From: an uncultured Clostridia bacterium | Lineage (GTDB): Bacteria; Bacillota; Clostridia; Christensenellales; CAG-138 | Direction: 5' to 3' | NCBI GenBank assembly: GCA_947168855.1 | Contig: CAMVNO010000001.1 | Location: 325,077-389,076, forward strand | Length of the DNA stretch: 64,000 bases | Shown here: one piece after another, positions 1 to 64,000 of the stretch | Position numbering within the stretch: position 1 is the stretch's first letter | Layout: each line of letters starts with the position of its first letter | The notes under the pieces: model-generated | Seen by the model: only the letters and a program-made list of their open reading frames with translations | What the model was told of the DNA's origin: nothing | The model's database searches: none | Translations under genes and position numbers: made by a program

Positions 1-280
1 CAAGCCGCTCCGTATCCGGACGCGGGATCAGGACCGTTGGATCCACATAAAACGGCAGCCCGTAAAACTCCCACTCGCCGAGCACATACTGCAGCGGCTC
101 GCCGGAAAGCCTGCGCTCGATCAGCCGGTTCAGAAGCGCAGCGTCCGTTTCGGTCAGTTCCTGATACGGCGAACGGTATCCGCTTGCCCGCAGCAGAAAT
201 ACCGCTTCCGTGCGCGCGTTTTCGCCCGCGACCGGTTTCAGGATCTCCGCGATCTTCTGTTCCGCTCTGCGAACGATCAT
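1..280 (-). CDS. prmC: Release factor glutamine methyltransferase PrmC, N-terminal part (cut by window edge)
   Basis: PrmC N5-methylates the GGQ glutamine of peptide release factors RF1/RF2 using SAM. Only the first ~93 codons lie in the window. They begin MIVRRAEQKI and contain the helical substrate-recognition domain with the family signature EPLQYVLGEWEFYG, then the start of the SAM domain (VLIPRPDTE). The ATG at 280 overlaps the TGA of the upstream yqhQ gene (ATGA), so translation is probably coupled. yqhQ-prmC(-prfA) is a usual Clostridia gene order. The methyltransferase NPPY motif is beyond the edge and cannot be checked. Confidence 0.9.
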   Translation of the reverse strand, partial: MIVRRAEQKIAEILKPVAGENARTEAVFLLRASGYRSPYQELTETDAALLNRLIERRLSGEPLQYVLGEWEFYGLPFYVDPTVLIPRPDTERL

Positions 281-1320
281 GTCTCCGGTTCCTCTTTTGT
301 CTCCGGCTCCTCCGCCTTCTCCTGCGGCTCCGCAGCCGCTTTTTCGTCAAATTCCAGATCGCCCTTCGGCGGGTGCAGCGCCAGCTCAAACGACGCGATC
401 GCAACCTCAAGCATGTCCTCGGTCGGCTCCTTGGTCGTCAGATGCTGCAGCGCCAGTCCCGGCGCGCGGGCAATGCGGCAAACAAGATTGTCGCGTTTTG
501 CCGCCGCCTTCAGCACCTCATAGGAAACGCCGGCGATCGGCAGGATCAGTACGATGCGCGCGATGCGGAACAGGAACCGGTTCACGCCGCTTGCGTCGTG
601 CCATGCCGTGAAACCCGGGATCAATGTGCACAGCGCGGATATCACGGTCGTCACAACGATGGAGACCGCCATGGTCAAAAACAGATAATTCGTGCCGCAG
701 CGCGGATGCAGACGCGTGCACTTCGCCGCGTTCTCCGGCGTCATCGGAAGCTCCGCCTCGTAGCAGGCGATGGTTTTGTGCTCCGCGCCGTGGTACATGA
801 ACACGCGCTTGATGTCCTTGATCTTGGAAATGCCGTAGATATACAGAAGGAATATAATGAGCCGCACCAGTCCCTGTACGACCGCGCTCCAGACAGCGCT
901 CATCTTGCCGAAGATCAGCTCCAGAAGCGAAATGATTCCGATCGGAAGCAAAAAGAACAGCCCGATCGCAAGGACGGCGGCAAGCAGGATCGCAGCGCCC
1001 TTCACCACATCCATGGCGGATTTATTGAAGCGCTTCGCAAGCCATTGCTCGAATTTCGACGGCTTCTCCTCTTCCTCGCCGAGCATCTCCGCCGCGCGTG
1101 TCGTGATGCTCATGCCGTCGGACAGCGCTTTGAAAAACGCGTATACGCCGCGTACGACCGGCCACGTCGGGAACGAGCCTTTTTTATATCTGGTTCTTTG
1201 ATGATGAAATTCCTTTGCAAGCGAGCCGTCGCCGCGGCGCACGACCAATGCCGTTCCCTTTTCGGAACGCATCATGACACCTTCGATCACCGCCTGCCCG
1301 CCGATATCCGTTCGTTTCAT
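277..1320 (-). CDS. yqhQ: DUF1385 (YqhQ-like) integral membrane protein
   Basis: A 347-residue membrane protein of the DUF1385 family, whose molecular function is not established. The start MKRTDIGGQAVIEGVMMR carries the conserved GGQAVIEGVMMR signature. I chose the ATG at 1320 over an in-frame upstream one because AAGGAAG lies just before it. Several hydrophobic segments occur around residues 95-150 and 185-255, with the family-typical YHGAEHKTI and RLHPRCGTNYLF motifs between them. The C-terminus is an acidic EE-rich tail. It lies directly upstream of prmC and overlaps it by 4 nt. Confidence 0.88.
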   Translation of the reverse strand: MKRTDIGGQAVIEGVMMRSEKGTALVVRRGDGSLAKEFHHQRTRYKKGSFPTWPVVRGVYAFFKALSDGMSITTRAAEMLGEEEEKPSKFEQWLAKRFNKSAMDVVKGAAILLAAVLAIGLFFLLPIGIISLLELIFGKMSAVWSAVVQGLVRLIIFLLYIYGISKIKDIKRVFMYHGAEHKTIACYEAELPMTPENAAKCTRLHPRCGTNYLFLTMAVSIVVTTVISALCTLIPGFTAWHDASGVNRFLFRIARIVLILPIAGVSYEVLKAAAKRDNLVCRIARAPGLALQHLTTKEPTEDMLEVAIASFELALHPPKGDLEFDEKAAAEPQEKAEEPETKEEPET

Positions 1321-1401
1321 TGTTTTCTTCCTTAACAGAACATTTTCAACTGTATATCTTACCACAAAATCGCATCGGTTGCAATGCAGTTTGCAAGGAT
1401 T

Positions 1402-1719
1402 TCACGATTTATCCGCCGCATACGGTACGATCGCCCGGCATTTCTGCAGGTCCACTCTGCCGTCCGGCAGAAACGGAACGCCCTCCTTCCGGAGCAGCAT
1501 TTCCCGAACCGGCGCAAAATCCCCGCCCGCGATCGAGCCGTCCGCCTTCACCACGCGATGCCACGGAAGCTCGCCGGGACAAACGCGCATCGCAAAGCCG
1601 ACGAATCGCGCGCGCCGCGGATACCCGATCGCCTTCGCAATATCGCCGTAGGTGATCACCCGACCGTACGGGATCGCCGCAACAACTGCATATACGCTTT
1701 GAAAGAAGGAATCTGCCAT
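1402..1719 (-). CDS. Alkyltransferase-like protein (Atl; MGMT-family protein lacking the acceptor Cys)
   Basis: A 105-residue protein with the DNA-binding fold of O6-alkylguanine-DNA alkyltransferase (MADSFFQSVYAVVAAIPYGRVITYGDIA). The active-site motif PCHRV is PWHRVV here, with Trp53 in place of the alkyl-accepting cysteine. That substitution defines Atl proteins, which in characterised cases bind O6-alkylguanine, cannot repair it, and hand the lesion to nucleotide excision repair. The ATG at 1719 follows the stop of the upstream HAD gene by 2 nt, so the two form an operon. An upstream in-frame start would overlap the HAD gene by ~100 nt and is unlikely. Confidence 0.85.
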   Translation of the reverse strand: MADSFFQSVYAVVAAIPYGRVITYGDIAKAIGYPRRARFVGFAMRVCPGELPWHRVVKADGSIAGGDFAPVREMLLRKEGVPFLPDGRVDLQKCRAIVPYAADKS

Positions 1720-1721
1720 AT

Positions 1722-2363
1722 CTATTGAAACAACGCCTTTCCGAGCGCTTCCGTGCTCTCGTAAACCGGCACGCCGCAGCGCTGCAGGACCTCGCGCGAC
1801 TGATGCCCTCCGCTTAAAAGGACGCACGGACAGCCGACGGCGTTCGCCGCTTCGACGTCGTGGTCCGTGTCGCCGATGAAGAGCGCGTCCTCAGGACGGA
1901 TCCCGAGACGCGCCATGTAGGTCTTTGCACGGTCGATCTTCGAGACGCACAGGCTGTCGTCCTGTCCGAGGATCTCGGAGAAAAACCCGGCGACGCCGAA
2001 CGCCTGCGCCTGCACGACCAGATCGTCCTGCCGCGTCACGGAAAGCAGCGTCTGCGCGACGCCTCGCCGCTTCGCCTCGTTCAGCATATCCGTTACGCCT
2101 TCGCGAAGCAGGCATTCCGAAAATCGCGTACGGTACCGAACCATAAACTCGTCGGCAACCGTTTCGAAGGATTCCGTCCGGAAGGTATAGCCCATTTTCA
2201 GATAGTAATCCCGGACCGGAAACGAAAAATGCGCAAGATACCAATCCCTTGTGATTTCACGCATGCCCCGCTCGCAAAGCAGTTCGTTTTCGATCGCAAG
2301 GCAAAGGTCGGTATCGTCAATGATCGTTCCGTTCCAGTCCCAGATCAGCAGTTTCGGCGTCAT
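1722..2363 (-). CDS. HAD-superfamily hydrolase, phosphoglycolate phosphatase-like
   Basis: A 213-residue haloacid dehalogenase-fold phosphatase. Motif I is IWDWNGTIIDD near residue 8, where the first Asp is the expected nucleophile. The usual DxDGT is DWNGT here, a variant seen in some HAD phosphatases. An alpha-helical cap follows. Motif II is the LLSVTR region and motif III/IV is FIGDTDHDVEAA near the C-terminus. Substrate cannot be predicted; PGP/Gph-like small phosphate esters are plausible. It is co-transcribed with the Atl gene 2 nt downstream. Confidence 0.8.
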   Translation of the reverse strand: MTPKLLIWDWNGTIIDDTDLCLAIENELLCERGMREITRDWYLAHFSFPVRDYYLKMGYTFRTESFETVADEFMVRYRTRFSECLLREGVTDMLNEAKRRGVAQTLLSVTRQDDLVVQAQAFGVAGFFSEILGQDDSLCVSKIDRAKTYMARLGIRPEDALFIGDTDHDVEAANAVGCPCVLLSGGHQSREVLQRCGVPVYESTEALGKALFQ

Positions 2364-2440
2364 TTCCGTTTTCTCCGTATCTGTTTTTTGTCAGTTTACC
2401 ATGTTTTATGCCGTCCCGCAAGCGGCGCTGTTTTTTATAC

Positions 2441-2469
2441 TTGCGCCGACGAACCTTTCGGAGTATAAT
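2441..2469 (+). promoter_or_regulatory. Sigma-A promoter for ftsK-rimO-pgsA-cinA
   Basis: TTGCGC at 2441-2446 and a perfect TATAAT at 2464-2469, separated by 17 nt. The predicted start is about 30 nt upstream of the ftsK ATG, which has an AGGA-type ribosome binding site at 2493-2498. Confidence 0.75.
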
Positions 2470-2505
2470 ACAATTGATAAAAAATGGTTTATCGGAGGAT
2501 TATCC

Positions 2506-5220
2506 ATGGCAAATAAATCGACCGCGAAAAAGAAAGCGCCTGCGAAGAGCGGCGCAAAAAAGCCCGCGGCAACCGCACAAAAATCAACAAAAGGCGCGTC
2601 TCGGAAGAAAGCGCCGGAGAATCGTTCCCAGCATGCCGGCATAGAGATCTTCGGCATCATCCTGATCGCGCTCGGCGCGCTCTTCGCCGTCTATCTGTAC
2701 AGCGGATCGGACGACTGGCTCGGCATGATCATATCCGGGTATCTTCTCGGCATGCACGGATGCGTTGCTTACGCGGTCCCCGTGCTCTTTGTGATCGTCG
2801 GGTTCTATCTGATCATCGGCGGACGCAAGAAGCCCGCGCGCGGCACGCTTCTCACCGCTCTGCTCGCGTTCTGGTTCATCCTTTGCGCGCTGCATATGTG
2901 GACCAGCAAATCCCTGTATGAGCTGAAGGCGTTCGGCACATCCGGCTGGTCCTTCGCCGACTATTTCAAGCAGTTCTTCGGGCAGTTCCCCGTCGCTTGG
3001 GTAGAAGGCGTCAGCCGTCATGTCGGCGGCGGTGTGCTCGGCATGATCCTGCCGACGCTTCTGTACGTGATCGGCGGCAAGCTTCTCTGCTGGGTCGTGA
3101 TCATTGCGGGCTTTTTGATCTCCATCCTGCTCTGCACGGGCATTTCCATCAAGGCGTATACCGACGCGTTCGGCACGAAGGTACGCGAGAAGATCGCCGA
3201 GCGCGAGCAGTATGACGAGGATGATTACGAAGACTACGACAACTACGACGACCCGGAAGAGATCGAGCCGTCGTACAAGCCGTGGAAGAAGGGCTTCTCC
3301 ACAACGATCGACGAGGAAGAGACGCCGCAGCGTAAAAAGCCCGCTCCGCACAGAAAGCCGAATCAGATCCCGTTCGACGAGCTGTTTGAGGTTCCCGAAC
3401 CCGAGCCGCAGACCCCCGCGCACAAGCGTGCCGGACAGACAGGCGCGGCGTCCGGATTCGATCTTTTTGGCAAGGATACGCGCCCGGTTAAGAATCCGGA
3501 AACGGTTCTTCCGGAAGATGGAGAGGATGAGCTCATCATCACGCCCGCGCCCAGGACGCCGAAAAAAGCCGCTTCCTTCTCCGATCTGACCGAGCCGCTT
3601 GTGCCCGATCCGAAGAAAAAGGATCCGGAAAAGCCCGCAAAGAAACCGGCGGCGCAAAGCAAACAGGACGCGGACGCCGACATTCCGATCGTGGTTCCGC
3701 CCGCGCCCGAAGCGCCCGCGTATGAGCCGCCGTCCATCGACTGTCTCAACAAGCCGCGCGAGACCTTTGCCAAGAGCGCGGAGAACCCGACGGCGATCGC
3801 GCATCTTCTCGAAGAGACGCTCGCAAGCTTCAACATTGCCGCAAAGGTCATCAATATTTCCGTCGGTCCCGTCGTCACCCGCTACGAGCTGCAGCCCGCG
3901 CCGGGCGTGCGCGTGAACCGCATCACAACGCTTTCCAACGACATCGCGCTTGCGCTTGCCGCGCCGCGCGTGCGCATCGAAGCGCCGATCCCCGGCAAGG
4001 CCGCCGTCGGCATTGAGGTTCCGAACAAGGACGCCGCAACCGTGCTTTTGCGCGATATCATCGACAGCGACGAATTCATGAACGCGAAATCGCCGGTCAC
4101 CATGGCGCTCGGCAAGGACATCGCGGGCAAGATCATCGTCGCCGATCTCGGCAAGATGCCGCACATGCTGATCGCAGGCTCCACCGGTTCCGGTAAATCC
4201 GTCTGCATCAACGACCTGATCATTTCCATGATCTACAAGTCCTCGCCGCAGGAGCTGCAGCTGATCCTCGTCGATCCTAAGATGGTCGAGCTTTCCGTCT
4301 TCGGCACGCTGCCGCATCTTTTGATCCCGGTCGTAACCGAGCCGAAGAAGGCGGCAAGCGCGCTCCGCTGGGCGGTCAACGAAATGACGGTGCGCTACAA
4401 GAAGTTCACCGAGGTCGGCGCTCGCGAGCTCACGCGTTACAATTCGCTGATGGACGATCCCAAGAAGAAAATCCCGAAGCTGGTCATCATCATCGACGAG
4501 CTTGCCGACCTCATGATGGTCGCGCCGGACGACGTCGAGGATTCAATCTGCCGCATTGCGCAGCTCGGCCGCGCCGCGGGCATCCATCTGATCGTCGCAA
4601 CGCAGCGTCCGAGCGCCGACATCATCACGGGGCTTATCAAGGCGAACATCCCATCGCGCTGCGCGTTTGCGGTCAGCTCCGCAATCGACTCGCGCATCAT
4701 TCTTGACGCGACCGGCGCGGAAAAGCTTCTCGGCCGCGGCGACATGCTCTTCCATCCGAACGGCGCCGGCAAGCCCACGCGTCTGCAGTGCGCATACGTT
4801 TCGGACGAAGAGGTCGAACGCGTCATGTCCGGCTTCAAGAAGACCGATACACAGTTCTCCGACGACGTTCTGAACGAAATCAACGACGAAGCCAAGGGCG
4901 GCGCGCAGGGCGGCGTCTTCGGCGAAGGCAAGCAGGAGGACGATCTTTTGGGCGAAGCGGTCCGTGTCGTGATGGAAAACGGACAGGCTTCGATCTCGAT
5001 GATCCAGAGACGTCTGCGCGTCGGCTATGCGCGTGCGGCGCGTCTGGTCGATATGATGGAACAGAAGAAATACGTCTCCCCGTTCGACGGCAGCAAACCG
5101 CGGCAGGTTCTGATCACGCAGGCGGAATACAACCGCGTGTTCGGCGGCGGTGCGCCTGTTTCGGATGAGGAACCGGTTGAACCGGACGAAATGGATTTTG
5201 AGGAGGATACCGACGCATGA
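2506..5220 (+). CDS. ftsK: DNA translocase FtsK/SpoIIIE
   Basis: A 904-residue ATP-driven DNA pump that moves chromosome ends through the division or sporulation septum. The N-terminus is a Lys/Ala-rich tail, followed by about four membrane segments (roughly residues 45-220) and a long acidic Pro-rich linker. The motor starts near residue 410. Walker A is GSTGSGKS at about 558-565, and the Walker B region is LVIIIDELADLMM. The C-terminal gamma winged-helix domain (DLLGEAVRVVMENGQASIS) would read KOPS/SRS sequences. I took the ATG at 2506 because CGGAGGA and a promoter lie directly upstream; a longer frame reaching 2251 would overlap the divergent HAD gene. It overlaps rimO by 4 nt. Confidence 0.96.
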   Translation: MANKSTAKKKAPAKSGAKKPAATAQKSTKGASRKKAPENRSQHAGIEIFGIILIALGALFAVYLYSGSDDWLGMIISGYLLGMHGCVAYAVPVLFVIVGFYLIIGGRKKPARGTLLTALLAFWFILCALHMWTSKSLYELKAFGTSGWSFADYFKQFFGQFPVAWVEGVSRHVGGGVLGMILPTLLYVIGGKLLCWVVIIAGFLISILLCTGISIKAYTDAFGTKVREKIAEREQYDEDDYEDYDNYDDPEEIEPSYKPWKKGFSTTIDEEETPQRKKPAPHRKPNQIPFDELFEVPEPEPQTPAHKRAGQTGAASGFDLFGKDTRPVKNPETVLPEDGEDELIITPAPRTPKKAASFSDLTEPLVPDPKKKDPEKPAKKPAAQSKQDADADIPIVVPPAPEAPAYEPPSIDCLNKPRETFAKSAENPTAIAHLLEETLASFNIAAKVINISVGPVVTRYELQPAPGVRVNRITTLSNDIALALAAPRVRIEAPIPGKAAVGIEVPNKDAATVLLRDIIDSDEFMNAKSPVTMALGKDIAGKIIVADLGKMPHMLIAGSTGSGKSVCINDLIISMIYKSSPQELQLILVDPKMVELSVFGTLPHLLIPVVTEPKKAASALRWAVNEMTVRYKKFTEVGARELTRYNSLMDDPKKKIPKLVIIIDELADLMMVAPDDVEDSICRIAQLGRAAGIHLIVATQRPSADIITGLIKANIPSRCAFAVSSAIDSRIILDATGAEKLLGRGDMLFHPNGAGKPTRLQCAYVSDEEVERVMSGFKKTDTQFSDDVLNEINDEAKGGAQGGVFGEGKQEDDLLGEAVRVVMENGQASISMIQRRLRVGYARAARLVDMMEQKKYVSPFDGSKPRQVLITQAEYNRVFGGGAPVSDEEPVEPDEMDFEEDTDA

Positions 5221-6506
5221 ACATCGGCGTGATCTCCCTCGGCTGCGCCAAAAATCAGGTCGATACGCAGACCATGATGGGTTACCTGAGATCCGCGGGC
5301 TACACGTTCACCGGCGAGCCGTCTGAGGCGGACATCCTCATCGTCAATACCTGCGGGTTCATTACCTCCGCCAAGGAGGAATCGATCGACGCGATCTTCG
5401 AGATGGCGCAGTATAAGCAGGTCGGTCGCTGCAGACTGCTTGTCGTGACCGGCTGTCTTTCCGAGCGCTATCGGAAAGAGCTCACCGAGGAGATGCCCGA
5501 GGTCGATCTCTTCCTGGGCGTACGCGAGTATGAGAAGCTTCCCCGGCTGATCGCCGACAAGCTGAATCTCCCCTGCTCCCCGATCGGAAAGCCCGAACGT
5601 CTGCTCGTCACGCCGCCGTACCGCGCCTATCTTCGCATCGGCGACGGCTGCAACAACCGCTGCGCGTACTGCGCGATCCCGCTGATCCGCGGCGATCTCC
5701 AAAGCACGCCCATGGAGCAGCTTGTCGATGAGGCGAAAGCGCTTGCCGGCATGGGTGTGACCGAGCTTTCGGTCATCGCGCAGGACACGTCCGGCTACGG
5801 AAAGGACCTGTACGGCGAACCGCGGCTGATCCCGCTTCTCCGGGAGCTGAACCGCGTTGACGGACTCCGGTGGGTCCGTCTGCTCTATACCTATCCGGAC
5901 ACGGTCACGCCTGCGCTTCTCGATACGCTCGCGGAGGGCGAAAAGCTCGTTCCGTATCTCGATATGCCGCTGCAGCATTGCAATGATGCGATTTTGAAGC
6001 GCATGCACCGGCGCGGGAGCAAGGCGCATATCCAAAGCGTGCTGGATCATATCCGCAAAAACTATCCCGATTTCACGCTGCGCACCACGATGATGGTCGG
6101 CTTCCCCGGCGAGACCGACGCGCAGTTTGAAGAGCTCATGCAGTTTCTCCGGGATTACCCGTTCGACCGTGTCGGCGCGTTTGCGTTCTCACCCGAGGAG
6201 GGTACCGCCGCCGAAGCGTTGCCGGATCAGATCGCGGATGAGGTCAAAGAGGCGCGCCTTGCCGCGCTGATGGAACAGCAGCAGGCGATCTCGAAAGAAC
6301 GCAATGAACGCTGGATCGGTCGTGAGCTCACCATGCTTGTTGAGGAGACCGGCATGGACGGCACCTACGGCAGAACGATCCGCGAAGCGCCGGACGCCGA
6401 CGGCACGGTCTGCGTCGCGCCGAGCTACCGGCACGAGCCCGGACAATACCTGACAATCCGCCTGACCGGCGCCGATCCCTATGACATGATCGGAGAATGC
6501 TTATGA
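5217..6506 (+). CDS. rimO: Ribosomal protein uS12 methylthiotransferase RimO
   Basis: A 429-residue radical-SAM enzyme that adds a methylthio group to the conserved Asp of ribosomal protein S12. The N-terminal UPF0004 domain has the three auxiliary-cluster cysteines C10 (ISLGCAKNQVD), C46 (VNTCGF) and C80 (VTGCLSERY). The radical-SAM motif is C145-NNR-C149-AY-C152. A C-terminal TRAM domain follows. The opening SLGCAKNQVDT separates RimO from MiaB and MtaB. The ATG overlaps the ftsK stop (ATGA). Confidence 0.96.
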   Translation: MNIGVISLGCAKNQVDTQTMMGYLRSAGYTFTGEPSEADILIVNTCGFITSAKEESIDAIFEMAQYKQVGRCRLLVVTGCLSERYRKELTEEMPEVDLFLGVREYEKLPRLIADKLNLPCSPIGKPERLLVTPPYRAYLRIGDGCNNRCAYCAIPLIRGDLQSTPMEQLVDEAKALAGMGVTELSVIAQDTSGYGKDLYGEPRLIPLLRELNRVDGLRWVRLLYTYPDTVTPALLDTLAEGEKLVPYLDMPLQHCNDAILKRMHRRGSKAHIQSVLDHIRKNYPDFTLRTTMMVGFPGETDAQFEELMQFLRDYPFDRVGAFAFSPEEGTAAEALPDQIADEVKEARLAALMEQQQAISKERNERWIGRELTMLVEETGMDGTYGRTIREAPDADGTVCVAPSYRHEPGQYLTIRLTGADPYDMIGECL

Positions 6507-7099
6507 ATACTGCCAACAAACTGACAATTCTTCGGATCCTTCTCATCCCGCTGTTCATTTTTGCGCTGCTGCTTCCGAACCTGTGGGAGGGCTTTGCGCC
6601 GTACAGCCATTGGGTCGCCGCCGTGATCTTTCTTGCCGCCGCGATCACCGATATTCTTGACGGCAACTACGCAAGAAAGCATCATCTCGTGACGGATTTC
6701 GGCAAGCTGATGGACCCGATCGCGGACAAGATGCTGATCGTCGCCGCGTTTGTCATGCTCTCCTGCACGACCGACGCCGCGCATCCGAAATACCTGCTGC
6801 ATCCGGTCGTTACGATCGTCTTTATCGCGCGGGAATTCCTGATCTCCGGCGTGCGCCTGATCGCCGCGTCGAAGGGCGTTGTGATCGCCGCAGGCAAGCT
6901 CGGAAAGTGGAAAACGACGTTTCAGGACATCATCGTGATCGCGCTGCTGCTCTACGACGAATTCCCGTTCCTGTACCTGAACCCCTATCTCCGGTACCTG
7001 ATCGAAGCGCTTGTGTACGTTGCTCTCGCGCTGTCGATCGTGTCCGCGATCGAATACATCATAAAAAACAAAGGAGCTTTGAACCTCAATGATTGCTGA
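6503..7099 (+). CDS. pgsA: CDP-diacylglycerol--glycerol-3-phosphate 3-phosphatidyltransferase
   Basis: A 198-residue integral membrane CDP-alcohol phosphatidyltransferase making phosphatidylglycerol phosphate, the committed step to anionic phospholipids. The catalytic motif DGNYARKHHLVTDFGKLMDP fits D-G-x2-A-R-x8-G-x3-D-x3-D, lying in the first quarter of the protein. Several hydrophobic helices follow. Two ATGs (6497, 6503) are possible. I prefer 6503 because CGGAGAA is 7 nt upstream and it forms the same ATGA overlap used elsewhere in the operon. Confidence 0.93.
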   Translation: MNTANKLTILRILLIPLFIFALLLPNLWEGFAPYSHWVAAVIFLAAAITDILDGNYARKHHLVTDFGKLMDPIADKMLIVAAFVMLSCTTDAAHPKYLLHPVVTIVFIAREFLISGVRLIAASKGVVIAAGKLGKWKTTFQDIIVIALLLYDEFPFLYLNPYLRYLIEALVYVALALSIVSAIEYIIKNKGALNLNDC

Positions 7100-8324
7100 A
7101 CTGATCTGCGTCGGGACCGAGCTTTTGATGGGACAGGTCCTGAACACCAACGCGTATTTCATCGCAAAGGAGCTTGCGCCGTCCGGCGTCGACATGTATC
7201 ACCAGATCGTTGTGGGCGACAATCCGAAGCGGCTCACGGAGGCGATCGAAACCGCGCTTTCCCGCGCGGACGTCGTGCTGCTTTCCGGCGGTCTCGGACC
7301 GACCGACGACGACCTCACCAAGGAGACCGTGGCAAGCGCGTTGGGCAAAGAGCTTGTTTTGTTCGACGACGAATGGGAGAAGCTGAAGCTGTGGTTTTCG
7401 TCCAAGGGCAGAACCATCGCGCCGAACAACAAAAAGCAGGCGATGTTTCCCGCAGACGCGATCATCCTGCCGAATCCGAACGGCACCGCGCCGGGCTGCA
7501 TCATGGAAGCGAACGGCAAAGCCGCCGTTCTGATGCCCGGACCGCCGCGTGAGCTTCGCCCGATGTTTCAGAATCACGTCCTCCCCTGGCTGCTTGAAAA
7601 AGCGGGGCACCGCCTCTATTCACGCGAGATCCGCATTTTCGGCATGGGAGAATCGGATGTGACGTACCGGCTCGACGATCTCATCAAGCACCAGACGAAC
7701 CCGACGATCGCGCCGTACGCCAAAACCGGCGAGGTCACGCTGCGCGTCACAGCCCGCTGTCAGAACGACGCCGAAGGCGAAGCGCTTGTGTTCCCCGTGA
7801 TCGAAAAAATCAAGACGACGCTCGGCGACGTTGTGTACGACACGAACGGACACGAGCTTGCGGAGGTCTGCCATCATGCGCTGATCAAGGCGGGCAGGAC
7901 GCTCGCCGTTTCCGAAAGCTGCACCGGCGGCAGACTCGCGGACGCGTTTATCAATTATCCGGGCAGCTCGGCGTATTTCATCGAAGGCGACGTGACCTAC
8001 TCGAACGATGCGAAGATGCGCCGCCTCGGCGTCAGGGCGGAAACGCTCGACACCGTCGGCGCGGTCTCGGAGGAATGCGCCAAAGAGATGGCGGAAGGCA
8101 CGAGAAAAGCCGCCGGAACCGACTACGCGCTGTCCACGACCGGCTATGCGGGGCCGGACGGCGGCGAGCCCGATAAGCCCGTCGGCACGGTGTTCATCGC
8201 GCTTGCGAGCGAAAACGGCACGATCGTGAAGCGGCTGAATCTGTTCGGCGACCGCGACCGCATCCGCCACGCCGCGATGCTCAACGCGCTCGATCTTTTG
8301 CGCAGAAATATCTGTACGAAATAA
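7089..8324 (+). CDS. cinA: CinA family protein (competence/damage-inducible; NMN deamidase-type)
   Basis: A 411-residue two-domain protein. The N-terminal MoCF/MoaB-like domain begins AELICVGTELLMGQVLNTN and includes LLSGGLGPTDDDLTKE. The C-terminal CinA domain contains VSESCTGGRLADAFINYPGSS and TTGYAGPDGG, typical of the nicotinamide-mononucleotide amidohydrolase (PncC) family. CinA has been linked to pyridine-nucleotide recycling and, in streptococci, to RecA function. It overlaps pgsA by 11 nt and sits directly upstream of recA, the classical cinA-recA order. Confidence 0.94.
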   Translation: MIAELICVGTELLMGQVLNTNAYFIAKELAPSGVDMYHQIVVGDNPKRLTEAIETALSRADVVLLSGGLGPTDDDLTKETVASALGKELVLFDDEWEKLKLWFSSKGRTIAPNNKKQAMFPADAIILPNPNGTAPGCIMEANGKAAVLMPGPPRELRPMFQNHVLPWLLEKAGHRLYSREIRIFGMGESDVTYRLDDLIKHQTNPTIAPYAKTGEVTLRVTARCQNDAEGEALVFPVIEKIKTTLGDVVYDTNGHELAEVCHHALIKAGRTLAVSESCTGGRLADAFINYPGSSAYFIEGDVTYSNDAKMRRLGVRAETLDTVGAVSEECAKEMAEGTRKAAGTDYALSTTGYAGPDGGEPDKPVGTVFIALASENGTIVKRLNLFGDRDRIRHAAMLNALDLLRRNICTK

Positions 8325-8377
8325 CGGACATGTGATATAATAAACTATACGCAAGACTTGAAAGTGAGGAAGACGAC

Positions 8378-9454
<1,077 letters not shown>

Positions 9455-9468
9455 GCCTGTATAACAAG

Positions 9469-9501
9469 AGATCCCGTACGGTTCTGTACGGGATCTTTTT
9501 T
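9469..9501. terminator. Rho-independent terminator after recA
   Basis: An 11-bp perfect stem (9469-9479 with 9486-9496) and a 6-nt loop, followed by a T run. It sits 15 nt after the recA stop and could also serve the convergent DUF896 gene. Confidence 0.9.
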
Positions 9502-9586
9502 CACCGTTTTATTGCGACTGCTGAAACGGATTATCATTTTGCCGGTCCGAAAGAGATCTCGGACGTTGAACGTAAATCTGATGCGT

Positions 9587-9790
9587 TCAGCGCTTCTTCT
9601 GCAGCTTGGTTTTATTGCCCTTGGCGTCGACGATATAGGTGTTTTCGAGATGCGCCTCAAGGGAGCTGCGGAAATCGGCGATATAGACCTTGCGCAGGCG
9701 GTCGCGCTCCTCCGTTTCCTCCGGCGTCAGGCCCTCCGTCTTCGCCTTTCTCGCAAGCGCGTTGATGCGGTCGATGTGTTCCTGTTTCAT
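9587..9790 (-). CDS. DUF896 family protein (YnzC-like)
   Basis: A 67-residue cytoplasmic protein beginning MKQEHIDRINALARKAKTEG, with the family pattern LTPEETEERDRLRKVYI and FRSSLEAHLENTYI. The fold is a short helical hairpin. Its best known relative, B. subtilis YnzC, sits in an SOS operon; a direct SOS role is not proven here. The ATG at 9790 was chosen over an upstream one because GGAGGAA is 7 nt before it. It is convergent with recA. Confidence 0.88.
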   Translation of the reverse strand: MKQEHIDRINALARKAKTEGLTPEETEERDRLRKVYIADFRSSLEAHLENTYIVDAKGNKTKLQKKR

Positions 9791-9869
9791 GTCTGTTTCC
9801 TCCGTGTCCGTATTGTACACAACGCCGCCTGGTTTGTAAAGGTGTCAGCGAGATTTTACACGGAGTTAA

Positions 9870-9898
9870 TTGACATTTGCCTGTTTCGACGCTAAACT
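9870..9898 (+). promoter_or_regulatory. Strong promoter giving a probably leaderless NlpC/P60 lipoprotein mRNA
   Basis: Consensus TTGACA at 9870-9875, 17-nt spacer, TAAACT at 9893-9898. The expected start, about 7 nt beyond the -10, falls at the ATG (9906). No Shine-Dalgarno is visible before that ATG. Confidence 0.65.
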
Positions 9899-9905
9899 AC
9901 ACATT

Positions 9906-11714
9906 ATGAAGAAATACCTATTGATTCTTTTATCGACCGTTTTTTTGATCGCCTGCGGCACGCCTGTGCAGCAGTGGATTTCTGTGTCAACCCCGGAAAC
10001 GATTGCTTCCGTCGCAGAACCGACTCCGGATGAGGATCCCGTAATCGCCGCGCCGACCGAAGTTCCGAAAACGCTTCCGCCCGTACCGACGCCCACGCCG
10101 GAACCCACGCCGACGCCGGAGCCCACTCCTGAGCCCACGCCGACGCCCATTCCCTTCGATGAAAACGAGGAAACGCTCATGCTGGATGCGCTCGCGTACG
10201 GCAAAGAGCTTCAAATCGTCTCCACCAGAGGCATAAAGCCCTCTGTTTACAGCAGTACGGATCCCGACAATCGAAAGTATATCTTCCCCTTCACGCCGAC
10301 CGAAGGCGTGTACTCACACGAGTGGATCGTTCTCGATACGGTTAAAGCGGACGATCGTACCTTCTACCGTCTTCGTCCGATCGGCGCGAGCTCCGAGGGC
10401 TATCTTGACGTCCGTTCCGTTCAGGAAACTAAACTGACCGAACCCGAAAGCATCTATGCCGTCATGGTGCGTCCGCACGGCATTATGTACTCGGCGCGTA
10501 CGGTGGAATCGGTAACTGCTGCGCATGCCGACTATACCGTCGTTCGCGTGATCGGTATCGACGCGGAAAAAAAGTACGCCGCCGTAATGAATACGGAAGG
10601 CAAAACCGGCTATGTACAGCTCGGACAGATCCGGTTTGTGGATGAAGAAACCTTCCTTGCCCTTTTGCATCAGTCCTGCGAGACTCCCGAGAGCGATTTC
10701 TCGGCCGAAGAGCTCGTTTCCGACGCGTACGAATACGTCGGAGAGCCGTATGCGGATTCGGCATCGTTTCTTTATGACATGCTGTGCGCCGAAGGACTTC
10801 ATTTCAATGAGGTATATTACAAGTTCTATCAAAAGCCGCTCGATGACGAAACGCTGTACCCGAAGCACCTCTATGTCACGCAGATCTACAACTCCCTGCT
10901 CTTCAGGCTGTTCAACAGCTCCGGCGATCAGGTGACCTGTGAAGGCGAAGAGACCGAATGGCAGTATATCGGCGATTACGAATCAATCGAAGCGGGCGAT
11001 CTTCTGTTCTTTGCGGATGACACCGGAAAAGGCGACGCCGTGATCCGCGACGTTGAAGTCGTGGTACACGGTCCCTATTCCGGAGACCTGACCGAATGCG
11101 GTCTGTATCTCGGCGACGGACGTATGCTGACCGTTCGCAACGGCGTTGTCACCGATGCGGAGATTGATCAGATTTCCGTGAAAAACTTTGACAGTGCAAG
11201 ACGTATCTGCCCGTATGTTGTTGATGAGAAGGCGCATTTCATCGAATGCCTGATCTCTGCGATCTATGACCGTCTCGGTACGCCGTACAGCAATGCGCGC
11301 CGTATCGGCGACGAAGCGTACGACTGCTCCGGACTCATCTGCTGGCTCTTCCGCGGTTACGATTATCTGAGAGAGGCTCCGTCCGTGCCTGTTTTTGATC
11401 TGACCGCATCGGCCTGGGGCAGAATCCCCTCCGTGAGCAACGGAAAAACCCGGATCGTGTTTGCGGATACGGGCGTTACGCGCAAAAATAAAGAAGACTT
11501 TGCAAATCTGCAGCGCGGCGACCTTATCGTTTTGCTGAATGAAAAGCGCAACAAGCCCGGACATATCATGGTCTACCTCGGCAACAATACGGTGATCCAT
11601 TCTACGCGGATCGACGGACGTTATCAGGGAACGCTCGTTGCGCGGTTCCGCCCGCATCTGCAATCATTGTATTCCGTATCGCGCCGCATTGAATCCATTA
11701 CCCCGATCGGTTGA
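9906..11714 (+). CDS. Secreted lipoprotein with SH3-like region and NlpC/P60 endopeptidase domain
   Basis: A 602-residue cell-wall lipoprotein likely cleaving gamma-D-Glu-diamino acid bonds in peptidoglycan peptides. A signal peptide ends in the lipobox LIAC (C18 would be lipidated). A Thr-Pro-Glu repeat linker (PTPEPTPTPEP) follows at about 60-85. Bacterial SH3-like segments occupy the middle, and an NlpC/P60 domain begins near residue 455. The catalytic Cys is C474 (YDCSGLICWL) and the His lies in KPGHIMVYLGNN. The ATG at 9906 is set by the lipoprotein signal start MKKYLLILL. A degenerate NlpC-like segment may precede the catalytic one (YEYVGEPYADS near 280). Confidence 0.85.
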   Translation: MKKYLLILLSTVFLIACGTPVQQWISVSTPETIASVAEPTPDEDPVIAAPTEVPKTLPPVPTPTPEPTPTPEPTPEPTPTPIPFDENEETLMLDALAYGKELQIVSTRGIKPSVYSSTDPDNRKYIFPFTPTEGVYSHEWIVLDTVKADDRTFYRLRPIGASSEGYLDVRSVQETKLTEPESIYAVMVRPHGIMYSARTVESVTAAHADYTVVRVIGIDAEKKYAAVMNTEGKTGYVQLGQIRFVDEETFLALLHQSCETPESDFSAEELVSDAYEYVGEPYADSASFLYDMLCAEGLHFNEVYYKFYQKPLDDETLYPKHLYVTQIYNSLLFRLFNSSGDQVTCEGEETEWQYIGDYESIEAGDLLFFADDTGKGDAVIRDVEVVVHGPYSGDLTECGLYLGDGRMLTVRNGVVTDAEIDQISVKNFDSARRICPYVVDEKAHFIECLISAIYDRLGTPYSNARRIGDEAYDCSGLICWLFRGYDYLREAPSVPVFDLTASAWGRIPSVSNGKTRIVFADTGVTRKNKEDFANLQRGDLIVLLNEKRNKPGHIMVYLGNNTVIHSTRIDGRYQGTLVARFRPHLQSLYSVSRRIESITPIG

Positions 11715-11721
11715 TAAACAC

Positions 11722-11757
11722 AGCGATCCCCCGGAAATTCCGGGGGATCGCTTTTTC
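11722..11757. terminator. Bidirectional terminator between lipoprotein gene and apbE
   Basis: A long perfect stem AGCGATCCCCCGG / CCGGGGGATCGCT followed by TTTTTCTTT, between two convergent genes. Confidence 0.92.
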
Positions 11758-11766
11758 TTTCGGTCT

Positions 11767-12708
11767 TTACGGATATGCAATGCGCGTTCCGTCGGAATAC
11801 AGGAAGATCGCGCGAACGCCGTAACGATCAAGAAGTTCTTTGCTTCTCTCCTCCCCGAGCACAAAGCATGCGGTGGAAAGCGCGTCGCAAAGATCGGAGC
11901 GCGTCCCGATGATCGTGACCGAGGCGAGTCCGTTTGAGACGGGCATGCCCGTCTTCGGCTCAAGAATGTGATGATACCGTACGCCGTCGAGTTCAAAGAA
12001 GCGCTCGTACGTGCCGCTTGTCACGATCGCCGCGTCGTTCAACTTCAGTATCTCCTCGCTCTGTTCCGGCGTGCCGTTCGGATTGCGTATGCCGATCGTC
12101 CAGGAACTGCCGTCCTGCTTTGCGCCGATTGTGACGACGTTGCCGCCCATATTGATGCAGGCGCCGGCGACGCCCTGTTCACGAAGATACGCGGCGACGC
12201 GATCCGCAATATAGCCCTTTGCGATCCCGCCCAAATCGATCTCTGCGCCGTTTTTCAGCGTGACGGTGTTTCCGTCGATCTCGATGTTCCGATAATCGAC
12301 GCGCGACGCCGCCGAACGCAGCGCTTCGCGGTCCGGAACGGACGGATCATCCGCCGTAAAGTCCCACAGCGCGGAGACCGGCGCGATCGTAATATCAAAC
12401 GCGCCCCCGCTCTGTTCCCCGATCTCGACGGCGAGCCGCAGCAGCGCCGCGGTCTCCGGATGCACCTCGACCGGATTGCCGTCTGCGTGGTTCAGCGTCC
12501 AGACGTCGCTCCCCTCGACCGTTCTGCTCAGCACAGCCTCATAACCGGCAATGATCTTCATTGCTTCGTCGACCGTATCCTGCGGCGCGTACGCCGTGAT
12601 CGTTACAACCGTATCACAGGCGATCCCCGCAGCGGAATGCGCAAGCTCCGTTTTGCAGCCGAAGAGCGGAAGCAGCAGGATCAATGCGCACAAAAGGATC
12701 CGTTTCAC
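11767..12708 (-). CDS. apbE: FAD:protein FMN transferase (ApbE), lipoprotein
   Basis: A 313-residue enzyme that covalently attaches FMN to Thr/Ser of exported flavoproteins. It has an N-terminal signal with lipobox LFGC (C18), then ApbE motifs: AYAPQDTVDEAM, GGAFDITIAPVSALWDF, DLGGIAKGYIAD and GNVVTIG. It is the last gene of a reverse-strand operon and overlaps the Gx transporter by 4 nt. Its neighbours fit an extracellular flavin or electron-transfer module. No flavin-accepting FMN-binding protein lies in the window. Confidence 0.94.
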   Translation of the reverse strand: MKRILLCALILLLPLFGCKTELAHSAAGIACDTVVTITAYAPQDTVDEAMKIIAGYEAVLSRTVEGSDVWTLNHADGNPVEVHPETAALLRLAVEIGEQSGGAFDITIAPVSALWDFTADDPSVPDREALRSAASRVDYRNIEIDGNTVTLKNGAEIDLGGIAKGYIADRVAAYLREQGVAGACINMGGNVVTIGAKQDGSSWTIGIRNPNGTPEQSEEILKLNDAAIVTSGTYERFFELDGVRYHHILEPKTGMPVSNGLASVTIIGTRSDLCDALSTACFVLGEERSKELLDRYGVRAIFLYSDGTRIAYP

Positions 12709-13211
12709 GCGCCGTTCCTCCTTTCATACCGTTCGATCCCGAAAAACGCCGCGCGCGCGGCGACGCCGAGCAGCAGTCCCGTCGCCGTTCCGCTGATGAA
12801 CAGCCACGGCGCGTAGAACAGTACAGGCTTCCAGGAGATCAGCAGAGCGCCGACGAGGCATTGACCGAGGATGTGCAGGATACCGCCGACCGTACTCACC
12901 GGAACGGCGGAAACATGCGGAATGCGGTGCAGAAGAAGCATCGCCGCGACAGAGAAAATGCCGCCCGCCAGCGCATAGAGCGCGCCGACGGCATTCCCAA
13001 ACAGTAGGGACGACAGCCCGACCTTGACGAGCATCAGGATCACCGTCTCGACCGGACGCATATAAAACACCGCGTAAAGCAGAACCAGATTGGACAATCC
13101 GAGCTTGATCCCGGGCACGGACGGCACCAGCGGGATCAGCGAGTCGATATAGCCGAGAATCAATGCGGCGGCGGCGAGAAGCGCCATTTTGGTGAGCGTG
13201 CGGATATTCAT
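12705..13211 (-). CDS. Gx transporter family protein (heptaprenyl diphosphate synthase component I-like)
   Basis: A 168-residue integral membrane protein with about five hydrophobic segments. It starts MNIRTLTKMALLAAAALILGY and contains the family pattern SLIPLVPSVPGIKLGLSNLV. The Pfam name (Hpre_diP_synt_I) is historical; the protein looks like a small ECF-S-type transporter, and the pairing with ApbE and the NusG-II protein suggests flavin or flavin-precursor handling. It overlaps both neighbours by 4 nt. Confidence 0.85.
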   Translation of the reverse strand: MNIRTLTKMALLAAAALILGYIDSLIPLVPSVPGIKLGLSNLVLLYAVFYMRPVETVILMLVKVGLSSLLFGNAVGALYALAGGIFSVAAMLLLHRIPHVSAVPVSTVGGILHILGQCLVGALLISWKPVLFYAPWLFISGTATGLLLGVAARAAFFGIERYERRNGA

Positions 13212-13624
13212 TGTCCGTCCCCCGCATACTCGATAAAGACCTTATGCGGTGCGCAGACGATCCACGTGCCGAGCGGGCGGGTCTGCACGGTCTCCGCGCT
13301 GAGCTTTCCCTGCTTCACGCATTCCTTATGCGGGCAGTTCGCTTGCTCCATCCACGCCTCGCCGTTCTCGACGCGAATGACGTTCTCCTCCTCCGCTCCG
13401 GTCGCTTCTTCCGCAATCTCTCCGTTTCGGATCACGATCGTACGGGTTTCCCATGCCGGGACCGAAACCGACTGTCCGTCCCCGTAGCGAATGATAAAGC
13501 GATCCGCCGCGCCGGTTTTCGGACGCAGAAGCAGACAAACGACGATCACGAGCGCAGCAAAAGCAATTGCCGCGCCCGTCAGAAGCCAGTTTTGTTTTTT
13601 GCGATCACCGGTCTTTTGTTCCAT
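13208..13624 (-). CDS. NusG domain II-containing membrane-anchored protein
   Basis: A 138-residue protein with one N-terminal transmembrane helix (WLLTGAAIAFAALVIVVCLL) and an extracellular NusG-II domain carrying CPHKECVKQG. Such proteins sit next to Gx transporters and ApbE in Firmicutes. I chose the ATG at 13624, with GGAGG upstream (spacing long), rather than a start 45 nt upstream. It overlaps the upstream peptidase gene by 20 nt, indicating one transcript. Function is unknown; the paired cysteines suggest a redox or metal role, which is inference. Confidence 0.82.
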   Translation of the reverse strand: MEQKTGDRKKQNWLLTGAAIAFAALVIVVCLLLRPKTGAADRFIIRYGDGQSVSVPAWETRTIVIRNGEIAEEATGAEEENVIRVENGEAWMEQANCPHKECVKQGKLSAETVQTRPLGTWIVCAPHKVFIEYAGDGQ

Positions 13625-15329
13625 TGAGATCGTCCGTTCCTCCGTCTTGCCGAATGCGAAGAAGTTCATGCGCCGTTTTTGCGAGTCGGTCCGGATCAAA
13701 CGGATCGCCGAGCCCCACGTATTCCATCATCTTCCGGAACGGCAAGCCGTTTCGGCGCAGCAAAACCGTGCGATAAGCGTCCCTTGCCGCTTCCGGATCC
13801 CTTTTCCCCATCAGATACAATTCCAGCGCCGCCGTCATGCTTGCCGCATAGCTGATGTAATAAAACGGCGACTGAAACGTGTGCGGGATCCGCGTCCAGG
13901 AGCGAGCCTCCGTGCCGAGCGTATCCAGCCCGAATTGTGCGCAGAGCCGTCCGTATTCCGCGTTCAGAGCTTCCAGCGTCGGTTCCGGCTGCGCATACGC
14001 AAACTGCTGAAACGCATCTTCTACACAGCCGTCAATCAGCGCATAGAGCGCGTAAAACAGCTCGGCTGTCTCCGCCGCTTCCGAGAGTTCGCCATATATG
14101 GTATCATATCGCAAAACGGTCAGCAGTTCAAGCCCCTGCGCGTCGATTTCGGCAAGATCGAGCGAGCCTGCCGCATCCGTGTCTTCCCCGTTCAGATAAA
14201 ACGATGCGTAGTGTCCGAATTCATGGATCACCGTCGGAACGGTTTCGAAATCGCCGGTCCACGCGCTGAACAGAAACGGCGCGCCGTACGTCGCGAAATA
14301 CGTCGTGAAGCTTCCCGGCATGCGCTTGAAATCGTTTCCGAGGTCATACATTTCGTGCGAGATCATGTATTCCCACGGCTCAGACAGCATCGGAAGCACC
14401 GCCGTCACCGCATCTTCCATGCGCTTCATCGTCGGTTCCTGTTCAAACACTGCGCCGTAAAGCGCGCCCGCGGCGCCGTAGAAATCGCGCTGCAACTTGA
14501 TAAACACCGGCACAAGCGTTTCGCGAACATGTTCCGAAAGCAGCGCAGCGTCATCGGGCGAATAATCGCGGTCCAGACACGCATATCGGTATTCGGCATA
14601 GGAACCGTATCCGAGCGTTTCGCCGATCTCTCTGCGTACGCGGATCAGATCAAGACAGATCGCGCCCGCTTCCCGGTTGAACAAATCCAGATACGCCTCA
14701 TACAGATCGGTAAACGCCTCCGGGGACAGCGTCGGATCGGACAGGATCTCATCTCCTGTCCAGGTCCTTCCGCCGCGTTCCAAAAAGAGACGGTCCGAAA
14801 GCGCTTCATACGCGCCCACAAGCGCGCGCTCCCGCTCGATCAGCGGCAATACCGAAAGATCGGAAAGCGCATCCTCCGCCTTAAGCGCTTCGATCGTTTC
14901 CGGGTCGTACCGGTCCTTCAGCGCAGGATCCTCCGTGAGCAGAAGCGCGGCGTCGACAAGAATGCAGGACAGCTCGCTGATCTGCAGGGAAAGCGTATCG
15001 TAGGCGCGCTTGTTTGCTTCGTTTGTCACATCCCGGCAATAACGGACATACGCGATCGCGGCGTCGGTCCTGAGCTTTTGATACGCCTCCGTTCTTGCGT
15101 CGAGCGTCTCCTGCGCGTGCCGTCCCGTCAGTTCGCCGTGTTCGATCCGAAACAGCATTTCCTTTGCCCGCGCAAGCTCCAGACCCGCGTCCGCGCCGGT
15201 ATCGCCGAGTTCGGAAAAGGGCCGCGCGGTATGATACGCCTTTTCGGAATCATACGCTTCGCTGTGTTTGCAGCCGAATCCGCTGCAAAGGATCAACCCG
15301 ATCAGCAGCAGGCACAAAAATCGTTTCAT
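13605..15329 (-). CDS. M3-family (oligoendopeptidase F-like) zinc peptidase, lipoprotein
   Basis: A 574-residue secreted metallopeptidase. The N-terminus MKRFLCLLLIGLILCSGFGC is a lipoprotein signal with C20 as the lipid site. The body is helical. The zinc motif is HEFGH (TVIHEFGHYASFY) near residue 368, with LDLAEIDAQGLE downstream supplying the third ligand as in M3 peptidases. It is the first gene of the operon leading to the NusG-II, Gx and ApbE genes. Most oligoendopeptidase F enzymes are cytosolic, so export as a lipoprotein is notable. Confidence 0.85.
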   Translation of the reverse strand: MKRFLCLLLIGLILCSGFGCKHSEAYDSEKAYHTARPFSELGDTGADAGLELARAKEMLFRIEHGELTGRHAQETLDARTEAYQKLRTDAAIAYVRYCRDVTNEANKRAYDTLSLQISELSCILVDAALLLTEDPALKDRYDPETIEALKAEDALSDLSVLPLIERERALVGAYEALSDRLFLERGGRTWTGDEILSDPTLSPEAFTDLYEAYLDLFNREAGAICLDLIRVRREIGETLGYGSYAEYRYACLDRDYSPDDAALLSEHVRETLVPVFIKLQRDFYGAAGALYGAVFEQEPTMKRMEDAVTAVLPMLSEPWEYMISHEMYDLGNDFKRMPGSFTTYFATYGAPFLFSAWTGDFETVPTVIHEFGHYASFYLNGEDTDAAGSLDLAEIDAQGLELLTVLRYDTIYGELSEAAETAELFYALYALIDGCVEDAFQQFAYAQPEPTLEALNAEYGRLCAQFGLDTLGTEARSWTRIPHTFQSPFYYISYAASMTAALELYLMGKRDPEAARDAYRTVLLRRNGLPFRKMMEYVGLGDPFDPDRLAKTAHELLRIRQDGGTDDLNGTKDR

Positions 15330-15427
15330 GGATCGCCTTTCCGGCGCGTCGACTCGTTCTGTTGTCGGCGCATCCGATACAGTTTACGCGGAATTCCCCG
15401 ATTTTTGTATGCAAATTCAAGAATCTG

Positions 15428-15456
15428 TTGTCATAGCGCCGAAAATATGATATAAA
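15428..15456 (+). promoter_or_regulatory. Promoter for ddl-murF
   Basis: TTGTCA at 15428-15433 and TATAAA at 15451-15456 with a 17-nt spacer. The ddl ATG is 22 nt downstream, with GTGAGG as ribosome binding site. Confidence 0.7.
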
Positions 15457-15478
15457 GATAGGATAGTGAGGTAAGTTT

Positions 15479-16507
15479 ATGAAAATTGCAGTATTGGCAG
15501 GCGGTCTTTCCCCCGAGCGCGACGTTTCGTTCTCGAGCGGGACCATGGCCGCAAACGCATTGCTCTCTCTGGGTCATCAGGCGATCCTGGTCGATCTCTT
15601 TTTCGGCTTGCCCGAATGGGACGGCAAGACCGATCTGTTCGCCGGCGCAAAGCCGCTTCCGCCGTTCCGTGTTTCGGAAGCGGAACCGGATCTCGATGCG
15701 CTGCGCAGTTCCCGCAAAAAGGGCTATAACGATTACATCGGGCTTAACGTGCCCGAGCTCTGCGAAAAGGCGGATATCGTTTATATGGCGCTGCACGGCG
15801 ACTGCGGCGAAAACGGCGAGCTGCAGGCGTTCTTTGACGCGCGCGGCATCCGCTACACCGGCTCCGGCGCGCATGGCTGCCGCAACGCTATGGATAAATG
15901 GATCAGTAAGCAGATGTTTATGCAGGCGGGCATTCTGACCCCGCGCGGGCAGCTTCTGAAAGTGGGCGATCCGATCGATCCGGACACGTTCCCCATCCCC
16001 TGCGTCGTCAAGCCCTGCAACGGCGGCTCGTCGATCGGCGTCTCGATCGTCAACGACCGGCGCGATCTCTACGACGCGCTGAAGCTTGCGTTTTCCATGG
16101 AAAACACCATCCTCGTCGAAGAGTACATCAAGGGTCGCGAGCTGTCCTGCGGAATCCTCGGCGATACGGCGCTGCCGCCGATCGAGATCATTCCGCTGCA
16201 CGGCTTCTATGACTATAAAAACAAATATCAGGCAGGCGCATCGCGTGAGGTCACGCCCGCCGAGATCGACGCGGAAACGACCGAACGGATCCAGAAGATC
16301 GCGCTGGACGTCTTCCGGCTCCTCGGACTCGAGGTGTACGGACGCATCGATTTTCTCTTGACCGGGAAAGGCGAAGCCTACTGTCTCGAGGCGAACACGC
16401 TGCCCGGCATGACCCCGACCTCCCTGCTGCCGCAGGAGGCCAAGGTCATCGGATATTCCTACGAACAGCTCTGCGACACAATCATTTCGCTGTCGCTCAA
16501 TAAGTGA
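15479..16507 (+). CDS. ddl: D-alanine--D-alanine ligase
   Basis: A 342-residue ATP-grasp enzyme making the D-Ala-D-Ala end of the peptidoglycan stem. It starts MKIAVLAGGLSPERDVSFSSG (family signature). It shows MALHGDCGENGELQAFF, the ATP-grasp loop PCNGGSSIGVSIV, VEEYIKGRELSCG and the metal-binding end EANTLPGMTPTSLLPQEA. There is no frame damage. It is followed 1 nt later by murF, which uses its product. Confidence 0.95.
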   Translation: MKIAVLAGGLSPERDVSFSSGTMAANALLSLGHQAILVDLFFGLPEWDGKTDLFAGAKPLPPFRVSEAEPDLDALRSSRKKGYNDYIGLNVPELCEKADIVYMALHGDCGENGELQAFFDARGIRYTGSGAHGCRNAMDKWISKQMFMQAGILTPRGQLLKVGDPIDPDTFPIPCVVKPCNGGSSIGVSIVNDRRDLYDALKLAFSMENTILVEEYIKGRELSCGILGDTALPPIEIIPLHGFYDYKNKYQAGASREVTPAEIDAETTERIQKIALDVFRLLGLEVYGRIDFLLTGKGEAYCLEANTLPGMTPTSLLPQEAKVIGYSYEQLCDTIISLSLNK

Positions 16508-16508
16508 T

Positions 16509-17834
16509 ATGTCTGCACGGTTTACGATCAAAGAATTGCTCGAAGCCACCGGCGGGACGCTGTACGCGCCGTCGGATTTCGGCGACCCCATCGTCGACGG
16601 ACTGACCATCGACACACGAACGCTCGTGCCCGGCATGGCGTACGTCGCGATCCGCGGCGGCACGTTCGACGGGCATCGGTTCATTCCGGACGCGATGGAA
16701 AAAGGCGCGGTTTTAAGCATCTCCGATACCGACGTGCCGTATCCGCATATCCGTGTCGACAACACCGTCCTCGCCTATCAGAACATTGCCAAAATGCATC
16801 GCGAGCGGTTTGATCTGCCGGTCGTGTGCATCACCGGCAGCGTCGGGAAAACCACGACCAAGGAAATGGTGAAAGCGGTATTGGAAACCACGCTCCGCAC
16901 CCACGCGACCGTCGGAAACCTCAACAATCAGACCGGCGTGCCGACAACCGTTTTGCAGATTTCGGAAGCGCACGAAGTCTCCGTCATGGAGCTCGGCACG
17001 AACCACTTCGGCGAGATAGACGCGATCGCGCGCGTTGCCCAGCCTACGATCTGCCTGTTCACGAACATCGGCGAAGCGCATATCGAATTCTTCGGCTCGC
17101 GGGAGGGCATTTTCCGCGGCAAGACCGAGATGCTCAAACATATGCGTCCGGGCGGAACGGTCGTTGCAAACGGCGACGACGATTATTTAAGAAGCATCCC
17201 GAACGCGATCACGTACGGGTTTTCCGAGGGCGTCGACGTTCGCGCCGTCGAGCTTCTGGAAGACGGGCTCTCCGGCGTTTCCTTTACCGCTGAGCTGTTC
17301 GGAAAGCGCCTTCCCGTCCGGCTTTCCGTCGCGGGAAAGCACATGGTACAAAACGCGTTGGCGGCGCTGACCGTCGCGCATCTTCTGCACGTACCGGACG
17401 AAGCCGCGCTGATGGCGCTTTCGGCGTTTCAGCCCGGCGCCGGACGCTCGAGCGTCATTCATACGGACCGGTTCACGATCATCGACGGGTCCTATAACTG
17501 CAATCCGACTTCGATGGAAGCCGCGCTCGACGTGCTCAAGACCGCCGCGGGACGCAGGGTCTGCATCTTCGGCGATATGCTGGAGCTCGGCGAAAACGCG
17601 TCGGCGTTCCATGCGCGCATCGGCGCGTACGCAAAGCAGCTCGGGATCGACCGCATGCTGACCGTCGGCACGCTTGCAAAGAACGCCGCGTTCGATCCGA
17701 ACGACGCGTATGCTACCGTCGACGCACTTCTTTCAGTCCTCCCCTCGCTTTTGTGCGACGGCGACACGATCCTCGTCAAAGCATCATTCGGCATGCACCT
17801 CAAAGCCGTCGTCGACGCGATCAAAGCAATGTAA
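16509..17834 (+). CDS. murF: UDP-N-acetylmuramoyl-tripeptide--D-alanyl-D-alanine ligase
   Basis: A 441-residue Mur ligase joining D-Ala-D-Ala to the UDP-MurNAc-tripeptide. The N-terminal domain includes IDTRTLVPGMAYVAIRGGTFDGHRF. The P-loop is GSVGKTTTKEM near residue 115. The central domain has VMELGTNHFGEI, and the C-terminal domain includes IDGSYNCNPTSMEAAL. It sits 1 nt after ddl, so the two make one biosynthetic operon. Confidence 0.96.
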   Translation: MSARFTIKELLEATGGTLYAPSDFGDPIVDGLTIDTRTLVPGMAYVAIRGGTFDGHRFIPDAMEKGAVLSISDTDVPYPHIRVDNTVLAYQNIAKMHRERFDLPVVCITGSVGKTTTKEMVKAVLETTLRTHATVGNLNNQTGVPTTVLQISEAHEVSVMELGTNHFGEIDAIARVAQPTICLFTNIGEAHIEFFGSREGIFRGKTEMLKHMRPGGTVVANGDDDYLRSIPNAITYGFSEGVDVRAVELLEDGLSGVSFTAELFGKRLPVRLSVAGKHMVQNALAALTVAHLLHVPDEAALMALSAFQPGAGRSSVIHTDRFTIIDGSYNCNPTSMEAALDVLKTAAGRRVCIFGDMLELGENASAFHARIGAYAKQLGIDRMLTVGTLAKNAAFDPNDAYATVDALLSVLPSLLCDGDTILVKASFGMHLKAVVDAIKAM

Positions 17835-17889
17835 CGGATATGACAAAAGCCCCTCCTTTCGGGCGACACGCATAAGAAAGTTACGGATG

Positions 17890-17918
17890 GAGCAGTCAGA
17901 TCGGCTGCTCTGTTTTTT
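17890..17918 (+). terminator. Probable terminator after murF
   Basis: Stem GAGCAG / CTGCTC with a 9-nt loop and a TGTTTTTT tail, 56 nt after the murF stop. Confidence 0.65.
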
Positions 17919-17988
17919 GTTTGTCAAGCCGTTTGCGTCATGGATAGCGGTTCTTTTGACCTAATAAAAATATGTTGTAAGAAAACGC

Positions 17989-18046
17989 TTGACAAATTCC
18001 GGACTCTGTTATAATATAAATATGTTAATATAAATGTGTTTATATA
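17989..18046 (+). promoter_or_regulatory. Promoter with overlapping AT-rich inverted repeat (probable TetR operator)
   Basis: TTGACA at 17989-17994 and TATAAT at 18010-18015 (15-nt spacer, short). Covering and following the -10 is an imperfect palindrome, TATAAATATGTT...(reverse) TATAAACACATT, at about 18015-18044. The octamer AATATGTT also occurs just upstream near 17969. The third gene of the operon encodes a TetR-type protein, so autorepression here is the simple inference. Confidence 0.6.
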
Positions 18047-18062
18047 AAATAGAAAGGCAGAG

Positions 18063-18578
18063 TTGACAAAGATGATTCTGATTGTAAATACCACTGCAGA
18101 CACATCCGTTACGGACGAGCTGAAAAAAAGAATGTCAGAATGCACGACCGATTTCGAGGTCATCGAAGCCGAAAGCCTGAAGATCAGTCACTGCATCGGC
18201 TGTAATTACTGCTGGCTCAAGACGCCCGGGGAATGCACGATCAAGGATGATTATGAAATGATCCTCAAAAAGGTCGTACACGCGGACCAGATGTGGGTCG
18301 TTTCGGACACTGCGCTCGGCTTCATTGATCATAAAGGGAAGAACGTCTATGACAGGATGATCCCGGCACTGACGATGTATCTGAAGTTTTACAAGGGGCA
18401 GCTGCGGCACGTGCCGAGATATCAGAAGCTGCCGGATATTGGGCTCATCTATCTCGGGAGCGCAGATAAAGCGTTTTTGAAGCGTTGGAATGAAAGAGCT
18501 GCCCTGAACTTTATGCGAAAGTCACTGGGCGTGTTTGAAAGAGACGAACTGAAGGAGGCGGTATCATGCATGTGCTGA
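18063..18578 (+). CDS. Flavodoxin-fold NAD(P)H-dependent oxidoreductase (Cys-motif type)
   Basis: A 171-residue flavodoxin-like protein (ILIVNTTADTS start of the FMN fold) with the family motif HCIGCNYCWLKTPGECTIKDD. Its physiological electron acceptor is unknown. A TTG start at 18063 is preferred because GAAAGG ends 5 nt before it; the next ATG (18072) would have a 14-nt spacer. It overlaps the following flavoprotein gene by 13 nt, so the two are probably coexpressed partners controlled by the TetR protein. Confidence 0.78.
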   Translation: MTKMILIVNTTADTSVTDELKKRMSECTTDFEVIEAESLKISHCIGCNYCWLKTPGECTIKDDYEMILKKVVHADQMWVVSDTALGFIDHKGKNVYDRMIPALTMYLKFYKGQLRHVPRYQKLPDIGLIYLGSADKAFLKRWNERAALNFMRKSLGVFERDELKEAVSCMC

Positions 18579-19213
18579 TCATCAACGGAAGCCCTCGGGT
18601 CAAAAAATACAGCAACACGAATGCGATCTTAGAGAAATTCACCGAAGGATTGTGCGAAAACGGTACCACCTTTGAGCAGTACGAGATTTCCGACAAGAAT
18701 TCCTGGGATCAGATCCGGCAATCCTATGACAGGAACACCATCATTCTGGTCGCGCTGCCGCTTTATGTGGAATCCATTCCGGGGCTTCTGATCGAATTCT
18801 TAGAGACGCTCACACCCAAAAGTGACGGATCGAAGATGGTCTTTCTCCTGCAGGGCGGATTCATGGAGGGCGTACAGCTTCGCTGCGGAGAGGCCTGCCT
18901 TAAGATCATAGCGGACAAGCTCGGCTGCGAATACATGGGAACGCTCGTTAAGGGCGATAACTTTTGCATCCGTTTCTTTGAAGGAGAATGGCGGGAAAAC
19001 ATCACCGGCGCCTATGCGGACATGGGTCGTGAATTTGCTGCCCACGGAAATTTCAATTCCAAAGCATGCAAGAAGTTCACGGGGCCTGAGACAATTCCTT
19101 TCTTTGTGCGTATTCACGTCGGGCATATCTTGAACACGCAGGCAAAAACCGGCTTTGAACAGATGGCAGCGGTACTTGACTGTAACAAACCGCTTGACTA
19201 CAAACCGTATTAA
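18566..19213 (+). CDS. NADPH-dependent FMN reductase-like flavoprotein
   Basis: A 215-residue flavodoxin-fold protein opening MHVLIINGSPRVKKYSNT, the phosphate-binding NGSPR loop of NAD(P)H:FMN or quinone reductases. GAAGGAGG lies 5 nt before the ATG, inside the upstream gene. The remainder (ALPLYVESIPGLLIEFLE) fits the same fold. The substrate could be a quinone, flavin or electrophile. Pairing with another flavodoxin-like gene and a TetR regulator suggests a stress-inducible detoxification operon (inference). Confidence 0.8.
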   Translation: MHVLIINGSPRVKKYSNTNAILEKFTEGLCENGTTFEQYEISDKNSWDQIRQSYDRNTIILVALPLYVESIPGLLIEFLETLTPKSDGSKMVFLLQGGFMEGVQLRCGEACLKIIADKLGCEYMGTLVKGDNFCIRFFEGEWRENITGAYADMGREFAAHGNFNSKACKKFTGPETIPFFVRIHVGHILNTQAKTGFEQMAAVLDCNKPLDYKPY

Positions 19214-19225
19214 CAGGAGATCGAT

Positions 19226-19825
19226 ATGGGCAGAAAAGTTCGGATCACGCGGGAGATGATCCTTGAGGCGGCGTATGAAATACTGGATAGGTCCGGGATC
19301 GGCGCTGTCGGGATCAAGGCGATTGCGGAAAAGCTCGGCTGCTCGACGCAGCCGATTTCCTGGGTTTTCGGCAGCATGAAAGAACTGAAAAAGGAACTGT
19401 TTCGCTATGCGAACGCAAAGATTTATGAAGCGCTTCCGGAACAGATGGCCGGAAAAAACGCGATCGACGCCTTCTTTGCTTCCGGTGTCCATTACATTTC
19501 CATAGCATGTGATCACCCGAACGTTTTTCGCTTTATCACCGTGGACGACCCGATGGATACCATAGGAGAACCGGTACGTGATAACAGAAGCATTTTTTCG
19601 TTTCAATTCGACGCATCTGCTGCGAATCTGCTTGCCGAGGAATATGACGTCCCGCCCGAGATCATCGACAATACCGTGAGGGATATTGTGATTTACGCAC
19701 ATGGCCTTGCAGTCATGATGATGCATGACAGCTTCAGACTGTCGAAGGAAGACGCCAGTAAAATGGCATATGATGTGGCCGTGAAGCTGCTTCACGTGAT
19801 CGGAATAGATGTAACTGGTGCGTAG
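19226..19825 (+). CDS. TetR/AcrR-family transcriptional regulator
   Basis: A 199-residue regulator. The N-terminal helix-turn-helix reads ITREMILEAAYEILDRSGIGAVGIKAIAEKLGCSTQPI, then WVFGSMKELKKELF, the usual TetR recognition pattern in which a Y/F-x-F follows the recognition helix. The helical C-terminal domain would bind a ligand. It starts 12 nt after the reductase gene with AGGAGA as ribosome binding site. It likely represses its own operon through the AT-rich palindrome at 18015-18044. Confidence 0.88.
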   Translation: MGRKVRITREMILEAAYEILDRSGIGAVGIKAIAEKLGCSTQPISWVFGSMKELKKELFRYANAKIYEALPEQMAGKNAIDAFFASGVHYISIACDHPNVFRFITVDDPMDTIGEPVRDNRSIFSFQFDASAANLLAEEYDVPPEIIDNTVRDIVIYAHGLAVMMMHDSFRLSKEDASKMAYDVAVKLLHVIGIDVTGA

Positions 19826-19831
19826 AGCATT

Positions 19832-19867
19832 AAAAACCGGAGAGAGCTTTTGCTCTCTCCGGTTTTT
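19832..19867 (+). terminator. Terminator of the TetR-reductase operon
   Basis: AAAAACCGGAGAGAGC / CTCTCTCCGGTTTTT, a long stem with a short loop and a T run, right after the TetR stop. It probably also ends metK, 80 nt away in the other direction. Confidence 0.92.
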
Positions 19868-19947
19868 GTACCTTTTCTTTGAACCCCGATATGGTGTGTT
19901 TACTGTCTTATCGGCATTTCGCTTATGTAGTTTTTACTCTGATCCTG

Positions 19948-21132
19948 TTACTTCAGCCGTTTGACAGCCGCAAGCAGCGCTGTCACCCGGTCGGTCTTTT
20001 CCCACGGGAAATCCGGATTGCCGAAGTGCCCGTTCTTTGCCGTCTGCTGATAGATCGGACGGCGCAGATTGAGCGTTTCGATGATCGCTTTCGGACGGAG
20101 ATCAAAGACTTCCTGCACCGCCTTTTCCAGCAGCTCGTCCGAAACCGTTCCTGTGCCGAAGGTATCCACACGCACGGAGACCGGCTTAGCGACGCCGATC
20201 GCGTATGCGACCTGCAGTTCACAGCGGCGCGCGAGCTTTGCGGCAACGATGTTCTTTGCGATATAGCGCGCCATGTAGCTTGCGCTGCGGTCGACCTTTG
20301 TCGGGTCCTTGCCGGAGAACGCGCCGCCGCCGTGGCGTGCGTAGCCGCCGTACGTATCGACGATGATCTTGCGTCCCGTCAAGCCCGAATCGCCCTGCGG
20401 ACCGCCGATCACGAACCGGCCGGTCGGGTTCACCAAAACGCGGGTCTTCTCGTCAAACATCGCGGCGGGCAGCGCCGGGCGGATGACGTATTCGAGCATG
20501 TCCCGTTCAAGCTGTTCGTGCGTGACGTGCTCGTCGTGCTGCGTGGACAGAACGACCGTGTCGATGTGCACGGGCTTGTCGCCGTCGTATTCCACGGTGA
20601 CCTGTGCCTTGCCGTCCGGGCGAAGATAGGTCAGCGTGCCGTTTTGCCGGACCTTGGTGAGCTTTCTGGTCAGCGCGTGCGCAAGGTCGATCGGAAGCGG
20701 CATTAAAATCGGCGTTTCGTCGCAGGCGTAGCCGAACATCATGCCCTGATCGCCCGCACCGGTGTCAAACGGATCGGCGTCAATGCCCTGCTTGCTTTCG
20801 AGCGAGCGGTCGACGCCCAAAGCGATGTCGTCCGACTGCGCGTCGAGCGCGACGATCACGCCGCAGGTGCTGCCGTCAAACCCGAATTTCGCGCGGTTGT
20901 AGCCGATGTCGCAGACGGTCTTTCGGACGATGCTCTGAATGTCCACATAGCATTCCGTGGTGATCTCGCCCATGACGAGCACGAGCCCCGTCGTGCAGGA
21001 CGTTTCGCATGCCACGCGCGCGTTCGGATCCTGTTCGAGAATCGCGTCGAGTACGGCGTCGCTGATCTGGTCGCAGATCTTGTCGGGATGCCCGATCGTG
21101 ACCGATTCACTGGTAAATAACGATTTTCTCAT
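19948..21132 (-). CDS. metK: S-adenosylmethionine synthetase
   Basis: A 394-residue enzyme forming SAM from methionine and ATP. The start [29 protein letters not shown] carries the ATP-binding GHPDK motif. [12 protein letters not shown] appears here as [12 protein letters not shown], with [16 protein letters not shown] near the end. The ATG at 21132 has AGAGGAGAAC just upstream. Transcription is controlled by the SAM-I riboswitch directly upstream, a closed feedback loop in which the product shuts off its own synthesis. Confidence 0.97.
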
Positions 21133-21161
21133 GTTCTCCTCTTTCCGCCTTACCGACAAAC

Positions 21162-21290
21162 AAAAAAGCTCACCGAGATGAGCTTCTATTCATCTCATCT
21201 TTCAGCTAATGCTGCGGGAATTAGCACCTTGCAAATGCAGGTTGCCGGACTTCACAGGGCCCGTCCCTCCGTCACTCTTGATAAGGCTAT
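21162..21290 (-). promoter_or_regulatory. SAM-I (S-box) riboswitch with terminator
   Basis: On the reverse strand the leader begins CTTATCAAGAGTGACGGAGG (about 21285 downward). It continues with GTGAAGTCCGGCAACCTG, AAGGTGCTAATTCC and AAAGATGAG: all the conserved S-box core blocks in order. The aptamer spans about 21191-21290. A terminator AGCTCA...TGAGCT plus six T (reverse strand) sits at 21162-21185. GATGAGATG (aptamer 3' side) can pair with CTCATCTC of the terminator, giving the mutually exclusive antiterminator. SAM binding should stop metK transcription. Confidence 0.96.
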
Positions 21291-21305
21291 TTTATTTTTC
21301 GATGT

Positions 21306-21334
21306 ATTCTACCATCGAACCCGCTGAAATGCAA
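21306..21334 (-). promoter_or_regulatory. Promoter of the metK riboswitch transcript
   Basis: Reverse strand TTGCAT (21329-21334), 17 nt, TAGAAT (21306-21311), about 20 nt upstream of the aptamer. Confidence 0.65.
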
Positions 21335-21368
21335 GCATTTTCTTTGATAAATCCATCGCCTTTTGCAA

Positions 21369-21406
21369 TAAAAAAGGCACAGCGGATTGCTGCGCCCGTT
21401 TTTTGT
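21369..21406. terminator. Terminator for the small membrane protein gene
   Basis: Stem GGCGCAGC / GCTGTGCC (reverse strand) flanked by A and T runs, directly after the stop of the 21414-21725 gene. Confidence 0.8.
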
Positions 21407-21413
21407 CAAAGCA

Positions 21414-21725
21414 TTACAGCTTTTTGCCGAGGAACAGGTTCAGAAGCGCCGCTGCCGTCAGCAAAACGATTCCGATAATCAGCACCGTCCATGCAAACGC
21501 ATTGGAAAGGAACAGCGCCAAAATGCCGAACAGCAGGAAATACACGGCGGCAAAGATCTCGATCCAGCCGACGCGCTGCGCATAACGGCTGTCCACCTTG
21601 CCGGCATGCTTTTCCATCACATAATTGGTAATCAGCGCATACTTGCCGCGCATTGCAATCATGTAGCCGAAGAAACCGAACGCAAAAGCCATCAAAATCA
21701 TAATAATACCGAGCGCTACATGCAT
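21414..21725 (-). CDS. Small integral membrane protein, unknown function
   Basis: A 103-residue protein with three hydrophobic segments: 1-25 (ALGIIMILMAFAFGFFGYMI), about 52-72 (IEIFAAVYFLLFGILALFL) and about 76-98 (AWTVLIIGIVLLTAAALL). A short charged loop lies between the first two. AAAGGAGG 8 nt before the ATG supports translation. I do not recognise a named family with confidence (DUF3784-like small membrane proteins look similar). It lies alone between metK and the accessory region. Confidence 0.7.
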   Translation of the reverse strand: MHVALGIIMILMAFAFGFFGYMIAMRGKYALITNYVMEKHAGKVDSRYAQRVGWIEIFAAVYFLLFGILALFLSNAFAWTVLIIGIVLLTAAALLNLFLGKKL

Positions 21726-22070
21726 GTTACCTGCCTCCTTTAATCGATACGGGTCGATTCTTATCCTCTTTTATTGTAAACATTATAACCGTGATTTGCA
21801 ACAAAAAATCGAATTCTATGTTACAAAATTACGAACTTTTTCATTTTCGCCCGGAACCGGTACGGACTGCAAGCTTGCGCGCAATCAATTTGCAGCATTG
21901 TATTCTGATAACGGACTTGCCCGCAAAAGGTTGGCAGCGACAGATTTTCGTCGCGAACGCGTTTACAAGCGATCAGATAATCCGAGCGTGACCATGGTTC
22001 ATGCGGGAAGCGCGCAATCTTCCTCTGTAACGAAGCGAAGCGGCAGCGGAACAAAACACAGCGACGACGT

Positions 22071-22095
22071 GGTACGAGTCTTGATAACGGACTTA
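22071..22095. repeat. 25-bp direct repeat, left copy
   Basis: GGTACGAGTCTTGATAACGG followed by ACTTA. It matches 24 of 25 bases with a copy at 25306-25330; the core GATAACGGACTT recurs a third time at 21907-21918. The two 25-mers bracket the serine hydrolase, GNAT and NUDIX genes. The 21726-22070 stretch otherwise holds no gene I can support. Confidence 0.75.
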
Positions 22096-22100
22096 ACAAA

Positions 22101-22138
22101 AAGCGAGTGTTCATAGCATCCGTTATGAACACTCGCTT
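22101..22138. terminator. Long perfect hairpin (15-bp stem)
   Basis: AAGCGAGTGTTCATA (22101-22115) and its exact complement (22124-22138) with an 8-nt loop. It lies beyond the repeat that follows the serine hydrolase stop, so on the reverse strand it is the probable transcript end of that unit. Confidence 0.75.
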
Positions 22139-22139
22139 T

Positions 22140-22231
22140 GTGAAAGACCGCGTAAAAGGACACCATAGCATAGAAAGACCGCCTAAAAGATACACTTTAA
22201 GCAACTCGGCAAACAGGAAAATGTCAATATG
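22140..22231 (-). repeat. Cassette-type repeat, copy 1 (~92 bp)
   Basis: Begins GTGAAAGACCGCGTAAAAGG on the plus strand and ends 4 bp from the serine hydrolase stop. It contains two direct sub-repeats, reverse strand CTTTTA(G/C)GCGGTCTTTC, about 31 nt apart. It is closely similar to copies at 23708 and 24458; similarity to the 23708 copy runs through its whole length (GGCAAAC..., TGTCAA... blocks). It is not an inverted repeat. Confidence 0.8.
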
Positions 22232-22235
22232 ATGC

Positions 22236-23597
22236 TTAAAGCTTTCTGCAGGTGAAATCGTCGAACATCAGACAGCCGTCGCCGAATATCAGCGTGAGCA
22301 TACCGCCCTTGTAGCCGAACTCATCCTCGCCGACAGGATAGAGGCGGAAGGTCATTTCATCCCCATCGTCTATGGCATGGACATGAAGCTCTCCATCTTT
22401 CATGAAGACCTCGTCCACGATAAAATCGGCGTCTTCGGGGTGCTCGTATTTGCCGCAGAAGCTCTCCCACTTCGACTTGTCCGGATTCGGGATCGCGATA
22501 TCCTCGATGGTTTGGATGGGCTTGGGTTCCTCGCCTCTTGCGATTGCCCGCATACCCTCGTAGAAGCCGCCGTAGCCCCTCTCGTCCTCGGGATAGCGGC
22601 AGCAGAGAAACACAAGCACCCGATCCGCATCCAGAAAACGCTCGTAATGGCTGACATATCCGGGCCAACCGCCGTCATGCAGAACGACGTGTCCCAACTC
22701 CGGGTAACTGTAAATATCCCAGCCGAAGCCGTAGCCAATCTCGTGATCCAGTGCCCAGCTCCCATGCTCCCCATTGTTCAGTTTTCCGGGAGAATACATG
22801 AGGGCCTGCTCTTCCGGCGTCAGCAGCTTCCCTTCCCGCAGGGCGCGGTCCCAGGCGAGCATATCGAAGACGTTGCTGTATACATAGCCGTCACCGGCTG
22901 ATCCATCCAGAAATACCACATAGCTAAACTCTTCCAGCTCATCCGGAACGGAATATTTCCCGTCTCGGAGTACCAGACCGCGGGCAAAGTTCTCGAAGGG
23001 GATCCCGTCGACCCGAATGTGACAGACCCGTGTGGAAAGCATCCCGGCGGGTTCAAAGATTTCCTTGCGCAGGAAGTCCTCAAAAGGTATTCCGGAGACC
23101 TGCGCCACAATTTCAGCCAGCAGACAGTAGGCGGTGTTGGAGTATTCAAATTTTTCCCCCGGCGCGAACTCCGGCTTCAAACCGCTCTCCTTCAGGAAAC
23201 GCACGCAAAGCGCATTCGTGGGGATCGTTTTATCGTCCTTGAAGGTTTTCATGGCCCACGACTCGTGATCGGGTAAGCCGCTGGTGTGGGTCAGCAGGTG
23301 GTAGATCGTGATGCCGGGATAGGGATTCTCCGGGAAGAATTTGGAAAGCTCGTCCTCCAGACGCAACAGTCCGCGCCTGCGCAGCAGCATAATCGCCGCT
23401 GCGGTAAACTGCTTGCTGACAGAAGCAATTTCAAATATGCTCTCTTCCGTGATAGGTTTCTTTTCCTCCGGATCGCAAAATCCAATCGCGCCTTTACTTA
23501 CGATCTTGCCGTTTTCCGCATACAGCCACGTGCCAGTGAAAACGTCCTTTTCATGTGCTTCACGGACCATTATTTCCATTGCTGTTTTCTTATCCAT
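22236..23597 (-). CDS. Serine hydrolase, class C beta-lactamase/penicillin-binding-protein-like
   Basis: A 453-residue protein with the three motifs of the beta-lactamase class C-type serine hydrolase family: S59-V-S-K62 (ASVSKQFTAA), Y152-S-N154 (EYSNTAYCLL) and HDGG in place of KTG. There is no signal peptide, so it is probably a cytosolic esterase or D-aminopeptidase rather than a beta-lactamase. The ATG at 23597 has AGAGGAG upstream, and a promoter (TTGTAT, 17 nt, TATAAT at 23635-23663) gives it its own transcript. It is the left-most of three single-gene units, each followed by the same repeat. Confidence 0.87.
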   Translation of the reverse strand: MDKKTAMEIMVREAHEKDVFTGTWLYAENGKIVSKGAIGFCDPEEKKPITEESIFEIASVSKQFTAAAIMLLRRRGLLRLEDELSKFFPENPYPGITIYHLLTHTSGLPDHESWAMKTFKDDKTIPTNALCVRFLKESGLKPEFAPGEKFEYSNTAYCLLAEIVAQVSGIPFEDFLRKEIFEPAGMLSTRVCHIRVDGIPFENFARGLVLRDGKYSVPDELEEFSYVVFLDGSAGDGYVYSNVFDMLAWDRALREGKLLTPEEQALMYSPGKLNNGEHGSWALDHEIGYGFGWDIYSYPELGHVVLHDGGWPGYVSHYERFLDADRVLVFLCCRYPEDERGYGGFYEGMRAIARGEEPKPIQTIEDIAIPNPDKSKWESFCGKYEHPEDADFIVDEVFMKDGELHVHAIDDGDEMTFRLYPVGEDEFGYKGGMLTLIFGDGCLMFDDFTCRKL

Positions 23598-23634
23598 AAA
23601 GATTCGTCTCCTCTGATTGCGATAAGTCGGGAGA

Positions 23635-23663
23635 ATTATACCATAACCGCCCCCGCTATACAA
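23635..23663 (-). promoter_or_regulatory. Promoter of the serine hydrolase gene
   Basis: Reverse strand TTGTAT (23658-23663), 17-nt spacer, TATAAT (23635-23640); about 38 nt upstream of the ATG. Confidence 0.65.
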
Positions 23664-23664
23664 G

Positions 23665-23703
23665 AAGGGACCTCTTTTTCTTGGCAGACAAAAGAGGTCC
23701 CTT
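23665..23703. terminator. Hairpin between cassette units (GNAT/serine hydrolase junction)
   Basis: AAGGGACCTCTTTT (23665-23678) pairs perfectly with AAAAGAGGTCCCTT (23690-23703). The loop contains GGCAGAC. Similar hairpins with a GGTAGAC loop occur at 24413-24455 and 25109-25152. Confidence 0.75.
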
Positions 23704-23707
23704 TGTG

Positions 23708-23801
23708 GTGAAAGAACGCGTAAAAGTGTATCAGGGCATAGAAAAAACCGCCAGAAAGTACACCAGCAGCGGAGCTTGGCAAACTGGTATTTGTCAACTT
23801 G
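23708..23801 (-). repeat. Cassette-type repeat, copy 2 (~94 bp)
   Basis: Starts GTGAAAGAACGCGTAAAAGT and aligns with copy 1 along its length, including the AGC...GGCAAAC and TGTCAA...TTG tail blocks. It lies between the stop of the GNAT gene (23821) and the hairpin at 23665-23703, the same position relative to a gene as copy 1. Confidence 0.8.
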
Positions 23802-23820
23802 TTCGGTTTTGCCGAAAAGA

Positions 23821-24345
23821 TCATTTCAGCGGCAGCACAGCGACTTCCTCCGCATCTTCATAATCGCTGTCTTTCTCACCGTTCGGCGCAAATCCAAATG
23901 AGGCGTACAGATGCCTGGCTGCTTCATTTTCCTGATCGTATGATGTACTCCATGTGTCTTCCTCTCCATCCGGAAATGATAGAACATAGTCCAAAAGAAG
24001 GTTCAGTGCATCCCTTCCGAATCCTTTTCCTTGAAATCTGTGATCGATCATAAATCGCCAAAGATAATAGCTGTGGCGATATATTTCCGCCATACCGTTG
24101 TATTCTTCGGAATGGTGTCCGATCATAGCAAATCCGACCGCTGTGTCTCCATCGTAGATACCGAAACACTGAACAAATCTGCCGCTTGCATTTACGGCAT
24201 AAGCCTGAGCCATACTCACCGTGTTCGAAGCAACGTAGTCTTTCTGCGATTCATCAACTTCAAGCTCCATCAGATCAACGAAGTTATTGTCGTTCACCTT
24301 TTCAAGTCTTATCCCTTTGTTTTTCAGTTCATATCTGCCTGTCAT
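23821..24345 (-). CDS. GNAT-family N-acetyltransferase (BltD/spermine acetyltransferase-like)
   Basis: A 174-residue acetyl-CoA-dependent transferase. The acetyl-CoA loop is HRFQGKGFGRDALNLLLDYV (Q/R-x-x-G-x-G/A pattern) and the C-terminal catalytic region is ENEAARHLYASFGFAPNGE. The N-terminal VASNTVSMAQAYA resembles polyamine acetyltransferases such as BltD; the substrate is inferred only. The ATG at 24345 was chosen because GGAGGC lies 7 nt upstream. It is the second of the three cassette-like units; AT-richer than the core genes. Confidence 0.87.
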   Translation of the reverse strand: MTGRYELKNKGIRLEKVNDNNFVDLMELEVDESQKDYVASNTVSMAQAYAVNASGRFVQCFGIYDGDTAVGFAMIGHHSEEYNGMAEIYRHSYYLWRFMIDHRFQGKGFGRDALNLLLDYVLSFPDGEEDTWSTSYDQENEAARHLYASFGFAPNGEKDSDYEDAEEVAVLPLK

Positions 24346-24412
24346 TTTATGCCTCCTCAAATCCGGATTTACCGAATTCATTCTACCAATCGTTTTTTTG
24401 TCCGAAATGCAG

Positions 24413-24455
24413 TAAAAAACTTCTCTTTCCTCGGTAGACAAAAGAGATTTCTTTC
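24413..24455. terminator. Hairpin between cassette units (NUDIX/GNAT junction)
   Basis: Imperfect stem TTCTCTTT / AAAGAGATT with loop CCTCGGTAGAC; same type as those at 23665 and 25109. Confidence 0.6.
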
Positions 24456-24457
24456 AT

Positions 24458-24507
24458 GTGAAAGACCGCGTAAAAGGACACCAAACCATAGAAAGAACGC
24501 CTAAAAG
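24458..24507 (-). repeat. Cassette-type repeat, copy 3 (50 bp, shorter)
   Basis: GTGAAAGACCGCGTAAAAGG onward is nearly identical to copy 1 for 50 bp, then diverges. It lies between the NUDIX stop (24548) and the hairpin at 24413, the same arrangement as copies 1 and 2. Confidence 0.8.
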
Positions 24508-24547
24508 ACATTCCTCAAACACTTTCAGAAAAAAACGTTATCCGAAT

Positions 24548-25054
24548 TTATACGTTTTCCAAATCGAAGAAGTATCCAAGCGTATCGACAAGTTCGCCGT
24601 TATCGAACAGCTCTTTTATTGCAGCTTTATTCATCCAGATTGTCTTTGCTACTTCTTTCGTCGTCGCTGAGCGAAGATCAACTTCACCATCATAATCGAA
24701 GGACCAGACGTCGACGATATCAGAAAACCTGATGCCATTTACGACTCTGCCTATCGTGGAACAAACCAGTTTTCCATTGTTCGGCAATAGCGATAATCCC
24801 ACTTCTTCCTTTGTTTCACGAAGCGCACCGCTCAAACTGTCTTCGCCTTTGAGCACCGAGCCGCCGACACACTCCCACTTTAGGGGATGCATCGGACGAT
24901 CCGCGCTGCGTTGAGAAATCAAATACTCGCTTTTGCTGTTTCTGATCCAGACATGTACTACAAGATGATAATACCCGTCCGGGATAGTATCGCCGCGGAT
25001 ATGGTCGAGCCCGGTCAATTCTCGCCGTTCATTATACAAATCCCATATTTCCAT
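24548..25054 (-). CDS. NUDIX hydrolase
   Basis: A 168-residue NUDIX protein. The full box GGSVLKGEDSLSGALRETKE EVG fits G-x5-E-x7-REUxEExGU. The N-terminus (MEIWDLYNERRELTG) and DGYYHLVVHVWIRNS resemble the IPP-isomerase-like/YfcD NUDIX branch. The substrate is unknown. The ATG at 25054 has GAGGTG upstream and its own promoter at 25080-25108. It is the third and right-most unit of the array; 18-nt and hairpin features lie immediately upstream. Confidence 0.88.
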   Translation of the reverse strand: MEIWDLYNERRELTGLDHIRGDTIPDGYYHLVVHVWIRNSKSEYLISQRSADRPMHPLKWECVGGSVLKGEDSLSGALRETKEEVGLSLLPNNGKLVCSTIGRVVNGIRFSDIVDVWSFDYDGEVDLRSATTKEVAKTIWMNKAAIKELFDNGELVDTLGYFFDLENV

Positions 25055-25079
25055 AGAAAGCACCTCGTCAGACGATGAT

Positions 25080-25108
25080 ATTATACTGAAACGAAACGCT
25101 AAGTGCAA
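25080..25108 (-). promoter_or_regulatory. Promoter of the NUDIX gene
   Basis: Reverse strand TTGCAC (25103-25108), 17 nt, TATAAT (25080-25085). Confidence 0.7.
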
Positions 25109-25152
25109 CAAGAAAACCTCTTTTGCCCCGGTAGACAAAAGAGGTTTCTTTT
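25109..25152. repeat. Hairpin with GGTAGAC loop at right end of the array
   Basis: AAGAAAACCTCTTTT...AAAAGAGGTTTCTTTT, a near-perfect stem. It is the fourth hairpin of the array series but lacks the GTGAAAG repeat beside it. Confidence 0.7.
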
Positions 25153-25153
25153 C

Positions 25154-25171
25154 TGGCGCGCCTGGCAGGAT
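25154..25171. repeat. 18-bp copy of the tRNA-Arg 3' end
   Basis: TGGCGCGCCTGGCAGGAT is identical to 41830-41847, the 3' 18 nt (with CCA) of tRNA-Arg(ACG). After it the sequences differ at the next base. This could be an old attachment-site copy left by an element that targeted the tRNA. Confidence 0.65.
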
Positions 25172-25172
25172 A

Positions 25173-25267
25173 CGGCATTTCTCCTTAAAAATAAACAAGG
25201 AAGAAATGCCGAGCACGCGGCTTTCGCCGCGTATACGAACCTCGGTTCGAATCTTCCATCATGTAGC
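25173..25267 (+). other. Structured non-coding segment with hairpins and a T-arm-like stretch
   Basis: CGGCATTTCTCCTT pairs with AAGGAAGAAATGCCG (one bulge), then ACGCGGC-TTTC-GCCGCGT forms a second hairpin, then CTCGGTTCGAATCTTCC resembles a tRNA T-arm. The arm does not pair properly and no anticodon arm exists, so this is not a working tRNA. It may be a tRNA-derived remnant or a structured RNA. Confidence 0.4.
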
Positions 25268-25268
25268 C

Positions 25269-25305
25269 AAAGAAAAAACCCACCTCACGGGTGGGTTTTT
25301 TCTTT
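25269..25305. terminator. Strong bidirectional terminator
   Basis: AAAGAAAAAACCCACC / GGGTGGGTTTTTTCTTT with a 4-nt loop; it separates the array from the retron. Confidence 0.9.
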
Positions 25306-25330
25306 GGTACGAGTGTTGATAACGGACTTA
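25306..25330. repeat. 25-bp direct repeat, right copy
   Basis: GGTACGAGTGTTGATAACGG plus ACTTA, 24/25 identical to 22071-22095. It directly follows the terminator and precedes the AT-rich retron. Confidence 0.75.
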
Positions 25331-25400
25331 GAAAAATGGCCCAAATTGTGACAGCCACATACCTATTCCAAGATTAGCAATTATTATATTTGTATTGGTT

Positions 25401-27068
25401 TTAGCTATTGCTCTTGATATGTTCAATAACCAAATGAATAGGGACAAACCCTTGATTTATGGCATGTTCTGATTCTTCCATGCTAACAGCTCCGCCCTTT
25501 ATTATTCCTACTATCTCATGACTCAAGTTTAAAACGACACCGCCACTTGCACCGTGAAGAACACGACCGCTTACGGCATAAAATGAAGAACCCATATAAT
25601 ACTTTGTGCCTATAATATTACAAGTTTGGATTGTTACAGAATTACCTTTCAAGTATTCTGGATATCCTATCATGATGACAGTATCGCCTATTCTTAGTTT
25701 TCTACTATCGCCCAAAGGGAATACAAGCTCTGGATTTATCTTTTTAGTTGTTATGCTATAAAGTGCATAATCTATATTGTAATCAGAAGACTTATCAGTA
25801 ATACCCCTGTCCGCAAAAGATAGTGGTTCTTCACCATATGATTCAATAGAAAAAACTCCGAAATGTTCTCCTTTCTCTGTAACATGAAAACTTGTCAACA
25901 GCCCATAACCAGGGCAAAAAAAGCCGCTACCTTGTTCTGTCGCATCTGCTGTAGATAGAATAAATACACTATTACGAATACAGGCATCAAATCTTTCAAG
26001 GTTTGTAATATCAAAATAAGGGGTTTGAAAAATCTCATTGTAACGTTTTGCATAAGATAAGTAAGTCAGATCTTTGTTGCCTTTTATCATACGCAAATAA
26101 TTAATCTTTCCAATTAAAACCTGCGAAAACCAAGCTCGTATTTCATCTTCTTTATCAGGATCATTGATAATTCTTTTAATGTAATCATTCTTACAGTAGC
26201 CTTTTTCAACGAACTGTTTTGCAGTATTAAAAACCCCGTATATCCTACAATGGTGAAGTATAGCTCTTAATTGCTTGATGTAACTCCGACGGGGATTTAA
26301 CCGTTCGTTCACTGTAATTCCTGTAACCTCTTGTCTGCAGGCTCTTGTTCTTAATGATATCTTTTTCGGATTAATTGCAAATGAATGCTTAGATAAAACA
26401 CGTTTTATTTCATCTCCTAATTCTATCGTTCCATTATTATTATAGACAATTCCTTTATCGAATTCTTTATATGTTGAAAAAGTAATATCGTCTGCGTATC
26501 TGGAATAATGGCACCCTGTTTTCTTGGCAAGGCGCATAAGTGCATTATCAAGTGGTGAACATATCATATTCGTAATGATGGGAGAACACGGTGAGCCCTG
26601 AGGCAACCGTCCATTATAGCAAGCGATTTGGGCAATTGTTATTGCTGCTTCTTTTCCTATAGAATAAGGCGGTTTGATAAGCATTCCCAATATTCTACCG
26701 AAATGAATTTGATCGAAAAAATCTTTTAAATCAAGATTAAGAATGCTTTTCTTGCATAAATGCTTTTCTGCATTATCTACAAAACTTTTACCACTTACAA
26801 AACCATATACGCAAGGTTTTGGCGAATACATCGCAGATAGTATTACTGAAAGCTTTCTTTGAATACTTTTCAGCCGTTCATCTGGTGCACAGATTATTCG
26901 AAGCGAGCCATCTTTTTTGGGAATAGAAAAAGACTTGTAATTATTCTGAAGCCGAATTTTATAAAGAAAATATCGAAGACTTCGCTCCTCAATACTAAGC
27001 AGTTTAGCGACATCTTCACGAGTTTTTAATGAATAAAACGAATCAACTACAGACATCTGTTCCATCAT
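25401..27068 (-). CDS. Retron reverse transcriptase fused to a trypsin-like serine protease
   Basis: A 555-residue fusion. Residues 1-330 are a retron-type reverse transcriptase. They show the retron-specific NAxxH as N99-A-E-K-H103, LDLKDFFDQIHF (112-123), LPQGSPCSP (155-163), catalytic YADD (191-194) and the retron VTG at 248-250. Residues 370-555 form a trypsin-like protease with an apparently complete triad: H395 (LLTSFHV), D433 (YNIDYALYS) and S508 (HGASGG). The RT should copy the msd RNA encoded just upstream into branched ssDNA; the protease is the probable defence effector. The gene is much AT-richer than core genes, so it was acquired horizontally. The start MMEQMSVV follows GGAG. 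I do not assign a retron type number. Confidence 0.92.
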   Translation of the reverse strand: MMEQMSVVDSFYSLKTREDVAKLLSIEERSLRYFLYKIRLQNNYKSFSIPKKDGSLRIICAPDERLKSIQRKLSVILSAMYSPKPCVYGFVSGKSFVDNAEKHLCKKSILNLDLKDFFDQIHFGRILGMLIKPPYSIGKEAAITIAQIACYNGRLPQGSPCSPIITNMICSPLDNALMRLAKKTGCHYSRYADDITFSTYKEFDKGIVYNNNGTIELGDEIKRVLSKHSFAINPKKISLRTRACRQEVTGITVNERLNPRRSYIKQLRAILHHCRIYGVFNTAKQFVEKGYCKNDYIKRIINDPDKEDEIRAWFSQVLIGKINYLRMIKGNKDLTYLSYAKRYNEIFQTPYFDITNLERFDACIRNSVFILSTADATEQGSGFFCPGYGLLTSFHVTEKGEHFGVFSIESYGEEPLSFADRGITDKSSDYNIDYALYSITTKKINPELVFPLGDSRKLRIGDTVIMIGYPEYLKGNSVTIQTCNIIGTKYYMGSSFYAVSGRVLHGASGGVVLNLSHEIVGIIKGGAVSMEESEHAINQGFVPIHLVIEHIKSNS

Positions 27069-27087
27069 TACTCCTTTTGAAAGGTCT

Positions 27088-27236
27088 GGGGAGAATTCTA
27101 CCTTCTGAACGAAATGTAATTCCTAAGGACAATGATACAAAGTCCGACATGATCATTGCAGGGAACAATGTATAGCCATTGAACATATCCGTTGCTGTAC
27201 AGCGCTAACGAAAAACAATTCTCCCCTTTCCTTTCT
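27088..27236 (-). ncRNA. Retron msr-msd non-coding RNA
   Basis: Between promoter and RT gene, the reverse strand carries a1 (GGGGAGAATT, 27217-27226) and its exact complement a2 (AATTCTCCCC, 27088-27097). Eleven nt after a1 comes TTAGC, whose G (complement of 27205) matches the branching guanosine context of known retrons. A small stem GCTG-TA-CAGC follows. The msd hairpin has TTCC / GGAA at its base (27162-27165 with 27120-27123) and CAATGAT / ATCATTG inside (27152-27158 with 27130-27136), with a 15-nt loop. Total length is about 140 nt. The exact msr/msd boundary is not determined. Confidence 0.8.
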
Positions 27237-27241
27237 TTGCT

Positions 27242-27270
27242 ATTATAACAAAAATGATTATTTCTGGCAA
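27242..27270 (-). promoter_or_regulatory. Retron promoter
   Basis: Reverse strand TTGCCA (27265-27270), 17 nt, perfect TATAAT (27242-27247). The start would be about 9 nt before a1, so msr-msd and RT share one transcript. Confidence 0.78.
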
Positions 27271-27375
27271 TATAGCTAGAAAACGAAAATAGCATATTTC
27301 TATTCTTTCGCACATTCGTCTTTCGGACCGGATTCTGCTATGCTGTGAGCAGAAAGACAGAAGGAGGTCTGGAAT

Positions 27376-27750
27376 ATGGAAAAGTACATTACGGATGAGC
27401 AGAATGGGTTGGAGTATGAACTGGTCGGGGATTATTACATCGTCGCAGGAGAGGACGAGCCGCCGGCAAGACCGATCGGAGTATGGGGCGCACGGCGTCG
27501 GGACTTCTTGAAACAGCATCGACAAGGATTATATTTTGAGCTGCTGTTCTCCGGGAAGCTGAACGATCACCTTGCCGACGTCGAGGAGCAGGCGCAGGAT
27601 ATGATGTGGAATCTGACCGAGAAAATGAAGCAGGCGCAAGGCGTGACCGAAGACCTGAAACGAAGGGATCAGATGACGTGGGTCGGCACGGTCAACAATA
27701 TCCGTAACCAAATCGAAGAGATCATAAGAAACGATCTGATATATGTATAA
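27376..27750 (+). CDS. tnpV: Transposon-encoded protein TnpV
   Basis: A 124-residue protein of the TnpV family found in Tn4451-type mobilizable transposons of Clostridia. Typical features are YITDEQNGLEYELVGDYY, RPIGVWGARRRDFLKQH and the C-terminal LIYV. Its role in transposition is unclear. AGAAGGAGG precedes the ATG. No recombinase lies beside it: the only one in the window is 12 kb away at 40061, so this is probably a remnant of the element that delivered the retron. Confidence 0.85.
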   Translation: MEKYITDEQNGLEYELVGDYYIVAGEDEPPARPIGVWGARRRDFLKQHRQGLYFELLFSGKLNDHLADVEEQAQDMMWNLTEKMKQAQGVTEDLKRRDQMTWVGTVNNIRNQIEEIIRNDLIYV

Positions 27751-27763
27751 TCCGAAATACAGG

Positions 27764-27794
27764 AACAGCCGCCGTTTTATCGGCGGCTGTTTTG
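27764..27794. terminator. Bidirectional terminator between tnpV and the ABC permease
   Basis: AACAGCCGCC / GGCGGCTGTT stem, 8-nt loop, TTTTG tail. Confidence 0.85.
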
Positions 27795-27828
27795 CGCTTA
27801 ATGGTGTCGCAGCGAAAGGTCTTTGCTT

Positions 27829-30540
27829 TTATAGATTCTCGTTCTTCAAGGCGTCGATTGGGTTGTCCTTTTTAAGCCTGTTCCGCGCGTAAAGCATCGT
27901 TGCAAACACGACGAGGAACACCGAACCGACCGCGATCGCGATGCTGTGCCATGGCACATAGAAGCCGCGTTGAAGCTCCTGTGCGACGATCCGGTGGATC
28001 AGGAACGTGACGCCGATCGAGACCGGAAGACCCAGAAGCAGCGCGCGCAGTCCGTAGATGGCGCACTCGTAGCTGAGCATTCTGCGCATGCCCTTCTCCG
28101 TCATGCCGATCGATTTCAGCATTGCGAACTCCCTGCGCCGCAGCATGATGTTCGTGCTGATCGTGTTGAACACGTTTGCCGCCGCGATGAGCGAGATCAG
28201 GATGATGAAGCCGTAGGCGAACACGTTGACGACGCCGACGATCATGCGGCTCTGTTCGCGCTCCTCCGCGATGTCTCCCGCATAGCCGTTATAGCGCCAA
28301 TCGGCGTCCTTGATCCGATCGAGGATCGCCGTCGTGAAGCCCTTGTGGTCGGTGACCGCAAAGAACATCTGCGCCTGCGTCTCGCCGCTCAGAACCGTCG
28401 GATCGAGGCGCGAGAACGGATAAATGATCGACGCGTTTTCGGTCGGGATGCAGAAGTCGTCCGTCTTGACGAACGCGTCAGCCGCAAAGGTCAGCGTCTC
28501 GCATGCCTCCTCGATCGGGAGCACGGCGTCCGCCATTGCGATGTCGAGCGTACGGCTGTACTCGTTCTGCGCATCCATCACCGCATGCCAGTAGTCCTCC
28601 GGATAGTACGCGATCCGCGTTTCCGATGCTTCGGGATCGTAATCGTACTCCCAGATGAACCCGTCGCGGACCCGGACCTTTGGCGTCGAAACCGTTGCGG
28701 GCAGCGCGTCGGAACGGAACAGATCGAAGCGATACCGCTTTGAGCCGTTTGAGCTGTAAACGGTGTGCGTAATGTCGCTGTTCATCAGCACGCCGTTGGG
28801 GTTCTCGGAATCGAAATACGGTTCCGGATCGACGCCGCTTGCCCTGCACAGGTTGCGGAACGCGGCGTCCTCCAGATACAGCACCTGTACGGGCACAAAC
28901 ATTTTGCCGTCCGCCTCGGTGCGGCTGGTCGGAACGCTCTTGAACGCATCGGTCAGCAGCGCGGGATCGGTCGTATAGCCGTCGAGTTCGTAGCTCCATA
29001 CATAGTAATACGCCGAGCGCGTGACGCCCTCATATGTACGCATTTCGCGCATCATATCGTCCACGACGCCGACCGGCACGTTCGCGAACACGTCGACGTT
29101 CGTGCTGTCGGACAGCGTTTTCACCATATCGGTGAGGTAGGCGCAGAACGACGAGGCGGAGATGAACAGCACCACGCTCATGAACAGGGAAATGACCGTC
29201 GCGCGGTAGCCCTTGCGGTTGCGCTTGAAGTTCTTCGCGCCCATCGTGCCCTCGAAGCCGAACAGCTTCCCGGTCAGCTTCGACGTTCTGACCTCCCGCG
29301 GCCTGATCTTTACGTCCGTGCTCTGCCGGATCGCCTCGATCGGCTGCAGTCTTGCCGCTTGCCGTGCGGGAACCGTCGCGGAAATCAGCACGGTGATGAG
29401 CGCGATGACCGCCGCGATCAGCAGCGCGACCGGATGCAGCACGAGGCGCATCGTAACCGCCGAGCCCGGCATGAGCCGCGTAAACGTGTCCTTCAACGCC
29501 CACAGCGTGACCCCGATGCCGAGGCAGCCGATGAGAAGCCCGACCGGGATGCCGATGCCCGAAAGCACCAGCGCTTCATAGCGCACGGATGCGCGAATCT
29601 GCTTTTTCGTCGCGCCGATCGATTTTAAGATGCCGAACTGGCGCGTGCGCTCGGAGACCGAGATCGAAAACGCGTTGTAGATCAGCGAGATCGACCCGAA
29701 CATGACGAGCAGCACAAGGACGCCCGCAAGACCGTACAGCATGGTCGTGATCGTATCGTCGCCGAACGAGCCGTACAGGCGCATCAGCGAACGGTTGGAC
29801 CCCCAGTTGTCCGAAAAGGTCTGCGCGCTCATGGTGCGCTTGAACAGATACGGATGCTTCACCGTAAAGAATACGGTATTCTCGCCCGTTCCCTGTCCCT
29901 TCGTGAATGCGCGAAAGCCCGTGCCGCCGACCGAGGGATCGAAGCTGCGGTAGACGCCGACGACGGTGTAGGTCATCGGGACCGCGTCGCGGACGGTCTC
30001 ATCCGTCCACATCGGATCGTACTCGGACAGCGGTTCGCCGTTCGGATCGACTCTGGTTCCGATCGACAGCGTGACGGTTCTGCCGAGTTCAAATGCCGAA
30101 AGGTCCGCGACCTGCGATGTCGAAACAAAGCGCGACGAAAGGATCAGCTCATGCTCGTTTTCGGGCATGCGGCCCTCGACGATGCGCTCCGCAATCAGCG
30201 GCGCATCGTTCGATAGCGCGTCGACAAAGAGCGCGGGACGACCCGCCGTTTCCGGATCCTGCGCCTCATAACCAACCGTCTGCCACGACGTGACCACGTT
30301 CCGTACGAACGATTGTTTCCCGACGCGCTGCGCCTCCCCGTCCGAAAGACGCGTAAAGTATGCATGGTAGTTTCCGGCATCCTCTGCGATCACGCCGCGC
30401 ATATAGCAGAGCCCGCTGTATGCGCCTTCGATGACGGCCGTTAACAGCGCCATCGAAAGCACGATGCCGATGATCGTGACGAGCGTGCGCATGCGGTTCT
30501 TTTTGAGCGCGCGCCTTGTAAAGGTATGCAGAATGTTCAT
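27829..30540 (-). CDS. ABC transporter permease (FtsX/MacB type, two FtsX domains)
   Basis: A 903-residue membrane protein. An N-terminal TM helix (RTLVTIIGIVLSMALLTAVIEGAY) is followed by an extracellular MacB-type domain, then a first FtsX block of TM helices around 255-390. A second TM and large extracellular segment follows, with a final FtsX block at about 780-890. Such permeases do mechanotransmission or peptide export and resistance rather than ordinary transport. The ATG overlaps the ATPase stop (ATGA). It is likely controlled by the adjacent two-component system. Confidence 0.9.
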   Translation of the reverse strand: MNILHTFTRRALKKNRMRTLVTIIGIVLSMALLTAVIEGAYSGLCYMRGVIAEDAGNYHAYFTRLSDGEAQRVGKQSFVRNVVTSWQTVGYEAQDPETAGRPALFVDALSNDAPLIAERIVEGRMPENEHELILSSRFVSTSQVADLSAFELGRTVTLSIGTRVDPNGEPLSEYDPMWTDETVRDAVPMTYTVVGVYRSFDPSVGGTGFRAFTKGQGTGENTVFFTVKHPYLFKRTMSAQTFSDNWGSNRSLMRLYGSFGDDTITTMLYGLAGVLVLLVMFGSISLIYNAFSISVSERTRQFGILKSIGATKKQIRASVRYEALVLSGIGIPVGLLIGCLGIGVTLWALKDTFTRLMPGSAVTMRLVLHPVALLIAAVIALITVLISATVPARQAARLQPIEAIRQSTDVKIRPREVRTSKLTGKLFGFEGTMGAKNFKRNRKGYRATVISLFMSVVLFISASSFCAYLTDMVKTLSDSTNVDVFANVPVGVVDDMMREMRTYEGVTRSAYYYVWSYELDGYTTDPALLTDAFKSVPTSRTEADGKMFVPVQVLYLEDAAFRNLCRASGVDPEPYFDSENPNGVLMNSDITHTVYSSNGSKRYRFDLFRSDALPATVSTPKVRVRDGFIWEYDYDPEASETRIAYYPEDYWHAVMDAQNEYSRTLDIAMADAVLPIEEACETLTFAADAFVKTDDFCIPTENASIIYPFSRLDPTVLSGETQAQMFFAVTDHKGFTTAILDRIKDADWRYNGYAGDIAEEREQSRMIVGVVNVFAYGFIILISLIAAANVFNTISTNIMLRRREFAMLKSIGMTEKGMRRMLSYECAIYGLRALLLGLPVSIGVTFLIHRIVAQELQRGFYVPWHSIAIAVGSVFLVVFATMLYARNRLKKDNPIDALKNENL

Positions 30541-31229
30541 GCCTGCGCCCTCCGGATGCGCTCGTCCTTTACGATCCTGCCGTCTTCGATCGCGATCACG
30601 CGGTCCGCCTGCAGCGCGATCTGCTCGTCGTGCGTGATGACGATCAGCGTCTGGTTGTATTTGCGGTTGCTGATCTTCAAAAGCTCCACGATCTCGCGGC
30701 TGTTTTTGGAGTCGAGGTTGCCGGTCGGCTCGTCGGCAAGCACGATCTCCGGCGCGTTCATCAACGCACGCCCGATCGACACGCGCTGCTGCTGTCCGCC
30801 GGACAGCTGATTGGGCAGATTATTTTTGCGATCCTCCAAAGCGAGCAGATGCAGAAGCTCGTTCAAGCGCTCCTCATTGACCTTGCGCCCGTCCATGCGC
30901 ACCGGCAGCCCCATGTTTTCGACCACGTTCAGCACCGGGATCAGGTTATAGAACTGGTAGATCAGCCCGACGTGACGGCGGCGGAAGATCGCAAGCTGCT
31001 CCTCGTTCTGCGCGTAGACGTCCTGTCCGTTCATATAGACCTTGCCGGACGTCGGACGGTCAACGCCGCCGAGCGCATGCAAAAGCGTCGATTTGCCGCT
31101 GCCCGAAGGACCGATGATTGCAAGGAATTCGCCCTTCTCCACCGCAAACGATACGCCGTCCAGTGCGCGGACCTCGGCGTTTCCCGCGCCGTATATCTTC
31201 GTCAGGTTTTCGACCTTCAAAATCTCCAT
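30537..31229 (-). CDS. ABC transporter ATP-binding protein (MacB/LolD type)
   Basis: A 230-residue nucleotide-binding subunit. Walker A is GPSGSGKST (near 41-49), the signature is LSGGQQQRVSIGRAL, and Walker B with the D-loop is IVLADEPTGNLDSKNS. The opening MEILKVENLTKIYG is typical of MacB/LolD-like ATPases pairing with FtsX permeases. The ATG at 31229 has AAGGAGG upstream. It is co-transcribed with the permease. Confidence 0.95.
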   Translation of the reverse strand: MEILKVENLTKIYGAGNAEVRALDGVSFAVEKGEFLAIIGPSGSGKSTLLHALGGVDRPTSGKVYMNGQDVYAQNEEQLAIFRRRHVGLIYQFYNLIPVLNVVENMGLPVRMDGRKVNEERLNELLHLLALEDRKNNLPNQLSGGQQQRVSIGRALMNAPEIVLADEPTGNLDSKNSREIVELLKISNRKYNQTLIVITHDEQIALQADRVIAIEDGRIVKDERIRRAQA

Positions 31230-31260
31230 GAAAATGACCTCCTTCGGTTCTTCTGCTTCC

Positions 31261-31298
31261 ATTCTACAAAAGAAAAGTGACAGTTTAGTGACTGTCAC
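31261..31298 (-). promoter_or_regulatory. Probable response-regulator-activated promoter of the ABC operon
   Basis: On the plus strand, GTGACAG (31277-31283) and CTGTCAC (31292-31298) form a 7-bp inverted repeat. GTGAC also repeats directly with an 11-nt period (31277, 31288). On the reverse strand a -10 TAGAAT lies at 31261-31266, but the -35 position, inside the repeat, is poor. This is what an activator-dependent promoter would look like. Confidence 0.6.
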
Positions 31299-31317
31299 GG
31301 AAATTCTTTTGTTTTCC

Positions 31318-32316
31318 TTATAATACGGTTTTGTAGAACGTGATCGTAAACTGCGCGCCGCCTGTGTCGGCGTTCTTTGCTACGATCGTGCCGCCCTGTG
31401 CGGCGATCACCTCGCGCGAGAGCGCAAGCCCGATCCCGATGCTGTCATCCGCCGCGTTTTTGCCTCGATAGAAGCGTTCGAAGATGTGTCCGAGGTCCTC
31501 CGGATCAAAGCCCGCGCCGGTGTCGCGCACCGTGATGCGGCAAAAGACCGGGCTTTCCTCCGTCTGCACCGTGATGCGCCCGCCCTCCGGCGTATGCTCC
31601 ATGCAGTTTTTCAGGATGTTGGAGAGCGCTTCAACGGTCCATGCCCGATCGATCGAAAGCACGGCGCCGTCGTCCTCAATTGCAAAGGCGATATCCTTCA
31701 ATTCCATGCGGATTGCAAGGGGCCCCGATGCCTGTTCGATGAGCTCCTTTGCAGCGATCGGCTCCGGGCGGAACCGCACCGTTTCGGCGTCCAGCTTGGA
31801 GAGTTTCAAAAGCGTTTCCGTGATCCATTGGATCCTCATAAGCTGCTGTTTGAGCTCATGCAGATACCGAAGCCGTCTTTCGGGCGGAAGATCGTCCTCG
31901 GAAAGCAGCGACACAATGAGGTTCATGGAGGTCAGCGGCGTCCGAATCTGGTGAAACAGGTCTGCGATCGCGTCGGACAAAAGGCGCTTGTCGTCCTTCA
32001 GCTGCTCGGTCTGCTCTTTCATGTGAACGGTCATCTTGCGAATCTCCGCGGTTAAAATCGCAAGCTCGCCCTCCTCGCTGTCCGTGATCAAAATCTGATC
32101 CTGTTCGTGCAGTACACGGTCGACGCTTTTTGAAAGCGCTTCGATCCTTGCATAACGCCGGCGGCCGAGAAACAGATGCAGCGCGGTAAGCCCGCCGCCG
32201 AGCACAAGAAGCAAAACGCCGGCAAGCGGATGCACAAAGAAACCCGCCGCGGAAAGCAGAACCGTCAGCGCGGCGTCGATGATCCATTCGATTTTCAATT
32301 CCCGATTCCGAAACAT
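31318..32316 (-). CDS. Sensor histidine kinase
   Basis: A 332-residue kinase with two closely spaced N-terminal TM helices (about 11-28 and 31-50) and almost no extracellular loop, the intramembrane-sensing layout common where an ABC transporter is the true sensor. The HisKA H-box is DLFHQIRTPLTS with H122, the N-box is LSNILKNCMEHTPEGG, and G-boxes are DTGAGFDPEDLG and GIGLALS. It follows the response regulator gene by 1 nt. Confidence 0.93.
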   Translation of the reverse strand: MFRNRELKIEWIIDAALTVLLSAAGFFVHPLAGVLLLVLGGGLTALHLFLGRRRYARIEALSKSVDRVLHEQDQILITDSEEGELAILTAEIRKMTVHMKEQTEQLKDDKRLLSDAIADLFHQIRTPLTSMNLIVSLLSEDDLPPERRLRYLHELKQQLMRIQWITETLLKLSKLDAETVRFRPEPIAAKELIEQASGPLAIRMELKDIAFAIEDDGAVLSIDRAWTVEALSNILKNCMEHTPEGGRITVQTEESPVFCRITVRDTGAGFDPEDLGHIFERFYRGKNAADDSIGIGLALSREVIAAQGGTIVAKNADTGGAQFTITFYKTVL

Positions 32317-32317
32317 A

Positions 32318-32980
32318 TCAGTCCATGCGGTACCCGAGCCCGCGTACGGTTTTGATGATCTGCGGATTCTGCGGATCGTCGCCGAGCTTCACTCGAAGGC
32401 GCTTGATGTAGACGGTCAGCGTGTTGTCGTTGACGAAATCGCCCGCAATGTCCCAGATGTCCTCCAGAAGCTTTTCCCGTGTCATGAGCTTGCCGCGATG
32501 GTTCAGAAACGCCATCAGCAGCCGGAATTCCAGCGCGGAAAGCTTGATCTCGCCGCCGTCTTTTGTCACCACGCCGCGATCCGGATCGACCGTGACGCCG
32601 TTGCCGAGCAGCAGCACGGATTCCGCACCGCTTCTGCGCAGCACGCTTCTGATGCGCGAAACAAGCTCCCGCGGACGGAACGGCTTGGTGATATAGTCAT
32701 CCGCGCCCATGTCGAGTCCTTTGACCACGCTGTTTTCATCGCCTGACGCGGTCAGGAAGATCACCGGAACGTCCTTTTCCTTCGCCGCTTTGCAGACGGG
32801 AAATCCGCTGCCGCGCGCAAGCGAGACGTCCAGCAGCACAAGATCGAACGGCGCCGCATCGATCGCTGCGATCGCCGGTTTTTCCGACGATTTCGACGTG
32901 ATCGAAAAGCCCTCGCTTTCCAGAAACTCCGAGAGCGTCTCAACAATCGCCTGATCGTCTTCTACAAGCAGGATCCTCAT
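32318..32980 (-). CDS. OmpR-family response regulator
   Basis: A 220-residue regulator. The receiver has acidic residues E7/D8/D9, phosphoacceptor D51 (LVLLDVSLARG), Thr in FLTASG and Lys in ITKPFRPREL. The C-terminal winged helix has LEFRLLMAFLNHRGKLMTREKL and a final RGLGYRMD. It is the first gene of the kinase pair and has its own promoter at 33005-33033. It likely binds the repeat before the ABC genes. Confidence 0.95.
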   Translation of the reverse strand: MRILLVEDDQAIVETLSEFLESEGFSITSKSSEKPAIAAIDAAPFDLVLLDVSLARGSGFPVCKAAKEKDVPVIFLTASGDENSVVKGLDMGADDYITKPFRPRELVSRIRSVLRRSGAESVLLLGNGVTVDPDRGVVTKDGGEIKLSALEFRLLMAFLNHRGKLMTREKLLEDIWDIAGDFVNDNTLTVYIKRLRVKLGDDPQNPQIIKTVRGLGYRMD

Positions 32981-33004
32981 TCCGCGCCTCCTTTCGATTG
33001 TTTA

Positions 33005-33033
33005 ATTCTATCAACATCGACCGCTTTTCGCAA
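33005..33033 (-). promoter_or_regulatory. Promoter of the two-component operon
   Basis: Reverse strand TTGCGA (33028-33033), 17 nt, TAGAAT (33005-33010), with a GGAGG ribosome binding site before the regulator ATG. The rest of the 33040-33210 interval is AT-rich and I see no gene in it. Confidence 0.65.
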
Positions 33034-33214
33034 GTATTTCATTCAAAAGGGTCAAGCATAGCGAAAATTGCAGAGCAATCAAAAAGCTCACAATACTTTT
33101 TTCACATAAAGACAAAAAACAAATATTAATCGGAATACAGCCGCAACATGAGGCATTTTGCTTGAAGCGTCGTCAATAAGAGTTCACAATTGATCCCCTT
33201 GTAAGTCCGTTTTA

Positions 33215-33243
33215 TTGGACAGCAAATGCTGTATGATGATAAT
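33215..33243 (+). promoter_or_regulatory. Promoter upstream of the sigma-like gene
   Basis: TTGGAC (33215-33220), 17 nt, GATAAT (33238-33243). About 85 nt of leader before the ATG at 33328 contains a second AGGAGGG-like stretch without an ORF. Confidence 0.6.
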
Positions 33244-33327
33244 GCCGTAGGAGGGCTACCCTTCCAGACGGCTGTTTACCGTACCGAGAAAGCAACTATT
33301 TTCATCGGCAGGTATTGGAGGTTTGGA

Positions 33328-34224
33328 ATGCAGATTATTAAGATTCGGCAATCGGACGGAACGCTGCGGCGGTATCGGAACGCAGAGTTTATTCCTGCGT
33401 TCCTAATGATCCCTGAAGTGTTGCTGAACCGCACCAATCAGGAAATGATCACGCTCAAGCGGACGCCGCGGGCGCTGTTTACCGACCCCGAAACTATGCA
33501 GCGCGTGGAGAGCGACAACTTCCTGCAGGTTGTGATCGACGCGTATGCGTTTCTTGCGTGGCCGTATATGAATATCAAAGCGCGCATGGAGGATTTCTCC
33601 GGTTACGATCCGTTTTGGATCGTTGCACATGCCGCGCCGTTGTGGATCGGTGAAATAGAAAAACTTGGGTTGCTGCCCGGAGCAGGCGATTTTTATCGGC
33701 AGACGCTTCGTACTCCGGACGAGCATTTCGGATTTTCACCAGAGGCGATCGTGATCGCATATATGCAGACCGTCGTTCCGCGGGTGATGCAGAAACACGG
33801 TTTTGACAAGATGTACAAATACGTCAAGGACAACCGTTGTCACGAGGATTTCTCCGCGCGTCCGAGCTGGGCGAAAAAGAACTTTGAGATCCGCTGGAAT
33901 CATCTGGACACGAGGCATCCAATCACTGATTCCGTGGAGGTCATCCATCTGTCGGGTCACTACACGCCGGATCTATGTGACAATTACGACGGCGAGATGG
34001 AAGACGATGTTTGGGACCGGATCGAAGCGGAGGCGTTCTGGAATACGCTTTCGGACGAGGACAAGAAGATCCTCTGGCTGCGCTGGAACGGCATGAAGCA
34101 GGAGGACGTGGCGAAAGCCGTCGGTCTCTCCACACACAGCGCCGTCAGCAAGCGGATACAAAGGATCGGAAGGGAGTTTGAGAAGTTTACCGGGAAGAGG
34201 TTAGGGTTCTTGAGAACAAAATGA
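33328..34224 (+). CDS. Hypothetical protein with C-terminal sigma-region-4-like helix-turn-helix
   Basis: A 298-residue soluble protein. The ATG at 33328 has TTGGAGG 6 nt upstream. Residues about 245-298 read LSDEDKKILWLRWNGMKQEDVAKAVGLSTHSAVSKRIQRI, the pattern of a sigma-70 region 4 helix-turn-helix. The first 200 residues are unknown to me, rich in aromatic residues. Such proteins sit in gut Clostridia mobile elements and may regulate transfer genes (inference). Confidence 0.7.
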   Translation: MQIIKIRQSDGTLRRYRNAEFIPAFLMIPEVLLNRTNQEMITLKRTPRALFTDPETMQRVESDNFLQVVIDAYAFLAWPYMNIKARMEDFSGYDPFWIVAHAAPLWIGEIEKLGLLPGAGDFYRQTLRTPDEHFGFSPEAIVIAYMQTVVPRVMQKHGFDKMYKYVKDNRCHEDFSARPSWAKKNFEIRWNHLDTRHPITDSVEVIHLSGHYTPDLCDNYDGEMEDDVWDRIEAEAFWNTLSDEDKKILWLRWNGMKQEDVAKAVGLSTHSAVSKRIQRIGREFEKFTGKRLGFLRTK

Positions 34225-34285
34225 AAAATGATAAGAGCAGTGGCATTTTTAGCATCTGCTATGCCACTGCTCAGTATATGCTTTA

Positions 34286-35212
34286 CTATTCTTTATCTGC
34301 TTTCTGTTCTCTTACGATTCTTTCAGCTTCTCTTATTCCACTTGACATTAGCTTATGGTACACAATCTTTTTATCAACTTTTTTGTCGAACATAGTACCA
34401 CCGCTGTCGAAAGCATAACGTACCTTTCTATCGGTTGCTGGAATCTTAAATTTCGTTTTGAAAATGGAGACGATATCATTAAAGGAGAAATACTCTACCC
34501 CTTTTTCTTTTGTGTACATTAACATTACAACAAGCATTTGCTCGTTAAACTTTGTTAATTGGGTGATATCACAATAATTATCAATATTTAACTCGTCGAC
34601 AGATATTGATAAAAGCGACGATTCTACCGTTGGTTTTTGACCCCTACTCTTTGATGGTTTCTTTTTATTATCAGGTACACTGTGGACATAGTTCTCACAC
34701 CAGTTTTTGCCTTTTTCCAATACACAGTAAGCTTTTCTTCCAGCCTTTTTCTCCTTTAGCTCGCGCAAGTAGCCCTTTCTAATATTCTGGATAAGCATTT
34801 GAGAAATATTACCCGGCTTGTTTTGCCGTTCGTTATCAAGCGCTTGTTCAATATCTTTTGAAGTAAACGAATCCAAGTTTTCATTGTACTGTAAATAATA
34901 GGCAACTCCCATTGCAACTTGGACATCTGTTACGAACTTTCTTTCCCGTAGGAACTCTGCTAAAGTCTCATATTTTTTCGTCTGAGGAAGTGATTCTGCT
35001 GGATTCGGTTCGACTTCGGGAAGAAGAAGAGAATCCTGTCCGTTTTCTTGTTGTTCATAGATATGTTGAGATTCAGGGACAACAGGCGAAACTGCTAAAA
35101 TAGCTTGAGGTAACAGTTTAAAAAACTGTTCTCTTTCTCGCTCTATCAAATCGCTTTCACCTTCGATCTCAAATTCAATTGGTCCCATTTTGATGTGCAG
35201 TTTATTTGACAC
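34286..35212 (-). CDS. Unknown AT-rich gene B of a two-gene module
   Basis: A 308-residue soluble protein I do not recognise. Residues 1-35 (KLHIKMGPIEFEIEGESDLI) look like a beta strand pair and helix. After a polar linker, residues 80-170 look like a winged-helix unit (LAEFLRERK ... NISQMLIQNIRKGYLRELK ... KAYCVLEKG). A basic linker (KKKPSKSRGQK) leads to a second globular domain (205-300). The middle unit resembles the N-terminal part of its partner: NIS-x-L-x-QNI in both. It starts 13 nt after gene A, so it is in the same operon. AT-rich relative to flanks, so probably imported. Confidence 0.65.
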   Translation of the reverse strand: MSNKLHIKMGPIEFEIEGESDLIEREREQFFKLLPQAILAVSPVVPESQHIYEQQENGQDSLLLPEVEPNPAESLPQTKKYETLAEFLRERKFVTDVQVAMGVAYYLQYNENLDSFTSKDIEQALDNERQNKPGNISQMLIQNIRKGYLRELKEKKAGRKAYCVLEKGKNWCENYVHSVPDNKKKPSKSRGQKPTVESSLLSISVDELNIDNYCDITQLTKFNEQMLVVMLMYTKEKGVEYFSFNDIVSIFKTKFKIPATDRKVRYAFDSGGTMFDKKVDKKIVYHKLMSSGIREAERIVREQKADKE

Positions 35213-35225
35213 TATTCATTCCTCC

Positions 35226-35951
35226 TTACTTTAATAGCCCTGCTTTATAAAACAATTCTTCAAGACAAGTTCTATATACTTGCTTGATGTCATCAATATC
35301 TTTTTTTCTTGTATTGTACATTACCTTATGCGCAGCATAATTTCCAATTTCGCGTATTGTATTGTACTCTTTCTTTGAGCGAGAGAGGTTAAGGGTATTG
35401 TTACATACTGCATTAGCAACAATCTTTTCTAACATTGCATATTCCCCATTGGTTTTTATCTCGTCCTGTATCCCCAGATTCTCATATGCAAGGATTAGTG
35501 AGATTTCAAATACTCTCCGCATACAAACAGCACAAGCATCATAACAATAGTATTCATAGCTATGGTTTATTTGTTTAACTAGTTTATCAATAAACCCTCT
35601 TTTGCCGCAAAACAACATCTCGTCCAACAACGCTCCTTGTGTTTCAATCTCCTGTTCATCATTTAACCGGCAAGCATAGCGTTGCTTTATTCTGTCCTTT
35701 GCAGGATTAGTTAACAGATACTCTCCTTCTTTAATTCTACGAAAAGAACGCGATTTGGAAATATTCTGTTTTAATCTTGAGATATTAGAAATTGGAGCGC
35801 CGAGTTCTACGAGTATAGAAGTTACTTCTTGAAGAACAAATGTTTTTTTGTCTTGATAATATGACAGAAAAAACGCGAGTAACTCGATCTTCTCGATTTC
35901 AGTTTTCTTTAGTAATTCAGCCTTATCTGCAAACTGTAATAATTCCATCAT
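35226..35951 (-). CDS. Unknown AT-rich gene A of a two-gene module, DUF4145-like C-terminus
   Basis: A 241-residue soluble protein. Residues about 15-90 look like a winged helix (ELLAFFLSYYQDKKTFVLQEV ... NISRLKQNISKSRSFRRIKEGEYLLT). Residues 130-240 are an all-helical domain similar in pattern to DUF4145/HEPN-like domains: CAVCMRRVFEISLILAYENLG and REIGNYAAHKVMYNTRKKDI. DUF4145 domains occur in restriction and other defence genes. The ATG at 35951 has AAGGAGA upstream and a perfect promoter. Function unknown; a nucleic-acid-binding or defence role is inference. Confidence 0.68.
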   Translation of the reverse strand: MMELLQFADKAELLKKTEIEKIELLAFFLSYYQDKKTFVLQEVTSILVELGAPISNISRLKQNISKSRSFRRIKEGEYLLTNPAKDRIKQRYACRLNDEQEIETQGALLDEMLFCGKRGFIDKLVKQINHSYEYYCYDACAVCMRRVFEISLILAYENLGIQDEIKTNGEYAMLEKIVANAVCNNTLNLSRSKKEYNTIREIGNYAAHKVMYNTRKKDIDDIKQVYRTCLEELFYKAGLLK

Positions 35952-35979
35952 TTCTCCTTCTTCTCTTTTTTGCGAAGGC

Positions 35980-36008
35980 ATTATACCATACATTGTTCTT
36001 GTTGTCAA
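35980..36008 (-). promoter_or_regulatory. Consensus promoter of the two-gene module
   Basis: Reverse strand TTGACA (36003-36008), exactly 17 nt, TATAAT (35980-35985); both hexamers are perfect. Confidence 0.82.
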
Positions 36009-36153
36009 TACAATTGTCTTTATTTACATTTTGCTATTTAATTAGATGAACCGTTCCGGCCTGCTCGTCGTGTAGCAGCTCGGTTTGAGGACGCATAATA
36101 ATATATTATTGGCAAAAGGAACTATCCTCATTTCAAATCTTGTTTTAAGGTGA

Positions 36154-36200
36154 AAGGGCTGTTGCCGGTTAAGGGATGCACCGGCGACAGCCCTTTTAGA
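36154..36200. terminator. Hairpin terminator upstream of the mobilization genes
   Basis: AAGGGCTGTTGCCGG / CCGGCGACAGCCCTT with a 12-nt loop and a T run. It isolates the element genes on the right. The remaining parts of 36009-36382 show only an AT-rich palindrome near 36100 (TAATATATTA) and no gene. Confidence 0.8.
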
Positions 36201-36382
36201 ATACTGCGCTCACTTTTGACCTAGGAAATCAGAGTGGGCAGAACGGAGGTGAATCAGAGAAATCGTATCGCACCGGAGACGGGAAGTGAACCATAGGACA
36301 AAAACAGAATAGGACGGGAATCTTGGGAGTCGATCGAACGGTCGGCTCTTTTCTTTTACCGTCCGGAAAGGAGGTAGCGAAA

Positions 36383-37378
36383 ATGAGCAAATTGGAGTTG
36401 ATTCGGCTGAACGAAGTAGCGCCGCAGGAAGTGGACTGGCTGTGGTATCCATACATTGCCTTTGGCAAGGTCACGATCCTGCAGGGCGATCCCGGCGAGG
36501 GCAAAACCATGCTCATGCTGAACATGATCGCCGATCTGACACAGGGACGCAAGCTGTGGGAACAGGAAACGCCCAATCCCCCGTTGGTCTGCATCTATCA
36601 GACCGCTGAGGACGGGATCGCGGATACGATCGTTCCGCGCTTAACGGCAATGGACGCCGATCTCGGAAAAGTCGCCGTCATCAGCGAGGACAGGCAGTTG
36701 CTGTCCTTCACGGACGACCGGATCGAGCAGGCGATCCTCGCCACCGGCGCGAAGCTGCTAGTGCTCGATCCCTTGCAGGCGTATCTCGGCATGGGCGTGG
36801 ATATGCACAGGGCAAACGAAGTGCGTCCGGCATTTCATGCTTTGTCGAACATCGCCCAGCGCACCGGCTGCGCGATCGTGCTGATCGGGCACATGAACAA
36901 AATGAAGGGCTCCGGCAGTCTGTATCGAGGGCTCGGTTCGATCGACATTGCGGGCGCGGCACGAAGCATTCTGCTGGTCTGTCAGCCGGACAAGCATCGG
37001 GACGAGGTGTACCTTGCCCATGTGAAGTCGAACCTTGCGCCGCTCGGAAAAACGCTGGTGTTCGTCCGTGAAGAAGATCGTTTCGCGTTTTCGGGAACGT
37101 GTGACGAGACGGCGGATGAATTATTGTCCGGCGGCGACAGCGAAGAATCCGGTGGCATGACAAAGGTTGTCCGCGCGACGATGTACTTGCAGGAGCTGGC
37201 ACAGCAATGCGACGAGATGCCGAGTACGGACGTGTACGCCTGGATGCTGCAGAAAGGCATTTCCAAGCGCACGACGGAGGAAGCGAAAAAGCTGGTCGGC
37301 ATTGCTTCCGTTCGGCACGGTAACCGATTGTACTTCGACCTTCGTCCGCTTCGGATTCCCTCGTTGGAAGAAGCGTAG
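36383..37378 (+). CDS. RecA-like AAA ATPase (RepA/DnaB-type) of a mobile element
   Basis: A 331-residue RecA-fold ATPase. Walker A is GDPGEGKT (LQGDPGEGKTMLML) near residue 35. Walker B is AKLLVLDPLQAYLG, followed by IGHMNKMKGSGSLYRGLGS, a pattern of hexameric replicative helicase-like ATPases (RepA of RSF1010 type). The ATG at 36383 has AAAGGAGG 7 nt before it. It is typical first cargo of Tn4451-like or mobilizable elements, probably for replication of the excised circle. Confidence 0.85.
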   Translation: MSKLELIRLNEVAPQEVDWLWYPYIAFGKVTILQGDPGEGKTMLMLNMIADLTQGRKLWEQETPNPPLVCIYQTAEDGIADTIVPRLTAMDADLGKVAVISEDRQLLSFTDDRIEQAILATGAKLLVLDPLQAYLGMGVDMHRANEVRPAFHALSNIAQRTGCAIVLIGHMNKMKGSGSLYRGLGSIDIAGAARSILLVCQPDKHRDEVYLAHVKSNLAPLGKTLVFVREEDRFAFSGTCDETADELLSGGDSEESGGMTKVVRATMYLQELAQQCDEMPSTDVYAWMLQKGISKRTTEEAKKLVGIASVRHGNRLYFDLRPLRIPSLEEA

Positions 37379-37423
37379 AGAACAACGCCGCAAAATGATG
37401 CATACGACGTTTGCGGTGTTGTT
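37379..37423. repeat. Imperfect hairpin left of oriT (inverted-repeat arm)
   Basis: AACAACGCCGCAAA (37381-37394) pairs with TTTGCGGTGTTGTT (37410-37423), one mismatch. A mirror-type hairpin lies at 37709-37750, so the two bracket the oriT segment; the outer arms are also exact inverted repeats of each other. Confidence 0.7.
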
Positions 37424-37538
37424 GCGGCGGCAGAAACGGGTTGTTGCCGACAGGCAATGTCCCGCTGCCGACGCCCCCGCGAACGGAAGAAACGTGCGAA
37501 GAGCGCGGTTCGACGCCGTTCGCAAGCCCCCTGCAAGG

Positions 37539-37576
37539 GCACACAACCTACCGTGTAGGTATAGTGTGTTATACTG
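37539..37576 (+). other. oriT: MobV-type origin of transfer (oriT) with nick site
   Basis: GCACAC (37539-37544), then a hairpin ACCTAC-CGT-GTAGGT (37546-37560), then TAGTGTGTTA (37562-37571) continuing TACT. This is the layout of the pMV158 oriT, where MobM nicks between TAGTGTG and TTA. The predicted nick is between 37568 and 37569. A MobV relaxase gene lies 360 nt downstream. Confidence 0.88.
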
Positions 37577-37708
37577 CTCGGCTCATACGAAGGAATGGAC
37601 GGTCGGGAACCCTCCCTTCGGAGCAGTCGCGCCGCGTGAGGACGGTTCACAGTGCGAATCTCCGAGCGCGGCATGAGCAGAGCAGTATTCTTTCCCCCGC
37701 GGGGTGAG

Positions 37709-37750
37709 AACAACACCGCAAACGGCGTTATTCATACTTGCGGCGTTGTT
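37709..37750. repeat. Imperfect hairpin right of oriT
   Basis: AACAACACCGCAA (37709-37721) with TTGCGGCGTTGTT (37738-37750). Its sequence is the inverted counterpart of 37381-37423. Confidence 0.7.
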
Positions 37751-37844
37751 CTGTAACGACCGTAGCGCTGCTTGCAGCACATCGTTATGGTACATCTTTT
37801 TGCTGCAAATTCAAATGTATAAACACAGAAAGGAAACCAAATCA

Positions 37845-37952
37845 ATGCTGAAACAGCATACCAATCAAATCACCGTTGTGCATATCCTTCGGGATATGTT
37901 TTTGAACCCCACCTGCCGAAAGGAGGAAGCAAGATGCCGTATGCAATCCTGA
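37845..37952 (+). CDS. Possible small ORF overlapping the relaxase start
   Basis: A 35-codon ORF beginning MLKQHTNQITVVHILRDM, with AGAAAGGAA upstream. It ends 19 nt inside the relaxase gene in another frame. It could be a leader for translational coupling. No family is recognisable and it may be chance. Confidence 0.3.
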   Translation: MLKQHTNQITVVHILRDMFLNPTCRKEEARCRMQS

Positions 37953-38929
37953 GATTTCAGAAGGCACAGTCCGGCGGCGTTGCCGGGCGTGACCGTCACA
38001 ATGAGCGGAAGAAGGAAGAATACAAGAGCAATCCGAACATCGACCGCTCGAAGTCGGAACAGAACTACCATCTGATCGAACCCGCCGGCAAATACAAGCA
38101 ATGCTGCATGGAGCGCATCGGCGACGTCGGATGTCGCGTCCGCAGCAACAGCGTGATCATGGTCGAGGCGCTGATTACCGCGTCCCCGGAAATCATGGAA
38201 CAACTGAACAGCGAACAGCAGCGGCAGTTCTTTGAAAGGGCTGCCGCTTTCCTGTACGAACGAATCGGTAAAGAGAACGTGATCTCCGCTGTCGTTCATA
38301 TAGACGAGAAGACGCCGCACATGCACTTATGCTTCGTGCCGATCACCCAGGACGGACGGCTGTCCGCAAAGGAAGTCATCGGCAACAAAGCCGCCATGTG
38401 CAAATGGCAGGACGATTTCTACGATCGGATGCACGGCTTCTATCCGATGCTGGAGCGCGGTATCCCCGCGGCGATCACCGGACGGAAGCATATTCCGCCG
38501 TACCTGTTCCGATCCGCAGAGAACGTCAGCAAGTCCTACGACGCGGTGAGTAAAGCGTTGCAGAACGTCAACGTATTCAATGTGGGCAAGAAACGCGACG
38601 AGGCGCTGAAAGAGATCGGTCGCTACCTGCCGGACTACTACAAACTGATCGAACAGACCAAGAGCATCGACGGATATGTATCCGAGCTGGAACAGAAGCT
38701 TGCCGAGCAAAGGCAGAACACGGATGCAGAAGCCCGGCGCGTGCGGAACCGCGAGCAGCAGATTCGTTCCCTGAACGATCAGGTGTATGAGTACCAGCAG
38801 AAGGTCAAGCAATTGCAGCGCGAACGTGACAAGGCGCAGAAGATCATTGACGCGATCCCCGCCGATGTCCGTACCGAGATCGACAAAACTTTGAAGAAAG
38901 GAGCCAGACGTTATGACTACGAAAGATAA
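37934..38929 (+). CDS. mobV: MobV-family relaxase (Mob/Pre plasmid recombination enzyme)
   Basis: A 331-residue relaxase that would nick oriT at 37568/37569 and pilot the strand during mobilization. Motif I includes RDRHNERKKEEYKSNPNID with H22, the residue shown to be the nucleophile in MobM of pMV158. Motif III is HIDEKTPHMH (H122, E125, H129, H131), the metal site. The C-terminal third is coiled-coil (YVSELEQKLAEQRQN onward). GGAGGAAG precedes the ATG. It overlaps the ParB gene by 17 nt. At 331 residues it is shorter than MobM (~494). Confidence 0.93.
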   Translation: MPYAILRFQKAQSGGVAGRDRHNERKKEEYKSNPNIDRSKSEQNYHLIEPAGKYKQCCMERIGDVGCRVRSNSVIMVEALITASPEIMEQLNSEQQRQFFERAAAFLYERIGKENVISAVVHIDEKTPHMHLCFVPITQDGRLSAKEVIGNKAAMCKWQDDFYDRMHGFYPMLERGIPAAITGRKHIPPYLFRSAENVSKSYDAVSKALQNVNVFNVGKKRDEALKEIGRYLPDYYKLIEQTKSIDGYVSELEQKLAEQRQNTDAEARRVRNREQQIRSLNDQVYEYQQKVKQLQRERDKAQKIIDAIPADVRTEIDKTLKKGARRYDYER

Positions 38930-39809
38930 GAAACCGACCGGGCAGACGAAGCCGGTCATGATCCCGCTATCGAAGCTGCATTCGTTCCCGGAGCATCCGT
39001 ACAAGGTGCAGGACAATGAAGAAATGGATCGGCTGATCGAGAGCATCGAACAGCATGGAATCCTGTCGCCGATCCTTGCACGTCCGATCGAGGGCTCAGA
39101 CGGCGAGTACGAGATCATTTCCGGGCATCGCCGCTGTCACGCGGCTGAGGAAGCGTACCTTACCGCTGTGCCGACGATTGTGTGCAATCTCACCCGCGAT
39201 GAGGCGGCGATTCTGCTTGTGGACAGCAATCTGCACCGGGAGCATCTGCTTCCGAGTGAAAAGGCGTTTGCCTACAAGCTGAAAGCGGATGCGTTGAACC
39301 GACAGGGGCAGCGAACCGATCTTATCACTTCGGGACAAATTGTCCCAAAGTCGGACGACAACCGTACCACGGCGCAGATCGGCGAGGAGTACGGCGAAAG
39401 CTACAAGACCGTACAGCGCTATATCCGGCTGACGAATTTGATCCCGGAACTGCTTTCCCTGATGGATTCCGGTAGGATTTCCTTCTCGGTCGGTGTGGAA
39501 CTTTCCTATCTCAACGAGGAACAGCAGCAGGAGATCGGCTTGGACGCTGAGGTTCTCGAACGGACGCCGTCATATTCGCAGGCGGTTCGGATGCACAAGG
39601 AACAGAATCTCGGTACGCTGACGATAGAGCGCTTGCAGGACATCATGAACGAGGATAAGCCGAATCAGAAGGAGCATCTCTCACTTCCGATGGAGCGGAT
39701 CTCCAAGTACATTCCCAAGGGCTACACGCCGAAGCAGGCGCAGGAGTATGTGGAAAGCGTCCTGAAACAGGCATACAACCGTCGCCGCGCCCGCGAGGAA
39801 GAGAGGTAA
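38913..39809 (+). CDS. ParB/RepB/Spo0J-family protein
   Basis: A 298-residue ParB-like DNA-binding protein. The ParB N-terminal CTPase-type motifs are IPLSKLHSFPEHPYKV, MDRLIESIEQHGILSPILARP and YEIISGHRRCHAAEEA. A central helix-turn-helix is IGEEYGESYKTVQRYIRL. Without an adjacent ParA it more likely regulates or stabilises the element than segregates it. AAAGGAG is upstream of the start. It overlaps the relaxase gene. Confidence 0.9.
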   Translation: MTTKDKKPTGQTKPVMIPLSKLHSFPEHPYKVQDNEEMDRLIESIEQHGILSPILARPIEGSDGEYEIISGHRRCHAAEEAYLTAVPTIVCNLTRDEAAILLVDSNLHREHLLPSEKAFAYKLKADALNRQGQRTDLITSGQIVPKSDDNRTTAQIGEEYGESYKTVQRYIRLTNLIPELLSLMDSGRISFSVGVELSYLNEEQQQEIGLDAEVLERTPSYSQAVRMHKEQNLGTLTIERLQDIMNEDKPNQKEHLSLPMERISKYIPKGYTPKQAQEYVESVLKQAYNRRRAREEER

Positions 39810-39813
39810 CATC

Positions 39814-40086
39814 GTGCAGGCAACCGAAATCAAGATGCTCCGCAATATGGAGCAACAAGATCGGGAGTACGTTGTGAACGGGGTGCGATACATTGTCGCA
39901 TCCCGGTTCCTCCCGTTCCGACCGAAGAAGGAAGCGCCGGTCTTTTTACGGGATCGGCTGGATCATTATCTGACAACCAACACGGCAGAATTGACATGCG
40001 CGGAGAATCGTTCTACGCTGAACGCGGAATGTGTATGTGCGGCTGTCGGAAAGGAGGCATATGCAGCCGAAAAAGAAAAAGGTTGA
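39814..40086 (+). CDS. Small hypothetical protein of the mobile element (TnpW-like?)
   Basis: A 90-residue protein. The GTG at 39814 is supported by GAGAGG 7 nt upstream; an ATG at 39835 is an alternative. The core VNGVRYIVASRF...APVFLRDRLDHYL weakly resembles TnpW-type small proteins, which also have a G-x-x-Y-x-V...F...L pattern. It sits between parB and the recombinase gene and overlaps the latter by 26 nt. Confidence 0.6.
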   Translation: MQATEIKMLRNMEQQDREYVVNGVRYIVASRFLPFRPKKEAPVFLRDRLDHYLTTNTAELTCAENRSTLNAECVCAAVGKEAYAAEKEKG

Positions 40087-41758
40087 GGGCATTACCGCCC
40101 TCTACTGCCGACTGTCCAAGGATGACGGACAGGACGCGGAAAGCAATTCGATCTCGAATCAGAAGACGTTTTTAGCGCAGAAAGCAAAGGAGTACGGTTT
40201 GACCGATACCCGCTACTATGTGGACGACGGCTATACCGGCACGAACTTCAATCGTCCCGGCTTTCAGAAGATGCTGGAAGACATTGAGCTTGGCTACGTC
40301 ACAACCGTCATGGTCAAAGATCTGTCCCGGCTCGGGCGTCATTACGTGGAGGTCGGCAATTACACGGACACCTATTTCCCCGATCATGACGTACGCTTCA
40401 TTGCGGTCAACGACATGGTGGATTCCGACGAGGGAGAAAACGAGCTGGCGCCGTTTCGCAACGTCATGAACGAAATGTACGCGCGTGACATCTCCCGCAA
40501 AATCCGCTGTTCGCACCGCCTGCGCGGAAACATGGGCGAACCGCTGTCGCAGCCGCCCTACGGGTACATGAAATCGCCGGAGAACAAGAAACGGTGGATC
40601 ATTGATCCGGAAGCTGCGGAGATTGTCAGAACAATCTTCCATATGGCTTTGAACGGCGACGGACCGGAGACGATCGCTCGAAAGCTAAGCGAACGCCATG
40701 TTCTTGTTCCAACGGCATACTGGGAACAGCAAGGAATCCGGCGAGGCGGAAAACGCTTGATCGAGGATAAATGTCATTGGAGAGTGTCGACGATCCAGAA
40801 CATCCTTTGCAAGCGAGAATACTGCGGAGATATCGTGAATTTCAAGACGTATTCTAAGTCGTTCAAGAACAAGAAACGGTTATTCAACAACGAGGAAAAC
40901 TGGGTGATCTTCCGTGACGTTCACGAGCCGATCATAGATCGGAACACGTTCGAGCTGGTGCAGCGTAAGCTATCCAATACCAAGCGGCGAAAGCCAAAGC
41001 CGGAGAACGGCGAGAAAAATATCTTTACCGATCTTCTTGTCTGCGCCGATTGCGGAAAAAAGCTATGGTACCATACGAACACGATCAACCCCGATATTCA
41101 CTACTTTTCGTGCTCGAATTACGTCAAAGATACGAGAGGAACGTGCAAAACGCGCCACTATCTTCGCGCCGACGCGATCGAACTCATCGTCATAAATGAA
41201 CTGAAACGCCTTGCGGCGCTGCTCGAATGCGACGAACAGGCATTTGCAACACTCTTGCAGCAGCAGTCCGAGAAGGAGCAGCTTGCCGAGAAGAAGCGGA
41301 TCGAAGCCGATTTGCAGAAAGCGACCTCCCGCAGCGAACAGCTTGTCACGCTGTACGAAAAGCTCTATGAAGACAATCTGACCGGCAAGGTGATGGACGA
41401 GTGGTTCTCTCAGCTATCGCAGAAGTACGATCGGGAACGGCTGGCGGTAAAGGCGAAGATCGCGGAATATCGCATCCGGCTGAACGATCTGGACTTGCAG
41501 AAACGCGGATTTGAGATCTTCACCGCCGCGATCCGTAAGTTCATGGAGATGGAAACGCTGACCGCGCCGCTCTTGTGGGAGCTGATTGACCATATCGACG
41601 TGTACGAGACGGAAGGCACGGGCAAGAACCGGACGCAGCGCATTACGATTTGCTACCGCTTCGTGGGCTATCTTGAAATCCCGGTTCCCGACGATATTCT
41701 TTTAGCCCTCGACATGCGCCGCGGCGTTCGCGTGAACTACACCTCGAAAGCCGTCTGA
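40061..41758 (+). CDS. Large serine recombinase (TnpX/resolvase-recombinase type)
   Basis: A 565-residue site-specific recombinase likely excising and integrating this element. The N-terminal resolvase domain has ALYCRLSKDD with nucleophile S19, and the conserved block VKDLSRLGRHYVEVGNY. A recombinase domain follows (about 170-270). A zinc ribbon (CADCGKKLWYH...YFSCSNY...C) and a long coiled coil (about 390-470) come after that. GGAAAGGAGG is just upstream of the ATG at 40061. It is the last gene of the element, 70 bp from tRNA-Arg. Confidence 0.93.
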   Translation: MQPKKKKVEGITALYCRLSKDDGQDAESNSISNQKTFLAQKAKEYGLTDTRYYVDDGYTGTNFNRPGFQKMLEDIELGYVTTVMVKDLSRLGRHYVEVGNYTDTYFPDHDVRFIAVNDMVDSDEGENELAPFRNVMNEMYARDISRKIRCSHRLRGNMGEPLSQPPYGYMKSPENKKRWIIDPEAAEIVRTIFHMALNGDGPETIARKLSERHVLVPTAYWEQQGIRRGGKRLIEDKCHWRVSTIQNILCKREYCGDIVNFKTYSKSFKNKKRLFNNEENWVIFRDVHEPIIDRNTFELVQRKLSNTKRRKPKPENGEKNIFTDLLVCADCGKKLWYHTNTINPDIHYFSCSNYVKDTRGTCKTRHYLRADAIELIVINELKRLAALLECDEQAFATLLQQQSEKEQLAEKKRIEADLQKATSRSEQLVTLYEKLYEDNLTGKVMDEWFSQLSQKYDRERLAVKAKIAEYRIRLNDLDLQKRGFEIFTAAIRKFMEMETLTAPLLWELIDHIDVYETEGTGKNRTQRITICYRFVGYLEIPVPDDILLALDMRRGVRVNYTSKAV

Positions 41759-41792
41759 ACCGCCGCACTCCGGTTCGGACGGTAAAAAAGAA

Positions 41793-41825
41793 GAGTGGTG
41801 ATAACGAAATCCGTTATCACCACTC
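41793..41825. repeat. Perfect 14-bp-stem hairpin at the right end of the element
   Basis: GAGTGGTGATAACG (41793-41806) and CGTTATCACCACTC (41812-41825), 5-nt loop. It lies between recombinase and tRNA-Arg, with no T run. GAGTG-TGATAACG resembles the GAGTGTTGATAACG core of the 25-bp direct repeat at 25306. Confidence 0.75.
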
Positions 41826-41829
41826 GACA

Positions 41830-41905
41830 TGGCGCGCCTGGCAGGATTCGAACCTGCGACCTACCGGTTCGTAGCCGGGCACTCTATCCACTGAGCTACA
41901 AGCGC
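41830..41905 (-). tRNA. tRNA-Arg (anticodon ACG)
   Basis: A 76-nt cloverleaf read on the reverse strand. The acceptor is GCGCTTG / CAGGCGC, D-arm GCTC-AGTGGATAGA, anticodon stem CCCGG / CCGGT with loop CTACGAA giving ACG, and T-arm GCAGGTTCGAATCCTGC. CCA is encoded. The mobile element ends right next to its 3' end, and its last 18 nt are copied at 25154-25171. Confidence 0.96.
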
Positions 41906-41929
41906 ATGTACACTATTGCGTACCTTGTT

Positions 41930-41958
41930 ATTTTAGCGGGTCACCTATCAATTGTCAA
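41930..41958 (-). promoter_or_regulatory. Promoter of tRNA-Arg
   Basis: Reverse strand TTGACA (41953-41958), 17 nt, TAAAAT (41930-41935), 25 nt before the tRNA. Confidence 0.78.
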
Positions 41959-42025
41959 GACCCGAATTGCGTTTTTTTCGTATATTTTAGGGGGACAGCC
42001 GCAATTCGACCGTCCCCTCTCCGTT

Positions 42026-43390
42026 TTATAACAGCTTTTGCGACTGACGATAGACGTCGCCGCTGCCGACCGTGATGACGATATCACCGGGAACGGCATG
42101 CCCGTCCAGATATGCGGCAATGTTCTCGAACGTGCCGAGATACTGCGCGTTGTGCGTTTCCCGATTGATGCCGGCAACCATATCGCGCGCATGGACGATC
42201 CCGGTGTCGACCTCTCTGCCGGGATAGATATCCGGCACAAGCACCTCGTCCGCGTCCCTGAAGCACGTGACATGCTCGCAGAACAGCGTTCTTGCGCGGG
42301 TGTAGCTGTTGCACTGGAACACGCAGAAGATCCTGCCGTGCGGCACATGCGTCGCCGCGGCGAGCGTTTCTTTGATCTCATTCGGATGATGTCCGTAATC
42401 GTGGAAGACCTTGACCCCGTTCTTCTCGCCGAGCAGCTCAAAGCGGCGGCTCGTGTTTCGGAAGCGTTCCATTGCGTTTGCGTACTGCGCAAACGAAACG
42501 CCGAAGAGCTTCGACGCGGCATAGACCGCAAGCGCATTGATCACGTTGTGCCGTCCGGGCACGCGAAGCTGCACTCTGCCGATCATCTCGTCATGATCGT
42601 ACAGATCGAAGGAAGGATGTCCGAGCGCATCGAACGCAATCTGATCCGCATGAATATCGCCCTTGTTCAAGCCGTATGTGATCACGTTGCCGCCGAGCTC
42701 GGGAAGGAGTTCGCGCACATAGACGTCGTCCGTGCAGGCAAGGATCTTTCCTGTTTCCGGTACCAGCGCCAGGAATTTCCGGAACGCCGCGACGATATGA
42801 TCGATATCGCCGTAGTAATCCAGATGATCGTCGTCAATGTTGTTGACAATAGCGATCGTGGGCTTCAGCGTCAGGAAGCTCTCGACATACTCGCACGCCT
42901 CGGTGATGAAGAGATCGCTCTTGCCGAGCCGTACCCCGCCGCCGAGAAGGTCCATGAATCCGCCGACATGCACCGTCGCGTCGAGGTTCGCCTCCTCGTT
43001 GACGAACGCCAGCATGGACGTGATCGTGGTCTTTCCGTGGCATCCCGCAACGGCGACGACCTCATGGAAACGGGCGGACAGCTGTCCCAGAGCGACGCTT
43101 CGCTCGAGCTCCGGAATGCCGTGCTCACGCCCGTAGACGCGCTCGGGATTGTCCGGCTTGATCGCAGCGGAATACACGATCAGATCGGCGTCTTTCGCCT
43201 GTTCGGCGCTGTGTCCGTAATATACGGTGATGCCGTCTTCCTCGAGGCGGTCCGTAAACTGCGTATGCCCGCGGTCGCTTCCGGTGATCTCGTGCCCCTG
43301 CGTCTTCAGTATGCGGGCGATGCCGCTCATGCTGCAGCCGCCGATCCCGATAAAGTGAATGCGTTTTGCTTCGTCCAGTGTTGCCGTCAT
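42026..43390 (-). CDS. murC: UDP-N-acetylmuramate--L-alanine ligase
   Basis: A 454-residue Mur ligase adding L-Ala to UDP-MurNAc. The N-terminal nucleotide fold is HFIGIGGCSMSGIARIL, the P-loop is GCHGKTTITSM near residue 112, and the C-terminal domain includes FHDYGHHPNEIKETL, typical of MurC. The ATG at 43390 (GGGAGAG upstream) is chosen over one 18 nt upstream. A promoter lies at 43421-43449. Confidence 0.96.
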   Translation of the reverse strand: MTATLDEAKRIHFIGIGGCSMSGIARILKTQGHEITGSDRGHTQFTDRLEEDGITVYYGHSAEQAKDADLIVYSAAIKPDNPERVYGREHGIPELERSVALGQLSARFHEVVAVAGCHGKTTITSMLAFVNEEANLDATVHVGGFMDLLGGGVRLGKSDLFITEACEYVESFLTLKPTIAIVNNIDDDHLDYYGDIDHIVAAFRKFLALVPETGKILACTDDVYVRELLPELGGNVITYGLNKGDIHADQIAFDALGHPSFDLYDHDEMIGRVQLRVPGRHNVINALAVYAASKLFGVSFAQYANAMERFRNTSRRFELLGEKNGVKVFHDYGHHPNEIKETLAAATHVPHGRIFCVFQCNSYTRARTLFCEHVTCFRDADEVLVPDIYPGREVDTGIVHARDMVAGINRETHNAQYLGTFENIAAYLDGHAVPGDIVITVGSGDVYRQSQKLL

Positions 43391-43420
43391 ATGCTCTCCC
43401 CGATCCAAATAATCTGCCTC

Positions 43421-43449
43421 ATTATACGCGAATTCTGTCGGATTTGCAA
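43421..43449 (-). promoter_or_regulatory. Promoter of murC
   Basis: Reverse strand TTGCAA (43444-43449), 17 nt, TATAAT (43421-43426). It overlaps the 63-bp gap after the hit gene. Confidence 0.72.
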
Positions 43450-43453
43450 CCGT

Positions 43454-43789
43454 TCAGTTGTCCCACTTCAAGGTTTTTCCGCCGATCAGGTGCAGATGCA
43501 GATGCGGCACGCTCTGACCCGCGTCCGCGCCGACATTTGTGATCAGCCGGTAGCCGGTCTTATCAAGCCCGTTTTCCGCCGCGATTTGGCGCGCGACCTC
43601 AAACATATGACCGAGAAGCGCATCGTCCTCGCGCGAAAGCGCCTGCGCGCTTTCGATATGTCTTTTTGGGATCACCAGAATGTGCACCGGCGCCTGCGGC
43701 GCGATGTCGTGAAACGCGTAGACGCTCTCATCCTCGTACGCCTTTTTCGACGGGATCTCCCCCGCTGCGATCTTGCAGAACAAACACAT
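43454..43789 (-). CDS. HIT-family nucleotide hydrolase (HinT-like)
   Basis: A 111-residue purine nucleoside phosphoramidase-type protein. It starts MCLFCKIAAGEIPSKKAYEDE, has the N-terminal FHDIAPQAPVHILVIPKRHI, and the histidine triad HLHLHLIGG near the end. The ATG at 43789 has AGGAGG 8 nt upstream. It follows mtaB in an operon also holding rsmE and prmA. Confidence 0.94.
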   Translation of the reverse strand: MCLFCKIAAGEIPSKKAYEDESVYAFHDIAPQAPVHILVIPKRHIESAQALSREDDALLGHMFEVARQIAAENGLDKTGYRLITNVGADAGQSVPHLHLHLIGGKTLKWDN

Positions 43790-43801
43790 AATCAATACCT
43801 C

Positions 43802-45067
43802 CTATTCGATAATGCCGATCGCGGTCGTTCCCTCCCGCGCGGTCAGTTTGACCCGAATCGTTTCGCCGCATGCGCCTTCGCACCGCACGCGGACATAGTT
43901 TCCGGTATAACCCGTTCCGTCGTCCTCCATGATGACGTCGACGGTCTTGCCGAGCTGTTTTTCGACAAACGCCTCCTCCAGCCGTTCGCCGAGCGCGATC
44001 AGCTCTTTGGTCCGCGCTTCCTTCAAAGCCCGCGGCAGATGCCCTTCCATGGCGTCCGCCTTCGTGCCCTTGCGCCGCGAATACGGGAACACATGGATGC
44101 GCGCAAAACCGATCTCCTCAACAAAACGCATGGTTTCCCGATGCTCCTTCTCCGTCTCGCCGACAAAACCCGCAATGATATCCGTCGTGATCGCAGCGTC
44201 CGGCATGCACGCCCGGATGCGCTCGACCGCGCTGCGGTATTCCGCCGTCGTGTAGCGGCGGTTCATGCGGGAAAGGACCGGGTCGCATCCGCTCTGCAGC
44301 GACAGATGAAACTGTCTGCACAGCGTGCGGCTGTCCTTTGCAACGGCAAGGAACCGGTCGGTGATGACGCGCGGTTCCAGCGAGCCGAGGCGCAGGCGCG
44401 TCAGTCCGGGGATGCTGTCGGCAAGCGTGATCAGATCGGCAAGCTCCGGCTTGTCCGGAAGATCGACGCCGTATGCCGAAAGCTGAATGCCGGTGAGCAC
44501 AACCTCGCGATAGCCGTTCTCCGCAAGGGTCAAAAGCTCCCGTTTTGTGCTTTCGAGCGTCCGCGAGCGCAGCGCGCCGCGGGCAAACGGAATGATGCAG
44601 TAGCTGCAGAAGCTCACGCATCCGTCCTGCACCTTGAGCGTGGCGCGGGTTCGGCTGTCCCTCTGCGCGGAAAGCTCCTCAAACGTGCGGCGTTCAAACG
44701 GCGCCGGATAGCACGGCGCAATGTGTTCGGCAGCCGCCTGCTCTACGAGACGCACAATGTCCTTCCTGCCCTCGGTGCCGAGCACCAGCGAAACGCCGGG
44801 AAGCGCGGACACCGCGTCCCTTGCGACCTCGGCATAACAGCCGACCGCCGCAATCAGCGCGTCCGGATTCCTGCGATGCGCCTGGGACAGGATCTGCCGG
44901 GATTTCTTGTCGCTGACCGCCGTGACCGTGCAGGTGTTGACGATGTAAGCGTCCGCCTCGTCCTCAAACGGAACGACCGTATGTCCGGCGTTTCGGAACA
45001 GTTCCTCCATCGCCTGCGTTTCATAATGATTGACCTTGCAGCCGAGCGTATAGAATGCAACTTTCAC
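43802..45067 (-). CDS. mtaB: tRNA t6A37 methylthiotransferase MtaB
   Basis: A 421-residue radical-SAM methylthiotransferase converting t6A to ms2t6A at position 37 of ANN-decoding tRNAs. The three auxiliary cysteines are C10 (YTLGCKVNHYE), C46 (VNTCTVTAVSDKKSR) and C77. The radical-SAM motif is C150-VSF-C154-SY-C157. A TRAM domain ends the protein. LGCKVN with TVTAVSDKKSRQ marks MtaB rather than MiaB. It overlaps rsmE by 4 nt. Confidence 0.95.
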   Translation of the reverse strand: MKVAFYTLGCKVNHYETQAMEELFRNAGHTVVPFEDEADAYIVNTCTVTAVSDKKSRQILSQAHRRNPDALIAAVGCYAEVARDAVSALPGVSLVLGTEGRKDIVRLVEQAAAEHIAPCYPAPFERRTFEELSAQRDSRTRATLKVQDGCVSFCSYCIIPFARGALRSRTLESTKRELLTLAENGYREVVLTGIQLSAYGVDLPDKPELADLITLADSIPGLTRLRLGSLEPRVITDRFLAVAKDSRTLCRQFHLSLQSGCDPVLSRMNRRYTTAEYRSAVERIRACMPDAAITTDIIAGFVGETEKEHRETMRFVEEIGFARIHVFPYSRRKGTKADAMEGHLPRALKEARTKELIALGERLEEAFVEKQLGKTVDVIMEDDGTGYTGNYVRVRCEGACGETIRVKLTAREGTTAIGIIE

Positions 45068-45780
45068 GGCTCCACCTCATACAGAATCTGCGCGGTCATC
45101 GCCATGCCGGCGGTTTCCGTGCGCAGGATCCGCGTACCGAGCGAAACGGTCCTTGCGCCTTTGTGCACAAGCGTTTCGATCTCCGTGTCGGAAAAACCGC
45201 CTTCCGGGCCGATCACGATCGCGATCCGCGTTCCGCAATGCTCGCGCAGCGCGGTTTTCAGTGAAACGGTATGTTCGTTTTCATAGGCGGCGAAGACCGT
45301 ATCGTACCCCGAAAAATCCAGCTTGTCCAGCGCGATCGGCGGCAGCACCTTCGGGATGATCCCGCGGCGGCTCTGTTTTGCCGCCTCTTCGGATACGCGC
45401 TGCCAGCGCTCAATCCGTCCTTCGTACGGCGGCTTCAGCACGACCACGCAGCGCTCCGACTGCACCGGCACAAACCCGCATGCGCCCAGCTCGACGCATT
45501 TCTGGATGATCGTTTCCATCTTGCCCGCCTTCGGCAGGCACTGAAACAGCGTGATTGACACGCACGGTTCCGTTTCAGCCGCGCGCCACGGCTCGGTTTG
45601 AAATACGACCGCATCCGACGAAACGCTCCGGATCACCGCGTCGCATTCCCTGCCGTTTCCGTCGCAAAGCTGCACGGCATCACCCGCGCGAAGGCGCAGT
45701 ACCCTTGCGATATGCTTCACGTCGTCTCCGCGGACCACGGCGGTATTCGGTTGGATCTCCGTTGTAAAAAAACGATGCAT
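45064..45780 (-). CDS. rsmE: 16S rRNA (uracil1498-N3)-methyltransferase RsmE
   Basis: A 238-residue SPOUT methyltransferase. The start MHRFFTTEIQPN opens the PUA-like domain. The knot domain contains QSERCVV, RWQRVSEEAAKQSRR and IGPEGGFSDTEIE, the conserved SAM-binding loop. It follows prmA by 1 nt and precedes mtaB, a standard Firmicute order (prmA-rsmE-mtaB). Confidence 0.95.
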   Translation of the reverse strand: MHRFFTTEIQPNTAVVRGDDVKHIARVLRLRAGDAVQLCDGNGRECDAVIRSVSSDAVVFQTEPWRAAETEPCVSITLFQCLPKAGKMETIIQKCVELGACGFVPVQSERCVVVLKPPYEGRIERWQRVSEEAAKQSRRGIIPKVLPPIALDKLDFSGYDTVFAAYENEHTVSLKTALREHCGTRIAIVIGPEGGFSDTEIETLVHKGARTVSLGTRILRTETAGMAMTAQILYEVEP

Positions 45781-45781
45781 G

Positions 45782-46738
45782 TTATCTGCACAGGAACGCG
45801 TTCCAGCCCTCCGCGCGGCTGTGTTCCGAAACCGTAAAGCCGCTGTTCCGTAAAGCCGCGACAACCTCGTCGACGCGCTCGTCGATGATGCCGGAAACGA
45901 GGAATACGCCGCCCGGCGCAACGAGGGGGCGCGCGATCGGCGCAAGCGCAATGATAACGTCCGCGACGATGTTTGCCGCAACGACCGGATACTGTCCCGC
46001 GATCTTCTTCTGAAGCCGTGAATCGGAAAGCACGTTGCCGATCAGAACCCGATAATGGTCCCTGCCGATGCCGTTCATCTCGGCGTTTTCATAGGCGATC
46101 GACTCCGCAATCGGGTCAATGTCCACAGCCATTGCCTCGACCGCGCCCAAAAGACGCGCTGCGATGGAAAGGATCCCGCTGCCGCAGCCAAGGTCAAGCA
46201 TGGTATCGCCCTGCTTTACGGTCTTCTCAAGGAATTCAAGGCACATCCGCGTGGTGTGATGCGCGCCTGTGCCGAACGCCATGCCCGGATCGAGCTTTAA
46301 GACGATGCGGTCCGTTTCTGGACGCTCCTCCCACGACGGCAGAACGAGCAGGCGACTGCCGATCTCGAGCGGCTTATAATACTTTTTCCAATTGTTCGCC
46401 CAGTCCTCCTCATCGACCGACACCACGGTCACGAGCAGCGTGCCGAGGTCAAACGGATAATTGAGCGTTCTGAGCCGTTCGATCGCCGCCTTCGCGGCTT
46501 CAACGATCGGAAGATTTTCCGGGCAGTCCGCAACGTAGCCTTTCACGCAGGGCGTGTCCGTGCCGATCTTGTCCATATCGGCAAAGTCCCAGAAGATCGC
46601 CGCTTCACGCAAAAACGCGTATGCCTTTTCATGGCTTTCCTCAATGGAAAGCCCCGTAATACCCGCGCCGTTCAGCGCGGCGCAGACCGTATCGATCCCC
46701 GCGTCAGTCGTATAAACCGTCAGTTCCAACCATTTCAT
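45782..46738 (-). CDS. prmA: Ribosomal protein L11 methyltransferase PrmA
   Basis: A 318-residue SAM-dependent methyltransferase of ribosomal protein L11. The start MKWLELTVYTTDAGID is typical. Motifs include WANNWKKYYKP, LKLDPGMAFGTGAHHTTRMCLE, LDLGCGSGILSIAA (SAM loop) and VVAANIVADVII. The ATG at 46738 was chosen because it matches the family N-terminus; the ribosome binding site is weak (GGGGG, distant). Confidence 0.95.
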   Translation of the reverse strand: MKWLELTVYTTDAGIDTVCAALNGAGITGLSIEESHEKAYAFLREAAIFWDFADMDKIGTDTPCVKGYVADCPENLPIVEAAKAAIERLRTLNYPFDLGTLLVTVVSVDEEDWANNWKKYYKPLEIGSRLLVLPSWEERPETDRIVLKLDPGMAFGTGAHHTTRMCLEFLEKTVKQGDTMLDLGCGSGILSIAARLLGAVEAMAVDIDPIAESIAYENAEMNGIGRDHYRVLIGNVLSDSRLQKKIAGQYPVVAANIVADVIIALAPIARPLVAPGGVFLVSGIIDERVDEVVAALRNSGFTVSEHSRAEGWNAFLCR

Positions 46739-46849
46739 TCGTTCGTATTCCCCCGGCAATGCTTTCGTTATAGTATAGCACGGATTCCGGCTCTGTACAA
46801 GCGTTAAGTGCGCACGACCGAACTGTAATAATATATTACCGGAACGTAC

Positions 46850-46878
46850 TTGTTCCGGTCTGATCAACAGGGTATAAT
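46850..46878 (+). promoter_or_regulatory. Promoter of the large secreted peptidase gene
   Basis: TTGTTC (46850-46855), 17 nt, TATAAT (46873-46878). An AT palindrome TAATATATTA lies just upstream. Confidence 0.65.
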
Positions 46879-46944
46879 TAAAATTAAGCTGTATGCTTTA
46901 TTCCGAATTGTGGTTTGCCCGCGCGCGGGTAGGAAAGGAGTCCT

Positions 46945-49900
46945 ATGAAAAAGAAACTGTTTTGTCTGGTTTTGAGCCTTTTGATGGTTCTTTCGCTGCT
47001 GCCCGGATTTGCGGGAGCGGAAACGGATCCGGAAGAAACGGAAGCTCCCTCCGAACCGGCTGCCGCTGTCAGCGAAAGCCCGGTCGTTCGCGGCGTACAT
47101 AACACAATCATCATCGACGACGATCCGACCGACGGCTATGAGGGTGATTACGTCGTGATCTACAACCCGTCCACGACCGCATCCAACTCTCTCTCCACCG
47201 GCAACCTGACCGGTCTGATCGAAACGACTGTCGAGCCGAGCATCGTTCCGAATCCGGATATGCATGAACTGCCGGAATCCGAACTGCCGATCTGGAAGCT
47301 CGACATCGATTCACAGCTTGAAAAGCCGAAAGAGCCGTACAAGCGCGACCCGTCGCTCATGAAAGCATCGTCTTTCAGCGTCGGCGATACGAAGACGTTC
47401 GAAATCCTCGGGCAATACTCTCCCACCGGCAGCGACAGCATTGAGTTTGAGTGTCTCTACGTCGGCGAGCACTGCTATATCTGGACGCCCGTCTCCTCCG
47501 CGAACAACACCTATCCGCTGGACGAGATTGATTCCACCTATGCCAAGATGGCGGCGGACGAGTTCGATTCCAAGTTCGATCTGATGCAGTCCTCCTTCGG
47601 CGACCATGAAAACGGCGACGGCGACGGCAAGCTCCACATGCTGTACTACAACATCGACGAGGGCTGGAACGGCTCCGGCGGCTACGTCGCGGGATTCTTC
47701 TATGCGTACGATCTGTATTACAACAATCTGCCCATCCTGAACATCGACACCTATCCGGGCGTCTATTACAAGAATCCGAACAGCGGGAACGTCTATAAGC
47801 GGATGGACGATACCTACAACACCATGGTGCACGAGTATCAGCATCTGATCAACTACTCCAACACCAGCAACATGGATACCTGGCTCAACGAGTGCTTCTC
47901 CGCCGCAGCAGAGGAAATCTGCTATCCCGGCAGCTCCGTCGTCGACCGCATCCAGTCCTGGGAAAACTATTACTATTCCTCCAACAACGACTGGCTGAAC
48001 CCGCCCGCGGAGTTCGAGTATCAGAGCAGCTTCCAGCTTCACAACGGCTATTCCATGTATAACTGGAGCAACAGCATCTCCGACGTGCTTGCGCTCTATG
48101 CGCAGGTCTCCTTCTTTGCGCAGTATCTCTTCACCCGGTTCGGCAATTCGATCTACCGGCAGATCTCCAATGCGTATACTTCCAGCGAAGTCAACGCGAT
48201 CACCTCTGCGACCGGCGTGAGCTGTGCGGAACTCGTCAAGGCATTCCGCGTCGCGGTGACCGCCAATGCCGCGCAGGATCAGTACGGCGGCATCTACGGC
48301 TTCAAGGCGCAGAACGGCTACGATCCTTCCCAATACAACAACGTGCAGAATCCGTGGGATCTGCTGTCCCCGATCGTCTTTACCGGAAATGCTGCAGCGA
48401 TCAAGGGCGGCGGCGCAATCACCGTCAAACCGATCGACGGCGTATTCAATCCGCCGTCCGACGCAGGCGAAAATCTGCAGTACATCGGCATCAAGCTCGC
48501 CTCTCCCTATACCGTGACCGCGATCTCCAACAACGAAGCGTGGGGCACCGTTTCGGTCGAAGACACCAAGATCACCTGCGTGCCCGCAGAGGGCTACTAT
48601 GTGGCTGACTATGAGGTTATGAGCGGCACTGCGACCGCAACCATCCGTGACAATATCGTCCGCGTAAATCCGGAGAGCGACTGCACGATCAAGGTCATTT
48701 TCGCGCCGAAACCCAGCTATACGGTAACCTACATGGCTTCCGGCTCCGCGCAGGGTCAGGCGACCGCGCTGCATGGCGACACGATCACCCTGCCCTCGTC
48801 CGTGACCGTCAATCCAGAAGGCTGGACGTACATCGGCTGGACGGATACCGAGATCCCCGAGGAAACGGAAACGAAGCCCACTTATTTCGCGCCCGGCGCA
48901 GACTACACCGTGACCGCCAACGTCACGCTGTACGCCGTCTATTCCCGCATCGAGGAAGGCGTCGGCGCGCCCGTCTATAACCTGATCTCCGAAGCGCCTG
49001 CCGACTGGTCCGGCAACTACGTGATCACATACCGCACCGTCAACTCCACCTCGAGCCCGATGTACGTGATGAAGGGCGTATCGGTCAGCTCCAACGGAAC
49101 CGCGATCGAGGGCAACTATAACTGCGATCAGTATGCGGTGACCGGCGCCGTTCTGGACGGCACGACGCTGAAGGACGTTACGGATACGTACGTGTTTACG
49201 ATGGAGAAGCACGGCAGCTACTACTCCATACAGAACGTCGCGACGGGCATGTATCTCGGAATAAACGGTAACGATTATCTGGCAGGCTATAAGACCTACA
49301 CATCAAGCAACTGCGATTGGACGCCCGGCTTCAGGACCAACGCCAGCAGCGCGAAGATTGCCAAGAGCAGCAGCTATCCGCTCATTTCAATGTACATCGA
49401 CGGTCCGTATTTCTGGGCGGACAGCAGCAACAACACTGCCGCGCTCTACGTCCGCTTCTGGAAGGAGATCAACGGTGATGCGACCTACTATACAACGAAT
49501 CCCGTCGTCACCGAGGAAGGTCCCGCGTTCATGACGCAGTCGTTGCTGCTGTCCGGAAAGATCGGCGTGAGATTCTACGTCCGTTTGCCTGAGATCGAAG
49601 GCTATGTGTACGAAGGCGTCGACTTCACGATTGAGGGCATGGACGGCGAGGACAGCTCGGTTGCGTTCTCCTCCGATCTGCCGACGAACACCAACGGCTA
49701 CTACGGCTTCACGTACTATGTGGGCACGATCCAGATGGCGGATACCATCACCGCGACGCTGAACTACACGGTGGACGGCGTAGCGCAGACGCTTGTCAAG
49801 GAATACAGCGTCATGGACTACTTCGATGCGTTCGACGCCAATTATGAAGCGCATCCGGAGCTGTACTCCGATGATGTCGTGAACCTGATCAAGGCGACGG

Positions 49901-50472
49901 CGGACCTCGGTCACTATGTGCAGGCATATCTGGATGAAGCCAGAGGCGACGAATGGAATGTGCCGGATGATCATGCGGCGATGGAGAAGGTCTACACGAC
50001 CTACACCGACGATGACCTTACGGATGCGACGACTGCGGTTGCGGCCTTTGCGGCCACGGCGCAAGCCGAAGAGGGTTCCACTCCCAACCTTAAGAGCCTG
50101 GGCTACGCACTGCTTTTGGACAGTGATACGACGATCCGCGTGACGTTTGCGCCGAGAAATGCAGCGACAGCCGAATACACGGCAATGATCGATGACAATT
50201 CTGCCGAAGTGAAAGAGATCGGCAGCATAAAGCGCATGGTCGAGCTTGCGAATATTCCGGCGCATAAGCTGAGCACGCCGCACACGTTCACGATCGTTAC
50301 AGACAGCGGCACGATCACGCTGAGCAACCTGTCCGGTCTGTCCTATGTGCAGACCCTGCTGGCGCGTAGCGGGAACAACGAGAAAGCGGTTAACATGGCG
50401 ATTGCGATTTACCGCTACTCGAAGTTCGCGAACACGCTGAGTGGCAACACGCACGAGGCAAGCAAGAAATGA
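46945..50472 (+). CDS. Large secreted M30-like metallopeptidase with InlB-type repeat
   Basis: A 1175-residue exported protein. The signal peptide (KKKLFCLVLSLLMVLSLLPG, cleavage near AGA-ET) is followed by an acidic pro-region. A zinc-peptidase domain comes next, with H296-E297-Y-Q-H300 (TMVHEYQHLINY) and likely third ligand E316 (LNECFSAAAEE), an M30 (hyicolysin)-like pattern. Residues ~590-670 include an InlB-type B-repeat (YTVTYMASGSAQG...YIGWTDTE...LYAVYSR). A lectin-like or fibre segment follows (PVYNLISEAPADWSGNYVIT). No LPxTG or surface-layer anchor is seen. AGGAAAGGAG precedes the ATG. It probably degrades host or dietary proteins (inference). Confidence 0.82.
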   Translation: MKKKLFCLVLSLLMVLSLLPGFAGAETDPEETEAPSEPAAAVSESPVVRGVHNTIIIDDDPTDGYEGDYVVIYNPSTTASNSLSTGNLTGLIETTVEPSIVPNPDMHELPESELPIWKLDIDSQLEKPKEPYKRDPSLMKASSFSVGDTKTFEILGQYSPTGSDSIEFECLYVGEHCYIWTPVSSANNTYPLDEIDSTYAKMAADEFDSKFDLMQSSFGDHENGDGDGKLHMLYYNIDEGWNGSGGYVAGFFYAYDLYYNNLPILNIDTYPGVYYKNPNSGNVYKRMDDTYNTMVHEYQHLINYSNTSNMDTWLNECFSAAAEEICYPGSSVVDRIQSWENYYYSSNNDWLNPPAEFEYQSSFQLHNGYSMYNWSNSISDVLALYAQVSFFAQYLFTRFGNSIYRQISNAYTSSEVNAITSATGVSCAELVKAFRVAVTANAAQDQYGGIYGFKAQNGYDPSQYNNVQNPWDLLSPIVFTGNAAAIKGGGAITVKPIDGVFNPPSDAGENLQYIGIKLASPYTVTAISNNEAWGTVSVEDTKITCVPAEGYYVADYEVMSGTATATIRDNIVRVNPESDCTIKVIFAPKPSYTVTYMASGSAQGQATALHGDTITLPSSVTVNPEGWTYIGWTDTEIPEETETKPTYFAPGADYTVTANVTLYAVYSRIEEGVGAPVYNLISEAPADWSGNYVITYRTVNSTSSPMYVMKGVSVSSNGTAIEGNYNCDQYAVTGAVLDGTTLKDVTDTYVFTMEKHGSYYSIQNVATGMYLGINGNDYLAGYKTYTSSNCDWTPGFRTNASSAKIAKSSSYPLISMYIDGPYFWADSSNNTAALYVRFWKEINGDATYYTTNPVVTEEGPAFMTQSLLLSGKIGVRFYVRLPEIEGYVYEGVDFTIEGMDGEDSSVAFSSDLPTNTNGYYGFTYYVGTIQMADTITATLNYTVDGVAQTLVKEYSVMDYFDAFDANYEAHPELYSDDVVNLIKATADLGHYVQAYLDEARGDEWNVPDDHAAMEKVYTTYTDDDLTDATTAVAAFAATAQAEEGSTPNLKSLGYALLLDSDTTIRVTFAPRNAATAEYTAMIDDNSAEVKEIGSIKRMVELANIPAHKLSTPHTFTIVTDSGTITLSNLSGLSYVQTLLARSGNNEKAVNMAIAIYRYSKFANTLSGNTHEASKK

Positions 50473-50502
50473 TCCGACTCCCGATCAACTGATTCGATAC
50501 GG

Positions 50503-50539
50503 AAAGCCCGATCCGACAGCGTTTCGGATCGGGCTTTTT
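50503..50539 (+). terminator. Terminator after the secreted peptidase
   Basis: AAAGCCCGATCCGA / TCGGATCGGGCTTT with a 7-nt loop and TTTTTA tail. Confidence 0.9.
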
Positions 50540-50587
50540 ATAGGCAGGTTTGCGGCATTTGTCTTTCGTTTTGCAAATATCCGTGTC

Positions 50588-51304
50588 TTACACGGGCGTC
50601 ATGTAACGCACAATGATGGGAATGAGCGAATCCGCTTCTTTCGGAGCGTAGCGAGGCGAAAGCGCAAGGTTCATGCAAGCGAACGGTTCGCGGATCCGGA
50701 CTGCGGCAGGATCGTTTAATACCGCAAACGGGATCTCCGGCTCAGGACCGTACTGTGTCTGAAACAGCCGGGAAACGAAGGATTCCAGCCGGATCGGGCG
50801 ATACGCCTCCCCCTCCCGCTCGCAGAACGGAGGCAGATCGGGGCGGGAAAACGGATCCCGCACAAGCGTCAGCGATTCGATCCACCGGAACGCAAGCGCA
50901 AACAGCAGATAGTTTGCCTCATCAAGCTGCTTTTGTTCGTAATAGCGTGAGAAGCGATCGCGCTCCGCCGGCGGAATGCCGAGTACGTTGTTCAGGACAA
51001 ATCCGGGGCCGGGTCTGCCGATGCCGAGGTCGGCGTGCGCGTCGACGTGCACGACCGAAAAAGGCTTTTTGAGCAGTCCCGCATCCATACGTTCCTTCCA
51101 GAACGCCAGCGCGCCGTCGTGCGTTTCGGTGATGCGCCCCGGGATCGGATGCGTTTTGTCGAGCCCGAGTCCGTTCTCCAAAAATGCGATAACGGCTGCT
51201 TCCGTCCACGGAACGGCGCAGTCCGAGGACGGCCGTTTGCCCATCGGCGCGAGCGGACAGCAGTCGCTTAAGAAGAAATCCAGGTCGAGATCCAATACCC
51301 ACAT
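50588..51304 (-). CDS. UPF0489 family protein (arginase-fold-like)
   Basis: A 238-residue protein of UPF0489. The opening MWVLDLDLDFFLSDC and the HVDAHADLGIG motif (arginase/deacetylase-like metal site) are characteristic. FVLNNVLG, EANYLLFALAFRW and the C-terminal ALSPRYAP also fit. Members resemble ureohydrolases in fold, but the reaction is not known. It is a single gene; no clear promoter. Confidence 0.85.
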   Translation of the reverse strand: MWVLDLDLDFFLSDCCPLAPMGKRPSSDCAVPWTEAAVIAFLENGLGLDKTHPIPGRITETHDGALAFWKERMDAGLLKKPFSVVHVDAHADLGIGRPGPGFVLNNVLGIPPAERDRFSRYYEQKQLDEANYLLFALAFRWIESLTLVRDPFSRPDLPPFCEREGEAYRPIRLESFVSRLFQTQYGPEPEIPFAVLNDPAAVRIREPFACMNLALSPRYAPKEADSLIPIIVRYMTPV

Positions 51305-51444
51305 GCTGTTATTGTACCGTCGTTTTGTCCGGAAAACAAGTGATTTCCTTCTGTAATCGGCGGATTGTACTTAAAAATAATACAATTCTGACACATTTAC
51401 ATGCTAAAATTTTCAAAACGGTCAAGAATCAGGCGGAAAAAATG

Positions 51445-51473
51445 TTGCGACTTCGAAAATCCTTTGCTATAAT
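51445..51473 (+). promoter_or_regulatory. Promoter of ftsA-ftsZ
   Basis: TTGCGA (51445-51450), 17 nt, TATAAT (51468-51473). TGCGGAGGA precedes the ftsA ATG. Confidence 0.75.
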
Positions 51474-51498
51474 ATAGTTATCTTTGCGGAGGATTGGT

Positions 51499-52692
51499 AT
51501 GAAGCCTGCTGCGATATTGGACATCGGCAGTTCGAAGGTGGTATGTCTTTCGGGCAGCGTTTTGGATAAAGGCGGCATTGTGGTACACGGTGCCGGTGTT
51601 TCCGGCTGCGACGGATATCTTCAGGATACCATCCCGGACAAGCAGAGCCTGCGCGATGCGATCGTCGATGCCATCCAGAGAGCAGAGCAGGAATCCCGCA
51701 CGCGTATTCGCGATATTGCGCTGACAGTGCCGATTTCCTTCTCGAAGCTGGTGCTTTCGGACATGACGCTGACGCTCGGCGAGCATGCGCGCGTCGTCGA
51801 TCCGACGGACGTGGACCGGCTGATCGATCTCTCCCTTCGGAAGATCGAAACACCCGAAGGACACGTGCTGATGCACAGCACGCCCGTGTTCTTTCTGGTC
51901 GACGGCATCTCCTCTTCGGAGCTTCCGCAGGGCATCGTGACCGAAGAGATCTCGGGACTGATCGCGCATATGTTCGTGCGCGAAGACTATATCGAAACGA
52001 TCCAGAACGCGCTGGACGACCTCGGGATCGAGATCTCCATGTGCGTGAGCGCCGCCTTGGGGGAAGCAACGATGCTGATTCCCGAAGAGGAACGCGTACG
52101 CCCCGCCGTTCTGATCGACGTCGGTTACCGTCAAACGGACATCTGCGTGATCGAGAACGCTGCGTTGACCGGCATCGCGTCCATTCCGATGGGCGGATAC
52201 CAGTTCGCTTCGGACCTTGCGTTCGGGCTGGACGTCACGCTGCAGTCTGCAGAGCAGGCAAAGCGCCGGTTTGTCTTCTCGCTCGATTACGGCGACAAAA
52301 CGGAGATTCTTCGTTCCGAGACTGCGTCGAAGCGGGTGGAAAACAGCACGATCGCTTACATTATCGAAGCGCGTGCAAACGATCTTGCGGCGCACATCCG
52401 GGAGGAGCTCAATCATCTGCAGGTCAATCTGGAATCGCGCCCGATCGTGTATCTGTCCGGCGGCGGGCTCCTGATGATGCGGGGATCGCTCGACTTTCTC
52501 AAGAAAGCCCTGGGCTTTCCGATCAAGCGGGACATGCCGTGGACGCCGCGGCTGTCTTCGCCCAATTACTGCAGCGCGTTCGGCGCACTGAACTTTGTCC
52601 TTCGCGCAAACCGCGCAGAGGATCGCCCGGTGCAGCAGAAACCGGACGAAAAAACATTTCTGCAAAAATTGAAGGATTTCTTCACGAAATAA
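51499..52692 (+). CDS. ftsA: Cell division protein FtsA
   Basis: A 397-residue actin-family protein tethering FtsZ to the membrane. It starts MKPAAILDIGSSKVVCLSG (phosphate-1 loop), has a 1C-type subdomain, LIDVGYRQTDICVIEN (phosphate-2) and VYLSGGGLLMMRG (adenosine loop). The C-terminus TFLQKLKDFFTK is a likely amphipathic membrane-targeting helix. The ATG at 51499 is used rather than an upstream TTG because GGAGGA fits it. ftsZ follows by 21 nt. Confidence 0.93.
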   Translation: MKPAAILDIGSSKVVCLSGSVLDKGGIVVHGAGVSGCDGYLQDTIPDKQSLRDAIVDAIQRAEQESRTRIRDIALTVPISFSKLVLSDMTLTLGEHARVVDPTDVDRLIDLSLRKIETPEGHVLMHSTPVFFLVDGISSSELPQGIVTEEISGLIAHMFVREDYIETIQNALDDLGIEISMCVSAALGEATMLIPEEERVRPAVLIDVGYRQTDICVIENAALTGIASIPMGGYQFASDLAFGLDVTLQSAEQAKRRFVFSLDYGDKTEILRSETASKRVENSTIAYIIEARANDLAAHIREELNHLQVNLESRPIVYLSGGGLLMMRGSLDFLKKALGFPIKRDMPWTPRLSSPNYCSAFGALNFVLRANRAEDRPVQQKPDEKTFLQKLKDFFTK

Positions 52693-52713
52693 ACAAAGGG
52701 GGAACCACCATCC

Positions 52714-53949
52714 ATGTTTGAAACCAATGTAGAAAGCACCAACTTTGCTCAGATCCGGGTCGTCGGCGTCGGCGGCGCGGGCTGCAACGCGATCAACCGC
52801 ATGGTCCAGTACGGTCTGCAGGGTGTGGAGTTTATCGCCGTCAACACCGATAAGCAAGCGCTGGCTTTGAGCGCCGGCCAGAAAAAGATCCAGATCGGTG
52901 AAAAGCTGACCAAGGGTCTCGGCGCGGGCGCCGATCCCGAAATCGGCCGTAAAGCGGCGGAAGAGAGCCGTGATACGATCATCGAAGCGCTCAAGGGCAG
53001 CGACATGATCTTTATCACCGCCGGTATGGGCGGCGGCACGGGCACCGGCGCGGCAGCGGTCATTGCAGACGCCGCGAAGGAGCTCGGCATTCTGACCGTC
53101 GGCGTTGTCACCAAGCCGTTCACGTTCGAAGGGCGCGTGCGTATGCGCAATGCGGAACAGGGTATCGAAACCCTGAAGCCCGCAGTTGACACCCTGATCA
53201 CGATTCCGAACGACAAGCTGATCTCTCTGGTCGGCAAGTCCAGCCTTCCGGATGCGCTGCGCGTTGCGGACGACGTCCTCCGTCAGGGCATTCAGGGCAT
53301 TTCCGATCTGATCGCCGTTCCGGCCATGATCAACCTCGACTTTGCGGATGTAAAGACGATCATGAAGGAAAAAGGTATGGCGCACATGGGTATCGGTTCC
53401 GCCGTCGGCGAAAAGCGCGCAAGCGAAGCCGCACGTCAGGCGGTCGAAAGTCCGCTTCTCGAAACCTCCATCAAGGGCGCTAAGGGCATCCTGATGAACA
53501 TCACCGGCGGCAGCGATCTGTCGCTGCTCGAGGTCAACGAGGCTGCCGAGATCATCGCGGAGAACGCAGATCCCGAAGCGAACATCATTTTCGGCGCAGA
53601 CATCGACGAGAGCATGGGCGACACGCTCCGCATCACCGTCATTGCAACCGGCTTCGATCGTGCAGAACCCGACAAGAGCGATCTCAAGATGGGCGGCTCG
53701 CCTGCAAGACGCAGCTTTACGGAGCCCCGTCTGTTCGGCGGACCGACGGCTCAGCCCGGTCCCGCATCCGCGCAGAACGCATTCTCCGCGCGCACCTATG
53801 CAGAACCCGAGAAGACGCCCGATCCCGTGATGCCGGAGCCGGAGCAAAAAACGGAACCGCTGTATCGCGATCCTTCCGCAGGCGTTCGCCGGGACTATAA
53901 CGAGCGTCCCGCAAACAAGCTGGACATCCCCGCGTTCCTGCGCAAATAA
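52714..53949 (+). CDS. ftsZ: Cell division protein FtsZ
   Basis: A 411-residue tubulin-family GTPase forming the Z ring. It contains [16 protein letters not shown], the GTP loop [13 protein letters not shown] near residue 107, and [11 protein letters not shown] (T7 loop). An unstructured linker is Pro/Ala-rich. The C-terminal peptide [10 protein letters not shown] is the standard FtsA/SepF-binding tail. AAAGGGGG precedes the ATG. Confidence 0.98.
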
Positions 53950-53957
53950 AAAAACAC

Positions 53958-53990
53958 CGGGCAGATGCGAACCATCTGCCCGTTTTCTTT
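53958..53990. terminator. Terminator after ftsZ, shared with comEC
   Basis: CGGGCAGATG / CATCTGCCCG with 5-nt loop and TTTTCTTTTT. It abuts the stop of the convergent comEC gene at 53991. Confidence 0.9.
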
Positions 53991-55178
53991 TTATATCAGG
54001 AACCAAAGCAGGATCGAAGCCGCAAGCAGTCCGAGACCGATCCACGGCGGTCGCTTTCGATTGCGCAGAAACAGCGGCGAACACAAGAGCAGCGCGAGAC
54101 AGTAAAGCGCGATCACCGCAGGATGCGGCGCCGGGATCTTCAGCCCCGGAACATCAAGGTTCTGCACGATGATCGAAAGATACTTTACCGCGCCGTATGC
54201 CGGATAGGACAGAATCGCCGCGACGTGCGGAAGGATTCCGTAAAGCAGGATCGAAAGAAATCCGAAAAGCAGGATCACCGGCATCGTCGGAATCAATAGG
54301 ATCGAAAGCGGAACGGCGATCCATGCAAGCGTTTGGAAATAATATGCCGTCAGCGGCAGCATGCCGATCATGGCGGCAATCGCGCCGATCACCGCGCGGG
54401 CAATCAAGGTGTTTCGCAGCGGCTGCGGGAGCTTCTTTCGGAATTTCCCCGCAAACAGCACCATGCCCGTCATCGCCGCGAACGACAGCTGGAATCCGAC
54501 CGTCTGATATGAGAACGGGTCGCATAAAAGCGTCATGGCAAACGTAAAGCACAAAACGGAAGGCATGTCCGCTTTGCGTTCACGTATGCTTGTAAGCCGC
54601 AGCGCGATCATCGTGAACGCCGCGCGAAGAACCGAGGCCGTGAAGCCCGTGACCGCGCAGAGAAACAGCAGGATCAGCGCAAGAACGCCGAACGACAGCG
54701 CCTTGCGCTCCGTACGGACCGATTTGTCGATCATGCCGACCAGGATCGTAACGTGCAGACCGGACACCGCAAACAGATGCAGAAGTCCGCTTTGCGCATA
54801 CCGTGCATACGCCGCCGCGGTCATAGCCGTACGGTCGCCGAGCAGGATCCCGCGCGCTGCCGCCGCTTCATCGCGAAACAGCGCGTCCGCATTTCCCAGA
54901 AGATTTCCTCTGAGATTGGACAGGAACGCAGCAACCGGTCCCTCAGGCATTTCGGTCGGAAGCATCACAATGCGGACCAGAACGGCAAACGATGCGATCG
55001 GCAGCAGAAAAAACGCGCTTCTTCTGTGAAACAGAAACGCCGCGATCGGGATCAGGACCGCGCATACGGCTAGGAGGACCCAATCCGGTGCAAGCGATCC
55101 GAGGATCGCTGCAAGGATTGCGCCGAGCGCCGCGCCTGCCATCGGACGTGTATGAAACCACTGCTTTCTTTCCGTCAT
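53991..55178 (-). CDS. ComEC/Rec2-type competence domain protein, short form
   Basis: A 395-residue polytopic membrane protein with the ComEC competence core LLHLFAVSGLHVTILVGMID and about ten hydrophobic segments. Full-length ComEC (~750 residues) adds an OB domain and a C-terminal metallo-beta-lactamase; neither is present here. Start: the ATG at 55178 (MTERKQW), since upstream residues would run into the sirtuin promoter region. It may form only the DNA-uptake channel or have another transport role. Confidence 0.8.
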   Translation of the reverse strand: MTERKQWFHTRPMAGAALGAILAAILGSLAPDWVLLAVCAVLIPIAAFLFHRRSAFFLLPIASFAVLVRIVMLPTEMPEGPVAAFLSNLRGNLLGNADALFRDEAAAARGILLGDRTAMTAAAYARYAQSGLLHLFAVSGLHVTILVGMIDKSVRTERKALSFGVLALILLFLCAVTGFTASVLRAAFTMIALRLTSIRERKADMPSVLCFTFAMTLLCDPFSYQTVGFQLSFAAMTGMVLFAGKFRKKLPQPLRNTLIARAVIGAIAAMIGMLPLTAYYFQTLAWIAVPLSILLIPTMPVILLFGFLSILLYGILPHVAAILSYPAYGAVKYLSIIVQNLDVPGLKIPAPHPAVIALYCLALLLCSPLFLRNRKRPPWIGLGLLAASILLWFLI

Positions 55179-55234
55179 ATGCACAGTATAGCAAACATAC
55201 GGGAAACTTTCAACGATATAAGGAGGATCGGCAG

Positions 55235-55951
55235 ATGAATACCCTTCGGGAGTACATTGATCGGGCAAAGAAGATCGTCTTTTTGGGCGGCGCCGGGCTG
55301 AGCACGGAGAGCGGCATCCCGGATTTCCGTTCAAGCGACGGCGTGTTCAAGGCAATCAAGGCGTACGGCGTGCCGCCGGAGACGCTGCTTTCGATCGACT
55401 TTTTCGAGGACTATCCGGAGATCTTTTACGATTACTACAAGAAATACCTGATCTATCCGGACGCCAAGCCGAACAAGGCGCACAAGGCGCTTGCAAAGCT
55501 GGAGCAGATCGGCAAGCTCAACGCGGTGGTCACACAGAACATCGACGGTCTGCATCAGGCGGCGGGAAGCAAGCACGTCTGCGAGCTGCACGGAAGCGTC
55601 TATCGGAATCACTGCACGAAATGCCGCCGGTTTTACCCGCTCGATCAGATCATGCAGATGAAAGGCGTACCCACCTGCGAATGCGGCGGGATCATCAAAC
55701 CGGACGTCGTGCTCTACGGCGAGGGACTGGACAACAGCGTCGTGACCGATGCGATCCGGTCCATTCGCGAGGCGGACACGATGATCGTCGGCGGAACGTC
55801 GCTTGCGGTCTATCCTGCAGCGGGGCTGATCGACTATTTCCGCGGGGATACGCTGATCGTCATCAACCTTTCCCCCACCCCCCGTGACCGCGAAGCGACG
55901 CTGTGCGTGCACGAGAAGATCGGCGAGGCGCTGTCCTATCTTTTGGATTGA
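55235..55951 (+). CDS. cobB: NAD-dependent protein deacylase (sirtuin, CobB-type)
   Basis: A 238-residue sirtuin removing acyl groups from lysine with NAD. It has GGAGLSTESGIPDFR (19-32), QNIDGLH (101-107), catalytic H119 (CELHGSVY) and four zinc cysteines at 127, 130, 148 and 150 (CTKC...CEC). VGGTSLAVYPAAGLID near the end fits the NAD site. The ATG at 55235 has AAGGAGG upstream. Confidence 0.95.
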   Translation: MNTLREYIDRAKKIVFLGGAGLSTESGIPDFRSSDGVFKAIKAYGVPPETLLSIDFFEDYPEIFYDYYKKYLIYPDAKPNKAHKALAKLEQIGKLNAVVTQNIDGLHQAAGSKHVCELHGSVYRNHCTKCRRFYPLDQIMQMKGVPTCECGGIIKPDVVLYGEGLDNSVVTDAIRSIREADTMIVGGTSLAVYPAAGLIDYFRGDTLIVINLSPTPRDREATLCVHEKIGEALSYLLD

Positions 55952-55975
55952 CTTTCCGTAAAAGTCCGTTATAAT
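55948..55975 (+). promoter_or_regulatory. Promoter of the mrp operon
   Basis: TTGACT (55948-55953), 16 nt, TATAAT (55970-55975). It overlaps the sirtuin stop codon. Confidence 0.72.
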
Positions 55976-56057
55976 GGGATACGGAGCGTTTCGGCTCCGA
56001 TCAACGATATTCTGTATGACGCCCGACCTGCATCGGCGTCGGAAAGGACTTCATTCC

Positions 56058-56882
56058 ATGAGCGAATGTACCCATGATTGCAGCAGCTGCGCGCAGAACT
56101 GCTCCGAGCGCACGGAGGAGAACGAATTCCTCGCAAAGCTCAACAACTATTCTTCGGTGAAAAAGGTCATTGCCGTGCTTTCCGGCAAAGGCGGCGTCGG
56201 CAAATCGCTGGTGACGTCTCTTTTAGCGGTCAACGCGATGCGCAACGGCGATCACGTTGCGATCCTCGACGCGGACATCACCGGTCCGTCGATCCCGAAC
56301 GCGTTCGGCGTCCATGAAAAGGCGACCGGCAGCGATATCGGCATCTTCCCCGTCACATCAAAGTTCGGCGTCGACATGATGTCGATCAACCTGCTGCTCG
56401 AAAACGAGACCGATCCCGTCGTCTGGCGCGGACCGATCATCGCCGGAACCGTCAAGCAGTTCTGGACCGACGTCATCTGGAAGGACGTCGATATCATGTT
56501 CATCGACATGCCTCCGGGAACGGGCGACGTGCCGCTGACCGTGTTCCAGTCCCTGCCGATCGACGGCGTCGTCGTGGTCACCTCCCCGCAGGAGCTCGTC
56601 GGCATGGTCGTGCAAAAGGCGGTCAACATGGCGAACATGATGAACATCCCCGTGCTCGGCGTGGTCGAGAACTACAGCTATTTTGAGTGTCCCGACTGCG
56701 GCAGGCGTCACAACCTGTTCGGCGACAGCCATATCGAAAAGGTCGCGGAAGAAAACGGCGTCAAAACCGTCTGCCGCATTCCGATCAACCCGAAGCTTGC
56801 CGCCGCGTGCGACGCGGGTCTCATTGAGCTCTACGAAGGCGATTGGCTGAATGAACTGACCGCAAAGATCGAAACGCTATGA
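56058..56882 (+). CDS. Mrp/NBP35-family Fe-S cluster carrier ATPase
   Basis: A 274-residue ParA-like P-loop ATPase for iron-sulfur cluster delivery. An N-terminal Cys cluster (C4, C8, C11, C15) precedes the deviant Walker A SGKGGVGKS (42-50). Then DADITGPSIPNAFGV, DMPPGTGDVPLTV, SPQELVGMVVQKAVNMA and the CxxC motif CPDCG. The ATG at 56058 has GGAAAGGA upstream. It overlaps the next gene by 4 nt. Confidence 0.93.
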   Translation: MSECTHDCSSCAQNCSERTEENEFLAKLNNYSSVKKVIAVLSGKGGVGKSLVTSLLAVNAMRNGDHVAILDADITGPSIPNAFGVHEKATGSDIGIFPVTSKFGVDMMSINLLLENETDPVVWRGPIIAGTVKQFWTDVIWKDVDIMFIDMPPGTGDVPLTVFQSLPIDGVVVVTSPQELVGMVVQKAVNMANMMNIPVLGVVENYSYFECPDCGRRHNLFGDSHIEKVAEENGVKTVCRIPINPKLAAACDAGLIELYEGDWLNELTAKIETL

Positions 56883-57328
56883 CACACGAAGAACTGGCTC
56901 TCAGATATTTCACGGACGGCGCAAACTGCGCGCAGGCGGTTGTGATGGCATATCACGACGAGCTCGGCATCGACGAGAAAACCGCGGCGCGGCTGGCGTC
57001 CTCATTCGGCGGCGGCATCGGCAGGCTCAGAGAGGTCTGCGGCGCGGTGTCCGGCATGATGATGGTCTACGGGCTTTTGAAGGGCTACGACGATCTCAAG
57101 GATCCCGACGCGAAAAAAGCGCACTACGCAAACGTGCAGGCGCTCGCGAACCGGTTCCGCGAGAAAAACGGCTCGATCATCTGCCGCGAGATCCTCTCCG
57201 TGCGAAAGGACGAGCAGAACGATCCGAATCCCACCCCGCGCGACGCGCAGTTTTTCCATTCGCGTCCGTGTCTCGGCTGCGTCGCCTCCGCTGCAAGGCT
57301 TTTGGACGAAGCGCTGATCGAAGCATAA
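56879..57328 (+). CDS. C_GCAxxG_C_C family protein
   Basis: A 149-residue protein of the C_GCAxxG_C_C family, which has conserved redox or metal cysteines. Visible are GANCAQAVVMAYHDELG, FGGGIGRLREVCGAVSGMMMV and a terminal CLGCVASAARLL. Function is unknown. Translational overlap (ATGA) with the Mrp gene hints at a shared Fe-S or redox role (inference). Confidence 0.88.
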   Translation: MTHEELALRYFTDGANCAQAVVMAYHDELGIDEKTAARLASSFGGGIGRLREVCGAVSGMMMVYGLLKGYDDLKDPDAKKAHYANVQALANRFREKNGSIICREILSVRKDEQNDPNPTPRDAQFFHSRPCLGCVASAARLLDEALIEA

Positions 57329-57337
57329 AACGGCATC

Positions 57338-57367
57338 AAAAAAGGACGGTTACCTCCGTCCTTTTTT
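57338..57367. terminator. Bidirectional terminator
   Basis: AAAGGACGG / CCGTCCTTT stem flanked by A and T runs, between convergent genes. Confidence 0.87.
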
Positions 57368-57380
57368 CGTTATTGATTTG

Positions 57381-57929
57381 TCAGGCCGTTTCCGCAGGTT
57401 TGTCCGAAACCTCCGCGCCGTGCCTGCACAGGTAGCTGCCGACGATCATCATCACGCCGATGATCACCGATGCGGAATTGTCCAGCTCCGGCTTTGCAAC
57501 ATTCTCTGCGGTAACCCGGAAGATGCCGTAAACGATCGCCGCAAGGATCAACGTTCCGGTCGAAACGCAGATCGCGAGAATGCCGAGCCGCATCAGTTCC
57601 TTTGCGCCGTCAAAGGTAAACGGCGTACCGGCGGCAAGCTCATTTTTGAAATAGCGCTCCGCGAATTTCGCAACGACGGCTTCGCCCGCGCACATGATCA
57701 TTCCGCCGGTCAATGCCGCATACAGGGTCGGCAGACTGATGTCCGCTTCCTTTTCCACCAGACCGCGGATCGTGGTTCCTAAAAGCTTGAATCCGCCTTC
57801 CGGGAAAACCGCAAGGCTGAGTAGACCTGCGATGCAGAACCCGCCGACGACAATGCTGAGAATGAAAACGATCGTGCTGAGGATCTTGCCGATCTTCGCG
57901 AACGTTTGCAGGATTTTCAATGATTTCAT
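57381..57929 (-). CDS. Four-helix membrane protein (DUF2975-like?)
   Basis: A 182-residue membrane protein with four hydrophobic segments (about 18-45, 73-95, 125-147, 155-172). The segment LAAGTPFTFDGAKELMRLGILAI resembles the DUF2975 pattern. The ATG at 57929 has AGGAGGGG upstream. Function unknown. Confidence 0.65.
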   Translation of the reverse strand: MKSLKILQTFAKIGKILSTIVFILSIVVGGFCIAGLLSLAVFPEGGFKLLGTTIRGLVEKEADISLPTLYAALTGGMIMCAGEAVVAKFAERYFKNELAAGTPFTFDGAKELMRLGILAICVSTGTLILAAIVYGIFRVTAENVAKPELDNSASVIIGVMMIVGSYLCRHGAEVSDKPAETA

Positions 57930-58014
57930 ACAATTTCCCCTCCTGTTTGCTATAGATGGTATCATATCACGCCGGAGCAGGCGCGTCAATCAACCGCCGT
58001 TTGTTTTTTATCAT

Positions 58015-58042
58015 TTGACTTTCCCGCCGTTCATGTTATAAT
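58015..58042 (+). promoter_or_regulatory. Promoter of the aminotransferase gene
   Basis: TTGACT (58015-58020), 16 nt, TATAAT (58037-58042). Confidence 0.75.
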
Positions 58043-58072
58043 CGAATTAACAGAAGTTGAAAGGAGACGTTT

Positions 58073-59356
58073 ATGATTCCGTATTCTCAGTTGGACAAGT
58101 CCGCCCTTGAAGCAGAGCTTCAGACCGTAACCGAAGCATACGAAGCCGTCAAGGCGAAGGGACTGAAGCTTGACATGTCGCGCGGAAAGCCCGGCAAAGC
58201 GCAGCTCGATCTGTCGAATGAAATGCTTCGCGTGCTCTCCGACCGCGAAGATTGTCTGGACGGCGCGCTCGACGTCTGCAACTACGGCAATCTTGCCGGT
58301 ATCCCGTCCGCCAGAAAGCTGTTCGGCGAGCTTCTTGATGTGAAGCCTTCCGAGGTTATTGTCGGCGGCAGCGCGTCTTTGCAGCTCATGTACAACCTGA
58401 TCGCGACCGCGTTTACGCACGGGCTTCTTCACAGTCCCGAACCGTGGTCCAAGCGCGGCAAAACGCGGTTCCTCTGCCCCGCTCCCGGCTATGACCGGCA
58501 TTTCCGCATCACGGAGTTCTTCGGCATGGAGCTGATCCCGATCGCCATGACCGACGAAGGTCCCGACATGGACGCCGTGCTGCAATGGATCAAGGATCCG
58601 ACCGTGCTCGGCATCTGGTGCGTCCCGAAGTATTCGAATCCCGACGGCATCATCTACTCGAACCGCGTCATCCATGCGCTCGCCTCGATGAAGCCCGCCG
58701 CGCCCGACTTTGCGCTGATGTGGGACAACGCGTACTGCATCCACGAATTCGACGGCGACTACGTTCCTTTCCCGGATATCCTGAAGCTCTGCGCCGAATA
58801 CGGCAACGCAGACATGGTCTATGAATTCGCGTCGACCTCCAAGGTCACCTTCCCCGGTGCCGGTATTTCGTGCATGTGCGCAAGCGAAGCGAACATCGCA
58901 TATTTCCAGAAGACGCTGGGCGTACAGATCATCAGCTTTGACAAGGTCAACCAGCTGCGTCATGTGCGGTTCCTGAAGGACAAGCCGACGACGCTTGCTC
59001 TGATGAAAAAGCACGCCGAGATCCTGAAGCCGCGGTTTGCCGCCGTCTGCGACGCGCTGGACCGCGAGATCGTCGTCCGCGGGATCGGGCATTACAACCG
59101 TCCGAAGGGCGGATACTTCGTCAGTCTCTATGCCATGCCGCAGACCGCAAAGCGTACGCTGCAGCTCGTCAAGGAAGCGGGCGTGACGATGACGCCTGCC
59201 GGCTCCACCTACCCCTACGGGCAGGATCCGTTCGACAGCAACATCCGCATCGCGCCGACGCTGCCGCCGGTTGAAGAGCTCACCGTCGCGATCGACGTCT
59301 TCTGCCTGTGCCTGCGCATCGCGGCGCTCGAACAGCTTTTGAAGGCTGCTGCATAA
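58073..59356 (+). CDS. PLP-dependent aspartate aminotransferase-type enzyme (subgroup Ic-like)
   Basis: A 427-residue fold-type I aminotransferase. The N-terminus LKLDMSRGKPGKAQLDLSNEML and VGGSASLQLMYNLI are typical of the Corynebacterium-type (Ic) aspartate aminotransferases. The PLP Lys is K257 (FASTSKVTFPGAGISC), with aspartate in MWDNAYCIHEFD. A final arginine in SNIRIAPTLPP binds substrate carboxylate. GAAAGGAG precedes the ATG. Confidence 0.93.
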   Translation: MIPYSQLDKSALEAELQTVTEAYEAVKAKGLKLDMSRGKPGKAQLDLSNEMLRVLSDREDCLDGALDVCNYGNLAGIPSARKLFGELLDVKPSEVIVGGSASLQLMYNLIATAFTHGLLHSPEPWSKRGKTRFLCPAPGYDRHFRITEFFGMELIPIAMTDEGPDMDAVLQWIKDPTVLGIWCVPKYSNPDGIIYSNRVIHALASMKPAAPDFALMWDNAYCIHEFDGDYVPFPDILKLCAEYGNADMVYEFASTSKVTFPGAGISCMCASEANIAYFQKTLGVQIISFDKVNQLRHVRFLKDKPTTLALMKKHAEILKPRFAAVCDALDREIVVRGIGHYNRPKGGYFVSLYAMPQTAKRTLQLVKEAGVTMTPAGSTYPYGQDPFDSNIRIAPTLPPVEELTVAIDVFCLCLRIAALEQLLKAAA

Positions 59357-59366
59357 TCTTCAAAAT

Positions 59367-59409
59367 GCTCCCGAAACCCTTTGACAGTTTCGGGAGCAAT
59401 TGTTATAAT
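59367..59409 (+). promoter_or_regulatory. Terminator of the aminotransferase merged with next promoter
   Basis: GCTCCCGAAAC / GTTTCGGGAGC hairpin (59367-59397). The promoter of the next gene overlaps it: TTGACA (59381-59386) in the hairpin loop, 17 nt, TATAAT (59404-59409). Confidence 0.7.
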
Positions 59410-59447
59410 ATACATGAAAATCATATATAAACACGGGAGGAGATTCT

Positions 59448-60002
59448 ATGGAACTGAAAGACCAAATTCTGCAAACCAAAGAACGGAAAAAAGGCTTCCT
59501 GAAAGCGATGCCCGAAGCGACGCGTACGCAGATCGACACCTTCACCAAGCTTGACAAGATTTCCAAGAACTATTGGGCGCTGATCGTTTGCGGCGTTGTT
59601 CTCGCATTGATCGGATACCTGATCGCCTGTCTGAGCACCACGGAAAGCCGTTGGATCATCAATCTCATTCCCGCAGCGCTGCTCATTGCCGTCAGCGTCG
59701 CCGCCGCGCTCTACATCAAGTCCCTGACAAAGAAAGCGACGAAGGCGATCGCGCTCGGCGCGCCCGACTATGTAGAAGAGCTTAAGGCAATCAACGCGCG
59801 TCTGCTCGGTCTCGAAAAAGCGGAAAAAGCGCGTGTTGAGGCAGAAAGACAGGAAGCAAGAGCGAAGGCGCGCGCCGAAGCTGCGCAGCGCGATGCGGAG
59901 CTTGCCTTGCAGAAACAGCAGGAAGCCATGCAGGACGCGGCAAAGGCCGGACAGAGCGCCGCTCCGCAGCCTGTGGAACAGCCCGCAAATCCCGAGGAAT
60001 GA
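59448..60002 (+). CDS. Membrane protein with two TM helices and coiled-coil C-terminus
   Basis: A 184-residue protein. There are two TM segments (about 43-61 and 68-90). A long Ala/Glu/Lys/Arg helix follows (KAEKARVEAERQEARAKARA), then a Pro/Gln-rich tail (APQPVEQPANPEE). It has its own consensus promoter and AGGAGA site. No family is recognised. Functionally opaque; possibly a membrane-tethered scaffolding protein (inference). Confidence 0.68.
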   Translation: MELKDQILQTKERKKGFLKAMPEATRTQIDTFTKLDKISKNYWALIVCGVVLALIGYLIACLSTTESRWIINLIPAALLIAVSVAAALYIKSLTKKATKAIALGAPDYVEELKAINARLLGLEKAEKARVEAERQEARAKARAEAAQRDAELALQKQQEAMQDAAKAGQSAAPQPVEQPANPEE

Positions 60003-60035
60003 TCGCATTCCCGGTACGGATCCGAACGACAAAGC

Positions 60036-60064
60036 GACCCGCCGGTTTCCCGGCGGGTCGTTAT
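60036..60064. terminator. Terminator between convergent genes
   Basis: CGACCCGCCGG / CCGGCGGGTCG stem followed by TTATT. Confidence 0.85.
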
Positions 60065-60080
60065 TATTGCGTGAAGCGTC

Positions 60081-61184
60081 TTACATCTGCGCAAGCCTCT
60101 TCGAGATCATATGCCCCTGGTAATTGACGTCCCCCGTGACCTCCTTGATCACGCGGATCTCCGGGGGCAGTTCGACCTGCTCATTCTTATCGTTGAGCTG
60201 CACGTCCAGGATCGCGCTGTTCGCGTTGGCCGGATAGGTATCGACCGTGCAGTAATGGCCGTGATAGAGGAAGCAGAAGCGCCGTTTGCTGACGGAACCG
60301 TATTCCGGATCGACCTCCTCCGTTTTGCGGAGATAGTCCTTCTGCGAGAGAAGCCGTTCGTTCTCAATGCGCTCGATCGGTGAGATCGGACGTTTTTCGG
60401 TATAGAAATAGGAGATCGCGTTGTTGGAAACGACCTTGCGCACGCGGCGTTCCGTGCCCTTTGCGCGCGCTTTGAGATACGTCTGCGTGATATTCTGCTC
60501 CACCGGATCGTACGGTGCGAGCACATTTTCGTCCACATACTCGATCAGGAACTTGCGTTCGAGCTGCGCCGGAGGGATCTCGCCGAGGATCGTGTAGACC
60601 TCGTTCATTGCCTTGCGGATCTTGTTGTCGAAATTGTACGAGTTGCCGATCACAACGCGATTCTTATGGCTGCGCCAGCACAGCAGCGTCGCGTCCTCCT
60701 TCTCCCTTGCCTGTTCCAGCGTTTCGTAGCGCGCCGCATTGTCGTAATTGTACGCAAACTCCGCGCCCTTCGACGAAGACACGAGGTGGATGACCGCGTC
60801 GTACGACGCAAGGATCTCCTTCTCGGTCAGACCGAACCTTGCGATAACCTGATTGAATTCTTTCTGCGAAACATATGCCCGGTCGTCCATCACGCCGCGG
60901 TCGCAGATGATGAGCACCTTGTCCTCCGGAACAAGCTCTGCCGCTTCCTGCGCAAGCTTCTCCTTGTGCAGCTGTGAGGATACGACAAAGTACTGAAAAT
61001 CGAACATGGAAAGACAGTTCCCGAACGGCTTGATGCCGAATCCGCTGATCAGCTCCGTCGCTGCTTCCGGCACGATGAACACACGGTAGCCGATGCTGCT
61101 GAGCTCCTTCACCAGGCGCGAGGTCAGCGTCGTCTTGCCGCCGGCAGGTCCGCCCGTCAGAACGATTTTTTTGATGCTTTTCAT
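60081..61184 (-). CDS. AAA ATPase fused to a CYTH-like domain
   Basis: A 367-residue protein. The N-terminal AAA_28-type P-loop domain has VLTGGPAGGKTTLTSRLV (Walker A GGPAGGKT), YRVFIVPEAATELI and LIICDRGVMDD. After residue ~200 a CYTH-like beta-barrel (triphosphate tunnel) follows: ERKFLIEYVDE, EQNITQTYLK and ISYFYTEKRPI. Such fusions exist in bacteria and in eukaryotic proteins. The biochemical role is unknown; kinase or triphosphatase activity on a phosphate ester is the inference. GGAGGGA precedes the ATG at 61184. No gene is seen in 61185-61410. Confidence 0.85.
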   Translation of the reverse strand: MKSIKKIVLTGGPAGGKTTLTSRLVKELSSIGYRVFIVPEAATELISGFGIKPFGNCLSMFDFQYFVVSSQLHKEKLAQEAAELVPEDKVLIICDRGVMDDRAYVSQKEFNQVIARFGLTEKEILASYDAVIHLVSSSKGAEFAYNYDNAARYETLEQAREKEDATLLCWRSHKNRVVIGNSYNFDNKIRKAMNEVYTILGEIPPAQLERKFLIEYVDENVLAPYDPVEQNITQTYLKARAKGTERRVRKVVSNNAISYFYTEKRPISPIERIENERLLSQKDYLRKTEEVDPEYGSVSKRRFCFLYHGHYCTVDTYPANANSAILDVQLNDKNEQVELPPEIRVIKEVTGDVNYQGHMISKRLAQM

Positions 61185-61410
61185 GGATGTCCCTCCCGAT
61201 CGGTTTAATACGGCACAGAACCGTCCGAATACAGTATAACACGATGCATCGCCGATTTCCACTCTTTTTTCAGACGCGTCTATCCTTACCGGACGGTCGG
61301 GACACGACGGGAATCGCGGACCGTTTCGATCCGGTTCACGATCCTCTCTCCTCCGATCGCAATCAAAAAAGCGGAGAAGAACCGTTCTTCACCGCCGTTG
61401 CTTTCCGTCG

Positions 61411-61968
61411 TCAATTCAGCTTCATGCGATCGTTCAGTCTTTGATAGACCGGGCGCATCCACGGTTCCGAGCACGCCTCGATCGCCTGCTCCGGCAAAAA
61501 CCATTTCACGCCGCTGTTCTCGTCCTCCTTGATTCGCAGCGGTTCCGAATCGTCCGCGATCAGCAGGTATGTTCCGTTCAGGTGCAGATGCGCCGGTACA
61601 AACTTCCCGCGTTTCCGATGCGGATTCACCGTCAGCGTTTCGATCGACAGAAGCTGTTCCGACGCAGGACGCACGGATAAAAGCCCCGTCTCCTCCGCTG
61701 CTTCGCGCAGCGCGACCTTCAGAAGATCCCGCTCGCCGTCCGCATGACCGCCCGTCCACGCCCATGAATCGTAAATGTTGTGGTAAACCATCAATACACG
61801 GTCGCGCGATTCATTCGTGATCCATGCGGACGCCGTCACATGAAACAGCAGATTGCTGCGTTCATACACGTCCGCATAATGTTCCAGACAGGCAAGAATG
61901 ACCGCCTTGTCCGTCAGTTCCTGCTCGTCTTTTGCGCAGTATTGTTTCAATGCTTCGTAGAATTCCAT
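61411..61968 (-). CDS. NUDIX hydrolase
   Basis: A 185-residue NUDIX protein. The box GGHADGERDLLKVALREAAEE TG fits the consensus. An N-terminal helical part (MEFYEALKQYCAKDEQELTD) precedes HVTASAWITNESRDRVLMV. The ATG at 61968 lies at the predicted +1 of its promoter (61975-62003), so the mRNA is probably leaderless; the alternative ATG at 61992 would sit upstream of the -10. Substrate unknown. Confidence 0.82.
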   Translation of the reverse strand: MEFYEALKQYCAKDEQELTDKAVILACLEHYADVYERSNLLFHVTASAWITNESRDRVLMVYHNIYDSWAWTGGHADGERDLLKVALREAAEETGLLSVRPASEQLLSIETLTVNPHRKRGKFVPAHLHLNGTYLLIADDSEPLRIKEDENSGVKWFLPEQAIEACSEPWMRPVYQRLNDRMKLN

Positions 61969-61974
61969 ATTGTC

Positions 61975-62003
61975 AGTATACACGAATCTCATCTTGTCTG
62001 CAA
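61975..62003 (-). promoter_or_regulatory. Promoter of the NUDIX gene, overlapping the divergent ung promoter
   Basis: Reverse strand TTGCAG (61998-62003), 17 nt, TATACT (61975-61980). The ATG is 7 nt beyond the -10. Confidence 0.68.
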
Positions 62004-62022
62004 GCGCACATTGGTGTATACT
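61994..62022 (+). promoter_or_regulatory. Promoter of ung
   Basis: TTGTCT (61994-61999), 17 nt, TATACT (62017-62022). Its -35 overlaps the -35 of the NUDIX promoter, so the two may compete. Confidence 0.68.
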
Positions 62023-62045
62023 GAAGAAAAAGGTCGGAGGCGCTT

Positions 62046-62714
62046 ATGGTTCACATCGGGAATGACTGGGACGCGCTGCTTGCGGACTATTTTGCATCGC
62101 AGCAGTATCAGGACTTGCGGCTGTTTCTTGCAGATGAATATCGCACGCAGACGGTCTATCCGAATATGTACGACATCTTCAATGCGTTGAAGTATACAAG
62201 CTTTGCCGACACGAAGGTCGTCATCATCGGACAGGATCCATACCACGGTCCCGGGCAGGCGCATGGTCTCTGCTTCTCCGTCAAGAAGGGCGTAGAACCG
62301 CCTCCTTCGCTCAAAAACATCTTTCAGGAGCTGCATCATGATCTTGGTATCACTCCTCCGAATCACGGTGAATTGACCTCGTGGGCGCGTCAGGGCGTGC
62401 TTCTTCTCAACACCGTGCTGACCGTGCGCGAGCATATGCCGAATTCGCACAAGGGACACGGCTGGGAGGCGTTCACCGATCGCGTCATCGAACTGCTGAA
62501 CGAAAAGCAAACGCCGATCGTCTTCCTGCTCTGGGGCGCAAACGCGCGCAACAAGGCAAGGATCGTCACGAATCCGATCCACATCAAGCTCGAAGCCCCG
62601 CACCCGAGCCCGCTGTCCGCGTATAACGGCTTCTTCGGCTGCAAACATTTTTCCAAAGCAAACGCGTGGCTTGAGAAAACCGGTCAGACGCCGATCGACT
62701 GGCGTCTCGACTGA
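62046..62714 (+). CDS. ung: Uracil-DNA glycosylase (family 1)
   Basis: A 222-residue base-excision enzyme that removes uracil from DNA. Catalytic motif GQDPYHGPGQAHGLCFSV with D64; the second motif HPSPLSAYNGFFGCKHFS inserts the Leu into the helix. LLLNTVLTVREHMPNSHKGHGW is also typical. TCGGAGG lies before the ATG. Confidence 0.97.
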   Translation: MVHIGNDWDALLADYFASQQYQDLRLFLADEYRTQTVYPNMYDIFNALKYTSFADTKVVIIGQDPYHGPGQAHGLCFSVKKGVEPPPSLKNIFQELHHDLGITPPNHGELTSWARQGVLLLNTVLTVREHMPNSHKGHGWEAFTDRVIELLNEKQTPIVFLLWGANARNKARIVTNPIHIKLEAPHPSPLSAYNGFFGCKHFSKANAWLEKTGQTPIDWRLD

Positions 62715-62748
62715 GCTGAAAAACTTTTATCAAAAAGCAAAAAAAGGA

Positions 62749-62777
62749 TTGACAAAACCGACAATCTTCGGTATTAT
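62749..62777 (+). promoter_or_regulatory. Promoter of tRNA-Glu
   Basis: Perfect TTGACA (62749-62754), 17 nt, TATTAT (62772-62777). Confidence 0.8.
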
Positions 62778-62788
62778 ATCTCTTGCGT

Positions 62789-62864
62789 GCTCGGTTCGTC
62801 TAGTGGCCTAGGACACCGCCCTCTCACGGCGGTAACACGGGTTCGACTCCCGTACCGGGTACCA
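62789..62864 (+). tRNA. tRNA-Glu (anticodon CTC)
   Basis: A 76-nt cloverleaf. Acceptor GCTCGGT / ACCGGGT, D-arm, anticodon stem CCGCC / GGCGG with loop CTCTCAC, T-arm ACGGGTTCGACTCCCGT, encoded CCA. The acceptor has two G-U pairs. It has its own promoter and terminator. Confidence 0.96.
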
Positions 62865-62868
62865 AGGA

Positions 62869-62891
62869 AGCCCCAAATATGGGGCTTTTTT
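62869..62891 (+). terminator. Terminator of tRNA-Glu
   Basis: AGCCCC-AAATAT-GGGGCT plus TTTTTT, 4 nt after the tRNA. Confidence 0.92.
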
Positions 62892-62982
62892 CATGCCCCG
62901 AATGCACCGGGAGTGGAGTAACGAGCACAAGCACGTTTTTTCCTTCTTTTCGCCGTCTGGGAAATGATGCTTTCATCCAGGA

Positions 62983-63036
62983 AAAGATCTTCCCGTCCTT
63001 ATGTATGATTGCTGCTACTACCCTGATCGTTTTCAT
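62983..63036 (-). pseudogene. Remnant of a MutT-type NUDIX gene (first 18 codons only)
   Basis: Reverse-strand codons MKTIRVVAAIIHKDGKIF match the N-terminus of 8-oxo-dGTP/nucleoside-triphosphate pyrophosphohydrolases of the MutT type. After residue 18 the frame continues with unrelated sequence and no NUDIX box. A good promoter (63065-63093) is still upstream. The gene was cut off next to tRNA-Glu, probably by deletion or an integration/excision event. Confidence 0.72.
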
Positions 63037-63817
63037 TTCTTTTATCTCTGCTATCTCTGATATTATTGTATCTCAAATTAAGATTACAATCAAGGTTTGC
63101 AATACAGAATTGTAGGATAGCTTGTATTCTCAAGAAGTCTTTGTTTTTGCTGCCGTCGGCGTTCATGTACAGACGCCGGTTGACTTCGATCATGATGGAG
63201 CTGATGCGTTTATCCTTTTGATAAAAGCGCATCGGGACGAGCGTTCCTGCAAAGGGCGAATTGACTGCTACGGAATAGCCACGGGATTGCAGAAAGCGGA
63301 TCGCAGTCTCTGTCAACTGATTTGGTGTATGGTATGGATCCGTGCCGATGCAGAAATCTGGACGGTTCGGATTCTGTTCCGGTTCGTACGGCAACGGCTT
63401 TGAAGGAAAGGAATGCCCGTCGATAATCAGGCAGCGTCCGGTTCTGTCAAGCGCCGATTGCACGGCTTCCGTCAAAGCAGCATGATGCGGATCGTACCAG
63501 GTTTGCAGGATGCGCTCGCGGGTCGCGGCGTCGATGGTTCGCAGGATCGCGCCGTCGTGGGTGCGGGTATAAACCGCACCCATTCCGACGGACGACATGG
63601 ATTCCTGCACATCGTCCCGAAACCGTTCCGGATCGCAGACAAGCCGGCTGACGGGAAATACGACGGACGGATAATCTCCGCAGAACAGCTCGTCGCAGTA
63701 ATGGTCCGTCATTTTCAGCAGCTCGTCGGCAAGGTCGATTTGGAAAGCATTGCGTTCCGATTCCGGGATCACTGTGGATGCGTGCGGGACGTGAATAACG
63801 ACAGAAGATGGTTTCAT
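62999..63817 (-). CDS. N-formylglutamate amidohydrolase family protein
   Basis: A 272-residue zinc-dependent amidohydrolase (HutG/FGase family). It contains VVIHVPHASTVIPE, RLVCDPERF, GAVYTRTHDGA, IIDGHSFPSKPLPYE and MIEVNRRLYMN. AAGGAGG precedes the ATG. The last ~25 residues (NLNLRYNNIRDSRDKRNEND) are translated from what looks like the mutT promoter and start region, so the natural stop may have been lost or shifted. Confidence 0.88.
   Translation of the reverse strand: MKPSSVVIHVPHASTVIPESERNAFQIDLADELLKMTDHYCDELFCGDYPSVVFPVSRLVCDPERFRDDVQESMSSVGMGAVYTRTHDGAILRTIDAATRERILQTWYDPHHAALTEAVQSALDRTGRCLIIDGHSFPSKPLPYEPEQNPNRPDFCIGTDPYHTPNQLTETAIRFLQSRGYSVAVNSPFAGTLVPMRFYQKDKRISSIMIEVNRRLYMNADGSKNKDFLRIQAILQFCIANLDCNLNLRYNNIRDSRDKRNENDQGSSSNHT
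63065..63093 (-). promoter_or_regulatory. Promoter of the lost mutT gene inside the amidohydrolase 3' end
   Basis: Reverse strand TTGATT (63088-63093), 17 nt, TACAAT (63065-63070), 29 nt from the mutT start codon. Confidence 0.6.
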
Positions 63818-63859
63818 GATTGTGTCCTCCTTTGGCTTTTCGCCTATTCGGAGTACACA

Positions 63860-64000
63860 AAAGCACCCATGGTTACCGACGGGTGCTGCAAATACCGATC
63901 ATACCCATCAGTCAAGCTTTGGCACCTTACCCAATGAGGCAGGTTGTCGTGCGATCAACGAGCTTGTCTCTAACGCACTCTTTATAGGCAAGGTGATGAT
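63860..64000 (-). other. Hairpin with T-run and unexplained leader or RNA end at window edge
   Basis: On the reverse strand GCACCC-12 nt-GGGTGC is followed by TTTTG (about 63862-63889), a terminator-like hairpin 45-70 nt before the amidohydrolase start. Upstream of it to the edge I see no ORF but several short complementary blocks. It could be the 3' end of a small RNA or a regulatory leader. Confidence 0.35.

Follow-up and report, generated by a model that had tools for sequence, protein, structure and literature searches.

The reverse transcriptases (RTs) of retrons carry motifs known as YxDD, NAxxH-like and VTG, and one retron type, type XI, was reportedly defined by Mestre et al. in 2020. 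PMC12405507 describes retron Eco2 as a self-inhibited msDNA trimer, proposes that phage DenB degrades the msDNA and thereby frees the effector, and mentions that RT-protease retron fusions exist. Proteases also occur in pairs reported for Avs, Lamassu, Hachiman and DRT systems, in which the protease is an N-terminal fusion encoded by a gene beside that of an MBL pro-nuclease, and in Hachiman the protease cuts the adjacent pro-nuclease (PMC12799240).

Fusion of a retron RT to a protease is already known, being a catalogued type in PADLOC and stated to exist in PMC12405507; hence, the novelty implied by the original prediction is less secure. Type XI is thus named as a retron type, and in the open-licence literature (subscription papers being mostly outside our scope) we found neither a report of its mechanism nor a functional test of any member (msDNA, defence or protease activity). 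Here we report that region 25401..27270 of the window (the whole 64-kb stretch of DNA that was analysed) contains a real and apparently intact retron in which an RT fused to a protease is encoded beside its own template RNA; the catalogued type to which it belongs is presumed to be antiviral.

The fusion gene and its protein

Table 1 Features of the retron locus in the window.
Feature	Position	Strand	Basis
Promoter-like TTGCCA-17-TATAAT, TG before -10 (extended -10)	27242..27270	-	11/12 consensus matches
a1 GGGGAGAATT, 5' arm of msr-msd RNA	27217..27226	-	10-bp perfect pair with a2; covariation
Candidate branching G (favoured), directly following a1	27216	-	G in 3/3 (window, L018, L246)
msr hairpin 1, CGTTAGC...GCAACG	27190..27210	-	6 pairs, invariant in 3/3 sequences
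Alternative branching G, in TTAGC (original prediction)	27205	-	Kept in 3/3, within hairpin 27190-27210
Possible msr hairpin 2, CAATG GCTATA CATTG	27166..27181	-	Minimum-energy fold of window RNA
Probable msd hairpin, CAATGAT...ATCATTG	27130..27158	-	RNA fold and ssDNA fold; region varies among relatives
3' part of msd, CAGAA near end	27101..27128	-	Fold; CAGAA before a2 kept in 3/3
a2 AATTCTCCCC	27088..27097	-	Pairs with a1; 19 nt from start codon
Ribosome-binding site AAGGAG	27071..27076	-	Sequence
RT-protease fusion gene, 555 aa	25401..27068	-	PADLOC RT-Protease_XI 3.4e-161; AF2 model
RT domain RVT_1, residues 49-252	26313..26924	-	Pfam 1.5e-24
HtrA/Deg-like trypsin-fold protease, residues 380-522	25503..25931	-	Pfam Trypsin_2 1.5e-12
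Intrinsic terminator-like hairpin, downstream of fusion gene	25278..25292	-	Scan's only site, chance level 1.8

A single gene encodes the RT and the C-terminal trypsin-like protease (Table 1), the layout of retron type XI, and the best whole-protein models were the two PADLOC RT-Protease_XI models (PDLC02959 and PDLC02960; 3.4e-161 and 4.7e-160, residues 9-552), followed by RT-TIR_XII (2e-118, residues 9-350) and then RT-Toprim_I-C (1.3e-102). Among NCBIfam models the RT was nearest to the Ec67 retron RT (3.9e-98) and the TIR retron RT (1.4e-92), scores that lie under the models' own cut-offs, as expected because the window protein has another C-terminus. Identity as a group II intron RT was rejected, since the RT/maturase model (6.6e-16) reached 58.4 bits where its cut-off is 300. 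When structures were compared with Foldseek, retron RTs took ranks 1-18 of the list and the first DGR RT stood at rank 27. The RT is of the retron class rather than a group II enzyme, as the retron models (3.4e-161, 2e-118 and 3.9e-98) against the group II model (6.6e-16) indicate, and the placement among group II intron or DGR RTs that would have refuted the original prediction was not seen.

The AF2 model of the fusion had a pLDDT of 91.8 and a pTM of 0.83. The open reading frame, the RT motifs (NAEKH at 99-103, YADD at 191-194 and VTG at 248-250) and the protease triad (H395, D433 and S508) all lie where the original prediction placed them. In alignment A2, which holds 37 of the 43 RT-protease loci described below (plasmid loci L013-L017 and L080, which reaches its contig end, were left out), both RVT_1 and Trypsin_2 matched all 37 proteins, the window included. 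Residues H103, Y191, D193, D194, V248, T249 and the three residues of the triad were invariant, and N99 and G250 were conserved in at least 90% of the proteins; hence, the serine protease triad is intact in every aligned member.

The template RNA in the window

The a1 and a2 arms (GGGGAGAATT against AATTCTCCCC) form the 10-bp perfect pair that had been described. Taken alone the window pair is suggestive. When the region upstream of the window gene was shuffled with its dinucleotides kept, a stem as good appeared in 5 of 200 cases; in a looser test one was found upstream of 39 of 232 control frames (open frames called mechanically, 200 codons or longer, from the same loci as the relatives below, not curated genes), and the 64-kb window has 12 ten-base perfect inverted pairs with arms 90-170 nt apart in 8 places, a1/a2 included. 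The pair is firm because it is conserved in relatives.

The RNA (27086-27228, reverse strand) folded at -42.6 kcal/mol with a z of -3.28, and 1 of 200 shuffles did as well. The possible second msr hairpin showed no conservation in the alignment of relatives. The msd hairpin that had been proposed was present in both the RNA and the ssDNA folds; its stability as DNA is weak, the 71-nt msd stretch giving a z of -0.95 with 35 of 200 shuffles as good. Rfam at gathering scores gave no match near the retron. At E values up to 5 the 24900-27500 region gave 16 matches, all below gathering scores and none within 27086-27228; 13 of these lie at 25194-25395, around the terminator (the best being NrrF, 0.0037).

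A promoter-like site on the same strand, where the original prediction had a promoter, ranked first of the 10 sites that a scan gave; it is backed by its strength and place, because such a scan yields 8.1 sites per 2.5 kb by chance.

Conservation of the RNA among relatives

Relatives were collected by an alignment-based contig scan from which the best 80 matches were taken; a contig scan with the window protein alone found no relative. The comparisons used 43 distinct RT-protease loci, window included (45 open reading frames minus L008, a duplicate of L001, and L009, a duplicate of L030); two later finds, L241 and L246, stand outside this set. Start codons were picked by script.

The best enclosing stem upstream of these genes had a median score of 15.3 in the 43 loci versus 10.4 in the 232 control frames (Mann-Whitney p 1e-14). 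It exceeded the controls' 95th percentile in 25 of the 43 loci and their 99th percentile in 15, and the script-guessed starts may account for some of the 18 loci that stayed at or below the 95th percentile. In a narrower test, at most 2 of 200 shuffles matched the stem in 27 of the 43 loci. The a1/a2-like stems vary in sequence from one group of loci to another. Upstream stems in homologues, on which the retron reading had been staked, are thus far stronger as a group than those of controls.

Two relatives were close enough to be aligned with the window RNA (alignment A6): L018, from Clostridium sp. DSM 17811 (50% protein identity to the window, among the matches listed), and L246, from a genome of the same class (48-49%). 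The a1/a2 helix was paired in 30 of 30 cells and 4 of its 10 pairs were compensated, both sides having changed, across the three sequences that carry the test. Of 500 column shuffles, 6 reached the covariation score. When the partners were shifted by 1-3 columns, pairing fell from 100% to 40-52%; the structure had been drawn from the window and is favoured in this second control. The six pairs of msr hairpin 1 were invariant, which is conservation and gives no evidence of covariation, and the region between msr and a2 varied, as expected for msd. Folding of the three RNAs gave z values of -3.28, -3.77 and -4.29. Among the loci fetched, the exact msr motif occurred beside an RT only in the window, L018, L246 and copies of the window (L001, L008 and L201). 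Its occurrence in seven viral stretches was set aside as chance, these having been fetched by the pattern itself and having no RT in the DNA fetched.

These data also bear on the branching G. The TTAGC site that had been put forward is present and conserved in all three sequences; its role as branching site is doubtful because it lies inside the conserved hairpin 1. G27216, likewise conserved in all three, is the candidate that we favour; it has the position of the Ec86 branching G.

At the RT-protease loci L016, L061, L062, L072, L080, L112 and L145 (five alphaproteobacterial, two on viral contigs) a2 extends into the script-chosen GTG start, so that pairing of a1 with a2 would conceal where the RT gene begins.

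The family models, the predicted structure, the a1/a2 covariation and the family-wide a1/a2-like stems support the original proposal that the retron is complete and that its RT is joined to a trypsin-like protease.

Locus and host

The unit at 25305-27307 has 35% GC versus 55% for the window, and the lowest-GC 1668-bp stretch of the window starts within it, at about 25601. Nine neighbours were scanned with Pfam (TnpV, a Beta-lactamase-family hydrolase, GNAT, NUDIX, SAM synthetase, an ABC ATPase, a two-component pair and a ninth that matched nothing) and no recognisable defence island was found among them. The tnpV gene (27376-27750; Pfam TnpV 4.7e-38) lies upstream of and divergent from the retron.

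Seven stretches from the same genus, beside the orthologous ABC transporter, gave no retron match. In one of these (G057) the sequence common with the window includes tnpV and ends at 27307. A second (G065) matches the window on the SAM synthetase side, up to 21849, and again on the ABC transporter side, starting at 27833; about 1.8 kb of different DNA lies in between, and window positions 21850-27832 have no counterpart there. In the other five the match stops at 27812-27833. The locus fits a mobile defence module at a variable site.

Three genes at 22070-25336 (the Beta-lactamase-family hydrolase, GNAT and NUDIX genes) are each flanked by copies of the same short repeats (a 65-nt D1 and a 39-nt hairpin-forming D2), in the manner of a cassette array. 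A further repeat, the 32-nt D4, stands at either end of the whole array, and more copies of the repeats lie elsewhere in the genome. One D4 copy (25305-25336) starts about 65 nt beyond the retron stop codon. An ordinary SAM riboswitch (21192-21287) lies upstream of the S-adenosylmethionine synthetase gene.

Distribution and apparent exchange of effectors

Among 103 genomes of the same family there were 6 matches at 1e-20 including the window's own genome, the other 5 being RT-Toprim (type I-C) retrons, two of the same genus (L004 and L007) and three of the same family (L003, L005 and L006). The same order (396 genomes) gave 5 at 1e-70 including its own, with one further full RT-protease (G290); the remainder were RT-Toprim in G039 and G024, and L012, which has internal stops. 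In the same class (391 genomes) the window's own genome and G879 matched at 1e-70, G879 alone matched among the 22 genomes of its order, and in the same phylum (398 genomes) only the own genome matched at 1e-110. Phage records gave 8 matches, all of which fell short of 80% coverage of the window protein, and plasmids gave 47, five of which reached it. A second viral scan added one more RT-protease, L241 (32%).

On a quick maximum-likelihood tree of the RTs (127 of 145 clustered rows; 145 of 169 before clustering) the window and L018 were sisters (SH-aLRT 99). The protease label changed 16 times, at least 3 of the changes being forced by well-supported branches, with the reservation that "other" stands for no match to a six-sequence protease HMM, so that divergent proteases may be miscalled; L066 is so labelled though its protease sits in the next frame. 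These changes suggest that one RT scaffold has carried, in exchange for one another, protease, Toprim, TIR and other effectors. PADLOC called RT-Toprim in L041 and L003-L007, and L081 has a TIR effector in the place of the protease. When 54 of the 103 relatives without a protease match were scanned with Pfam, most showed no Pfam effector; the remainder comprised four TIR, two Mrr and single members with other domains.

Some related RTs have unusual C-termini, an Mrr-like nuclease in L048 and a region with weak methyltransferase matches in L068. In L066 (5953-7564, Parcubacteria) RT and protease occupy two overlapping frames, by natural split, frameshift or assembly error.

Kin of the protease and the search for a partner gene

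The window protease domain alone matched LmuA of Lamassu (9.6e-7), as did the L018 domain (5.1e-10), which also matched HamA1 of Hachiman (3.3e-5). Avs1b was matched by 5 of 37 family members (best 4.6e-6).

A pro-nuclease gene was looked for as well. None of the nine window neighbours scanned with Pfam was MBL-like, and the 4 kb around the window copy held no frame with the pattern HxHxD[HG], a simple pattern that may overlook divergent MBL genes. Such frames in 2 of the 43 loci were rejected, neither being MBL-like by eye. In the 4 kb around each of the 43 loci, some of which end within that distance, no gene family was shared by more than 3 loci. Hence, the window locus lacks the adjacent MBL-fold pro-nuclease gene of the nuclease-protease pairs as far as these scans reach. 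If the partner is truly absent, the target would be an ordinary host protein or one brought by the phage.

Proposed control of the protease

The locus has the parts of a type XI retron, conserved among relatives, with intact catalytic residues, a1/a2 pairing and an islet-like position. We think it likely that this is a type XI retron, complete and probably acquired by horizontal transfer, in which msDNA holds the fused protease inactive until disturbance by a phage frees it and cleavage stops the infection. One promoter would give the msr-msd RNA and the downstream polypeptide, whose N-terminal part is the retron RT and whose C-terminal part is the HtrA-like serine protease. This RT would copy msd into msDNA and remain bound, and the complex would keep the protease inactive. 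Damage to or alteration of the msDNA by a phage would then release the protease or rearrange it to an active form, which would cut a host or phage protein encoded elsewhere than alongside the retron and so stop the infection. The example of Eco2 makes it plausible that msDNA gates proteolysis. Against this reading weigh the a1/a2 pair that is no more than suggestive in the window by itself, the 18 loci whose stems do not exceed the controls' 95th percentile, the basis of three sequences for covariation, the weak msd DNA hairpin and the lack of a recognisable defence island.

The main alternative, doubtful as we judge it, is a protease controlled in the manner of Hachiman HamA, in which oligomerisation rather than direct masking by msDNA would gate activity, a change of assembly joining the protease domains. 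The L018 protease matches HamA1, and both it and the window protease match LmuA; protease-cJun fusions were toxic in the Hachiman work (PMC12799240), and in Eco2 the msDNA holds a trimer together (PMC12405507). The mechanism proposed for Eco2, however, is occlusion of the active site.

That the protease cleaves its own fusion to free the RT or the protease, the toxic step being something else, is improbable. The lack of a recurrent neighbour that could serve as substrate (no gene family near more than 3 of the 43 loci) would agree with self-cleavage, as would the separate frames of L066, whereas effectors of other kinds stand at the same place in RT-Toprim L003-L007 (5 of 5 by PADLOC) and in the TIR protein L081. 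The 43 fused loci give no evidence on this point because they were chosen for having both domains in one frame. Decay or silence of the copy in this strain is more improbable still: the retron is low in GC and foreign in its host, but its frame is open, all catalytic residues are present and promoter-like, ribosome-binding and terminator-like sites are in place. Least credible of all is that the locus is no retron in function, its RT making some other cDNA in the manner of DRT systems behind an RNA that is merely a leader; the RNA matches no Rfam family and msDNA is a prediction, but the best retron models (3.4e-161 and 3.9e-98) far outscore Drt2 (7.4e-9) and group II introns (6.6e-16), and a1/a2, a conserved msr and a variable middle are the retron pattern.

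Returning to the msDNA-gated protease, we extend it tentatively, and with rather less than even confidence, to RT-protease retrons at large: they may be self-contained proteases gated by msDNA, with kin in Lamassu, Hachiman and Avs, acting without a pro-nuclease on a host or phage protein, the protease having been gained or lost several times. Proteolysis would be the killing step. What the window protease cuts becomes a well-posed question, since the pro-nuclease that accompanies related proteases was not found here. With its compact and seemingly complete build, and with two relatives close enough to define its RNA, the window retron is a ready test case for possible control of a protease by RT-bound DNA.

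Comparison with known systems

The protease of the nuclease-protease pairs (Avs, Lamassu, Hachiman and DRT) is related to that of the window; it is N-terminal there (PMC12799240) and C-terminal here, where no MBL partner was found beside the gene. Retron type XI (PADLOC RT-Protease_XI) is likewise a single gene encoding a retron RT followed by a trypsin-like protease, with an a1/a2 RNA upstream, and the window protein is 27-50% identical to its aligned relatives. Retron-TIR (type XII) shares the one-polypeptide layout and has a similar RT domain (2e-118, residues 9-350), whereas its effector is a TIR domain rather than a protease. Retron Eco2/Ec67 (type I-C, RT-Toprim) is the nearest solved relative; its effector is a Toprim RNase (PMC12405507) whereas that of the window is a protease, and by analogy msDNA on the window RT would hold the protease off.
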